NCBI GenBank assembly: GCA_026645945.1
Contig: JAPKMO010000033.1
Location: forward strand, 1-40,452
Reading direction: 5' to 3'
DNA length: 40,452 nt
From: Anaerolineae bacterium
GTDB taxonomy: Bacteria; Chloroflexota; Anaerolineae; Aggregatilineales; Phototrophicaceae
The position numbers and the translations under genes are program-made. Under the pieces are notes generated by a model. That model made no database searches, was not told the origin of the DNA, and saw only the letters and a list, made by a program, of their open reading frames with translations. The stretch's first letter is position 1. Each line of letters opens with the position of its first letter. Below, piece by piece: positions 1-40,452 of this stretch.

Positions 1-470
1 TGGTAAACAACGCCGGGGTGGGCAAGTTCGGCACGCTGGCGGAACTGTCGGTCGAAGAATACGACTGGATGATGAACGCCAACATGCGCGCGACCTTTTT
101 GTGTACCAAAGCCTTTCTGCCGGGGATGCTGGAACGCAAGGAGGGCTGGGTCGTGTTTGTCGGATCGGTGGCCGGGTTGAACGGCCTGCCCAACGAGACG
201 GTTTACTGCGCCAGCAAACACGCCCAGTACGGCTTCGCCCGCGCGCTCGACCACGAAACGCGCCCGCACAACGTCAAGGTAACGTACCTCGCGCCCGGCG
301 GCGTGGACACCTACTTCGCTTTCGGCACAGGCCGCACCGAGGGCGACCCCAAGCTGAAGGAATATCTTGATTCTGAGGATGTAGCCCAGGCGTTGATTTT
401 CGCCGTTACGCAGCCGCCCAAGTCGCGCGTCTTTCTGATCGGGATGCGCCCGATGCGCGAGCCGCTGTAG
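1..470 (+). CDS. Short-chain dehydrogenase/reductase (SDR), 5'-truncated
   Basis: The reading frame is already open at the window edge (codons in phase with position 3), so the N-terminal Rossmann glycine motif lies outside the window. What is visible begins with VNNAGVG, the SDR NNAG motif. Then come a serine in VGSVAG, the catalytic YCASK (YxxxK) and the PGGVDT segment after the active site. This is the classical SDR layout of NAD(P)-dependent oxidoreductases. Substrate cannot be told from this part. The tail (VFLIGMRPMREPL) resembles the C-terminus of FabG/YohF-like SDRs. It converges on the nitroreductase-like gene with 17 bases between stops. An SDR is nearly certain; the reaction is unknown. 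Confidence 0.9.
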   Translation, partial: VNNAGVGKFGTLAELSVEEYDWMMNANMRATFLCTKAFLPGMLERKEGWVVFVGSVAGLNGLPNETVYCASKHAQYGFARALDHETRPHNVKVTYLAPGGVDTYFAFGTGRTEGDPKLKEYLDSEDVAQALIFAVTQPPKSRVFLIGMRPMREPL

Positions 471-487
471 GGACAAAGCAGGAGGTT

Positions 488-811
488 TCAGGGGTTTTGA
501 GGACACAGTTCGACCAGCAGGCCGTCGCTCCAACCATAGCGGTCGTCAAACAGCCGGGCGACCGCTGCCGCCCGCTCCGGCTCGGCGGCCTGGTCGAGCG
601 CGCGGCCTGTCCCCCGGTAGGTCTGGCCGTTGACCCAGAACGTGACCGCCGGGTTCTGCCGGATGTTTTGCACCCAATCGGCGCGCTCGCGGTTTTCGGC
701 GCACAGGTAATAACAGCCGTCGTAGGCCACGTACCAGATTTCGATCTCGCGGGGCTGGCCGGTTTTACGGCCTGTGGTGGTCAGGTACAAAAACTCCGCC
801 TTGTAGTCCAT
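488..811 (-). CDS. Deazaflavin (F420)-dependent nitroreductase-like protein
   Basis: 107 residues. The motif TTTGRKTGQPREIEIWYV near the N-terminus, followed by the ENRERADWVQNIRQNPAVTFWVNGQTYRGTGR block, matches the small split-beta-barrel family of F420-dependent (Ddn-type) nitroreductases, in which the TTGRKTG and RxxDWVxNxxxNP segments are typical. Known members bind the deazaflavin F420 or flavin and reduce nitro or quinone compounds; the cofactor here is inferred from family only. The start lies 6 bases after the stop of the ArsR-type gene, so the two are almost certainly co-transcribed and the regulator probably controls it. The Shine-Dalgarno is weak, consistent with coupling to the upstream gene. 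The family is confident, the substrate unknown. Confidence 0.75.
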   Translation of the reverse strand: MDYKAEFLYLTTTGRKTGQPREIEIWYVAYDGCYYLCAENRERADWVQNIRQNPAVTFWVNGQTYRGTGRALDQAAEPERAAAVARLFDDRYGWSDGLLVELCPQNP

Positions 812-817
812 ACCGTT

Positions 818-1138
818 TCAGCCGCATTCCCGGTGCGCGATGCTGGTTAATAGGATGTCGCGCAGGTGGCCGTCGTTGAGGCGGTAAAAAACGTGCCGGC
901 CCTGTTTTTCCCAGCGCACCAGGCCCATTTCGCGCAGGTAACGAAGCTGGTGCGACACCGCCGACTGATCCATGCCCAGCGCGCCGGTCAGGTCGGAGAC
1001 GCAGCATTCCTGCTCCGCCAGCGCGGCCAGCAGCCGGACGCGCGTCGGGTCGGCCAAAACCTGGAAAAAACGCGCCACTGCCCGCGCGTCGTCCAGCGAG
1101 AGAATCGTTTCAAAGTCGGTTGATACGACATCGGTCAT
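818..1138 (-). CDS. ArsR/SmtB-family metal-responsive repressor
   Basis: 106 residues with a winged helix-turn-helix: LADPTRVRLLAAL (helices 1-2), VSDLTGALGMDQSAVSHQLRYLREMGLVRWEKQGRHVFYRL (recognition helix and wing). The C-terminal helix carries D89-x-H91-x10-H102-x2-C105. This matches in spacing the alpha-5 metal site of SmtB/CzrA (D-x-H-x10-H-x2-E/H), so a Zn/Co/Ni-type sensor is more likely than an arsenic sensor. The ArsR-type Cys-Val-Cys at helix 3 is only half present (ECCVSDL: C46, with Ser at the second Cys). It is expected to repress its own operon and release DNA on metal binding. A GTGAGT-N9-ACTCAC palindrome lies just upstream. It probably forms an operon with the nitroreductase-like gene. 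Confidence 0.88.
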   Translation of the reverse strand: MTDVVSTDFETILSLDDARAVARFFQVLADPTRVRLLAALAEQECCVSDLTGALGMDQSAVSHQLRYLREMGLVRWEKQGRHVFYRLNDGHLRDILLTSIAHRECG

Positions 1139-1149
1139 TGCTTATTTCC

Positions 1150-1170
1150 GTGAGTCGGTTTGTAACTCAC
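1150..1170 (-). promoter_or_regulatory. Inverted repeat, candidate ArsR-family operator
   Basis: Perfect 6-base arms GTGAGT and ACTCAC are separated by 9 bases, 12 bases upstream of the arsR-like start. The position between promoter and start is where an autoregulatory ArsR/SmtB operator is expected. I see no clear -10/-35 pair. The assignment is inferred from position and symmetry only. Confidence 0.4.
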
Positions 1171-1226
1171 GTTAGCAAAAACCGGCGGCGTCTGTCAATA
1201 GGTTAGCTGTTCGGCAGTCGCGCATT

Positions 1227-1511
1227 TCACCGGCAGCAGGCGCAGGGCGGCGGCGCGGGCGGCGCGTCTGCGCTGCCGGTCGCGCGTTCGTAGCGGCGCG
1301 GCAGCGTCAGCAGCGGCGCGCAGTTGTGTTTGAGGCTGCACGCCGCGCAGCCAGAAGTCGTCACCTCGCGGATTGCGCCCTTGCGCACCCAATAGGCCAT
1401 CATCGCTTCCAGCAGGTGCGGCTCGACTTCCAGCCGGCGCGCGACCTGCGTCAATGACAGCGGCTCGTCGGTCTGCTCGAAAGTTTCCAGAATCTGGCGT
1501 AAAATCGTCAT
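1227..1511 (-). CDS. feoC: FeoC-like [Fe-S]/winged-helix protein
   Basis: 94 residues starting MTILRQILETFEQ; the ATG at 1511 is chosen because it follows the feoB stop by 2 bases. A longer upstream reading is only a shadow of feoB. The N-terminal half (SLTQVARRLEVEPHLLEAMMAYWVRKGAIREV) is a short winged helix. It is followed by C55-x2-C58-x5-C64, the cysteine cluster of FeoC proteins that can bind an iron-sulfur cluster. An unusual Pro/Ala-rich tail ends in a second cysteine group (CACC, residues 90-93). FeoC is thought to modulate FeoB stability or act as an iron/oxygen sensor. Last gene of the fur-feoABC operon. Confidence 0.82.
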   Translation of the reverse strand: MTILRQILETFEQTDEPLSLTQVARRLEVEPHLLEAMMAYWVRKGAIREVTTSGCAACSLKHNCAPLLTLPRRYERATGSADAPPAPPPCACCR

Positions 1512-1513
1512 CG

Positions 1514-3742
1514 TCAGCCCAACCCCAGCAACAACCCACCCTGGTAAACCAGCACCGCCGCCAGCCAAGCGACGACCAGCGTATAGGCCACCTGCGCCAG
1601 CATCCACCGCGCGCCGAACTCCTGGCGCATGGCGGCGACGGTCGCCATACACGGCACGTACAGCAGGATGAAAACGTTAAAAGCCACCGCCGCCAGCGGC
1701 GTAAAAGCCTGGCGCAGGGCGCTTTCAAGCGCGGTATCACTGCTGGCGTCGTCTGCCCGCCCCAGGAAGTTAGCTTCCGGCACGTTCAGCCCCGGAATAA
1801 TGTTCAGCGTGCGCGGCACGATGTTGACGATCTCCTGGCCGGTCAGGACGACCGCCTCGCCCAGGCCGGTGACGATGCCGGCCAGGTCTTCACCCAGGGT
1901 GGATGGCTGCTCCGGCTCATCTTCTTCTGCCGCGCCGGTGTAAATCTGGCTCATGGACGAGATGACCACTTCTTTCGCCACAAAACCGGCCATCAGTGAG
2001 CTGGCGGCTTCCCACTGGCCGAACCCGGCGGGGGACAGCACCGGCGCGATGATGCGGCTGGTCGCGCCGAACAGGCTGTCGCCCGGCGCGACACCGGCAA
2101 ACTGGCCGGTGCCGACCGGAACCGCCAGCAGCAGCCAGATGACCACCGACGCCGCCAGGATGACCGTCCCGGCATTGTGGATGAAACGCGACGTATTGCT
2201 CCATACGTACAGGCCGACCGTTTTCGGATTCGGCAGGCGGTAAGGCGGCAGTTCGATGACGAAGGGAGCCGCCGTTTTGCTGCGAAAAACCACGCGCGTC
2301 AGCAGCAGGCTGGTCAGCACGGCTACGCCCACGCCCAGGGCGTACAGGCCAAACACCAGCCCGCCGGAGGCCGCGCCGAAAAAGGCCGACCCGAAAATGA
2401 CGTACACCGGCAGGCGCGCGCCGCAGCTCATGAAGGTGGTTAAAAAGGCCGTGATCTTACGGTCGTCCGGGTTTTCCAGCGTGCGCGTGGCATAAATGCC
2501 CGGCACATTGCAGCCGAAACCGACCAGCATGGGCAGAAAGCTCTTGCCGTGCAGCCCCAACCGCTGCATAAACCGATCCATCACCAGCGCCGCCCGCGCC
2601 ATATAACCGGAATCTTCCAGCACGGCCAGCGCCACGTACAGCGAAAACAGCACCGGCACGAACACCAGCACGCCGCCCACCCCGGCGATGATGCCGTCCA
2701 CCACCAGCGACTCGACCCACGAGCCGCCCAACCCAACCGCGTCCAACAGCGCCGCCGCCCAGCGCGTGACCGGGCCGGCGATGATGCCGTCCACCCAGTC
2801 CAGCAGCGGGGCGCTGACGTTGGCGGTGAACTGAAAGATGATCCACATCAGCGCCAAAAAGACCAGCACGCCCCAGCGGCGGTGCGCCAGCACCCGGTCG
2901 AGCCGGTCGGAAAATGTCGGGCCGCCAGCGCCGGCGCGGGTGACGACCTGGCCGACGACGCGGCCTAAAAAGCGGTAGCGCGCGTCAGCGATCAGCGTAT
3001 CGGCGTCCTCGCCGGTTTCGTCAGCGATGCGCCGGCGCGCGTCGGCAGCAGCGGCGGCGGCCAGCGGCGGGCTGATGCGCGCCCCCAGATCGCCCTCGTC
3101 CTCCAGCAGCTTGATCGCCAGCCAGCGGGCGGGGTAATCCTTCAGGCCGGCGTCCGCTTCGATCAAACCGTGCAGCGCCGCAATTTCGCGCTCGACCGCC
3201 GGCCCCAGGTCGGCATACACCGGCGCGGTTATAACCCGGCGGCGCGTCACCTGCACCATCGCCTCTTTGAGCGCGTCCAGGCCGATTTCCCGGCTGCCGA
3301 TGACGGCAATCACCGGCAGGCCGCCCAGCCATTCGGCCAGCCGTTCGCGGTCAATGTGAATGTGGCGGTTTTCGGCCACGTCGCTCATGTTCAGGGCGAT
3401 GATGAGCGGGACGCGCATCTCCAGCAGCTGCAGCACCAGGTACAGGTTGCGCTCCAGGTTGGCGGCGTCCACTACCGCCACCACCGCGTCCGGCTGCGCT
3501 TCCAGCAAAAAATCGCGCGTGATGGTTTCCTCGGCGGAAAAGGCGCTCAGGCTGTACGCGCCGGGCAAATCCACGATGGCGATTTCCTGGCCGTCCAGCC
3601 ACAGGCGGCCCTCTTTTTTCTCGACCGTTTTGCCGGGCCAGTTGCCAACGTGCTGCCGCGCCCCGGTGAGCGCGTTGAAGATCGTGCTTTTGCCGGCGTT
3701 CGGGTTGCCGGCCAGACAGATTGTAACCATGATGGAACTCAT
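1514..3742 (-). CDS. feoB: Ferrous iron transporter FeoB
   Basis: 742 residues, normal FeoB length. The N-terminal G-domain has GNPNAGKS (12-19), DLPGAYSL (58-65) and the nucleotide-specificity NMSD (118-121). A GDI-like helical segment follows (about 170-280), then a polytopic membrane domain with two gate repeats. The first contains [20 protein letters not shown] and SCGARLPVY, the cysteine-bearing core of the Fe2+ pathway; the second includes [13 protein letters not shown]. It moves Fe2+ across the inner membrane in a GTP-dependent way. Its ATG overlaps the feoA stop by 4 bases (ATGA), showing translational coupling, and feoC follows after 2 bases. Confidence 0.98.
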
Positions 3743-3993
3743 TTCTGCTGCGGCGCTGCGACGATAATCTTGTGCGTGATGCCGCGCCCCAATGCCAGCC
3801 GCGTATCCCCTTTAACGGCCAAAATCATCGGGCCGCCGGAGTCACCCTGCATCACGCGGATGCTCACGCCCAGGTTCAGACCGAGATCGGCCAGGCGTTT
3901 GCGGAGTTTATGCCCCCCTTCGATTCTAACCAGTTCGACCGTCTGGCCGGGGCGAACCATACTCAGCGGCATAAAATGCGCGTCATCCGGCAT
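3739..3993 (-). CDS. feoA: FeoA, SH3-like partner of FeoB
   Basis: 84 residues with an SH3-like fold signature: [18 protein letters not shown] (the DLGL..G..V motif typical of FeoA) and a C-terminal [13 protein letters not shown] strand pair. FeoA is a small cytosolic protein needed for FeoB function and binds its cytosolic face. It starts 17 bases after the Fur stop and overlaps feoB by 4 bases, so fur, feoA, feoB and feoC look like one transcript. Confidence 0.95.
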
Positions 3994-4010
3994 AATTGTT
4001 CATTCCTCAG

Positions 4011-4445
4011 TTATGATGAAACTCGGCAGTCCGGGCATAAACCGTCCACGCAAACGCAGGCATTAAAGACCTGCACGTTCAATTCGGCCTCAAGCTGCTG
4101 CTTAAGCTGCTGCATCAGTTCCGAGTGAAAGGGAATGACGCGGTGGCAGGTACGGCAGGTGAAGTGATATTCCTCGTCGGCATGAACCGGCTCGACGTAT
4201 TTACGGCTGTGTTCCGGGGAATGATACCGCTGCTGCACCAGGCCGGCTTCTTCCAGGGTGTTCAGCGTGCGGTAGACCGTCGCCAGACTGATGCTGGTAT
4301 CCTGAACGCGGGCGCGGCGGTGCAGTTCCTCCGCATCAAGATGTTCGTCGGAGGTTTCCAGCAGTTCCAGTATAATCTGGCGCTGGGCGGTCATGCGCCC
4401 GCCCGCTTCGCGGATGGCCTGGCTGGCTTTTTCTTGAAACGTCAT
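4011..4445 (-). CDS. fur: Fur-family iron-responsive regulator
   Basis: 144 residues from ATG at 4445. An in-frame GTG one codon upstream is less likely because the GAGG ribosome site sits 6 bases from the ATG. The N-terminal winged helix contains RMTAQRQIILELLE and the DNA-contact helix SLATVYRTLNTLEEAGLV. The C-terminal dimer domain has the metal-ligand segment HADEEYHFTCRTC with C97/C100 and a second CPDC pair (C137/C140), the structural Zn(Cys)4 site; C130 and C132 are extra cysteines. It leads the feo operon with a Fur-box-like palindrome in front, so autoregulation with iron uptake is likely. The family is certain; Fe2+ over Zn2+ or peroxide sensing is inferred from the feo genes. Confidence 0.92.
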   Translation of the reverse strand: MTFQEKASQAIREAGGRMTAQRQIILELLETSDEHLDAEELHRRARVQDTSISLATVYRTLNTLEEAGLVQQRYHSPEHSRKYVEPVHADEEYHFTCRTCHRVIPFHSELMQQLKQQLEAELNVQVFNACVCVDGLCPDCRVSS

Positions 4446-4467
4446 CACACGCCTCTACCCTTACTGC

Positions 4468-4488
4468 TATTGAAACCTATTCTCAATA
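4468..4488 (-). promoter_or_regulatory. Fur-box-like operator of the fur-feoABC operon
   Basis: A perfect TATTGA-N9-TCAATA inverted repeat, 21 bases long and AT-rich against a GC-rich background. It lies 23 bases upstream of the fur start. On the minus strand a TATACT (4492-4497) just upstream could be the -10, which would put the palindrome over the transcription start. It differs from the E. coli GATAATGATAATCATTATC consensus, but size, symmetry and location fit a Fur-family operator. Confidence 0.55.
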
Positions 4489-4585
4489 AGAAGTATAAAA
4501 TTCGGCAGCCGGCGCTGCCAGTGATAAAATGCGCCCGATGGATGACAAATGTCATGGCGATTTACGGTATATGAGAGGTGCGAGG

Positions 4586-5287
4586 ATGGCGAGCATATTT
4601 AACGGAAAAGTGGTGATGATTACCGGGGCAGCGGGCAACCTGGGACGCGCGGTGGCGCGGCGTTTTGCGGCGGAAGGCGCGCGGCTGGCGCTGGTCGAAC
4701 GGGGCGAAGACCATCTGGCCGGAATACTACAGGAAGTGGGCGGGCTGCCGCTGGCCGCCGACGTGACCGACCCGGCCAGCGTGGACGCGCTGGTGCAGCA
4801 GGTGGAGGCCGAATACGGCCAGATCAACGTGCTGGCGCACACCGTCGGCGGGTTTGCCGCCGGCCAGCCGGTGCATGAAGCCGACCTGGACGTGTGGGAC
4901 AACATGCTGAACCTGAACGCCAAGTCCGTTTATGTGATGTGCGGGCGGGTGGCAAAACACATGGTCGAGCGGCAGGTCGCGGGCAGTATCGTCGCCATCG
5001 TGTCGCGCAACGCCTACAAAGGAACGGCCAAAAACGCCGCTTATTCGGCCGGCAAGGCCGCCGCCCAGCGCGTGCTGGAGAGCATGGCCGCCGAACTGGG
5101 GCCGCTGAATATCACCGTTAACGCCATCGCCCCCAGCACGATTGACACCCCGGCCAACCGCGCCGCCATGCCTAACGCCGACTACAGCAAATGGGTGCAG
5201 CCGGACGAAATCGCCGACGCGATTGTTTTTCTGGCCGCCAACCGTGCCGTCAACGGCCACACGCTTGATCTGTTCGGGCGAGTTTGA
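4586..5287 (+). CDS. SDR-family oxidoreductase
   Basis: 233 residues from ATG 4586, preceded by GAGAGG seven bases upstream; an ATG at 4571 is in frame but worse placed. The Rossmann motif is TGAAGNLG (TGxxxGxG form). The catalytic YSAGK (YxxxK) is present with a serine in IVSRNA upstream. The usual NNAG is replaced by HTVGG (in LAHTVGGFAAG), a variant of one SDR subgroup. The C-terminus GHTLDLFGRV is short. It probably reduces a carbonyl with NAD(P)H; substrate unknown. It is transcribed away from fur with no obvious promoter in between and is not visibly part of an operon with osmC. Confidence 0.88.
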   Translation: MASIFNGKVVMITGAAGNLGRAVARRFAAEGARLALVERGEDHLAGILQEVGGLPLAADVTDPASVDALVQQVEAEYGQINVLAHTVGGFAAGQPVHEADLDVWDNMLNLNAKSVYVMCGRVAKHMVERQVAGSIVAIVSRNAYKGTAKNAAYSAGKAAAQRVLESMAAELGPLNITVNAIAPSTIDTPANRAAMPNADYSKWVQPDEIADAIVFLAANRAVNGHTLDLFGRV

Positions 5288-5374
5288 CCCCGGCGGGGCG
5301 CATGTAAGACTTCCGCCGCCAGAACCATCTAAAGGTTATGAAAGGTTTTCCCCGCTTGAGGAGCAAATGATTAA

Positions 5375-5824
5375 ATGGGTAAAGTAACCGTCTGGACGGA
5401 TGAAGGGCTGCGGACGATTGCCACCACGCGCGACCAGGTGTGGTATGCCGACGAGCCGCTGGAAAGCGGCGGCACCAATACCGCGCCCACGCCTACTGAA
5501 CAAATGTTGGGCGCACTGGGAAGCTGCATCGTCATCACGCTGCATCTGGTCGCCCAGCGCAAAAATTGGCCGCTGGAACGGGTCGAAGTTCACTTGGACA
5601 TCAAACGTTTTGCCGGCAGCGAATATCCCGCTTATTCAGGCGACGAACAGTTTGTCCACGAGATCAAAGAAAAAGTGATCCTGCACGGCCCGAACCTGAC
5701 CGACGACCAGCGCAGAATGCTGCTGGACATCGCCACCCGCTGCCCAGTGCGCCGGGTGCTGGCGCATCCGGTCTTTTTTGTCGAGCCGGAAGGGGAGGAA
5801 ATTCAGGGCGCGGCAGCCGGCTGA
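5375..5824 (+). CDS. OsmC/Ohr-family peroxidase
   Basis: 149 residues. OsmC fold with the two redox cysteines in their expected settings: C51 in LGALGSCIVITL and C123 in ATRCPVRRVL. An early PTPTEQMLGALGSC block is typical of the OsmC/YhfA branch. These proteins reduce organic hydroperoxides using the cysteine pair. A GAGGAG at 5358-5363 is 11 bases before the chosen ATG. A six-codon ORF (ATG 5367) overlaps the start but is probably chance. A strong hairpin terminator follows the gene. Confidence 0.9.
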   Translation: MGKVTVWTDEGLRTIATTRDQVWYADEPLESGGTNTAPTPTEQMLGALGSCIVITLHLVAQRKNWPLERVEVHLDIKRFAGSEYPAYSGDEQFVHEIKEKVILHGPNLTDDQRRMLLDIATRCPVRRVLAHPVFFVEPEGEEIQGAAAG

Positions 5825-5846
5825 TTTTCCGGCGTCTTCGGTGGGT

Positions 5847-5878
5847 GGGCGCGCTTTTGGGCGCGCCCGCTTTTTATT
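5847..5878 (+). terminator. Rho-independent terminator of the OsmC gene
   Basis: Stem GGGCGCGC / GCGCGCCC (8 perfect GC pairs) with a 6-base loop, followed two bases later by TTTTTATTT. It lies 26 bases after the osmC stop and reads on the plus strand. Confidence 0.9.
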
Positions 5879-5927
5879 TACGACCATCCACGTTTTTACG
5901 ATCTGGCCTTGATAGAGCCTTTTTGAG

Positions 5928-6023
5928 CGGGAGTAGATGGGAGTCGAACCCATCGCGGCCTGCTCGGCGCAGCCCGCCGCCGGTTTTGAAGACCGGGGCA
6001 TCCACCGGGACACATCCACCCCC
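5928..6023 (-). tRNA. selC: tRNA-Sec (anticodon TCA)
   Basis: Folded by hand on the minus strand. The 8-bp acceptor stem pairs GGGGGTGG with CTACTCCC (two G-U pairs), with discriminator G. The D-stem is 6 bp (GTGTCC/GGATGC). The anticodon arm is CCGGT-CTTCAAA-ACCGG with anticodon TCA. A long variable arm of about 26 bases follows, then the 5-bp T-arm ATGGG-TTCGACT-CCCAT. The 8+5 acceptor/T helix, 6-bp D-stem and TCA anticodon are the hallmarks of bacterial selenocysteine tRNA. Length is 96 and CCA is not encoded. A TATAAT at 6035-6040 sits 11 bases upstream. It implies that the organism makes selenoproteins; no selA, selB, selD or selenoprotein is in this window. Confidence 0.95.
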
Positions 6024-6034
6024 AAACAGTTGAA

Positions 6035-6040
6035 ATTATA
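6035..6040 (-). promoter_or_regulatory. -10 element of the tRNA-Sec gene
   Basis: A perfect TATAAT on the minus strand, 11 bases before the first base of the mature tRNA, which allows a short 5' leader. A weak TTGGCG lies 15 bases upstream as a possible -35. Confidence 0.55.
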
Positions 6041-6082
6041 CCCGCCTGCCACAGCCGCCAACAGGGTTAATCGGGGTGCGGG

Positions 6083-6305
6083 CAGGGCTATCGCATGAAG
6101 ATACTTCGTCTCAATAAGTAGGCTTTCGCCCTTTTACCCCACCCCCAAACCCCCTCCCCGAATTCAAGGAGGGGGCTTAATGCGAATCTTACTCCCCCTT
6201 TCTCTGTATACGGCGACCGAAGGAAATCCCTTTAGGGAGACAGGGGGGCCAGGGAGGATAGGGGTTGATGTGACGCGAAATTACAGTTTGATGCGATAGG
6301 CCCTG
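6083..6305. mobile_element. MITE-like repeat, family A copy 1
   Basis: It fills much of the 545-base gene-free gap between tRNA-Sec and the first GRAM-like gene. The ends are imperfect inverted repeats: CAGGGCTATCGCATGAA on the left and the complement of TTGATGCGATAGGCCCTG on the right. Inside are a CCCCCTCC/GGAGGGGG hairpin (6150-6175) around GAATTC and a second G/C-rich stem region. Segments TCTCAATAA near the left and GTGACGCGAAATT(A/G)CAGTTTGATGCG near the right recur at 34994-35174. No transposase gene is present, so it would be non-autonomous. Confidence 0.6.
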
Positions 6306-6568
6306 GGGGGTGCGGGCCGTCTGTCGAGCGCAGGCGCACCCAACCCGCACACGACCGCCGTCTTCTACTCATCCCTCAGCGCCGGTTTTTAACCCTCAAA
6401 CGGGACTAAAAGCCCACGTTTTTTATTTGCATGTTAGCCGCGTGACGATAATAATGAAATGTGTAAATAACCCCCTTAAACTGAGGGGGTCGCATCACGC
6501 TTTTTAGGTCTATACTATTAACAAAAGGTTTCACTCCGGGTAGAAAAATCGTGTGAACAGGATTTATC
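6306..6568. other. Gene-free spacer
   Basis: No convincing ORF. It contains a short CCCCCT/AGGGGG hairpin (6470-6488) followed by TTTTTA at 6501-6506, which may be a weak terminator. A TATACTATTA segment at 6511-6520 could be the -10 of the downstream gene; no matching -35 was found. Confidence 0.4.
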
Positions 6569-6934
6569 ATGGTCAAGCCGCTGTTTGAACTGGGTGAATA
6601 TGCCCTGGGTAGTTATACCGTCCGCTATGCCGATTGGGACAACGGCGAGTGGTTTGGCGTCGGCCCCTGGTTGAAAGCCGTCGTCACCAACCGCCGCCTG
6701 CTGCTGTTTTCGGAAGCCGGTTCGCAGCGCGACCGCATTGAGCCAGAACAGATCAGGCGGGTGTGGAACTTGTGCCTGGGGCGGCGCGACGGTGTAATGG
6801 TCGCGCTGAAGGATGGCCGCCGCCTGTATATGCTGGTGGACTGGAGCCAGGGCAACAAACTGGCGAAAGACATCAGAGAAATGCTCGCGCCCCCGCTCAA
6901 GCCGCGCATCGCCCCCCGCTTACAGCCTTCATAA
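6569..6934 (+). CDS. Small PH/GRAM-like protein, paralogue 1
   Basis: 121 residues, no signal peptide or membrane segment. The order of motifs (LFELGEYALGSYTVRYADW, then AVVTNRRLLLFSE, then GVMVALKDGRRLYMLVDWSQGNKLAKDIREML) is shared with the next gene. It resembles the single PH/GRAM-type beta-sandwich plus C-terminal helix seen in small bacterial PH-like domains: a T/TNxRL(I/L)L strand and a closing amphipathic helix. I cannot name a partner or lipid. The C-terminus is Pro/Arg-rich. The fold is a guess; the paralogy to the next gene is solid. Confidence 0.6.
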   Translation: MVKPLFELGEYALGSYTVRYADWDNGEWFGVGPWLKAVVTNRRLLLFSEAGSQRDRIEPEQIRRVWNLCLGRRDGVMVALKDGRRLYMLVDWSQGNKLAKDIREMLAPPLKPRIAPRLQPS

Positions 6935-6957
6935 CCGGGTGTTGGTTTGGTTGCGGT

Positions 6958-6963
6958 TATAAT
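6958..6963 (+). promoter_or_regulatory. TATAAT -10-like element before GRAM-like paralogue 2
   Basis: A perfect TATAAT in the 110-base spacer between the two related genes, 82 bases before the next start. There is no good -35 at 16-18 bases. A second -10-like TACAAT occurs at 7001-7006. Confidence 0.3.
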
Positions 6964-7044
6964 CTGCGGCAAATTCGGCTCGCCGTAGTGAAGTTTGCCC
7001 TACAATGGTAAAGAGTTCAGACAGCCAAAACGAGCGAGCCTATC

Positions 7045-7461
7045 GTGCCTACGCCCCTTCCCAGTTTGATCCCCGGTGAATACCTGCTCGGCCAGTACCA
7101 GGTGACGATTGCGCGTTACACGGCGTCCGGCTGGGCAGGGACGGTGCCGCCCCTCAATGCCACCATCACTAATTTCCGCCTGATCTTGCAACCGCAGACG
7201 CGCCGCCCGTATGAACCGGCCAGCATCCCCAGCACCTACGTCGTCAAAGTCTGCGATGTGCTGCTCGACCACCGGCCCGGCATCCTCATTTCGTTAAAAA
7301 CCGGCCATCGTTTATATCTGTTCATCTGGTGGAGCCAGGGCGAAAAGCTGTCGGACGCACTGCGGACGATGCTCACCTCGCCCATCGGCAGCGACTCGTT
7401 CCACCACAATCTGCGTCCCGGCGATCTGGAGCGGCTCATCCAGTTCATCAGCCGGCTTTAA
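7045..7461 (+). CDS. Small PH/GRAM-like protein, paralogue 2
   Basis: 138 residues from a GTG start; an in-frame stop at 7009 limits any upstream extension and no ATG is available. It shares with the preceding gene the signature L-PGEYLLGQYQVTIARY, ATITNFRLIL and PGILISLKTGHRLYLFIWWSQGEKLSDALRTML, in the same order and spacing. A C-terminal extension of about 25 residues (RPGDLERLIQFISRL) is unique to it. Probably a soluble PH/GRAM-type domain from a tandem duplication. Function unknown. It converges on the uracil-DNA glycosylase gene, the stop being right at that gene's end. Confidence 0.6.
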   Translation: MPTPLPSLIPGEYLLGQYQVTIARYTASGWAGTVPPLNATITNFRLILQPQTRRPYEPASIPSTYVVKVCDVLLDHRPGILISLKTGHRLYLFIWWSQGEKLSDALRTMLTSPIGSDSFHHNLRPGDLERLIQFISRL

Positions 7462-8108
7462 AACAAACGCAGTTGAGTCGGTTTTTCCGGCGGTTCGGGT
7501 TCGGCGGGCGCGGCTGGCCGCCCGGCCTGGGCTGCCCGCTGCTGTCTGACCGTTTCCACCAACTCCGGCAGCCGCTTAAAATCGGCCTCCATATCCCGGC
7601 GCAGGTCGGGGTTACGCAGCACCGCCGCCGGGTGGAACAGGGGGTAATACGCCCGGCCATCCTCGAATTTTGGCCGGCCATGAATCTGCGTGATTTTGCC
7701 GTTGGGGAAATACCGCGCCATGCTAAACCGTCCCAGCGTGGCGATCACCAGCGGGTTGATGACCTCGATCTGGCGATCTAAAAACGGCTTGCAGGCCACG
7801 ATTTCATCCGGCTGCGGGTCGCGGTTGTCCGGCGGGCGGTGTTTGACCACGTTGGCGATAAACACCTGCTCGCGTTTGAGGCCGATCAGGTTGAGCAGAT
7901 AATTCAGGTAGTCGCCGGAGCGCCCGACGAACGGCAGCCCCTGGCGGTCTTCATGGAAACCCGGCCCTTCGCCGATGAACATAATCTGGGCGTCCGGGCT
8001 GCCGGCGCCCGGCACGCCGTTGGTCGTGCCTTCGTACAGGCGGCACAGCCGGCAGGCGCGCACCTCGTCGGCAATGGCGGCCAGCGCCGCCGCGCGGTCT
8101 AAAACCAT
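7458..8108 (-). CDS. Family-4 uracil-DNA glycosylase (Fe-S type) with clamp-binding-like tail
   Basis: 216 residues. Motif A is GEGPGFHEDRQGLPFVGRSG (46-65), motif B region is HPAA (159-162), and NVVKHRPPDNRDP (86-98) follows the family-4 pattern. It removes uracil from DNA, the first step of base-excision repair. The iron-sulfur ligands are C19 and C22 (CRLC) and C106; the position that is Cys in Thermus-type enzymes (KCRPP) is His90 here. The last residues are a disordered Pro/Glu/Ala stretch ending TQLRLF, very like the bacterial sliding-clamp motif QLxLF. An AAAAGG site lies 7 bases before the ATG. Its stop overlaps the end of the GRAM-like gene by 4 bases. Confidence 0.93.
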   Translation of the reverse strand: MVLDRAAALAAIADEVRACRLCRLYEGTTNGVPGAGSPDAQIMFIGEGPGFHEDRQGLPFVGRSGDYLNYLLNLIGLKREQVFIANVVKHRPPDNRDPQPDEIVACKPFLDRQIEVINPLVIATLGRFSMARYFPNGKITQIHGRPKFEDGRAYYPLFHPAAVLRNPDLRRDMEADFKRLPELVETVRQQRAAQAGRPAAPAEPEPPEKPTQLRLF

Positions 8109-8267
8109 CGCGCATCCTTTTCGATCAAGATGGGCTTATCTTACCGCCGCCCGGCGGGGAATGCAATCAGGATGCAAGCGGTAGGCTTGCGATAGGGCGC
8201 GCGTCCAGAAACACCCGCTCCCTCGTAATATCCTGATTGTAAAAATTGTGTAAAAAGGCTAACCGCC

Positions 8268-9302
8268 ATGTTCAGGGAGCGCCGGATTGTTTTTATAAGC
8301 CTGTTCAGCCTCACCGTCCTCGCCTTGTTCGGCTGCCAGAGTCCGCGCCCATCGGCGGCCAGCGCCTGGCTGCCCGCCAACAGCCCGGCCTGGGTTCACT
8401 TCCCGCTCGGCCACGAAACCGAACAGTACACCTTCAGCGCCGACCCCAGCGCGCCGACCACCCTCACGTTTTACAGCCTGTCGCCCGGACTGGCCTACAC
8501 CGCCGAACTGCGCGACCGCGACGGCCAGGTGATCGCCACCCTGTCCAACGCGCTGCCTCATGCGTCCCTGTCCGTCGGCCCCGGCAGCGACCTGTACGAA
8601 GTCATCCTGCGGCCATCCGGCGCGGGCGGCGCGGGAGCGCTGGCGCTCACCGTCAGCAGCAGCGGCGGCGTACAAACGGTGAGCAGCGCGGTGGTTTCCC
8701 CGCCGGCGGCTGCCGAAGCCCTGCCCGCGCAGGCCGAAATACCCTGTGTGGCTGCCAGCGCCAGCGGGCTGAACGTCAACGTTCGCAGCGGCCCCGGCCT
8801 GGAACATACCATCATCGGCGTCCTGCCGGCAGGCGGCGCGCTTGCTGCCGGCGGGCGCAGCGCGAACGGCTGGTATCGGGTGGAAACCGGCGGCGGCCAG
8901 GGCTGGGTTTCCGGCAGCGTGGCGGCGCTGAACGGCTCTTGCGACCGGCTTCCCCTGGTGGGCGAAACCGAACCGCTGCATCTGGTGGTTGACCGGGAGG
9001 GCTGGAACAGCCTGGACGGCCATCTATCGCCGGGCGATACCGCCGATCTCGTCCAGGTGGCCGTGACCCGCCTCCAGCCGCAGCCGCCGGATAATTATGC
9101 CGAATTCACGCTCACCCTGACCTGCGCCGGCCAGGGCGCGGAAGCCGTGCGCTGGGGCGCGCCGCAAAACCCGTCTTTCCCCTGCGGCCAGACCGTCACC
9201 CTGCCTTTCATGCTGGGCAGCGACCGGCAGCAGTTCGCCGTCGCCATGCCGGAAAACGCCGCCGAAATGGTGCAGTACAGTCTTTTAGTCGTCAGCCGGT
9301 AA
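8268..9302 (+). CDS. Lipoprotein with SH3b domain
   Basis: 344 residues. The N-terminal signal ends in a lipobox, LALFGC (Cys23), so it is probably a lipid-anchored extracytoplasmic protein. Residues about 45-130 form a beta-rich module like the pre-peptidase (PPC) domain. An SH3b domain at about 160-226 has NVNVRSGPGLEHTIIGVLPAG and GWYRVETGGGQGWVS. The C-terminal part, with cysteines in LTLTCAGQG and FPCGQTVTL, resembles the end of the next protein (LAVSCFGTG, YSCGQTIF). SH3b domains often bind peptidoglycan or envelope targets; no catalytic motif is seen. With the next gene it forms a related pair in the same direction. Confidence 0.75.
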   Translation: MFRERRIVFISLFSLTVLALFGCQSPRPSAASAWLPANSPAWVHFPLGHETEQYTFSADPSAPTTLTFYSLSPGLAYTAELRDRDGQVIATLSNALPHASLSVGPGSDLYEVILRPSGAGGAGALALTVSSSGGVQTVSSAVVSPPAAAEALPAQAEIPCVAASASGLNVNVRSGPGLEHTIIGVLPAGGALAAGGRSANGWYRVETGGGQGWVSGSVAALNGSCDRLPLVGETEPLHLVVDREGWNSLDGHLSPGDTADLVQVAVTRLQPQPPDNYAEFTLTLTCAGQGAEAVRWGAPQNPSFPCGQTVTLPFMLGSDRQQFAVAMPENAAEMVQYSLLVVSR

Positions 9303-9426
9303 GACAGCCAGTCATTGTTATTCGTATTGTAATGCAATTATGTCCATAATGTTTGCAGCCAGGGCAAGATATTTTTGACCCGCGCGCCGGTAAGCGTTTG
9401 TTAATGAGTTGTTATGGAGGAAGCGC

Positions 9427-11103
9427 ATGAATTATCGTTTTCGAGTGGTCTGTTTGCTGCTGATTATTCTGTTAGGAGCGGGTTTCGCCGCCGCGCAGGG
9501 CGGAGTCCTCACCCCCGGCCAGGCCGTCCAGGGGGTCATTGGCACTCAGCAGCCGCTGGCGTTTTACACGTTTTCCGGCGCGGCGGACGATCAGGTGACG
9601 CTTCATGCCATCAGCCTGAGCGCCGGCTTCCGCCCCACCATCAGCCTGCTCAGCCCCGCGCAGCAGAACCTAAGCACCAGCAGCAGCGACCCGACCAGCC
9701 CGGAAAGCCCGGACGCGCGCCTTTCCTACCGGCTGCCCCAGAGCGGCGTTTATTCGGTGCTGGTGGGCGGCTTCAACAACAGCCAGGGCGATTTTATTCT
9801 GCGGCTGTTCGTCCGCCCGGCTGCCGAAAGCATCAGCCTGGTGCCGGGCGAACCGGTCACGGTCAGCCTGTCCGCCGAAACGCCGGCGCGAACCTTCAGC
9901 TTCGCCGCCAGCCCGGACGGGCCGACGATGTTTTCCGCTGCCGGAACGCCGCCAGATTTCCCGTTCCTGGTTGAAATTCGCAGTGCCGCCGGGCAGATCG
10001 TCGCGGTGTTCCCCGGTTTAGCGCAGGCCGCGTTTGTGCTGCCGCCCGGCGATGGCCTGTACGTCGCGACCGTATCATCGGCTGCCGCGCCCGGCGTGAC
10101 GGGGCAAATCACGGTTGCCATCACCAGCGCCGCGCTCGCGCTGGACGTTCCCCCCCCGGCCACCACGCCCGAACCGCAGCCTGACCAGCCGCGCGGCGAA
10201 ACCGGCGCATGTACGGTCGCCCCTGCCGGCGGTTCGGCAGTGAATGTTCGCAGCGGCCCCGGCACGAATTTTGGCATTATCAGCACGCTCCAGCCCGGCC
10301 AGCCGCAAACCGTGATCGGGCGGCAGGGGGGCTGGTACGCCATCAGCATCACGCAGGGTACGGGATGGGTGGCCGCCGGGGTGGTGACGACCGCCGGAAA
10401 CTGCGACGCCCTGCCCGATCTGGCCGGGCCGCCCATCCAGGCCACGCCGACTTACACGCCCACCACCGCCGGAGGCGTCCAGCCCCCGGCGCAGCCGACC
10501 GCCACGCCTACCCTGACACCAACGGCTACCATCGTTCAGCCGGGACAGCCGACGGCCACGCCCACCCTGACGCCGACCGCGCCGCTGGCGACCGCCACTT
10601 TCACGCCAACACAGCCGCCGTTCACCTCTACGCCGACGCAGCCGCCGCCGACCTTCACGCCAACCACCGCCGCGCCGACAGCCACCTTCACGCCCAGCTA
10701 CACGCCGACCACACCGCCACCGCCGCCGACTGCCCCCCCGGACGCGCGCTTTAACGACCCGCTCAATATCCCGCTGGACAGCACCGCCAGCACCACCGAT
10801 TTTGTCTCGTATCCCGGCGGGGACACCGAAGACCGCGTGCGCTGGGACATCACCGGTATGAACGCCAACTCCAGCCTGTCCGGCGGGCGCGCCCGGTTGA
10901 TTCTGGCGGTCAGTTGTTTTGGCACAGGGACGCAGAACCTCCAGTTTTTCACCGGCGGGCAGACTTACTCCTGCGGCCAGACCATCTTTGACAGCGAAGT
11001 GACCTATGACAGCCGCACCGGTTCGGTCGTCATCACCGCCGTCGGCGGCCAGAACACTTACGTTCAGTGGGTGCTAACAGGAACGGCCACCCGCGTTAAC
11101 TGA
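9427..11103 (+). CDS. Secreted SH3b protein with Pro/Thr linker
   Basis: 558 residues from ATG 9427, with GGAGG 6 bases upstream; an upstream in-frame TTG is rejected. Signal peptide MNYRFRVVCLLLIILLGAGFAAAQ, cleavage likely near residue 23. Two PPC-like beta modules (about 25-125 and 130-235) come first: LAFYTFSGAADDQVTLHAIS and RTFSFAASPDGPTMFS. An SH3b domain follows (about 262-325, AVNVRSGPGTNFGIISTL). Then a Thr/Pro-rich linker of about 100 residues with repeated TPTxTPT units. The C-terminal domain has two cysteines (LAVSCFGTG and YSCGQT) matching the preceding lipoprotein. It is probably an envelope or exported adhesive protein; no enzyme motif. A TTGACC (9375-9380) is a possible -35. 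Confidence 0.8.
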   Translation: MNYRFRVVCLLLIILLGAGFAAAQGGVLTPGQAVQGVIGTQQPLAFYTFSGAADDQVTLHAISLSAGFRPTISLLSPAQQNLSTSSSDPTSPESPDARLSYRLPQSGVYSVLVGGFNNSQGDFILRLFVRPAAESISLVPGEPVTVSLSAETPARTFSFAASPDGPTMFSAAGTPPDFPFLVEIRSAAGQIVAVFPGLAQAAFVLPPGDGLYVATVSSAAAPGVTGQITVAITSAALALDVPPPATTPEPQPDQPRGETGACTVAPAGGSAVNVRSGPGTNFGIISTLQPGQPQTVIGRQGGWYAISITQGTGWVAAGVVTTAGNCDALPDLAGPPIQATPTYTPTTAGGVQPPAQPTATPTLTPTATIVQPGQPTATPTLTPTAPLATATFTPTQPPFTSTPTQPPPTFTPTTAAPTATFTPSYTPTTPPPPPTAPPDARFNDPLNIPLDSTASTTDFVSYPGGDTEDRVRWDITGMNANSSLSGGRARLILAVSCFGTGTQNLQFFTGGQTYSCGQTIFDSEVTYDSRTGSVVITAVGGQNTYVQWVLTGTATRVN

Positions 11104-11128
11104 GCCGCACCGTTTGCGATACAAAAAT

Positions 11129-11156
11129 GGGGAGCGCCTGCCTGCGTGCGCTCCCC
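11129..11156. terminator. Hairpin between convergent genes
   Basis: Perfect 9-bp stem GGGGAGCGC / GCGCTCCCC with a 10-base loop in the 129-base gap between the secreted SH3b gene and the CpaF-like gene, which end facing each other. There is no T-run on either side, so it may act as a bidirectional barrier rather than a classical terminator. Confidence 0.55.
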
Positions 11157-11232
11157 CACAGAGGGATATTCTGGAAACGGATGTAGGGGCGGCCCGGTGT
11201 GGCCGCTCCGGGGCGGGTTTAGAAACTCGCCC

Positions 11233-12714
11233 TTACTTGTTGAACTTGCCGCCGCCGCCGAAGATGCTGCTGCCCAGTTTGAAGCCGTGTTCCTTCAGCC
11301 GGTCTTCAAAGTTCGGGCGGAAGCCGGTCGGTTCAAGCTGGCCGCCCCCGGCGTGCGAGTAGCCCGCCCCGGTTTGCCCCGGCGTGCGGTACAGGAAAAT
11401 ATCCTGCAAGGTGATGTTTTCACCTTCCATACCCTGCACTTCGGTAATCTGCACGATCTTACGGCTGCCGTCCTTCAGGCGGCTTTGCTGGATGACCAGA
11501 TTAACGGCGCTGGCGATCTGCCGCCGGATGACGATCACCGGCAGATCCATACCAGCCATCAGGCACAGCGTTTCCAGGCGGGACATGCAGTCGCGCGGGC
11601 TGTTGCTGTGGACGGTGGTCAGCGAACCGTCGTGGCCGGTGTTCATGGCCTGGAGCATGTCCAGCGCCTCGCCGCTGCGGCACTCGCCCACCACGATGCG
11701 GTCGGGGCGCATACGCAGCGAACCTTTCACCAGGTCACGGATGGTCAGGCGGCCTTCGATGCCGTCGCCGCCGGGGATGGGCGGGGCGGTTTCCAGCCCG
11801 ACCACGTGCCGCTGTGTAAGCTGAAGTTCGGCGGCGTCCTCGATGGTGACGATACGTTCTTCTTCCGGGATGAACGAGCTGAGGACATTCAGCAGCGTCG
11901 TTTTGCCGGAGCCGGTGCCGCCGGAAACAACCATATTCAGCCGCGACACCACACAGGCTTTCAAAAATTCGCCCACTTCCGCTGTGAACGAACCGAAGCG
12001 CACCAGGTCTTCGACCGTCAGCGGCTTGGATGGGAACTTGCGGATGGTGATGGTCGTGCCTTTGAGCGCCGAGGGCGGCATGACGATATGCACGCGCGAG
12101 CCGTCCGGCAGGCGGGCATCCACCATCGGGTTGGAGCGGTTGAGCGCGCGCTGGAGCGGGCGCACGATGCGCTGCGCCGTCCACTGGATATGGTCTTCAT
12201 CATCGAAAACGACTTCGCTTTCGCGCAGTTTGCCCTTTTGTTCGGCGAAGATCATGTCCGCGCCTGTGACCATAATCTCCGAAATGTTTTTATTCTGCAC
12301 CAGCGGCTCAATCGCCCCGAAACCCATCAGGTCGTTGAGCAGGGCTTCTTTCAACTCCTCAAATTCCGGCGGCGAAAGCGCTATGCCGGCTTTTTGCAGC
12401 ACCGTCCTCAGGCGGCCAATCAGCAGGTTTTCTTTTTCGGCGTCGCCGCGCCGCCATTGATCGGCCTCGTCCGGGGTCGCCAGCAGTTTGGTGCGAAGCT
12501 GTTTTCGAAGCTGCGCCACCCTGGGTGTGGTGCGCTGTTTGGGCGGAATCTGGTAGACCGGCTTTTCTTCCGGTTTTTCGTCCGGCGCGGCTTCCGGCGC
12601 AGGGGGTTTTTCTTCGGCTTTCGGCGGCACGGCTGCCGCCGACTCCTGGGCAGCGCGCTCCTCCTCCGCTTTTTTACTCTGTTCGCTCATCCGGCGCTGG
12701 AGAAATGACGACAT
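11233..12714 (-). CDS. CpaF/TadA-type secretion ATPase
   Basis: 493 residues from ATG 12714, with AGGAG 8 bases upstream; a GTG three codons earlier is possible. The first 85 residues are low-complexity Ala/Glu/Pro/Lys. Residues about 90-235 form the N-terminal domain of GspE/CpaF ATPases (ALLNDLMGFGAIEPLVQNKNISEIMV, NPMVDARLPDGSRVHIV). The ATPase core has Walker A GGTGSGKT (265-272), an Asp-box TIEDAAELQL and Walker B RIVVGECRSGEALDMLQAMNTGHDG followed by SLTTVHSN. It would power assembly of a Tad/Flp-type pilus or a type II/IV-like secretion system. No tadB, tadC or pilin gene lies nearby, so it is an orphan here. The C-terminal Gly-rich tail is unusual. Confidence 0.9.
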   Translation of the reverse strand: MSSFLQRRMSEQSKKAEEERAAQESAAAVPPKAEEKPPAPEAAPDEKPEEKPVYQIPPKQRTTPRVAQLRKQLRTKLLATPDEADQWRRGDAEKENLLIGRLRTVLQKAGIALSPPEFEELKEALLNDLMGFGAIEPLVQNKNISEIMVTGADMIFAEQKGKLRESEVVFDDEDHIQWTAQRIVRPLQRALNRSNPMVDARLPDGSRVHIVMPPSALKGTTITIRKFPSKPLTVEDLVRFGSFTAEVGEFLKACVVSRLNMVVSGGTGSGKTTLLNVLSSFIPEEERIVTIEDAAELQLTQRHVVGLETAPPIPGGDGIEGRLTIRDLVKGSLRMRPDRIVVGECRSGEALDMLQAMNTGHDGSLTTVHSNSPRDCMSRLETLCLMAGMDLPVIVIRRQIASAVNLVIQQSRLKDGSRKIVQITEVQGMEGENITLQDIFLYRTPGQTGAGYSHAGGGQLEPTGFRPNFEDRLKEHGFKLGSSIFGGGGKFNK

Positions 12715-12740
12715 AACCTGCACTCCTGAGTTACGCTAAC

Positions 12741-12903
12741 GGATAAACCAATTAGACTGTGCCTGATCCTGAGTGGACAGTGAGCTAGACAGTGAGCCAG
12801 ACATTAGGCTGGACAGTGGGCTGGACAGTGGGCTGGACAGTGGGCTGGACAGTGGGCTTAAGCCCACTGTCTGTCCATCAGGCTCATTCTTTTCCGTTTA
12901 TCC
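12741..12903. mobile_element. MITE-like repeat, family B copy 1
   Basis: 163 bases with imperfect terminal inverted repeats of about 27 bases (21 of 27 match by hand). Both ends read GGATAAAC inward and both reach GCCTGAT 20 bases in. Inside are four 12-base units (GGACAGTGGGCT) and degenerate copies, leading into the 24-base palindrome at 12848-12871 (arm GACAGTGGGC, centre TTAA). A second copy in the same orientation lies at 14017-14193, on the other side of the PfkB gene. No coding capacity. No clear target-site duplication. Confidence 0.7.
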
Positions 12904-13000
12904 ATACGTCCAGTCTACGCCGGAATAAGATCGGGAAGCATAAAAGATTCGGCAGGTTGGAAAGTTGATAGGGGCGAACCAGCAGCTCGCCCCTGGCCGG

Positions 13001-13939
13001 TCAGGAGGCTGTTTGCAGGAAAGTTTCCACCGCCGCGCGGCTGGGCAGCGAAGGGATCGCGCCGTACTGGGTGGTCGCCAGCGCGCCGACCGCGTTGGCA
13101 AACCGCAGAATCGAAGCGAGCCGGTTGACGTAATCCGCGCCGTGTTCCAGCAGACTCACCAGCAGCCCGGCCACGAATCCATCCCCTGCCCCGGTGGTAT
13201 CCAGCGAACGCACGCTGAAACCCGGCGAGTCCACCTGGCCGCCGCGCGTATAGGCCGCCGCGCCCTTTGCGCCGTGCGTGACGGCGATGAGCTGCATCTG
13301 CGGACGCCACAGCGGCGTGACATCCCGCCCGCCGGTCAAAAATTCCAGTTCGTCGTCGCTGATTTTGACGATCTGCGCGTAATCCAGCCCGGCCAGCATC
13401 CCTGCCCGCGCCGATTCAACGTCCGGCCACAGCGACATACGCAGGTTCGGGTCGTAGGAAATCATCAGCCCGGCGTCCTGGGCGGCTTTCACCGCCGCCA
13501 GCGTGGCCGACCGGCTGGGTTCGGAAATCATGGTGATTGAGCCGTAATGGAAGATTTTCCGCCCGGCGATCATATCCACCGCCACGTCCTCCGGGCGCAT
13601 CAGCATATCGGCGCTGGGATGCCGGTAAAAGACGAAGCTGCGTTCGCCTTCCGCCGTTAACGAAACGAACGCCAGCGCCGTGCGCGCCTGCTCCGAAAAA
13701 CGCAGGCCGCCTACGCCCACGCCTTCAGCTTCCAGCACGTCGGCCAGATAATGCCCAAACGGGTCATCGCCGACCTGCCCCAGAAAGACGCTTTCGTGTC
13801 CCAGGCGGGATACCGCGACGGCCACATTGGCGGGCGCGCCGCCGGGCGCTTTTTGAAAGCTGAAAGCCTCGCCCACGCTGACGCCGTGCTGCTGCGCCAC
13901 AAAATCAATCAGCAGTTCGCCAAAACAAACAACGCTCAT
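13001..13939 (-). CDS. PfkB-family sugar kinase (fructokinase-like)
   Basis: 312 residues. Ribokinase/PfkB signatures are both present: GGAPANVAVAVSRLG (33-47) near the N-terminus and DTTGAGDGFVAG at 247-258, where D253 is the expected catalytic base. The PGGAPANVA form, with SYDPNLRMSLWPD in the middle, is typical of the fructokinase branch, which phosphorylates fructose with ATP. No sugar transporter or glycosidase is adjacent, so the substrate is unproven. A GGAGAGG lies 11 bases before the ATG. The gene is bracketed by two same-orientation family-B repeats about 1.3 kb apart. Confidence 0.88.
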   Translation of the reverse strand: MSVVCFGELLIDFVAQQHGVSVGEAFSFQKAPGGAPANVAVAVSRLGHESVFLGQVGDDPFGHYLADVLEAEGVGVGGLRFSEQARTALAFVSLTAEGERSFVFYRHPSADMLMRPEDVAVDMIAGRKIFHYGSITMISEPSRSATLAAVKAAQDAGLMISYDPNLRMSLWPDVESARAGMLAGLDYAQIVKISDDELEFLTGGRDVTPLWRPQMQLIAVTHGAKGAAAYTRGGQVDSPGFSVRSLDTTGAGDGFVAGLLVSLLEHGADYVNRLASILRFANAVGALATTQYGAIPSLPSRAAVETFLQTAS

Positions 13940-14016
13940 GTTGTGAATATCCTCTCCGAGCCAGCCCGCTAAAAATCTATCTGTAAAGCGATTCTGATTT
14001 GAGGCAAGGGGCCTAC

Positions 14017-14193
14017 GGATAAACCAATTAGACTGTGCCTGATCCTGAGCGGATGGCGGGCTTCAGCCCGCTTCCAGTAGGCTAAAGCCGACAGTGGGAC
14101 AGACAGTGAGCTAGACAGTGAGCTAGACAGTGGGCTAGACAGTGGGCTTAAGCCCACTGTCTGTCTATCAGGCTCATTCTTTTCCGTTTATCT
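14017..14193. mobile_element. MITE-like repeat, family B copy 2
   Basis: 177 bases. The left ~34 bases and right ~45 bases are almost identical to the copy at 12741. The middle has an extra GCGGGCTTCAGCCCGC palindrome and 12-base GACAGTGRGCTA-like tandem units leading to the 24-base palindrome at 14138-14161. The right end is GTTTATCT rather than GTTTATCC. The remainder of the 286-base gap up to the renalase-like gene holds nothing else I can recognise. Confidence 0.7.
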
Positions 14194-14225
14194 ATTAAGC
14201 TCCTTGTTCAATCGAGTTGGAGGCA

Positions 14226-15239
14226 TTAAACCCCTAAAATCGCCGCCAGCGCGCGCCCGGCTTCCAGGCCGGAGAGCGCCGCGCCTTCGACACGCGGCCC
14301 GCCAAAAGCGTCCCCGGCAAAAACCAGCGGCGGCAGCCCCGCCGCCGGCAGGTACGGCTCTGGATGCAGGACGGTCGGCAGCGCGTAGCGCCAGGCCTTA
14401 AGCTGTGCCTCCCGGATAACCGCGCCAGGCGCTAAAAACGGCTCGACCGCCGCGCGCAAGGCCGCCAGCGCGTCGCGTTCCGTCGTCTCCCACAGATCGC
14501 GGCTGGACTGCGGCCCGGTGTGGACGGTTATCACCGTCGCTTCCGGCGAAATGCCCTTACGCCGGTTGTCCGCCACCCAGCTTATCCACTCGTCAGGCCG
14601 CTGAATCGCGCCCGGTTCCGGCAGGTCTACCTCGCCGTCCACCCAGAACAACCCGGCCAGGCACGGCGCATATTCGATGCGCCGGAGCGCAGCGCGGTCG
14701 GCTTCGGTGAACACGTCCAGATCGAGCAGATCGAGCGCGCGGGGTACGGGCGGCGTCAGCACCACCGCGCGGCACGCAAACAGGCGGCCACTATCGGCCT
14801 GCGCCCGCCAGCCCACGCCCTCCGGCGAGAGCGCCGCCAGCCGGAGACTGGTTTCAACCGTCACTTCCGGCATAAGCTGTTGGACAAGGTGCTGCGCCAG
14901 AGCATTCATGCCCCCCCGGACGACATAACGCGGGTGGCCGTTTGTGGGCATCGCATCGCTCGACCCATCGCCGAAACCGTTCGCCCAGGGTATAATCACG
15001 CCTTCCGCCAGCCAGCCGGCCACCAGCGTTTGAAACTCTGCCGAACGGGCCGTAAAAAACTGCGCGCCATGATCGCCGCGCCCCGGCCCGATGCGGCGCG
15101 TCGCCAGCCGCCCACCGACGCGCACGCCTTTATCCGCCAGCGTGACTCGCAGGCCGCGCCCGCGCAGGGCGCCGGCGGCCATCAATCCCGCCATACCCCC
15201 GCCGATAACCAGCACATCGGTCTGCTGTTCCTCTGCCAT
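14226..15239 (-). CDS. Renalase-like FAD-dependent oxidoreductase
   Basis: 337 residues. The FAD-binding dinucleotide fold is at the N-terminus: VLVIGGGMAGLMAAGAL with the GxGxxG-type motif at 13-18. DHGAQFFTAR (56-65) and the C-terminal LVFAGDAFGGPRVEGAALSGLEAGRALA are the signatures of the renalase/bacterial amine-oxidase-like subgroup (GD-(x)-E-A-Sxx-G). Renalases oxidise aberrant dihydro forms of NAD(P)H in known cases; here that is an inference from family. No neighbour suggests a pathway. It starts 9 bases after the stop of the GT39-type gene, so the two may be co-transcribed. Confidence 0.85.
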   Translation of the reverse strand: MAEEQQTDVLVIGGGMAGLMAAGALRGRGLRVTLADKGVRVGGRLATRRIGPGRGDHGAQFFTARSAEFQTLVAGWLAEGVIIPWANGFGDGSSDAMPTNGHPRYVVRGGMNALAQHLVQQLMPEVTVETSLRLAALSPEGVGWRAQADSGRLFACRAVVLTPPVPRALDLLDLDVFTEADRAALRRIEYAPCLAGLFWVDGEVDLPEPGAIQRPDEWISWVADNRRKGISPEATVITVHTGPQSSRDLWETTERDALAALRAAVEPFLAPGAVIREAQLKAWRYALPTVLHPEPYLPAAGLPPLVFAGDAFGGPRVEGAALSGLEAGRALAAILGV

Positions 15240-15248
15240 AGCTGCCTC

Positions 15249-17138
15249 CTACTCGCCGACGTTTACCGCTGCCAGCCGCATCACGTCGCCCCAATCCAGG
15301 CCGTCCCCCCCGCCGTCCTCGATGACGGGCAGGCGCTGGCTGGTTGACCAGTTATAAACCGCCAGTTCCAGATGATAATACCCCGGCGCGGCCTGCGGGG
15401 GGATGTCCAGGCAGGGCGAAAGGTGTATAAAATCACCCGCCGCCCATGACCCCAATCCCGCGTCGTGCTGCGCCGCCGACCTGCCCCCGGTGATGTCCAC
15501 CAGATGCAGGCCGGTAGAAAAGCGGCCATCAACGGCTTCGAGGGCCTGGAGCGTGAAATCGGCGCACAGGCTGTCCCCGCGCCGCAGGTCGAACTGCTGG
15601 CCGGCGTCCGGGCCGTCCACATAGCGCACCTGGTCGCCAAACCGGAAGCGCAGGTCGCCTGCCGCGTCCCGGTCGAAGCGGTAAAAAATCATGTTCATCA
15701 GGGCGGCGCGGTAGCCGATGCCCCGCCCAGCGTCCAGCAGCGTGACGATATGCCAGGTTTTGGCCGTGTTGGCCGGCAGCGCCGTCCACACCGACTCTGC
15801 CGTGTCGAACGCGGCCAGCAGATCGCGCAGTTCCCCAGCGTGGTGCAGCCGCCACGACAGATCGAGCGTGATGCCCCGGCGGAAATGCAGCGCGCGGCCA
15901 TAATAAGCTGCCGGGCTGTAGGGCGCGAAATCGGTGATGGCCGGTTCGAGCGGGCCGCGAGCGGCGATCACCTGCCGGATGGCCGCTTCCCAGGGTGGTT
16001 TGCCCGGCCATATTGCCGGGTAGGCGCTCAACTGCGCGGCGGCCAGCGCCAGCAGCAGCGCCGCCCGCGCCGGCAGCGGCATCCGGCGCAGGCCCCAGGC
16101 CACCAGCAGCGCCCCGGCAGGCAAAACTGTGATGGTATAACGCACCTGGTAGACCGGCGCGGCCCAGGCGTTCAGCGCCAGCAGCACCGCCGGGGTCAGC
16201 AGCAGCCACAGCGCCAACAGCGGCAGCGCCCCGCGCAGCCTGGGGACGGGCAGTGCGCCCCACACCGGCGCAAACGGCAGCAGCGGCAGCAGCCAGTGAC
16301 CACCGGTGAAGATGAGCGCCAGCGCCGCCAGCGTCCCCCAGTCGGTCGGCACGGGCAGCGCCAGCGGGCCGTTGGGGTTGGCGCGCATCTGGCCGAAAAA
16401 CACCGGCAGCCAGGGCGCGAACAGCCCCAGCGCCAGCGCATACGGGAAAACCCCTCCCCAACTTCCTACGATATGGCCGGCATCGCCGGCTTTTGGGGTG
16501 GAACGGCGGTCAGACGAATATTCCGCCGCAGTTGAATTTGGCCGCCCTGGCCCACGTCCCCGGCGCGGCAGGAAAAGCAGCGTATGAACCAGCAGCGTCA
16601 GCGCCAGCAGCGCCCCGGCGTAGTGCGTATACAGCAGCGCCGCCAGCAGCCCACCGTAGAGCAGTCCGCGCCGGACGTTCGGGCGCGCCCACCAGCGTAA
16701 ATATAACCAGACCGCAAGCGCCCCCAGCGCCAGCAGCAGGCTGTACATGCGCGCTTCGCGGGTGTAATAAATGAAAAAACCGGCGGTCGCCAGCAGCGCC
16801 AGCGCCAGCAGCCCGGTCTGCCGGTCCAACAGCCGGCTTCCGGCGGCATACACCCCGGCCAGCGCCAGCAGCCCGAACAGCGCCGATGGCAGCCGCAGCG
16901 CATACACCGAATCGCCCACCGCCCGCGTCCAACCGGCCAGCGCCAGAAAATACAGCGGGGGATGCACGTCGCCGCGCACGCGCGCCAGCGTTTCGGCCAG
17001 ATACGGCGGCTGGACGGCCCAGGCCGTCCAGGCTTCATCGTTCCACAGGCTTTCATCCAGCAGGCCGCCGGAAGCCAGCCCGAACGCCAGCAGCAGCGCC
17101 AGGCTGGTCAGCAGCAGCCACGCCGGGCGCGCGATCAC
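15249..17138 (-). CDS. GT39-type polytopic membrane glycosyltransferase
   Basis: 629 residues from a GTG that overlaps the stop of the upstream gene by 4 bases (GTGA), indicating translational coupling. The N-terminus has the GT-C signature: ESLWNDEAWTAW (acidic DE in the first extracytoplasmic loop) and GDVHPPLYFLAL, then about ten hydrophobic segments up to residue 400 and a soluble C-terminal domain of about 230 residues. Such enzymes use polyprenyl-phosphate sugars outside the membrane to glycosylate lipids or proteins. The acceptor is unknown. Residues 201-230 form a hydrophilic stretch (AAEYSSDRRSTPKAGDAGH) that looks like an in-frame insertion of a structured repeat in the loop between two membrane segments. 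Confidence 0.8.
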   Translation of the reverse strand: MIARPAWLLLTSLALLLAFGLASGGLLDESLWNDEAWTAWAVQPPYLAETLARVRGDVHPPLYFLALAGWTRAVGDSVYALRLPSALFGLLALAGVYAAGSRLLDRQTGLLALALLATAGFFIYYTREARMYSLLLALGALAVWLYLRWWARPNVRRGLLYGGLLAALLYTHYAGALLALTLLVHTLLFLPRRGRGPGRPNSTAAEYSSDRRSTPKAGDAGHIVGSWGGVFPYALALGLFAPWLPVFFGQMRANPNGPLALPVPTDWGTLAALALIFTGGHWLLPLLPFAPVWGALPVPRLRGALPLLALWLLLTPAVLLALNAWAAPVYQVRYTITVLPAGALLVAWGLRRMPLPARAALLLALAAAQLSAYPAIWPGKPPWEAAIRQVIAARGPLEPAITDFAPYSPAAYYGRALHFRRGITLDLSWRLHHAGELRDLLAAFDTAESVWTALPANTAKTWHIVTLLDAGRGIGYRAALMNMIFYRFDRDAAGDLRFRFGDQVRYVDGPDAGQQFDLRRGDSLCADFTLQALEAVDGRFSTGLHLVDITGGRSAAQHDAGLGSWAAGDFIHLSPCLDIPPQAAPGYYHLELAVYNWSTSQRLPVIEDGGGDGLDWGDVMRLAAVNVGE

Positions 17139-17758
17139 AACTCCTCGCTGTCGTCGCCGCTGCTGCCGTTATCGTCCTCGTCCGGCTGCGGCGGGCGGTT
17201 GTACAGCCACCAGAAAACCGCCTCCGGGTAGGCCGGCTCCAGCGCCTTGTCCCAGATGAAGCCGCAGGGCCGCACGTAGCGGCGCATCCGGGCATCGGTT
17301 TTTTGCGATTTAAGGATCAAACCGGCCTCGCGCACCGCGTCCGCCGGCGCTTCATCCAGAATTTCCTGCACGATGGTACGGCGCAGCGCCTCCGGCATGT
17401 AAGCATTGGCGCACAGCCGGGGATCATCGTCGCATTCTTTGAAGTAGGTATTCAGGTTGTTCAGCCGCGACTCGGCCTCGCGCAGCATTTTAGTTGTGTA
17501 ATGCGTCTGCCATTCCGCGCGGGCGGCCTCGTGTTTGTCCTCCACCTGCCGGAACAGCTCAAGCTGGGCTTTTGTCATCCGGTTTTGCTGCAAACGCAGC
17601 CGCCGCAGCCGCATCAGCAGCGCCCCCAGCGTCAGGCTCGGCAGGCTGCCGCCCAGGGTCTGGTAGAGTTCATCCCGATAGACGTAGGGTATCAGGGCTT
17701 CGGCCATCGCCCGCGCTTCCTTTAGGTCGCGCTCGATGGAATAATTCTGTTCCGCCAT
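17135..17758 (-). CDS. Conserved-looking hypothetical protein
   Basis: 207 residues, not recognised. It is mainly alpha-helical: an N-terminal region (SIERDLKEARAMAEALIPYVYRDELYQTLGG), a basic stretch (LMRLRRLRLQQNRMTKAQLELFRQVEDKHEAARAEWQ) that could form a coiled coil, and then CDDDPRLCANAYMPEALRR. The tail is strongly acidic (DEDDNGSSGDDSEEL). No signal peptide or membrane segment. A GGAAAGG site lies 7 bases before the ATG. It is the first gene of a likely operon with the GT39-type gene, to which it is coupled by a 4-base overlap, so a role in envelope glycosylation is possible but unproven. Confidence 0.7.
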   Translation of the reverse strand: MAEQNYSIERDLKEARAMAEALIPYVYRDELYQTLGGSLPSLTLGALLMRLRRLRLQQNRMTKAQLELFRQVEDKHEAARAEWQTHYTTKMLREAESRLNNLNTYFKECDDDPRLCANAYMPEALRRTIVQEILDEAPADAVREAGLILKSQKTDARMRRYVRPCGFIWDKALEPAYPEAVFWWLYNRPPQPDEDDNGSSGDDSEEL

Positions 17759-17893
17759 GACAAAACCTTTCCAGTCTATTCAATATCGCCTCATTTTTAC
17801 ATCATCCCGGCGATTTTAGCACCCCGGCGCTTTCGGAGGCTTTATGATCTGTGGTAAAAACAAACGGAAACCGGATCGTATGGAAGGGTGTTT

Positions 17894-18955
17894 ATGGTCA
17901 CCTGCCGGGAGTTGATAGACGAAGTTTCGCGCGCCGTCGTGACGTTTTTATCGTGGGCTTTCGGCCTGACGATGGTGCTGTATCTCGTTCTGCGCTTCGC
18001 CATCGGCGACCGGGTGTGGGCGGTGGCGCTGATAAGCAATTTTGCCGTCTGCTGTTTTCTGCCGGTGCTGCTGCTCATCCCGCTCGGCGTGATAACCCGC
18101 TCTCGGTCAGGGCTGCTGGTTGTGCTGCCGCTGGCGGCCATCGGGATGCTGGCTTTTGCCCCGCTTGCCCTGCCGCGCAGCATCGCGCCCGCCGAAGCCC
18201 AAATGCTGCGGATCGTCACTTTTAACGTTTACCAGACCAACAACCGCCTGGATGCCGTGACCGCCTGGCTGGAAAGCACCGACGCCGACATCATTTTCCT
18301 CCAGGAAGCCCCGGAAGATTATATTCGCGCCTTAGAGGAGCAGTTCGCCGCCGATTACCCGCACCGGGCATCTCAACCCAGCCCGCTGCGACCCTGGGGC
18401 AACCTGCTGCTGTCGCGTTATCCCATCCTGGGCGTGGATGAACTGGACGACAGCGGCGACGGCGCGCCCAATACGCAGCAGCGTTACCGGCTGGACATGG
18501 ACGGCCAGACCATCGCCGTTTATAACATAGACCTGGCTTTTCCCGTCGGCCCGGTGCGGTTTCAGATTCCGCTGTTCAGCACCGAACTGAATACGCTGGT
18601 CGCGGGATATGACGACAGCCTGCGCGATCTGCAAATCGAACGGTTAATAACCTGGCTGGACGAAGAACCCTACCCGCACATCGTCGCCGGGGACTTTAAC
18701 ATGAACAGTTCCGCGCTCATCTATAACCAACTGGCGGCGCGTTTGAACGACGCTTTCGCAAAAGCCGGCAGCGGCTTCGGCGGAAGCTGGCCGGTCGCCG
18801 TGCCGGGGACGTTCCTGCCCAGCTTTATCCCGCCCCTGCTGCGGGTGGATTATGTCTGGTACAGCGACCACTTCCGCGCCATCGAAGTCCACCAGGGGCC
18901 GCGCCTCGGCTCTGACCATCTGCCGCTGTTTGCCGTCCTGGAAACCGCCCCGTGA
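17894..18955 (+). CDS. Membrane-anchored endonuclease/exonuclease/phosphatase-family protein
   Basis: 353 residues from ATG 17894, with GGAAGGG 5 bases upstream; a GTG two codons earlier would overlap this site. The N-terminus has three hydrophobic segments (about 18-36, 42-67 and 74-95). The EEP catalytic domain starts near residue 105: TFNVY (N111), FLQEAP (E138), AGDFNMNS (D267, N269), DYVWYSD and GSDHLP (D341, H342). These are the DNase I/phosphodiesterase active-site residues in the expected order. The substrate could be a phospholipid, nucleic acid or phosphoester outside the membrane. lspA follows after a 60-base gap. Confidence 0.88.
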   Translation: MVTCRELIDEVSRAVVTFLSWAFGLTMVLYLVLRFAIGDRVWAVALISNFAVCCFLPVLLLIPLGVITRSRSGLLVVLPLAAIGMLAFAPLALPRSIAPAEAQMLRIVTFNVYQTNNRLDAVTAWLESTDADIIFLQEAPEDYIRALEEQFAADYPHRASQPSPLRPWGNLLLSRYPILGVDELDDSGDGAPNTQQRYRLDMDGQTIAVYNIDLAFPVGPVRFQIPLFSTELNTLVAGYDDSLRDLQIERLITWLDEEPYPHIVAGDFNMNSSALIYNQLAARLNDAFAKAGSGFGGSWPVAVPGTFLPSFIPPLLRVDYVWYSDHFRAIEVHQGPRLGSDHLPLFAVLETAP

Positions 18956-19015
18956 CCGGCGGGCGAGCCAGTGCTACAATGCCGTTTTGCTGTGCCGGGT
19001 AAGGAGGTGTTTTTG

Positions 19016-19525
19016 ATGCGGAAATGGCTGCGGCTGCTGCTGGTGATCGTTTTGGTACTGGCGGCTGACCAGATCAGCAAACAGGTGGTGGTCAGCCGGC
19101 TGTCGCTGGGTGCGTCCGTGCGGACGGTTTTCAGCCCCTTTTTCCAGATCACCCGCAGCCAGAACACCGGCGCGTCATTCGGTTTTTTGCCACAGGCGGG
19201 CGATTTATTCCTGATAGTTGCCATCGTGGTCGTGCTGGCGATGGTTTATTTTTACCCGCGCATCCCGCAAAACGCGCGGCTGACGCAGGTCGCTACCGGC
19301 CTGGTGTGCGGCGGGGCGCTGGGCAACGCACTCGACCGCATCGAATACGGCTATGTGGTGGACTTCATCCACTACCAGATTCCCGGCCTCATTTCAAACG
19401 TCTCCAATCTGGCCGATCATGCGATTGTCCTGGGCGTGATTTTGCTGTTCGTGGACAGCTGGCGCACCGAACGCGCCGAAAAACGCCGCCAGGCCGCTTC
19501 GGAAGACGCTGCCCCGCCGGTTTAA
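19016..19525 (+). CDS. lspA: Lipoprotein signal peptidase (signal peptidase II)
   Basis: 169 residues from ATG 19016, chosen because AAGGAGG (19001-19007) is 8 bases upstream. Four membrane segments. The two catalytic aspartates are in place: ALGNALDRIEYGYVVDFI (D116) and ISNVSNLADHAIV (D134). NTGASFGF (50-57) is the conserved N-terminal block. It cleaves the signal peptide of diacylglyceryl-modified prolipoproteins, such as the lipobox proteins at 8.3 and 20.7 kb. A TACAAT (18975-18980) is a possible -10. Its stop abuts the stop of the convergent methyltransferase gene with no gap. Confidence 0.97.
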   Translation: MRKWLRLLLVIVLVLAADQISKQVVVSRLSLGASVRTVFSPFFQITRSQNTGASFGFLPQAGDLFLIVAIVVVLAMVYFYPRIPQNARLTQVATGLVCGGALGNALDRIEYGYVVDFIHYQIPGLISNVSNLADHAIVLGVILLFVDSWRTERAEKRRQAASEDAAPPV

Positions 19526-20626
19526 TCAGCCGCGTTTTTGCGCCCACACAAACAGCGCGTTGCCGGATGTGCTGCCGCCGTTCTGCCGCCCTTCGCTGAG
19601 CGCCGAAACCACATCCAGCAGGTAGTGATTGGCTTGGCGCAGCAGCCGCCGGGGCAGCGAAACCGGCCTGGTCGCTGGAATCGCCGGCAGCGTACTCGAA
19701 TCGGGCGCGGCGGGCGGGGACGACGCGGCATGGGCTGCCCGCAGGTCGCGCAGCGGATTCGGCAGCCGGGAGTCCGGGTTCCAGCTCGACATCAGCCGGA
19801 TGTCCAGTCCCAGTTCCGCCAGGTTATGCCGCAAAAAAGCCGGGGTGAAATAATACAGGTGTTCGATGATGAAACCGCGCCACGTCTGGCCGGTCAGCCG
19901 GGCGAAGCGGTATTCCCACGAGTCGGGGTTCGGCACGTTGAACATCAGCACGCCGCCGGGTTTGAGCAGGGCGGCACTGTCGCGCAGCGTGTCCATCGGC
20001 GCGCGCAGGTGTTCCAGCACGCTCAGCAGGGTAATCACGTCCAGCGAGCCGGGCGCGAAACCCATCTCGCGGAAATCGCCGTGAAACACCGGCACACCCA
20101 GCAGCCGGCTGGCTTTTTCCGCCGCCACGCCAGAAAGCTCGCTGCCGGAAATCCTCCAGCCCCGCTCCTGCGCCGCGCGCAAAAACTGCCCCGCGCCGCA
20201 GCCGATGTCCAGCACGTGCGGCTGTTCGACGGCCAGCAGAGCGGCGATCTGGTCGAGATACAGGTTCGTCCGGCGTTTCTGGTCGCTTTCAAACGCCTGC
20301 GCCGCGCCCCTGACAGCGTACACCGTGTCGTAAAAACGGGCGACCGCGTTTTCGGTCAGGCGCGGGTTCATATAAACCAGGCCGCAGTCCAGGCAGCGGC
20401 AGAAGCGCACCGCGCCGGGTTCAAAGCGCAGCGCCGCCGCGCCCAGCCGGTGCATCGGCAGCGCCAGTTCGTCCACGGGGGGCAGAACGGCCAGCGGCAG
20501 CGTCCGGCTGCCGCCGCAGCAGTCGCACACGACGGTTTCCAGGTCGGGGCTGCCGGGGCAGGGAGTCGGGTTCTGGATGCTGTGGCTGAAGATCGGCATG
20601 AACCAGTCCGGGTTTGCGGTAATCAT
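19526..20626 (-). CDS. Class I SAM-dependent methyltransferase with cysteine-rich N-terminus
   Basis: 366 residues; an ATG at codon 10 is an alternative start. The N-terminal ~90 residues carry two cysteine groups, VVCDCCGG (C34, C36, C37) and RFCRCLDCGLVYMNPR (C76, C78, C81), a likely zinc knuckle. The methyltransferase motif I HVLDIGCGAGQFL is at about 137-149, followed by LDVITLLSVLEHLRAPMDTLRDSAALLKPGGVLMFNVPN. This CxxC plus Methyltransf-23 layout is common in C-methyltransferases of sugar biosynthesis and in methyltransferases beside envelope glycosyltransferase genes. The substrate cannot be assigned. It is transcribed divergently from the lipoprotein gene from overlapping promoters. 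Confidence 0.85.
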   Translation of the reverse strand: MITANPDWFMPIFSHSIQNPTPCPGSPDLETVVCDCCGGSRTLPLAVLPPVDELALPMHRLGAAALRFEPGAVRFCRCLDCGLVYMNPRLTENAVARFYDTVYAVRGAAQAFESDQKRRTNLYLDQIAALLAVEQPHVLDIGCGAGQFLRAAQERGWRISGSELSGVAAEKASRLLGVPVFHGDFREMGFAPGSLDVITLLSVLEHLRAPMDTLRDSAALLKPGGVLMFNVPNPDSWEYRFARLTGQTWRGFIIEHLYYFTPAFLRHNLAELGLDIRLMSSWNPDSRLPNPLRDLRAAHAASSPPAAPDSSTLPAIPATRPVSLPRRLLRQANHYLLDVVSALSEGRQNGGSTSGNALFVWAQKRG

Positions 20627-20664
20627 AACGTGCCGATATTATACAGGTGTGAGCGCACCCGCAA
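20614..20664. promoter_or_regulatory. Overlapping divergent promoters
   Basis: Plus strand: TTGCGG (20614-20619), 17 bases, TATTAT (20637-20642), serving the lipoprotein gene. Minus strand: TTGCGG (20659-20664), 15 bases, TATAAT (20643-20638), serving the methyltransferase gene. The two -10 elements occupy the same bases, so the promoters should exclude each other. The methyltransferase start is about 12 bases from its -10, making a very short or absent leader. Confidence 0.55.
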
Positions 20665-20681
20665 TAGATAGGGAAATCAAC

Positions 20682-21260
20682 ATGCGTAAACCCGGCGTTT
20701 TGCTGATTATGATCGTGACTGTTCTGGTTTTGATGAGTTTGGCGGCCTGCCAGGTCGTGCCGGGGACGGGCGACACGGCCAGCGATGCCGCTGCCGCGCA
20801 GAAATTTCTGCCGAACCTCAGCGGCTACGCAGCCACTGAAGCCAGCAACATCCAGGACGCGCTGACCAAAGTCGGCGCGGGCGCGTCGGTGCTGTCCGGC
20901 AATCTGGCGATGGCCGCCGCGATTGCCAAACTGGACGATGCGCTGCGCTGCTACCAGAACGTGGGCGCGGTGGCGATCCGCGTCTATACCGAGCAGGACA
21001 TCGCCCGCGCCGTCACCTCATCCAGCGTGCCGAAAATCGGCGTAGTGGGCGTGATAAACACCACCCGCCTCCAGCGCAACCTGTTTAGCTGCGTGCTAAA
21101 CACCGGCGGCGGCGCGGGGGCCCAGGCGCAGGGGGCGGCGATTGAACCCTGCGGCGGCTCCGGCAGTTTTACGGCCAGCGGCGAAAACTTGCAGTACGTG
21201 TATGCCGCTACCGCGCCGGATTTGTGCAGCGCCATCCAGGGCAGTTTCCCGCGCCAGTAG
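20682..21260 (+). CDS. Putative lipoprotein of unknown function
   Basis: 192 residues from ATG 20682, with AGGGA 7 bases upstream; a longer in-frame reading starts in the opposite gene and is rejected. Signal ends in a lipobox, SLAAC (Cys at about 22). The mature part is Ala/Gly-rich with four further cysteines (LRCYQNV, FSCVLNT, IEPCGGS, PDLCSAI), possibly two disulfides. No recognised domain. The pattern (short lipoprotein, helical then beta-rich) fits an envelope or substrate-binding accessory role, but nothing in the context supports a specific one. Confidence 0.7.
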   Translation: MRKPGVLLIMIVTVLVLMSLAACQVVPGTGDTASDAAAAQKFLPNLSGYAATEASNIQDALTKVGAGASVLSGNLAMAAAIAKLDDALRCYQNVGAVAIRVYTEQDIARAVTSSSVPKIGVVGVINTTRLQRNLFSCVLNTGGGAGAQAQGAAIEPCGGSGSFTASGENLQYVYAATAPDLCSAIQGSFPRQ

Positions 21261-21339
21261 GGGCTGCGCGCTCTAGAGGCTGTTATATACTCTGCCACCA
21301 CAGCAGGGCGACGAAACCGCTTTTCACTTCCGCCAGCCT

Positions 21340-21413
21340 TTTGCCCTCACCCCAACCCCTCTCCAAGCCACGAAGTGGCGATCGGCAGAGGGGAACGAGC
21401 GGGTGAGGGCAAA
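21340..21413. repeat. Inverted repeat with 13-base perfect arms
   Basis: TTTGCCCTCACCC (21340-21352) and its exact complement GGGTGAGGGCAAA (21401-21413) enclose CCCCTCTCC and AGAGGGG stretches and an inner CCACGAAGTGG palindrome. It is intergenic and resembles the CCCCTCC/GGAGGGG cruciforms elsewhere in the window, with longer arms. Confidence 0.7.
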
Positions 21414-21426
21414 CTAACACGCTCCA

Positions 21427-21538
21427 GGTACATCCGACAGTGGGCTTAAGCCCACTGTCCGTTTAAGCCCACTGTCCGTTTAAGCCCACTGTCCGTTTAA
21501 GCCCACTGCTAGTATGCAGATTAAGCTGCTTCCTGTAC
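21427..21538. repeat. Family C palindromic repeat, copy 1
   Basis: It contains the 24-base palindrome at 21436-21459, then tandem units of 17 bases (TTTAAGCCCACTGTCCG) three times, then a tail TAGTATGCAGATTAAGCTGC. The element is reversed relative to the copies at 26104 and 32432. It is bounded by GTAC on both sides, and its end coincides with the stop codon of the EamA gene. Confidence 0.65.
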
Positions 21539-22512
21539 TAAACCGCCGACGGTCTTTCGCCGGGTTGGGGAACGCGCGCGGCGGGCGGCTGCGGCAGGTT
21601 TAAACGGGGCGCGCTGCGGCTGGCCTGCGCCGAGGTGATGAGGACGACCGCCGTCACGATCACCGCTGCCGCCCCCAGCATTTGCGGCGAGAGCGCCTCG
21701 CCGCCCAGCGCCCAGCCCAGAAAAACCGCCACCACCGGGTTGACGTAAGCGTAGGTCGCCACCCGGTTAGGCGGCACGACCTTCAGCAGCCACATATACG
21801 CGCTAAAGCCCAGAATCGAGCCGAAAACAACCAGATAAACCACCGCCAGCCACGATTTGAGCGAAAAGGTTTCCGGGCGCAGGCTGCTCCATTCCCCCGC
21901 CAGCAGGCTGGCGGCCAGCAGCAGCACGCCCCCGGCGAATAGGTTCATGGCCGCACCCAGCAGCGCCGACGGCGGGGCCGGCAGCCGCCGCGACAGCAGC
22001 GAACCGGTCGCCCAGGCGAAAGCCGAAAATATCAGCACCAGCGCCCCGACCGGGTTGACCTGATGCTCGATTTCCCCCGGCCCGACCAGCAGCACGACGC
22101 CGGCAAAACCGATTGCCAGCCCAGCGAAGGTGCGAAAGCCAGGCCGCCCGTTACCAAAAAACAGCCACCCCAGCAGCGCCATCCACAGCGGCACGGTGGC
22201 GACGATCAGCGCCGCCGGGCCGGACGGCACGGTTAGCTCCGCCCACATAATGCCGCCGTTGCCGATCAGAAAAAGAAGCCCACCCACCATAAACGACGCA
22301 CGCCAGTGAACCCGCGCCGGCGGCGGCGCCCCGCCGCGCCGGGCGATAGCATACAGCAGCGCGCCCGCGATCACAAAGCGCCCCCCGGCGGCAAAAAATG
22401 GCGGCATCGTTTCCAGCGCGAATCGCATTCCCAGATAGGTGGATCCCCACAGCACATAAACGGCGGCAAAAGCCGCATAAATGCGCGTGCGCGGTACAGC
22501 CGGGGTCGTCAT
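21538..22512 (-). CDS. EamA/DMT-family transporter
   Basis: 324 residues from ATG 22512, with AGGAGAG 7 bases upstream; an upstream ATG 12 codons earlier is less likely. About ten hydrophobic segments in two EamA repeats: AAFAAVYVLWGSTYLGMRFAL in the first and LKSWLAVVYLVVFGSILGFSAYMWLLKVVPPNRVATYAYVNPVVAVFLGW in the second, the latter a typical RhaT/EamA signature. Likely a metabolite exporter of the inner membrane; substrate unknown. The C-terminal tail is Pro/Arg-rich. Confidence 0.9.
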   Translation of the reverse strand: MTTPAVPRTRIYAAFAAVYVLWGSTYLGMRFALETMPPFFAAGGRFVIAGALLYAIARRGGAPPPARVHWRASFMVGGLLFLIGNGGIMWAELTVPSGPAALIVATVPLWMALLGWLFFGNGRPGFRTFAGLAIGFAGVVLLVGPGEIEHQVNPVGALVLIFSAFAWATGSLLSRRLPAPPSALLGAAMNLFAGGVLLLAASLLAGEWSSLRPETFSLKSWLAVVYLVVFGSILGFSAYMWLLKVVPPNRVATYAYVNPVVAVFLGWALGGEALSPQMLGAAAVIVTAVVLITSAQASRSAPRLNLPQPPAARVPQPGERPSAV

Positions 22513-22630
22513 GGCGGCGCTCTCCTTAAAATGGCGGTAGGGGCGCAAGGCACGCCCCTACATCTTCGCATTCTAGCAAAAATGCCCGCGTAAAAATATG
22601 CCGTTTAAGACCATCTAAAACCTGGGCGGA

Positions 22631-22659
22631 TTGTTTGCCCGGCGCGAATACTTTATAGT
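22631..22659 (+). promoter_or_regulatory. Promoter of the J-domain gene
   Basis: TTGTTT (22631-22636), a 17-base spacer and TATAGT (22654-22659), 28 bases before the ATG at 22687. The spacing is ideal and the gene is the first on this strand. Confidence 0.5.
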
Positions 22660-22686
22660 TAAAATCTGTACTCCCGGCGGTGAGCG

Positions 22687-23424
22687 ATGCGTTTTGAAAC
22701 TATAAAAGCCAGCATGTATCTGGTCTGGAAGTTAAAATTCGCCGGCATGACCATCCGCGAGGACGGCGGCGACATCATTCTGGCGGCGCTGCCGACCGGC
22801 GAAATCGTCAGCTTTCATCTCATTGAAAGCCCGATTGAACTGTACGAGATCAAAAGCATTCTGAACGATAACGCCCGGCGCGGCTGTCACACGCTCTTTC
22901 TGCTGTGGTGCGATCTGCTGCTGCCACCCGAAGGCCACCTGGTCAAACCCTACGATTGGGAGCTGGGGCTGCTGGCGCTGTATAAAGACCGCATCTACGC
23001 CTACGAAGCGGCGGGCAGCGACGTATTTGTGTTCGCCGTTCACTTCGAGCGCGAGGGGGCGCACCGCCATATCCGCTACGGCCATACGCTGAACATGCGC
23101 GATCTGAACTGCGCCGAGGTTTCGACCGGCGGCCCATTCCTGGCCGGGACATGGCGCGTGGCGCATTTTGCCGCCGGCCAGCAGGCGGCTTCCGGCGGCA
23201 GCCGTTATGCGCCGGGCGTCCCCGCTTCGCTGAGCGTGTATTACGACCGGCTGGAACTGCACGTCGAAGCCGACGCCGAAACCGTCAAGGTGGCTTACCG
23301 GCGGATGGCGCGCCGCTATCACCCGGATTTAAACCCATCGCCGGACGCGACGGCGCAGATGCAAGCCATCAACGAAGCCTACGAACGTATCATGCAGCGG
23401 CTTGAAGGGCAGCAAAAGCCGTAG
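22687..23424 (+). CDS. C-terminal J-domain protein with unknown N-terminal domain
   Basis: 245 residues. The C-terminal 65 residues form a J-domain: helix II VKVAYRRMARRYHPDLNP with HPD at 212-214, and helix III AQMQAINEAYERIMQRL. The HPD tripeptide stimulates Hsp70 ATPase, so it should work with DnaK. The first 170 residues (IREDGGDIILAALPTGEIVSFHLIESPIELYEIKSILN, then LFLLWCDLLLPPEGHLVKPYDWE) match no family I know and probably select a client. A J-domain at the C-terminus is the reverse of the DnaJ layout. Not in an operon. A terminator-like AGCTT/AAGCT stem with TTTTT follows. Confidence 0.85.
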   Translation: MRFETIKASMYLVWKLKFAGMTIREDGGDIILAALPTGEIVSFHLIESPIELYEIKSILNDNARRGCHTLFLLWCDLLLPPEGHLVKPYDWELGLLALYKDRIYAYEAAGSDVFVFAVHFEREGAHRHIRYGHTLNMRDLNCAEVSTGGPFLAGTWRVAHFAAGQQAASGGSRYAPGVPASLSVYYDRLELHVEADAETVKVAYRRMARRYHPDLNPSPDATAQMQAINEAYERIMQRLEGQQKP

Positions 23425-23460
23425 CAGCCAAACGAGCTTGTAAGCTGCGTTTTTAACATA

Positions 23461-23513
23461 GACAGCGGGCTGAAGCCCGCTGTCCACTCAGGCACAGTCT
23501 AATGGGTTTATCT
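23461..23513. repeat. Family B repeat, truncated copy 3 (reversed)
   Basis: It starts with a palindrome of the family (GACAGCGGGC with centre TGAA) and continues into the complement of the family-B left end: CACTCAGGCACAGTCTAAT, then GGGTTTATCT. The other terminal repeat is missing, so this is a partial copy between the J-domain and NUDIX genes. Confidence 0.55.
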
Positions 23514-23545
23514 ATCAGCATTTAGAACTTTTTTGAGGAATGCAC

Positions 23546-23980
23546 ATGCGTAGAGGGATAGATTACATCGGCGTGGGGGTGGGCGCGATCATCCGCGATG
23601 ACGGAGGACGCCTGTTCCTGGCGCAGCGCGGGCCGAAGGCGCAGAACGAACGCGGCCTGTGGGAGTTTCCCGGCGGCGCGGTCGAATTTGGCGAAACGCT
23701 GCGGGACGCGCTGGCGCGGGAAATTTATGAGGAATATGGCATCGTCATCCGCGTCGAAGACCTGCTGACCGTGACCGACCACATCTTGCCGGACGAGCGC
23801 CAGCACTGGGTTTCGCCCTCGTTCATCTGCCGGATACTCGAAGGCACGCCGACCATCCGCGAGCCGGAGAAGTGTTCGGCTGTCGGCTGGTTTGCGCCAG
23901 ACGAGATGCCGGATGGCCTGACGCTGGTCACGCGGCACGACCTGGAACTGTACCGCGCTTACGCGCGCGTCATCAGGTAG
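23546..23980 (+). CDS. NUDIX hydrolase
   Basis: 144 residues from ATG 23546, six bases after GAGGA; an ATG two codons earlier overlaps that site. The NUDIX box GGAVEFGETLRDALAREIYEEYGI (about 45-68) matches GX5EX7REUXEEXGU exactly. IIRDDGGRLFLAQRGPKAQNERGLWEFPGG is the preceding substrate strand. These enzymes hydrolyse nucleoside diphosphates linked to other groups; the LWEFPGG form is common in MutT-like members that clean oxidised nucleotides. It overlaps the convergent YdcZ-type gene by 22 bases. Confidence 0.92.
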   Translation: MRRGIDYIGVGVGAIIRDDGGRLFLAQRGPKAQNERGLWEFPGGAVEFGETLRDALAREIYEEYGIVIRVEDLLTVTDHILPDERQHWVSPSFICRILEGTPTIREPEKCSAVGWFAPDEMPDGLTLVTRHDLELYRAYARVIR

Positions 23981-24399
23981 CCGCCCGCCAGCAGCAGCAT
24001 GACGGCCACCACGCGGGTCAGGTCAACCGGGCGCGGGGTCACGTTGAACCAGCCGAATTGGTCAATCAGCAGGCCCATCAGCAGTTGGCCGAGGATGATG
24101 AGCGTGAGCGCCGCGCCCGCGCCCAGCCGGGGCAGGGTGTGGCTGAGGGTGAGATAAAGAATGAGGCCGAAAACGCCGGATACCAGCATATACCAGGGCA
24201 GGCTGCGCCACGCGCCGATGTTCTCGCCGCCGCGCGCCACCAGCAGCAGCGCCGAAAAAACCGCGCCGCTGATATGGACGATCAGGCTGCTGGCTGCGCC
24301 GCCGATCTGCTGGCTCATGCCGCCGGCGATGGGGGACTGAAGGCCGACGGCGATGCCGCCCAGAATCCCGATGAAAAAGGTGACGATTTTTTCGACCAT
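23959..24399 (-). CDS. YdcZ-family (DMT) membrane protein
   Basis: 146 residues with five hydrophobic segments. ILGGIAVGLQSPIAGGMSQQIGG, then the GAAASLIVHISGAVF-like region and LGAGAALTLIILGQLLMGLLIDQFGW, match the DUF606/YdcZ small drug/metabolite-type family. Members are usually single-copy inner membrane proteins of unknown substrate; some act in pairs. It overlaps the NUDIX gene at the 3' end and faces away from the MFS gene. Confidence 0.88.
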   Translation of the reverse strand: MVEKIVTFFIGILGGIAVGLQSPIAGGMSQQIGGAASSLIVHISGAVFSALLLVARGGENIGAWRSLPWYMLVSGVFGLILYLTLSHTLPRLGAGAALTLIILGQLLMGLLIDQFGWFNVTPRPVDLTRVVAVMLLLAGGYLMTRA

Positions 24400-24488
24400 C
24401 TGTGTTTTATCCTTTGCGCCAGGTTATGAGCGCCGCCAACTGTAGCATGTGCGCCGCAAAAGCGCACAACACCTGTTAAGGAAAATTT

Positions 24489-25781
24489 ATGCGACTCCCT
24501 TCCAACCGGCTGTTCTGGGCCGTCAGCCTGGGACACACCACCAACGACATCTTCATGAGTATGCGCTCGGTGCTGCTGGCCTTCATCAGCGCCTATGTGC
24601 TGCCGATGAGCAACCGGCAGATCGGGCTGGCGATCAGCGCCGGGGAGCTGGTCGGCGCGTTCAGCCAGCCGTTTTTTGGCTGGCTGGCGGATAAAACCGG
24701 CGGGCGCTGGGTGGGCGCGCTGGGCGTGGCCTGGACGGTCTCCGGCATCATGATCGCCATGCTGGTGGTGGCGGCGGGCGGCAGCTACTGGCTGATGTTC
24801 ATCCCGCTGGCGCTGGCCGCGCTGGGCAGCGGCGCGTTTCATCCGGTTGGCTCGATGCACGCCGCCGAATCCGACAAACTGCGCGCCGCCAGCAATACGG
24901 CCATCTTTTTTATGTTCGGGCAGGTCGGCCTGGGGCTTGGCCCGGCGCTGGCCGGGCTGCTGCTGAACAATGCCCACACGCGCTATAACGACCTGTTCGG
25001 GACGGCGCTCGGCCCGGCCTTCCGGGGCGTCTTCATCGAAAGCGGCAGCGTGACGCCCGTTCTGCTGCTGTGGCTGCTGGTCATCCCCGCGCCGCTGCTG
25101 ATGGCGCTGTTCATCCCCAACCGCCGCCGGCACGAAGGAGCCGCCCGCGCCAGTCGCCCCGCCGCCGATGACGGTCCGGCGCGCCTGCCCCTGCCGGTGA
25201 AGGTGCTGGTCATCCTGGCGGTGGCGGTTATGTTCCGCAGCCTGGCGAACCCCGCCACCGTCAGTTTCATCCCGCGTTTGTTCCAGCTTAAGGGCTGGAG
25301 TCCGGCGGAATACGGCCTGCTGACCAGTTCGTTCTGGATTGCGTCCGGCGTGGCCGGAGTGCTGTTCGGCTACCTCGCCAACCGCTTCGACCTGCGTTAT
25401 ATCATCACCGGCGGGCTGCTGATGGCCGCCCCGGCCATTTTTCTGCTGCCGGTGCTGGAAGGCGGCATCGCTTTCGTGCTGGCGGTGGTGGTCGGCGCGC
25501 TCAGCGGCGGCTCGCACAGCCTGATCGTGGTGCTGGCGCAGGGGCTGCTGCCGGGGCGCAAGGGTTTTGCCTCCGGCGCGATTCTCGGTTTTATCTTCGC
25601 CACCGGGGCGGTTGGCAACCTGATTATCGGCGACCTGGCCGACCGCATCGGGGCGGCGCAGGCGTTCCAGGTGATCGGCATCATCACGCTGGCGGCCAGC
25701 TTTTTATGGCTGGCGCTGCCCGCGCCGAAGGGAAAAAGCGTAACACAGCGGCTCGAAAGCGCAGAGGTTCAGAGGGGCTAG
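24489..25781 (+). CDS. MFS transporter, Fsr (fosmidomycin-resistance)-like
   Basis: 430 residues with twelve hydrophobic segments. The start LPSNRLFWAVSLGHTTNDIFMSM and GWLADKTGGRW (the MFS loop 2-3 motif) match the fosmidomycin-resistance-like subgroup. FHPVGSMHAAE in loop 4-5 is also typical. Likely a proton-driven efflux pump. A central hydrophilic loop (RRRHEGAARASRPAADDGPARLP) separates the two halves as expected. AAGGA lies 9 bases upstream of the ATG. Resistance activity is an inference from the subgroup. Confidence 0.9.
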   Translation: MRLPSNRLFWAVSLGHTTNDIFMSMRSVLLAFISAYVLPMSNRQIGLAISAGELVGAFSQPFFGWLADKTGGRWVGALGVAWTVSGIMIAMLVVAAGGSYWLMFIPLALAALGSGAFHPVGSMHAAESDKLRAASNTAIFFMFGQVGLGLGPALAGLLLNNAHTRYNDLFGTALGPAFRGVFIESGSVTPVLLLWLLVIPAPLLMALFIPNRRRHEGAARASRPAADDGPARLPLPVKVLVILAVAVMFRSLANPATVSFIPRLFQLKGWSPAEYGLLTSSFWIASGVAGVLFGYLANRFDLRYIITGGLLMAAPAIFLLPVLEGGIAFVLAVVVGALSGGSHSLIVVLAQGLLPGRKGFASGAILGFIFATGAVGNLIIGDLADRIGAAQAFQVIGIITLAASFLWLALPAPKGKSVTQRLESAEVQRG

Positions 25782-26103
25782 GGGCGCACGGCCTTGCGCT
25801 CATGCGAACTTGTGTTCTATCCCAATCGGTGTACAATAATAGATAGGCGACGTTATAAGGCCGGTTAAATGCCCGGTTTCGACCAGGGCGATTGTATATC
25901 AAATCTTGACCAGCTTATAGCCCTTTCAGACCCCTCCCCGTATACGGGATGAGTCACGCGAGCATTCATCCTCCCCTGTATACGGGGGAGGTGCCCCGAA
26001 GGGCGGAGGGGGCGAAAAGTAGATAGATTGAGAACACTTGTGCCGTTTATATGCGATTACCTCGCGGTTTCGACCATCACTTGAGTTTTTGCCCGGCTTT
26101 CGG
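25782..26103. repeat. Gene-free gap with degenerate family A repeat
   Basis: About 320 bases with no plausible gene. From about 25890 to 26065 it resembles the reverse of the family A element: GGCGAAAAGTAGATAGATTGAG matches the complement of TCTCAATAA...GGCTTTCGCC, and ATGCGAT sits near the right end. The interior is palindrome-rich: CCGTATACGG, ATGA/TCAT around CACGCGAGC, and CCTCCC/GGGAGG around TGTATACGG (25969-25990). The outer CCCCTCC/GGAGGGG arms are at 25931 and 26005. A GTACAATAATAGATAG segment near 25851 is AT-rich but without a clear promoter. Confidence 0.45.
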
Positions 26104-26207
26104 GTACACTAGTATATAAACTGTCTTAATCTGCATACTGACAGTGGGCGTAAACGGACAGTGGGCTTAAGCCCACTGCCAGAAATGTTCTCATCTTGTC
26201 AAGGTAC
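26104..26207. repeat. Family C palindromic repeat, copy 2
   Basis: Bounded by GTAC on each side. Left part TCTTAATCTGCATAC, then GACAGTGGGCG and the 24-base palindrome at 26157-26180 (one mismatch in the last arm base pair), then TTCTCATCTTGT. The left and right parts match copies at 32432 and (reversed) 21427. It ends 33 bases before the next gene. Confidence 0.65.
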
Positions 26208-26240
26208 CTGGGTTAGAATGTTGGTGTAAGGGAGAGACTA

Positions 26241-26582
26241 ATGACTGACCAATCCTCCGATAATCCTCAGTGGTTGGACGAATTTGAAGATTTAGCCAAT
26301 CGTGAACTTGAGGAGGGGTCGTCGTGCGAGCAGGTGCATCCGATTGTTGAACGTTGGTTTCAGAATTTGATGGAAGGCGACCCCCCCGAATCGCGCGATT
26401 CGGTTATGCAGGCGATGGCCTGCCTGTCTACGGAAATCCTGTACAACTCCCCCGACGAATTTATTGAAACGCTGGTCGAACACATGGGCGAAGACGACCT
26501 CGCCATGTGGATCGAACATATTCTGCTGATTGGCCGCGCTTTCGAGATTGCCCTACGTAACGGCGACCTCGATGATCTTTAG
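26241..26582 (+). CDS. Small acidic hypothetical protein
   Basis: 113 residues, not recognised. Very acidic (many Asp/Glu, about 30 acidic residues), helical, no membrane segment or signal. Motif-like pieces: QWLDEFEDLANRELEEG, VHPIVERWFQNLMEGDPPESRDSVMQAMACL and EDDLAMWIEHILLIGRAFEIAL. GGGAGA lies 8 bases upstream of the ATG, a good start. It ends in a 4-base overlap with the convergent bactofilin-like gene. It may be a regulator or adaptor; no evidence for a specific function. Confidence 0.65.
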   Translation: MTDQSSDNPQWLDEFEDLANRELEEGSSCEQVHPIVERWFQNLMEGDPPESRDSVMQAMACLSTEILYNSPDEFIETLVEHMGEDDLAMWIEHILLIGRAFEIALRNGDLDDL

Positions 26583-28039
26583 TCCGGCCACCACTTAAAT
26601 CCGGGCGGCAGATTGTCCATGCCCGGCAGTTGGCGCGTGTCGTCCAGAATTGGCGGCGGCGGCGGTTCCGGCTGGCCGTCCGGCGCGCCCAACCGGAACG
26701 GCAGTGCCGGCGGACGGTCATAAGCCCGGCGCAGCCGGTGTTGAACGGCCAGCGGCAGCGCACCCAACCCCCATAAAATCGCCGCCAGATGAACCACCCA
26801 GCCCACCGCCGGCAGCGAAACCAGCAGCGCCAGCGCCACAATCCCGACCATTAGGCCGATGTAGCTGATGCGCGGGCTGCCGTCGTCGCCAACGGCCACT
26901 TCCACCAGCAGCCGTCCCACCGCCAGCGCCGCGATCACCCGGCTGAGAAAGGCGACCACGAAGGCAAACGCGCCGGAGCCGCCCAGCGCCGCCACCGCCA
27001 GCGCCAGGCTGCCCGCCCAGGTCAGGCCGTTGAGCTGAAGCCGGGCGAGAATCACCAGCACCAGCCCACCGACCAGAATCAGCGCCAGAATTGCCAGTAC
27101 CCCCACCACCAGGGAGAGCAGCCCCGCCCCCAGGCCCAGCAGCGGGTGGGCGCGAAGCTGCCGCGCCGTCGTTTGCATCGGGCGGAAAGCCGCCGCCAGC
27201 GCGATCAAGCCGACGACCGCCAGCGTCAGCACTTCCTGGAACACCTGCGACAGATACAGCCCCAGCTCGCGCCCGGACGGCTGTTCCTCCGGGATGATCT
27301 GGCTCAGATCGGGCTGGAGGCTGACCGGCGAAAAAACCACCTCCCCGGCAACCGTGCCTTCAATTACCCCCTCCGCCGGCCCGACGTACCGCAGATCGCC
27401 GGCGATCTGCGCGCCCGGCGAGACGATCAGGCCGGGGTTCTGCACCGCCGAGTCCCAGAACAGCGGAAACAGCAGATTTAACCAGCCGGCCAGGGTGGCG
27501 TTATTGGGGTCGCCCACATTGGCGTTCACGTCGCCCTCGACCGCTCCACCCACTTTCAGCGCCGCGCCCCAGAAGTTCACCTCACCACCGACGCGCCCGT
27601 CCAGGTTCAGCTCGTAACCGGCGTAGGTCACGCTGCCGGGGATGTCCGCCCCGGCGCTGAGGCTGGTGCTGAGGCTGAGGCTGACGAGATCGCTGGCGGC
27701 ACGCTCAAAACGTGCCTGCGGGCCGATTTGCAGAACCGGGCCGAGGAAATGCAGGTTTTCCCCTGCCGTGCCGTTAAAACGAAGCTGGCCGCCCAGCAGG
27801 TAAATATCGCCGCCAACGCTGCCGTTGATTTCGATGATGGAGGCCGCGCCGGACAGGTTGCCCTGCACACGCCCGTTGATGGTCAGCAGCCGGCACAGCA
27901 CGAACAGATTACGTTCGATCACCTCATCCGCTTCGATGGCGCATATATCGCCCTGGCGCACTTCCTGCGCTGCCGCGCCGCCGGCCCCCAGCAGGATCAG
28001 CAGCAGCGTGATTATCAGCAGCCGATGTTTCCAACTCAT
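26579..28039 (-). CDS. Bactofilin-like membrane protein
   Basis: 486 residues from ATG 28039, with AGGAGG about 11 bases upstream; a GTG further upstream would contain that site. Signal peptide MSWKHRLLIITLLLILLGAGGAAAQ. Residues about 25-210 are a right-handed beta-helix-like repeat of the bactofilin (polymer-forming) type: IERNLFVLCRLLTINGRVQGNLSGAASIIEINGSVGGDIYLLGGQLRFNGTAGENLHFLG. After a linker come five or six membrane segments (about 255-435) and a Pro-rich tail ending in PPGFKWWPD. Bactofilins form cytoskeletal filaments; here the domain is probably exported and membrane-linked. It overlaps the small acidic gene by 4 bases at the 3' end. Confidence 0.78.
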   Translation of the reverse strand: MSWKHRLLIITLLLILLGAGGAAAQEVRQGDICAIEADEVIERNLFVLCRLLTINGRVQGNLSGAASIIEINGSVGGDIYLLGGQLRFNGTAGENLHFLGPVLQIGPQARFERAASDLVSLSLSTSLSAGADIPGSVTYAGYELNLDGRVGGEVNFWGAALKVGGAVEGDVNANVGDPNNATLAGWLNLLFPLFWDSAVQNPGLIVSPGAQIAGDLRYVGPAEGVIEGTVAGEVVFSPVSLQPDLSQIIPEEQPSGRELGLYLSQVFQEVLTLAVVGLIALAAAFRPMQTTARQLRAHPLLGLGAGLLSLVVGVLAILALILVGGLVLVILARLQLNGLTWAGSLALAVAALGGSGAFAFVVAFLSRVIAALAVGRLLVEVAVGDDGSPRISYIGLMVGIVALALLVSLPAVGWVVHLAAILWGLGALPLAVQHRLRRAYDRPPALPFRLGAPDGQPEPPPPPILDDTRQLPGMDNLPPGFKWWPD

Positions 28040-28158
28040 GAGGATTATCCCCTCCTGAAACACCCCCGATTGTAGATGACCTGGGGCTGTCGCACCAAAT
28101 CTGCGCTATAAATTCGCACTCCTGTCACACAGGATTACTGTTTGGCGCGACTGCCCGG

Positions 28159-28848
28159 TCAATTTTTGTCTGGCGGGGCGTCCACCCGCAGCAGGCGGCG
28201 GATACGTTTGTAGAAAACCAGCGGGATAATCGCCAGCACGGCCAGCACAGCGTAGAGCGCCACAAGCTGGCCGTAACTGCCACTGGTCAGCATCGAGCCG
28301 ACAGCGACGGCCAGCGCGGTCGGCAGCAGGCCGCCCACCGCCGTGATGAGCAGATACCGGCGGTAGGAGATGGGCGTAAAACCCGCCGCGTAGCTGATAA
28401 AATCGTACACCGCGAACAGGAACAGCCGCGCATACACCAGCGACCAGGCTTCGCCAGCCTGCCGGTAGAAGGTTTCGATCCGCGCCATACCGCCCGGCCC
28501 GACCAGCCGCCCCACCACCGGACGCCCCAGCCGCCGCGCGATCCAGAAATTGGCGCTGCCGCCGACCACTTCCCCGATGATCGAATAAATCACCCCCGGC
28601 ACGAAGCCGAACAGGATGCCCGCTGCGAACTGGACCGGCCCGGTGCTGAGCGGCGCGATGATGAAGGTGGAGGCGCGCAGCAGGATGTACACCAGCGGCG
28701 CGAACGGCCCGGCCTGTTCGATGAAGGCCTGAATATGCTCCGTGCCGATGGCTTCAATCGCCAGCGTCAGCAGGATGGTGATGCCCACAAATGAAAGCCC
28801 GGCCAGCGCCACCGCCCGCCAGGAGATTCTATCGGCCTCGAAGTTCAT
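28159..28848 (-). CDS. TVP38/TMEM64 (SNARE-associated, DedA-related) membrane protein
   Basis: 229 residues with five or six hydrophobic segments. The signature core is present: APLSTGPVQFAAGILFGFVPGVIYSIIGEVVGGSANFWIARRLGRPVVGRL (G-F-x-x-G..G.....G.....R.LGR), as in TVP38/YdjX. YARLFLFAVYDFISYAAGFTPISYRRYLLIT is the second conserved half. These VTT-domain proteins are linked to lipid transport in other organisms; the bacterial role is unclear. AGGA lies 8 bases upstream of the ATG. Confidence 0.88.
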   Translation of the reverse strand: MNFEADRISWRAVALAGLSFVGITILLTLAIEAIGTEHIQAFIEQAGPFAPLVYILLRASTFIIAPLSTGPVQFAAGILFGFVPGVIYSIIGEVVGGSANFWIARRLGRPVVGRLVGPGGMARIETFYRQAGEAWSLVYARLFLFAVYDFISYAAGFTPISYRRYLLITAVGGLLPTALAVAVGSMLTSGSYGQLVALYAVLAVLAIIPLVFYKRIRRLLRVDAPPDKN

Positions 28849-28922
28849 GTTAAAGTCCTGTTCGCGTGATGATCCAGGGCAAACACACGAAAAGCGTACG
28901 GGTCAACCAGCGTGGCCGCCAG

Positions 28923-28959
28923 GCCCCCTCTAAATCTCCCCCGAATTCGGAGAGGGGGC
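28923..28959. repeat. CCCCCTCT/AGAGGGGG cruciform repeat
   Basis: 9-bp arms GCCCCCTCT (28923-28931) and AGAGGGGGC (28951-28959) enclose the palindrome CCGAATTCGG. It lies in the 172-base gap between the TVP38 and histidine kinase genes and matches the core of the repeats at 6150, 35067 and 36267. Confidence 0.65.
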
Positions 28960-29020
28960 AGGGGGTGGGGACTGGCAATCACAGTAGGATTACCGATAAT
29001 CCAAGAATCCAAGGCGGCCT

Positions 29021-32000
29021 TTACGTCGAGGTTGTCACCGGCCATTCACCGGTTTCGTCCAAGCGGACGGCGGTTTCCACCGGGACGGTGAAGGCGAACA
29101 GGCTGCCGCCGCCGGGGTTGTTCTCCACCCAGATGCGCCCGCCGTGCGCCTCGACGGCCATCTTGCAGAAGGTCAGCCCCAGGCCGATGCCGCGCCGCGC
29201 CCCGCGCCGCCCCTTAACCTGCACGAAGCGGTCGAACAGGCGGCTTTTGTATTCGTCCGGCACGCCCGGCCCCTGGTCGGCCACGTCCACGCGCAAAAAG
29301 CCGGCCGGTGCGCCGGCCAGCCCCGGCTGGTAGGCGCGGATGGTGATGGCCGTGTCTGCCGGGCTGTATTTGAGGGCGTTATCCACCAGGTTTTGCAGCA
29401 CGCGCTCGATTTTGTCCCGGTCAACGTTAACCAGCGGTATATCCGCGCCCACCTCGGAATTAAGCGCCACTTCCAGTTCGTGCGCCAGCGGGCTGAGTTC
29501 GACACACACGCTGTCCACCAGGGTCGCCAGTTCGGTCGGTTCGGCCTCCAGGGTAAGCTGGCCGCTTTCCATGCGCGAAATATCCAGCAGCGAATCCACC
29601 CGGCTGAGCAGCTTGCGGATGGCGCGCTGGCTGGTTTCGGTGGTGGATTCGATGATGCTGCGGTAGGCATTGTTGGCCGGCACGACCTCGCGCAGCAGCT
29701 TGAGGCCGGTGGTGACGGCGGTCAGCGGGCTGCGTAAATCATGCACGATCATACGCGACAGGTCTTCGCGCATCTGGGACAGTTCGTGTTCTTCGGTCAG
29801 GTTATAAAACACCATCAAAATACCCAGCGGCGCGCCGTCGGCACTGCTGATGGACATCACATCGCGCTGGATGTACACCGCGCCCTGATCGCCTTCGACG
29901 GTATAGGCGGCGGATTCCAGGCCCACCCAATCGGAACGCGCCTGCAAATCGCCTACCAGCCCCAGGACCTGCTTGGCGGACTCAAAACCCATGCGGGCGG
30001 CCAGGTTCAGCTCCGGGTCGGCCAGCAGGTCTTCGATCTTGCGCCCGACCAGCTGCTCCGGGGCCAGGCCGATCAAATCCACGCGCGGGTTCGCCAGGGC
30101 GATCACCCCGGCATGGTCTATCAACACGAGCGCCTCGGTCATGGCGTTAAGGATGACCTGGAGGCGGTCGCGGGCTTCGGAAACCCGCGCGAACAGGCGC
30201 GAATTGTGGATGGCAATGGTGATATGGTTGGCAAGCTGCATGGCAAAATGCTGGTCTTCGTCGCCGAAGGCATCTTCCTGGCGGCTTTCCAGCACGATCA
30301 CACCCTGCGGCTGGCTGTCCCGCACGATGGGCGCGGCAAGCTGCGAGCGCGCGGTTTCCAGCAGGGGCGGCAGGGCGGCGCGGCGCGTATCCGGGACGGT
30401 CAGCACATGGCCGGAACGCAGCGCCTGGCCGGCGATGCTGTGCCGCAGCGCCTGGGCGGTAAAAACCGCCGGGTAGCCGCTGCCGGCCAGTACGACCGGC
30501 TCGCCGGAATGTTCGTCTTTTAGGACGATCAAGCCGGCGTGGGCGCGCGTCAGTTCCAGGGCGCGTGCCAGCACCAGCGCGCCGATTTCCGGTGGGGACA
30601 TGGGCGCGGTAAGCTGCCGCCCCAGCGTCGCCAGCGCGTACATCTGCTCGGCGCGGCGTTCGAGCGCCTGGCCGGTTTTGCTGTACTGGCGCGCATTTTT
30701 AATGGCCTGGGCGGCCTGGTTGGCGAAAGCGCGGATGATCTCAATCCCGGCTTCCCCAAACGCCTGGGGCGTGTCGAAGTACAGCACCAGCACGCCCAGG
30801 CCAGTATCGGCCACCAGCAGCGGCATCTCGATCCAGGCGGCTTTGTTCTCCCGGCGCAAGCACTCCCGGCTGGCTGCCGCGCGCGCGTCAGTGGAAGCAT
30901 CGGCCACCAGCACCGGCGGCTGGCGAAAATCGGTCAGCAGCAGGCCAGGCGGGTCCGCCGCGAAAACATCGCTGAGTCCGGCGCTGCCCGCCAGCTTTAA
31001 CGATTCCTGCTCGGTCAGGAAAACCGCCACGCCGGTCGCGCCGGAAATCAGCGAAGCCGACGATACCACCGCGTCCAACACGGCCTCCGGCGAAAGCGTG
31101 ACCGTCAGCAGGGCCAGCACCCGGTTAAGGACAGCAAGCTGTTCGGCACGGGCGGTTTGCTGGCGGTAAAGTTGCGCGTTGTCAATGGCCGCCCCGGCGC
31201 CGGCGCCGATGATGCTCAACAGGCGCAGATCGTCCGGCTTGAGCAGATGTTTGGAGTCGTCGGACATAACAACCATCGCGCCCAGCAGCCGCCCGCCGAC
31301 CAGCAGCGGCGCGCCCATCCAGGAATAAACCGGTTCGCCAGGCGGCAGCAGTCCCAGGCGCGCCGCCTCGCGGCGGACATCCCGGCTGATGAGCAGCGGT
31401 TTTTGCGTCCGTAAAACGTGCTGGAGCAGCGTGTTTTTCGCGGCCTCCTCGGCAGGACGGTAAGGCTGCCCATCCCGAACGGCCAGCGGAAAATCCAGCC
31501 GCTGTCGGTCGGCGTCGTACAGCGCCACCAGGAAGTGGTCAACGTTCAGCAGCCGCGCCACCTGGTTGTAGATGGTTTGCAGCAGGGAGTCCAGGTTTAA
31601 ATCCGACTGGAGGGCTTGGCCGACCACCGCCAGCGAGTGCGACTCGTTGATCTGCTGGCGGAGCTGGTGCTGCGCCCGGCTGAGGCCGTACAGCGCCAGG
31701 GCAAACGCCGCCGCCCCGGCGATGAAAATCGCCAGCGCGGTTGGCACGTCGGCCACCAGCAGCGCAGCCGCCAGACCGAAAGGAATCGGCAGCACCAGCA
31801 GCGCGAACAGTTCCACCGGGTTTTCCCGCAGGATGCGCTGGACGGAATAACCGACCAGATACATTTCCAGCAGGAAGATTGCCAGATAAACTAGAATGTA
31901 TAAAACCGCACAGAGCAGCAGCGCCGGGATGTCCGCGCCCAGCAGGTTCGACAGCGGCAGCACGCCCCCGGCGGCGCGGTAAAACTGCCCGGCCACCAGA

Positions 32001-32389
32001 AAACTGAGCGTGACACGGGCGCTGACGGCCACCACGCTGCGCGCCGTGCGGGCGATCACCGGGCGGCGCAGCAGACGCTCCTGCTGGCGGAAAATCAGCA
32101 GCGCGCCCCCGGCCACCCCGCCCAGGAAGACCGCCCAGGTCATCACCGGCTGCGCGTCCGGCGGAAGCGACAACAACGCCACCAGGCCGACCATATGGGC
32201 GGGGCTTAACTCGCCTTCCGACAGCAGCATCCCAAAATACAGCGTGAATGCCGTCAGAACGCCGTAAGCCAGCGCCTGCCCGGCGTACCGGTTGAGCGCC
32301 GTTTCGTCCGGCAGATGCAGCGCCAGCGTCACCCCGGTGACGATAGCCAGCAGCAGCAGAATGAGCAGATTGACCGATGCGCGATTCAT
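29021..32389 (-). CDS. Multi-GAF/PAS sensor histidine kinase 1
   Basis: 1122 residues. The first ~235 form about eight membrane segments, a large membrane input region. Cytosolic modules follow: GAF (about 255-400, FLVALYDADRQRLDF), GAF (415-560), GAF (585-735, HAGLIVLKDEHSGEP) and PAS (about 745-865, LQVILNAMTEALVLIDHAGVIALANPRVDLIGLAPEQLVG). The kinase has the H-box MIVHDLRSPLTAV with phospho-acceptor His883, N-box DNALKYSP (about 1003), DQGPGVP (1038) and RGIGLGLTFCK. It autophosphorylates on His883 and needs a partner; no receiver domain or response regulator is near. A CCAGAC/GTCTGG hairpin (32409-32428) lies just upstream. A second similar kinase follows upstream in the same direction. 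Confidence 0.93.
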   Translation of the reverse strand: MNRASVNLLILLLLAIVTGVTLALHLPDETALNRYAGQALAYGVLTAFTLYFGMLLSEGELSPAHMVGLVALLSLPPDAQPVMTWAVFLGGVAGGALLIFRQQERLLRRPVIARTARSVVAVSARVTLSFLVAGQFYRAAGGVLPLSNLLGADIPALLLCAVLYILVYLAIFLLEMYLVGYSVQRILRENPVELFALLVLPIPFGLAAALLVADVPTALAIFIAGAAAFALALYGLSRAQHQLRQQINESHSLAVVGQALQSDLNLDSLLQTIYNQVARLLNVDHFLVALYDADRQRLDFPLAVRDGQPYRPAEEAAKNTLLQHVLRTQKPLLISRDVRREAARLGLLPPGEPVYSWMGAPLLVGGRLLGAMVVMSDDSKHLLKPDDLRLLSIIGAGAGAAIDNAQLYRQQTARAEQLAVLNRVLALLTVTLSPEAVLDAVVSSASLISGATGVAVFLTEQESLKLAGSAGLSDVFAADPPGLLLTDFRQPPVLVADASTDARAAASRECLRRENKAAWIEMPLLVADTGLGVLVLYFDTPQAFGEAGIEIIRAFANQAAQAIKNARQYSKTGQALERRAEQMYALATLGRQLTAPMSPPEIGALVLARALELTRAHAGLIVLKDEHSGEPVVLAGSGYPAVFTAQALRHSIAGQALRSGHVLTVPDTRRAALPPLLETARSQLAAPIVRDSQPQGVIVLESRQEDAFGDEDQHFAMQLANHITIAIHNSRLFARVSEARDRLQVILNAMTEALVLIDHAGVIALANPRVDLIGLAPEQLVGRKIEDLLADPELNLAARMGFESAKQVLGLVGDLQARSDWVGLESAAYTVEGDQGAVYIQRDVMSISSADGAPLGILMVFYNLTEEHELSQMREDLSRMIVHDLRSPLTAVTTGLKLLREVVPANNAYRSIIESTTETSQRAIRKLLSRVDSLLDISRMESGQLTLEAEPTELATLVDSVCVELSPLAHELEVALNSEVGADIPLVNVDRDKIERVLQNLVDNALKYSPADTAITIRAYQPGLAGAPAGFLRVDVADQGPGVPDEYKSRLFDRFVQVKGRRGARRGIGLGLTFCKMAVEAHGGRIWVENNPGGGSLFAFTVPVETAVRLDETGEWPVTTST

Positions 32390-32408
32390 CGTCCGTTTTT
32401 AACAATTT

Positions 32409-32428
32409 CCAGACATTTTAGAGTCTGG
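32409..32428. promoter_or_regulatory. CCAGAC-N8-GTCTGG inverted repeat before kinase 1
   Basis: Perfect 6-base arms around ATTTTAGA, 20 bases before the kinase 1 start, next to a weak -10-like TAAAAT. Could be a protein-binding site or mRNA hairpin in the leader. Confidence 0.35.
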
Positions 32429-32431
32429 CAC

Positions 32432-32516
32432 ATAAACCAGCTTGATCTGCATACAGGCAGTGGGCTTAAGCCCACTGTCGGAGGCAGACACTCTCATCTT
32501 GTTAATGTACTAGTGT
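32432..32516. repeat. Family C palindromic repeat, copy 3
   Basis: Contains TTGATCTGCATAC, then the 24-base palindrome at 32456-32479 (one arm mismatch at the left end), then TCTCATCTTGT and a right-side GTACTAGTGTAC. It sits in the 188-base gap between the two histidine kinase genes. Confidence 0.65.
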
Positions 32517-32577
32517 ACACCACTTCGCCCCAGCAAACGGGCCAGAATGGTTAGGATTTTGATAGCCGAGGGCGGTT

Positions 32578-34917
32578 TTATGCCAAAGGCAGGGTAAAAG
32601 CGAAACACGCGCCGGGCAGCGGGCCATCCGGCTCGATCCAGATTTCCTGGCCGTGCGCGTCCAGCACCAGCTTGCAGAAGGTCAAACCCAGGCCGCTGCC
32701 TTTAATGCCGCGCGCCGGATAGTTCCCCCGAACCTGATGGTACTTTTCAAAAACCTGGCTGCGCTCGGCTTCGGGGATGCCGGGACCGCTGTCGGCCACC
32801 CGCACCACCAGCCGGCCGCGCTCTACCCCGGCTAAAATCTGAATCTGCCCCCTGGCAGGGGTATAACGCAGCGCGTTATCCAGCAGGTTAATCAACACGC
32901 GGCGGATTTTTTCGCCGTCCACGCGCGCGGCGGGCAGGTCCGGCGGGACGATGAGTTCGACCTGGAGGTTGCTCATCTGGATAGACGGCAGCAGCGATTG
33001 GTGGGCGCTGCGAATCAGGTCGCCGAGTGAGTGGATACCGTAGTCCAGGTTTAACTGGCGGCTTTCCAGCTTGGCGATGTCCAGCAGGCTGCTGACCAGA
33101 TTCAACAGCCGCTCGGCATTGACGGTCGCCAGGCTGAGCGTCTGGAGGGCAATCGGGTATTTTTGAATATCGGGGATATTATCCTTTGCCAGCCGGACGC
33201 CGTTGATGATCGAGGCCAGCGGCCCGCGCAGGTCATGAACGACCATGTTGGTAATTTCGTCGCGGTATACCTCCAGCTGTTTGGCCTCGGTAATATCGCG
33301 CAGCGCCAGCAGGCGGCCCACGATGCGGTTGTCCTTGCCGGTCACGGGCGAGCCGGTTTCTTCGATAAAAAGTTCCTGATTTTGCGCCGTCTGGCGTTTA
33401 AACTGGCGGCGGGTGATGTGGTCGAGCGCAAACCAGCGGTTCTGTGCCATCGCCTCCAGTTCGGCCTGGGTGTAACCGCCGGTGGGCCGGTCGTACTGGC
33501 GGGCCTGCCGCAGCAGCACGCCCACGTAGCTTTCCCCTATATACTCGCCCAGGTGGATTCCCAGCAGCCGTTCGGCGGAAGGGTTAAATTCCACCAGCCG
33601 CCCTTCGTCGTCTATCAGGATCACGCCGTCACGGGTCGAGTCCAGGATGGCCGACATGCGGTCGTTGCCCTGCCGGATGCGTTCGTGGAGGGTGGCGTTT
33701 TCCAAGTGGCCGGCGGCCTGGATCGCCAGCAACGCCAGCGCGCCGCGCTCGCGCTCCTGGAAGGCGCGCCGCCCGACCGCGACCACGCACAGCACCTCCT
33801 GCACCCGCCCCTGGCGTTTAACCGGTGCGGCCATTAGGCTCAAACGCTGGCCGTTCTGCCCATTCAGGTCTTCAACAACCCGCATCTCGCCGGTTTCGAC
33901 CGCCTGATAAGCCGCCTGGCGCAGCGTATCCACTACGCCGCTGGCCTCATCTGGACCGGCCAGCTCGCGGCTGGTCAGCCGGGCGAGTTTTCGCGTCGTT
34001 TCGTCGTAATGGAACAGGACGGCGTAATGGCCGCGCAGAATATCCAGCGCGGCCTCGACAACCGCCGCCGCGACCGAGGAAGTATCCGCCGTGCTGGACA
34101 GCCGCAGCGACAGTTCCCGCAGGCTGGTGAGTATATTGATCTGATACTGCAATTCTTCCAGCAGGCGCGCATTGTGGATGCTAATCAGGGCGTGCGCGCC
34201 CAGGCTTTTTAAAAATACCGCCTGTTCTTCATCAAAAAAATTCAATTGAACGCTCTCCACATTCAGCGCGCCGATCGTCTGGCCGTCCTTGATAAGCGGC
34301 ACGACCAGCGACGAGCGGTAAACCTGATTGGGTGACGCCCGATAATAATTTATCCGGCTGTTGTCTGCCACCAGCATCATTTTACCGGTCTGGATGACGC
34401 GGCCAATCACCCCTTCGTCCCGCCCCTGCGCGAAGTGCGACCGCACCGGACGACCGTCCACCTGCTCATACGTAATCGCCCACAGGTCGTCCTCGTCCGT
34501 CACCAGCGCCAGCGCGGCCATATCTGCGCCGGTGGTGCGGACGGCGGTTTCCAGCACTTTGCCGATGATCTCGTTAAAATCCTGCGAGCTGGAAATTTGC
34601 TGGACGATCCGTTCAATCAGCGCGAGCTGCTCCAACCGCCAGGCCACTGCCTGCCGGCTGTTCCTGGACACACCGTTTATCGTCACACCGCGCCCGGCCT
34701 GCCGCAGGCGCGCGCTCATCACCAAAGCGGCGGCCAGGCTGAGAGCGGCCAGCGCCACCACCGGCAGGCGCGCCGACTCGAAGGCTGCCGGCGGCGCGAG
34801 CAGCAGAACCATCAGCATCGCGCCGGCTGGCAGGCTGCCGAGGACGATCAGCAGCCCGGAACGGGTGATAAAACGGTTTTTAACCGCGATTTTCTGGACA
34901 GATACAGGGTTGGTCAT
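32578..34917 (-). CDS. GAF/PAS sensor histidine kinase 2
   Basis: 779 residues. Two membrane segments at the N-terminus (about 18-40 and 48-66). GAF domains at about 110-255 (TGADMAALALVTDEDDLWAI) and about 275-415, then a PAS domain (MSAILDSTRDGVILIDDEGRLVEFNPSAERLLGI) at about 425-545. The kinase core has MVVHDLRGPLASI with phospho-acceptor His561, DNALRYTP (about 680), DSGPGIP (709) and KGSGLGLTFCK. It differs from kinase 1 in its small membrane region. Both share the HDLR(S/G)PL H-box and the GLTFCK end, suggesting an old duplication. The extended -10 TGTTATAAT near 34953-34961 should drive it. Confidence 0.93.
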   Translation of the reverse strand: MTNPVSVQKIAVKNRFITRSGLLIVLGSLPAGAMLMVLLLAPPAAFESARLPVVALAALSLAAALVMSARLRQAGRGVTINGVSRNSRQAVAWRLEQLALIERIVQQISSSQDFNEIIGKVLETAVRTTGADMAALALVTDEDDLWAITYEQVDGRPVRSHFAQGRDEGVIGRVIQTGKMMLVADNSRINYYRASPNQVYRSSLVVPLIKDGQTIGALNVESVQLNFFDEEQAVFLKSLGAHALISIHNARLLEELQYQINILTSLRELSLRLSSTADTSSVAAAVVEAALDILRGHYAVLFHYDETTRKLARLTSRELAGPDEASGVVDTLRQAAYQAVETGEMRVVEDLNGQNGQRLSLMAAPVKRQGRVQEVLCVVAVGRRAFQERERGALALLAIQAAGHLENATLHERIRQGNDRMSAILDSTRDGVILIDDEGRLVEFNPSAERLLGIHLGEYIGESYVGVLLRQARQYDRPTGGYTQAELEAMAQNRWFALDHITRRQFKRQTAQNQELFIEETGSPVTGKDNRIVGRLLALRDITEAKQLEVYRDEITNMVVHDLRGPLASIINGVRLAKDNIPDIQKYPIALQTLSLATVNAERLLNLVSSLLDIAKLESRQLNLDYGIHSLGDLIRSAHQSLLPSIQMSNLQVELIVPPDLPAARVDGEKIRRVLINLLDNALRYTPARGQIQILAGVERGRLVVRVADSGPGIPEAERSQVFEKYHQVRGNYPARGIKGSGLGLTFCKLVLDAHGQEIWIEPDGPLPGACFAFTLPLA

Positions 34918-34952
34918 GCCGATATGATGATAAAAGATCAGGTTATGATTTT

Positions 34953-34961
34953 ATTATAACA
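34953..34961 (-). promoter_or_regulatory. Extended -10 promoter of kinase 2
   Basis: TGTTATAAT on the minus strand (TG-N-TATAAT) about 36 bases upstream of the ATG at 34917. No -35 is seen at 17 bases, which is usual for extended -10 promoters. Confidence 0.55.
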
Positions 34962-34993
34962 GCACACAATCTAAATCTCCTGTCCAGATTTCA

Positions 34994-35174
34994 CCCAGGT
35001 CTTACGCACAAGGATACCTGGTCTCAATAAATGCGCTTTCGCCTTTTGACCCCTCCCCTAAAACCCCCTCCTCTTAGGGGACATGCATCCCCATTCGGGC
35101 CGCCGAATTCGCAGAGGGGGCGGAGATAGGGGTTAAAGTGACGCGAAATTGCAGTTTGATGCGGTTGCCCTGGG
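34994..35174. mobile_element. MITE-like repeat, family A copy 2
   Basis: 181 bases filling most of the 334-base gap before the DinB-like gene. The ends are imperfect inverted repeats (CCCAGG...CGCACAA on the left, TTGATGCGGTTGCCCTGGG on the right). TCTCAATAA near the left and GTGACGCGAAATTGCAGTTTGATGCG near the right match the copy at 6083. The middle is a cruciform: outer CCCCCTC / AGAGGGGG, inner hairpins GGGGA..TCCCC and ATTCGG-GCCG-CCGAAT. The rest of the gap shows nothing else. Confidence 0.6.
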
Positions 35175-35251
35175 TTCTAAACTGCCTCTCATTGACGCCT
35201 GCCCCGTAATAACGGTACGATTAAAGTAAGAGAGCGTTGGGGAATAAGCTG

Positions 35252-35794
35252 ATGACGAAGGACATTAAACGCGAATATCGTTTTCTGGACGGCGAGGCCG
35301 ACCGCCAGGCGCTGGTGGAGGACATCCGGCGCGTGCGGCGCGAGGTGCTGCGGCTGGCCGACCTGGTGCCGGAAGCCCGCTGGTACGAGCCGCGTTATCA
35401 CGGCTGGTCGCTGGCGGCCATGCTGGGCCATTTACAGTTAACGGACACGCTCACCCTGCGGCTGATGCAGGCCGCCCTGCTTGGCATCCGCCTGCCGGTT
35501 TCGGAAGACCTGCTCAACCGTTTTAACGATCTGACCGCGCGGCTGTTTAAACAGCGCCTCGTGCCGACCACCCTGCGCGGCCTCCAAAACGGCGAAAAAC
35601 GCATCGTCGCGTTCGTGCTGCACCTGCCGATGGACAAATTCACCCGCCTGGTTTACCATCCCTCGCTTGGAACGTATTTAACGCTGGAACAGGCCATGCA
35701 GGAATTTTTCTACTACCACTGGCAGGGGCATTTACAGACTATGCGCGAAGTCGAAGATATTTTTTACGAGCCGCCGCAGTCCACCGCCTTATGA
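35252..35794 (+). CDS. DinB-like metal-binding protein
   Basis: 180 residues from ATG 35252; a longer reading from a TTG is rejected because GGGG is 9 bases upstream of the ATG. The fold is a DinB/YfiT-type four-helix bundle: [24 protein letters not shown] near the N-terminus with His in GHL, and [18 protein letters not shown] near the C-terminus with two further His, the usual metal-ligand triad. DinB-like proteins include thiol-dependent S-transferases; the substrate is unknown. The dtd start overlaps its stop by 4 bases (ATGA), so the two genes are coupled. Confidence 0.75.
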
Positions 35795-36243
35795 GAGTTG
35801 TTTTACAGCGGGTTTCGCGCGGCTGCGTGGTCGTAGATGGGCAGGTCGTCGGGGCGATTGACGGCGGTTTTGTGGCGCTGGTGGGCGTCCGGCATGGCGA
35901 TACCGAAGCCGAGGCCGGCCTGCTGGCGAAAAAAACCGCCCATCTGCGCGTGTTCGAGGACGCCGAGGGTAAAATGAACCGGTCGGCGCTGGAGGTGGGT
36001 GCGGGCGTGCTGGTGGTGTCGCAGTTTACGCTGTATGCCGACACGCGCCGAGGACGCCGCCCCAGCTTCACCGATGCCGCCCGCCCGGAGGTCGCCGCGC
36101 CGCTGGTGGCCTGTTACGCCGAACGCCTGCGCGTCGAAGGGGTGCAGCGCGTCGAAAACGGCCTGTTTGGGGCGCTGATGCAGGTGGAAATTCACAACGA
36201 CGGCCCGGTGACGATCATCCTCGATTCAGACGACCTGGCCTGA
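35791..36243 (+). CDS. dtd: D-aminoacyl-tRNA deacylase
   Basis: 150 residues. Signature blocks are present: [13 protein letters not shown] at the start, [17 protein letters not shown] in the middle (the SQFT motif) and the C-terminal GPVTIILD (G-P-V-T). It removes D-amino acids (and Gly from mischarged tRNA) and protects translation. Length matches the family (about 145-150). It is translationally coupled to the DinB-like gene and followed by a cruciform repeat. Confidence 0.97.
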
Positions 36244-36266
36244 TGTGGCGTTAACCCTACCCCCAA

Positions 36267-36321
36267 CCCCTCCCCTCAGGGGACATACGTCCCCATTCGG
36301 GTCGCCGAATTCAAGGAGGGG
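36267..36321. repeat. Perfect cloverleaf-like cruciform repeat
   Basis: Three stems by hand: outer CCCCTCC (36267-36273) with GGAGGGG (36315-36321), inner hairpin 1 GGGGAC-ATAC-GTCCCC (36279-36294) and inner hairpin 2 ATTCGG-GTCG-CCGAAT (36295-36310). All inner pairs are exact with 4-base loops. It is the same core as inside the family A copy at 34994. It lies in the 156-base gap between dtd and the fusion gene. Confidence 0.75.
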
Positions 36322-36399
36322 TGAAAAGCTTGCCGCTTATTGGGGTGAGGGGATTTGCAGGCGCGCTCTGGAGACTGTTGACTGGAGACCTGACACCCC

Positions 36400-37413
36400 A
36401 TGTACCGAATCCGCCCCTGGCTGTATATCGGCAAATACCGGGAAACGATTGATCGGGAACTGCTGCGCGCGCATCGCATCGGCGCGATGCTGCTGCTGGC
36501 CGAAAACATCGAACAGCCGGGCGTTGAAGTGCTGTACCTGCCGGTTGAGGACGGCGAACCGCTGCCGGACGATGCCCTCCAGCGCGGGGTGGCCTTCATC
36601 CGGGCGCAAAAAGCCGCCGGTCGCGCCGTCCTGGCGGCCTGCGGCGCGGGCATCAGCCGCTCGGTGACGTTCGCCACCGCCGCCCTGGTGGAAGAAGAAG
36701 GGTTAAGCCTGGTGGATGCCTACCGGGCGATTCAGGTCAACCACCCCTACGCTATGCCGCATCCGGCGCTGTGGGAGTCGCTGCGCGCGCACTACGGGGC
36801 GGATGTCAGCTTTGGCGAGATGTGGGACCACATGAAAAAATTGCGCGGCCTGGGTATCGAAACGAACGCCGCTTTCCCCGCCCTGGAAACCGAACGCCTG
36901 CTGCTGCGCCAGTTGGAAATGGCCGACGCGCCCACCATACAAGAACTGGCGGGGCATCCGGCCATCGCCGCCACCACGCTGAATATCCCGCATCCCTACC
37001 CGGATGGCGCGGCGGAAGCCTGGATTCGCCGCACGCACGAGGCTTACGAGCGAGGAGAAGCATTCGTGTTCGCCATCGTTCGCAAAACCTCCGGCATTTT
37101 GCTGGGGACTATCCGGTTAGGCGTCCAGCGGGAACATCTGCGCGGCGAACTGGACTACTGGGTCGGTAAGCCCTACTGGGGGCAGGGTTACGCCACCGAA
37201 GCGGCGCGCCGGGTGATCCGGTTCGGCTTCCAGGAGCGCCAGCTTAACCGCATCCACGCCGCTTATTTCACCACCAACCCGGCCTCGGCGCGCGTGATGC
37301 AAAAAGCCGGGATGAAATATGAGGGCATCATGCGGCAGCACATTCGCAAAAATGGTGACTGGATAGACCTGGGTTTGTACGGCCTGCTGCGTTCGGAATA
37401 TACCGAGGGCTGA
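36400..37413 (+). CDS. Fusion of dual-specificity phosphatase-like domain and GNAT acetyltransferase
   Basis: 337 residues. N-terminal 1-150: dual-specificity phosphatase-like, with WLYIGKYRETIDRELLRAHRIGAML and the P-loop CGAGISRS (C81 to R87, C-X5-R). The residue before the Cys is Ala, where His is usual, and VEDGEPLP holds the likely general-acid Asp51. Residues 162-333: GNAT domain of RimJ/RimL type, with ALETERLLLRQLEMAD, the CoA-binding WGQGYATEAARRVIRFGF (260-277) and NPASARVMQKAGM. It would dephosphorylate one substrate and N-acetylate another; targets are unknown. No frameshift separates the halves, so the fusion is real unless the assembly is wrong. Confidence 0.88.
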   Translation: MYRIRPWLYIGKYRETIDRELLRAHRIGAMLLLAENIEQPGVEVLYLPVEDGEPLPDDALQRGVAFIRAQKAAGRAVLAACGAGISRSVTFATAALVEEEGLSLVDAYRAIQVNHPYAMPHPALWESLRAHYGADVSFGEMWDHMKKLRGLGIETNAAFPALETERLLLRQLEMADAPTIQELAGHPAIAATTLNIPHPYPDGAAEAWIRRTHEAYERGEAFVFAIVRKTSGILLGTIRLGVQREHLRGELDYWVGKPYWGQGYATEAARRVIRFGFQERQLNRIHAAYFTTNPASARVMQKAGMKYEGIMRQHIRKNGDWIDLGLYGLLRSEYTEG

Positions 37414-37424
37414 AAATGCAGGCA

Positions 37425-37445
37425 GCCTCCGGGAATACCGGAGGC
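37425..37445. terminator. Hairpin terminator after the fusion gene
   Basis: GCCTCCGG-GAATA-CCGGAGGC, 8 perfect pairs, 12 bases after the fusion gene stop. It probably ends that transcript. It also lies at the far end of the minus-strand small unit and could act for both. Confidence 0.65.
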
Positions 37446-37462
37446 CGCCTATCTTCTCAGAC

Positions 37463-37502
37463 CTAGCGGGTGAGGGTGCCACCTAACAGGCACACACCCT
37501 AG
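37463..37502 (-). terminator. Long hairpin at the end of the small transcription unit
   Basis: On the minus strand CTAGGGTG and CACCC(G)CTAG form the outer stem; inside, GTGCC and GGCAC form the upper stem around TGTTAGGT. It spans 40 bases and lies 13 bases after the mini-ORF stop. There is no T-run, so it may be an RNA-stabilising end, a processing site or a regulatory structure. Confidence 0.5.
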
Positions 37503-37514
37503 AGCGTGGTCAAA

Positions 37515-37547
37515 CTAGGGGGACACCTCCACCATAGTCTTTTTCAT
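37515..37547 (-). CDS. Ten-residue mini-ORF MKKTMVEVSP
   Basis: ATG AAA AAG ACT ATG GTG GAG GTG TCC CCC TAG. The start is preceded by AGGAGG (37555-37560), 7 bases away, the strongest ribosome site in the region. A promoter (TTGACC-18-TATGTT) lies upstream. The flanks GTGGTC (37550-37555) and GACCAC (37506-37511) are exactly complementary and could close a stem around the whole ORF, sequestering the ribosome site. After the TAG the same frame stays open for about 22 codons, so a read-through or decayed longer peptide is possible. Not recognised. A regulatory leader, a secreted peptide precursor or a structured RNA are all open. Confidence 0.5.
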   Translation of the reverse strand: MKKTMVEVSP

Positions 37548-37582
37548 AGGACCACCTCCTCTCACTAGCCGACGATGTGGTT

Positions 37583-37612
37583 AACATAACACACAATACT
37601 CGCGCCGGTCAA
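37583..37612 (-). promoter_or_regulatory. Promoter of the mini-ORF unit
   Basis: TTGACC (37607-37612), an 18-base spacer and TATGTT (37583-37588), on the minus strand. Transcription would start near 37576 and give a leader of about 29 bases before the ATG. Confidence 0.55.
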
Positions 37613-37625
37613 ATGAGAAAATCGT

Positions 37626-38483
37626 TCACGGAATTACCAACCGCTGCCCCGGATAAATCAGGTTGGCGTTCCACAGGTTGTTGGCCGTGATGATGGCCTG
37701 CGGGCTGACGCCGAAACGCCGGGCGATTTCATAAATCCGGTCGCCCTGCTGGACGGTGTAATAACGCGGCGCGGGCGGCGGCCCGGCAGGAATCACCAAC
37801 CGCTGCCCGACGTAGATGCGGTTCGGGTCGGTGATGTTATTGGCGGCGGCAATCGCACCCCAGGTCGTGCCGTAGCGCGCGGCGATGATTTGCAGCGTTT
37901 CCCCCGGCTGTACCACGTGCGTGCCGCCGGTCGGCGGCGGGTAAGTCGGCGTTGTCGTGCCGCCGGAGATCAAAAGCTGCTGGCCGGCATAAATATAATT
38001 GGGATTGGGCAGGTTGTTCAGCGCCGCCAGCGCCTGCCAGGTCGTGCCGTACAGCGCGGCGATGATTTGCAGCGTCTGGCCGGCGCGTACCGTGTGGTAG
38101 CGCGGCGTGCCTGCCGGCGGAACCGGGTTCGGGTTGGTCGGCGGTACGGGGGTCGTCCAGGTGATCGGCAGGCTGTCCAGCCGGGCGTAGCTGCGTAAAT
38201 ACAGGAAATTCACCCAGCCCACCTGCCCGCCGGGAATCCGCACCTGCACCCAGGTGGTGCCGACCGCCCGCCCCAACAAGGTTACTTCGGTATTAAACGG
38301 AATGCTGGTGATGTCGTTGTAGGCCATGCTGGGGCCGGCGCGGACGTTCAGCCGCCCGGTATTAACCGCCGCAACCGTCCCGGCCTGGGCGGATACCTCG
38401 ACGACCGGCACAATCAGCAGCGCCGTGATGATGAGGATAAGGCCTATCAAACGACTGAAAACCAAAATGTTTTTTCCGGTCAT
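37626..38483 (-). CDS. Secreted SH3b-LysM protein
   Basis: 285 residues from ATG 38483; a longer reading into the rsmA region is a shadow. Signal peptide to about residue 32 (LIITALLIVPVVEVSAQA). SH3b domain at about 36-97 (RLNVRAGPSMAYNDITSIP and GWVNFLYLRSY). Three LysM domains follow: 129-172 (YHTVRAGQTLQIIAALYGTTWQALAALNN), 188-231 and 241-284 (YTVQQGDRIYEIARRFGVSPQAIITANNL), linked by Pro/Gly-rich spacers. LysM and SH3b domains bind peptidoglycan, so it is probably an envelope-bound or spore-coat-like protein without catalytic domain. It faces away from rsmA with a short divergent gap. Confidence 0.92.
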   Translation of the reverse strand: MTGKNILVFSRLIGLILIITALLIVPVVEVSAQAGTVAAVNTGRLNVRAGPSMAYNDITSIPFNTEVTLLGRAVGTTWVQVRIPGGQVGWVNFLYLRSYARLDSLPITWTTPVPPTNPNPVPPAGTPRYHTVRAGQTLQIIAALYGTTWQALAALNNLPNPNYIYAGQQLLISGGTTTPTYPPPTGGTHVVQPGETLQIIAARYGTTWGAIAAANNITDPNRIYVGQRLVIPAGPPPAPRYYTVQQGDRIYEIARRFGVSPQAIITANNLWNANLIYPGQRLVIP

Positions 38484-38616
38484 CGAACCATATCCTGTTT
38501 TCACTATTAAACTCTGTGATTCTATATTACCGCCCCTAGGCAGTCTTCGCCACTTCTGCGCCACAAAATTCCCCGTCCGGCCATGATCTGTGCTACTATT
38601 ATCGCGCGAGGTGAAC

Positions 38617-39450
38617 ATGACGCTTAAAAGCCGGCTCGAAGAATACCAGATCGTCCCCAAAAAGAGCCTGGGGCAGAACTTCCTGCACGACCCCAACGCG
38701 CTGGAGAAAATCGTCACGGCGGCGGAGCTGATGCCGGAGGATGCGGCGCTGGAGATCGGCGCGGGCCTGGGGCAGCTTACCGAACGGCTGGCGGCGGCGT
38801 CCCGGCGCGTGGCCGCCATCGAGATAGACACGCGCTTTAAACCGGCGCTTGATCGCGTCGCGGCGGCCTGCCCGAACGTGCATATCATCTACCAGGATGT
38901 GCTGGCGGTAGACGTGGCCGCCCTGTTTTATCCAGAATCGTATGTGGTGGTGGCGAACGTGCCGTATTACATCACCACCGCCATCCTGCGCCACCTGCTG
39001 GAAACCCGCCACCGCCCGCGCCGCCTGGTACTGACCATCCAGGTCGAGGTGGCCGAACGGCTGGTGGCGCAGCCGGACGATATGAGCATCCTGGCTGTCA
39101 GTGTGCAGTTTTACGGACGCCCGCAGATCATCACGCGGCTGAACCGCGCCGTGTTCTGGCCGCGCCCGGACGTGGACAGCGCCGTTGTGCGGATAGATAC
39201 TTACGAAACCCCGCCGGTGGACGTGCCGGACGAGGCGGCGTTTTTCCGCGTGGTGAAGGCCGGCTTCGGGCAAAAACGCAAGCAGCTTAAAAACGCGCTC
39301 GGCAGCGGCCTGGGGCTGAACGCCGGTCAAACGGCGGCGCTGCTGGAAGCCGCCGGGGTTGACCCGCGCCGCCGCGCCGAAACGCTGTCTCTTGATGAAT
39401 GGGCGGCGCTGGCGCGGAATCTGGCTGCTTTAACGGCAGGGGGGAATTAA
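38617..39450 (+). CDS. rsmA: 16S rRNA dimethyladenosine transferase
   Basis: 277 residues from ATG 38617 (GAGG 5 bases upstream). KKSLGQNFL (15-23) is the family start, EIGAGLGQLTERL (46-58) is SAM motif I and NVPYYITTAIL (114-124) is the N-I-P-Y-type catalytic motif, here NVPY. The C-terminal RNA-binding part (FRVVKAGFGQKRKQLKNALGSGLGLNAGQTAALLEAAGVDPRRRAETLSLDEWAALA) is complete. It dimethylates two adenines near the 3' end of 16S rRNA during small-subunit assembly. The next gene starts 1 base after its stop. Confidence 0.97.
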   Translation: MTLKSRLEEYQIVPKKSLGQNFLHDPNALEKIVTAAELMPEDAALEIGAGLGQLTERLAAASRRVAAIEIDTRFKPALDRVAAACPNVHIIYQDVLAVDVAALFYPESYVVVANVPYYITTAILRHLLETRHRPRRLVLTIQVEVAERLVAQPDDMSILAVSVQFYGRPQIITRLNRAVFWPRPDVDSAVVRIDTYETPPVDVPDEAAFFRVVKAGFGQKRKQLKNALGSGLGLNAGQTAALLEAAGVDPRRRAETLSLDEWAALARNLAALTAGGN

Positions 39451-39451
39451 A

Positions 39452-40452
39452 ATGCGCCGGCTGCTGGCGGCTGCGGTCATCCTTGTGCCGGCGGCGGTTT
39501 CGCTGCTGCTGCCCGCGATGCTGATGGGCAGCCGCCTGGACGCCTACACGCCGGCCTGGAGCGATGAGGTCGTCTACTGGCACAGCGCCCTCACCTTCAG
39601 CCAGGTTGGTTTTGACGGCGGTTATTACACCCACGCCGAGCAGCCCGCCCCGGCGGCTTTTTCGCATTTCGACACGCATGGCCCCTGGTTTCCAATGCTG
39701 CTGGGCGGCATCGCCGGGCTGGCGGGCTGGTATCCGCACAGTGTCCCGTCTCTGAACCTGCTGCTGCTGACAGCGGCGCTGGCGCTGTTCGTCTATCTCA
39801 CGCGCCCGGACGCGCGGCAGCTGCTTTTTATGGGACTGCTGCTGCTGGTTTTCTGGCCGGCGCTGCTGTACGCGCCGTCGTCCATGCAGGAAAGCCTGCA
39901 CCAGTCGGCGGGCATCGTGCTGGCGGCGCTGTTTTTCATCCGGCTGGCCCAGGGCGAAAACACGCCCCGGCGTCTGCTGGCGGCGGCGCTGGTCTTGATC
40001 GCGCTGGCGGCGCTGCTGCGGCTGACCTGGGCGCTGCTGTTCCTGCCGCTGCTGGCTTACGGCTCCGGGCGCGCCCGCCAGGTGCGGCTGCTGCTGGCCG
40101 GTGCGGGTTTCGTGGCCGCCTTTCTGCTTTTTCAATGGCTGGGCGCGCCTTACCCCTACAACTTCACTACGCGGCTGCTGCCCATCCTGGCGGCCAACCC
40201 GGCGGAAGGGCTTTCGATCTGGCTGCGGCAGTTCATCGGCAACCTGCGGCGGCTGACGCTGGGCGAACCGCTGGAAATCGCCTTACGCTTTCAGGTTTTT
40301 CTGCTGGTGGCGGCGCTGCTGATCGGGCGCGCGTCGGCTTCGCGGGCGCTGGTGCGGGCGCGCCGGTGGCTGTTCGGCGGCAGCCGCCTGCCCGCCGGGG
40401 AAGCCGGTTTTCATCTGGTGAATCTGGGGCTGCTGCTGGCGCTGAATCTGGC
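39452..40452 (+). CDS. Polytopic membrane glycosyltransferase-like protein, 3'-truncated
   Basis: At least 333 codons, open to the window end. ATG 39452 follows the rsmA stop by 1 base with GGGGGG 7-8 bases upstream inside rsmA. The start is hydrophobic, followed by YTPAWSDEVVYWHSAL, where the acidic DE in the first loop resembles the GT-C signature, and FDTHGPWFPMLLGG. At least eight hydrophobic segments follow. It resembles GT39/GT83-type polyprenyl-linked glycosyltransferases. The C-terminal domain is outside the window, so substrate cannot be judged. Confidence 0.75.
   Translation, partial: MRRLLAAAVILVPAAVSLLLPAMLMGSRLDAYTPAWSDEVVYWHSALTFSQVGFDGGYYTHAEQPAPAAFSHFDTHGPWFPMLLGGIAGLAGWYPHSVPSLNLLLLTAALALFVYLTRPDARQLLFMGLLLLVFWPALLYAPSSMQESLHQSAGIVLAALFFIRLAQGENTPRRLLAAALVLIALAALLRLTWALLFLPLLAYGSGRARQVRLLLAGAGFVAAFLLFQWLGAPYPYNFTTRLLPILAANPAEGLSIWLRQFIGNLRRLTLGEPLEIALRFQVFLLVAALLIGRASASRALVRARRWLFGGSRLPAGEAGFHLVNLGLLLALNL

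Follow-up and report, generated by a model that had tools for sequence, protein, structure and literature searches.

The window, by which we mean the whole 40,452-nt stretch of DNA that was analysed, comes from a bacterium of the class Anaerolineae. On its minus strand, positions 37576–37413 are, to judge from the sequence, a stand-alone RNA gene of about 164 nt with a promoter, an extended Shine–Dalgarno (SD) sequence, an ORF of ten codons, a hairpin and a terminator (Table 1). By its boxes the promoter is of the sigma-70 type, and transcription is predicted to start near 37576, which gives a leader of about 16 nt before the SD. The AGGAGG core of the SD (37560–37555) lies 7 bases from the ATG (37547–37545). 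Upstream, on the same strand, there is a gene for a LysM/SH3 protein, and its ORF stops about 50 bases before the predicted RNA start. A first-pass annotation of this DNA had described a promoter, an SD, an ATG, ten codons and a TAG on the minus strand, and a re-reading of the sequence found all of them at the claimed spacing. The exact complementarity that it had seen between GTGGTC (37555–37550) and GACCAC (37511–37506) was borne out, and the SD is indeed without any larger ORF to account for it. The hairpin after the stop is also present, and beyond it lies an additional terminator hairpin with a T-run (37450–37413). The predicted fold of a 168-nt stretch beats 200 of 200 shuffled sequences (z −4.23).

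Table 1. Features of the RNA gene and of its convergent neighbour in the window.
Feature	Position	Strand	Basis or remark
−35 box TTGACC	37607–37612	−	Sequence
−10 box TATGTT	37583–37588	−	Sequence; 18-base spacer from the −35 box
Extended SD AGGAGGTGGTC, complementary to the 16S 3' tail	37550–37560	−	14 contiguous pairs to GAUCACCUCCUUUCU, G-U included
Micro-ORF, ten codons MKKTMVEVSP + TAG (37517–37515)	37515–37547	−	Frame kept in homologs
Helix S2, 5' arm (3' part of the ORF + stop codon)	37515–37537	−	Covariation; window position from the predicted fold
SD-complementary segment GACCACGCTC	37502–37511	−	Window variant GACCAC, exact complement of GTGGTC
Apical hairpin within S2, containing most of the SD-complementary segment	37493–37508	−	Minimum-energy fold only
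Helix S2, 3' arm	37463–37486	−	Pairs with the ORF arm (covariation and fold)
Intrinsic terminator, hairpin + TTTT	37413–37450	−	Sequence; separate from the hairpin after the stop
Convergent fusion of dual-specificity phosphatase and GNAT acetyltransferase	36400–37413	+	Pfam PF00782 + PF13302

In Rfam 15, no family reaches its gathering cut-off at the RNA. The window has only matches to the selenocysteine tRNA, the gene for which lies at 5929–6023 on the minus strand (RF01852; ARAGORN anticodon tca). The best permissive Rfam match at the RNA is a miRNA model with an E-value of 0.43. Nor was any Rfam family found in 20 homolog loci or in 5 loci of the look-alikes described below.

Distribution and genomic surroundings

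Using a DNA search, we found homologs in the genus and the family of the window. A model based on sequence only matched 60 of the 98 own-family genomes at E 0.01. This search is independent, whereas some of the genomes matched by the covariance models had fed those models and are therefore not independent tests of them. When helix S2 was included in the model, 99 of the order's 154 genomes were matched at E 0.01. The third covariance model (R3), built on 68 homologs, matched 98 of the 154 at E 0.001, namely 88 of 98 genomes in the own family (f1), 4 in f4 and 2 each in f6, f8 and f7. Neither the S2 model nor R3 matched anything in the order's families f2, f3 and f5. In the own genus all 17 genomes were matched, that of the window included. 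Of the 98 genomes matched by R3, 96 have a single match. Two matches at contig ends in G069 are perhaps one locus assembled twice, and in G010 a weak antisense match lies over the same place as the RNA match. The S2-model search also gave a second weak match in G007 (E 0.004).

For the comparisons below we used 94 homolog rows, that is, 94 of the 99 genomes matched by the S2 model. Left out were G067, which was not fetched, G154, where a contig end cuts the RNA, and three f7 genomes, which were treated apart. These three (L223, L224 and L225) carry a diverged version with 17-codon frames, VFESVKTSALGYLRSIN, VFQADMPSALGFLHSDN and LVGIRSTSAVVHLLTEE. Judged by eye, they keep the promoter, the SD, the start, the 17-codon frame, a CCUCC in an internal loop of a long hairpin, and the terminator. 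They are weak matches of 23–26 bits, close to the 21 bits of a chance-like site, and their place in the class rests on this anatomy. The first-pass annotation had proposed looking in relatives for the stems, the start, the stop and the peptide. A covariance-model search of the order and the comparison of homologs showed that the stems and the frame are kept and the peptide is not.

The homologs also look like genes of their own. Searching with a loose pattern that had no shuffled control, we found correctly spaced −10 and −35 boxes in 77 of 91 distinct homologs, and in 73 of these 77 the −10 box begins 27–31 nt upstream of the SD. Terminator-like sites follow in 76 of the 91 by a first scan and in 87 by a looser one, in which one or more arms were wrong (L035). 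In 29 loci the next ORF downstream was called by a simple rule; it is on the opposite strand in 19 and shares the strand of the RNA in 10. In genera g9 and g22 a common kinase-like gene stands 137–188 nt downstream on the same strand; elsewhere the downstream genes differ. No conserved downstream gene was found in the 29 loci examined by the simple ORF rule or in the 46 examined for GNAT. Of the 46 loci of at least 1500 nt, the window included, 23 have a GNAT gene convergent to the RNA; these belong to genera g1, g17 and g11, which points to a common ancestral locus. The first-pass annotation had offered, among other readings, a small RNA and a leader. The former agrees with a promoter of its own at a near-constant distance from the SD, a terminator and the lack of a conserved downstream gene among these loci. 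A leader controlling a downstream gene does not agree with the absence of a conserved same-strand gene in 29 loci and the convergent GNAT.

Several side observations were made in the neighbourhood. Taken separately, the two halves of the phosphatase–GNAT fusion have downstream, convergent matches in 8 of 46 loci (phosphatase) and 23 of 46 loci (GNAT). A gene for a KsgA-type rRNA adenine dimethylase (PF00398) lies at 38590–39450 on the plus strand of the window, roughly 1 kb away from the RNA. The E. coli enzyme acts next to the 16S tail. The linkage is probably incidental, because it is present in 5 of 46 loci, all of the same genus. Downstream of many homologs (e.g., L055, L066, L071, L119), terminator hairpins that are unrelated in sequence often have a loop such as GGCTAAYCC or GACTCTAC in common, which may be a terminator loop motif general to these bacteria.

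We also searched outside the order. In 396 genomes of the class, the own order included, model R2 gave 27 matches at E 0.001, 26 of them in the order and one in G363 (E 2.6e-4), where an SD-like site is present and the other features of the RNA are absent by eye. In 400 genomes of the phylum, R3 matched only the own genome, another of the own family (G030) and G623 (E 1.7e-6); the last match is a low-complexity G/C run adjoining N. Neither search thus gave a convincing match outside the order. Both of these searches used stricter filters, with which weak matches are lost. The pattern SD...CCTCC occurs at 15 places in 13 of the 396 class genomes, and a backward control occurs in 2 genomes. Under R3, the place in the f7 genome G096 scores 23.2 bits and the others at most 21.3. 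A scan of GTDB contigs with a pattern gave 24 stretches. Seventeen carry the labels Anaerolineae, Chloroflexi, Chloroflexota or Aggregatilineales, and each of them scores at least 47 bits under R3. The other seven comprise five look-alikes (L139 and L146–L149, 24–29 bits) and L142 and L153 (18 and 13 bits). Viral contigs gave no match to the same pattern.

The look-alikes are labelled Phycisphaerae (two), Pirellula, Gammaproteobacteria and uncultured bacterium. By eye they show a 13-nt extended SD, a frame of 10–13 codons (e.g., MMNECDCMWGSHC and MCSSCMIGGLAT), a hairpin and a terminator-like site. The ORF rule described below is passed by six of the seven stretches under other labels, against 0.06–0.29 for each when gap letters and lengths are randomised; one of the six, L153, resembles coding DNA. 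An S2-like helix is better than in shuffled sequences in L147 and L149 (0 and 2 of 300 shuffles as good). In four other stretches, 128 (L139), 46 (L146), 139 (L148) and 205 (L153) of 300 shuffles were as good. L147 and L149 are the two Phycisphaerae stretches, close relatives of each other. The look-alikes may reflect homology, transfer or chance, and we kept all five outside every count. The gammaproteobacterial one is possibly mis-binned, because its label stems from the metagenome set COS2, in which a Chloroflexi match was obtained as well. If genuine, the look-alikes may widen the class far beyond the order.

Shine–Dalgarno sequence, reading frame and helix S2

The assembly of the window has no 16S end, and we took the tail from the same genus, where the 16S end GGCTGGATCACCTCCTTTCT was read in four genomes. 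The SD pairs with this tail over 13–15 contiguous nt (G-U included) in 81 of the 94 homologs, and the exact core GGAGGTG is present in 92, L050 and L052 being the exceptions. The SD hardly varies among the homologs. The perfect 13-mer GATCACCTCCTTT is rare, with 49 places in 46 of the 98 family genomes. Thirty of these places are this RNA, ten are the 16S end and five are neither and coding-like (the other four were not read). In the window, the SD has G-U pairs in place of the exact 13-mer. The energy of the SD:16S duplex is −25.0 kcal/mol in the window and −22.8 kcal/mol on average in 89 distinct rows. Comparison of the sequences shows that the SD covers most of the 16S 3' tail. By this complementarity, the RNA is a putative ribosome-binding RNA.

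A start codon 2–9 nt after the SD core, followed by an ORF of 9–13 codons, was found in 92 of the 94 homologs. We took as the frame the first start with a frame of 8–14 codons. Shuffled sequences treated by the same rule passed in 6.7 of 94 rows on average, with a maximum of 13 in 200 rounds. The ORF has 9, 10, 11, 12 or 13 codons in 38, 17, 16, 19 and 2 rows, respectively. In the 92 rows the start is ATG (52), GTG (25) or TTG (15), and the stop is TAA (38), TAG (37) or TGA (17). The rule picks what is probably not the true start in some rows, e.g., in those reading LIMLGSKGATL and LCQVAVIWG. The exceptions to the rule are L062 (21 codons) and L158 (19 codons). In L158, of family f8, the frame runs through the hairpin and its stop lies inside the 3' arm. 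A first stop at codon 8–14 occurs in frame 0 in 92 of 92 rows and in the other two frames in 10 and 13, a comparison that favours frame 0, by which the rows were picked.

The peptide behaves differently from the frame. The 92 rows encode 61 different peptides when GTG and TTG starts are read as M, and 63 when they are given as V and L. In each of the four length classes tested (9, 10, 11 and 12 codons), variation is highest at codon position 2, and none of the four shows an excess of third-position variation, unlike the pattern of a conserved peptide. The E/G/R swaps in the peptide stem from purine changes in the S2 arm. In L053 the conserved core is read in another register, and the frame still closes after 12 codons. 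Local likeness exists, such as [ST]MV[EGR]V within the own genus or xGxKG[AV] outside it; the ORFs of the homologs have no run of one amino acid. It turned out, on sequence comparison, that the frame is conserved rather than the peptide it encodes, which does not fit the peptide regulator suggested at first. The same holds for the read-through or the decayed longer peptide that was considered compatible with the open frame after the stop. In the window this frame stays open for 21 codons to a second TAG, but in 89 distinct homologs the run to the next in-frame stop has a median of 12 codons and reaches at least 20 codons in 33. These data suggest that being read by the ribosome, rather than making a peptide, is the job of the RNA.

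Helix S2 is formed by the end of the ORF, which in most rows includes the stop, and a strand further downstream. The stop lies in or just after the 5' arm of S2 in most rows. In an alignment-free test with 36 homologs, the arms pair with their own partners at a mean of −25.9 kcal/mol, against −20.0 kcal/mol for permuted partners, and none of 10,000 permutations was as good. The alignment A4 (68 rows) has 143 double-change cells against 61.1 ± 6.3 after shuffling (0 of 500 as good) and 28–73 in slid controls; it was fitted to its structure by the model and leans towards it. A plain MAFFT alignment of 36 rows has 42 such cells against 25.4 after shuffling (0 of 500), and its −1 slide reaches 50. 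The three base pairs of S2 helix 1 hold in 54% of cells. The fold z-score is below −2 in 61 of 89 rows for the S2 region and in 45 of 89 for the whole RNA, which are modest values. Judged by covariation beyond column make-up and slid controls, this is a conserved structured RNA. The idea of a leader with translation-dependent structure thus stands as to anatomy, in that the 3' half of the ORF and its stop form one arm of a covarying helix. In 90 of 92 rows, the distance from the start codon (its first base) to the beginning of S2 is 10–16 nt, with a median of 13 nt; the lower end is a floor, as the search began at +10. An initiating ribosome ends about where S2 begins.

After the stop there is often a segment complementary to the SD. 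In the 35 nt that follow the stop, the motif CACCTC is present in 54 of 92 homologs, where shuffled sequences give 2.15. The other 38 rows do not have it, and the window carries the variant GACCAC instead. The longest SD-complementary run after the stop measures 7.3 nt against 6.4 nt in shuffles, a modest excess. The predicted SD:segment pairing, with a mean of −12.4 kcal/mol in 89 distinct rows and −15.5 kcal/mol in the window, is weaker than that of the SD with 16S. In the folds examined, the segment sits in an apical hairpin or an internal loop and is partly paired. The SD:segment pairing and S2 cross, and therefore they would form either a pseudoknot or two alternative states. From its sequence, the segment appears to be an internal mimic of the 16S tail, often present.

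The ribosome as a possible partner and rival explanations

Conservation extends to the SD, to the start and stop codons, to S2 and often to the anti-SD mimic, but not to the peptide or the downstream gene. The simplest reading is that the ribosome is the partner of the RNA. We propose that this stand-alone structured RNA engages ribosomes and works via the starting, reading and ending of its micro-ORF, and not via the peptide, with a probability of roughly 0.5. Without a ribosome, the SD would pair with the SD-complementary segment and the RNA would be closed. A free 30S subunit would outcompete the segment for the SD and dock, with the start codon in place and S2 abutting. Translation of the frame would then melt S2 and free its 3' arm and the C-rich segment. 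In this way, the RNA could read out or hold free initiating ribosomes, and its output could lie in ribosome occupancy or in the released C-rich segments. More tentatively, and at odds clearly below even, it may represent a new housekeeping-like class that gauges or buffers free initiating ribosomes, in which the start site is a decoy matching the 16S tail, the anti-SD mimic shuts it, the 30S subunit opens it and translation resets it.

The RNA could also be a trans-acting antisense sRNA, with a C-rich, anti-SD-like seed (CACCTC, or CCCACCC of the S2 3' arm) that would bind the SDs of mRNAs, while the micro-ORF would gate or protect it. The roughly 25-fold excess of CACCTC over shuffles, the place of the segment in an apical hairpin or internal loop, and the stand-alone gene with a terminator are all consistent with this. 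The seed is, however, partly paired in the folds examined, and it shows no specificity, because CACCTC could pair with nearly every SD. This reading would also leave the match to 16S and the conserved frame without an explanation unless translation gates the RNA. We regard such an sRNA as doubtful but possible.

A dual-function RNA that serves as the gene for a functional micropeptide is unlikely. Such a gene would fit the conservation of start, stop and SD in 92 of 94 rows, and also the local likeness between peptides. Against it speak the number of peptides, 61 in 92 rows at lengths of 9–13, the variability of codon position 2 together with swaps that come from purine changes in the S2 arm, and the other register of L053, closed after 12 codons. 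A peptide hormone, a stalling peptide and a type I toxin are likewise not favoured, because the peptide is not conserved.

We consider it very unlikely that the RNA is a transcription attenuator or a translational leader of the downstream gene, even though its short ORF, competing pairings and terminator resemble those of amino-acid attenuators. The same-strand first ORF in 10 of 29 loci and the kinase-like gene of g9 and g22 would suit a leader, but not the opposite-strand ORF in 19 of 29 loci or the convergent GNAT in 23 of 46. The antiterminator signal is also absent: in 87 rows with terminator arms, some of them wrong, the pairing of the arms with the upstream RNA of the same row is no better than with that of other rows, and 4685 of 5000 permutations were as good. 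The peptides, moreover, lack a run of a single amino acid. Least probable of all is a purely structural RNA whose SD and ORF are by-products of conserved pairing: the unconserved peptide and the position of much of the ORF within S2 would agree with it, but not the stop at codon 8–14 in frame 0 of all 92 rows, picked though they were by that frame (10 and 13 in the others), nor the use of all three starts and stops where shuffles pass the same rule in 6.7 of 94.

Relation to known RNAs and significance

We compared the proposed ribosome-engaging RNA with known systems. tmRNA is a small RNA that rescues ribosomes and has a short reading frame used by the ribosome, and the RNA described here likewise carries a short frame for the ribosome, but it has its own SD and start, and no tRNA-like domain was found in it. 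No RF00023 or ARAGORN match to tmRNA occurs here, and a separate tmRNA lies at G000:C5 (147 bits, over the cut-off). 6S RNA imitates a nucleic-acid site, the promoter, of a core machine, RNA polymerase. The likeness is in the idea of a small RNA that mimics the site of a core machine. There is no RF00013 match here, and a separate 6S RNA lies at G000:C59 (69.7 bits, over the cut-off). Translation of the lambda bar minigenes loads ribosomes, and the C-rich loops of the C-rich sRNAs of Staphylococcus bind SDs; the RNA may resemble both in these respects. To our knowledge, no stand-alone, order-wide translation start site is known that matches the 16S tail almost completely and whose frame, but not its peptide, is conserved. 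Among the entries listed from open-licence papers, no description of this RNA was found.

Three further systems were compared. The rnTrpL/peTrpL system of Sinorhizobium is a leader-peptide attenuator with a trans-acting product (PMC7298713). Such attenuators share with the RNA a promoter, a short ORF, competing helices and a terminator, but the RNA has no conserved downstream operon, regulatory codon run, antiterminator signal or conserved peptide. The downstream-peptide motif/yfr6 lies in the 5' UTR of an ORF in which synonymous changes indicate a conserved coding sequence (PMC2864571). Both are conserved structured RNAs linked to a short ORF for which no product is known; here, in contrast, the ORF is inside the structure and only its frame is kept. 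In Staphylococcus aureus, extended-SD start sites also pair with the tail of the 16S rRNA past the usual core (PMC13009471). These sites belong to ordinary mRNAs and leader peptides, whereas here the site belongs to a stand-alone conserved RNA.

The conservation pattern suggests that a short ORF can be selected for being translated and not for its product, which matters for the reading of small-ORF surveys. If the RNA binds ribosomes, then whether bacteria sense or buffer free ribosomes with an RNA becomes a testable question. If the decoy reading is true, the look-alikes labelled Planctomycetota and Gammaproteobacteria would make the RNA older or more mobile than one order. An RNA that gauges ribosomes would, if true, stand to the ribosome as 6S RNA does to RNA polymerase.
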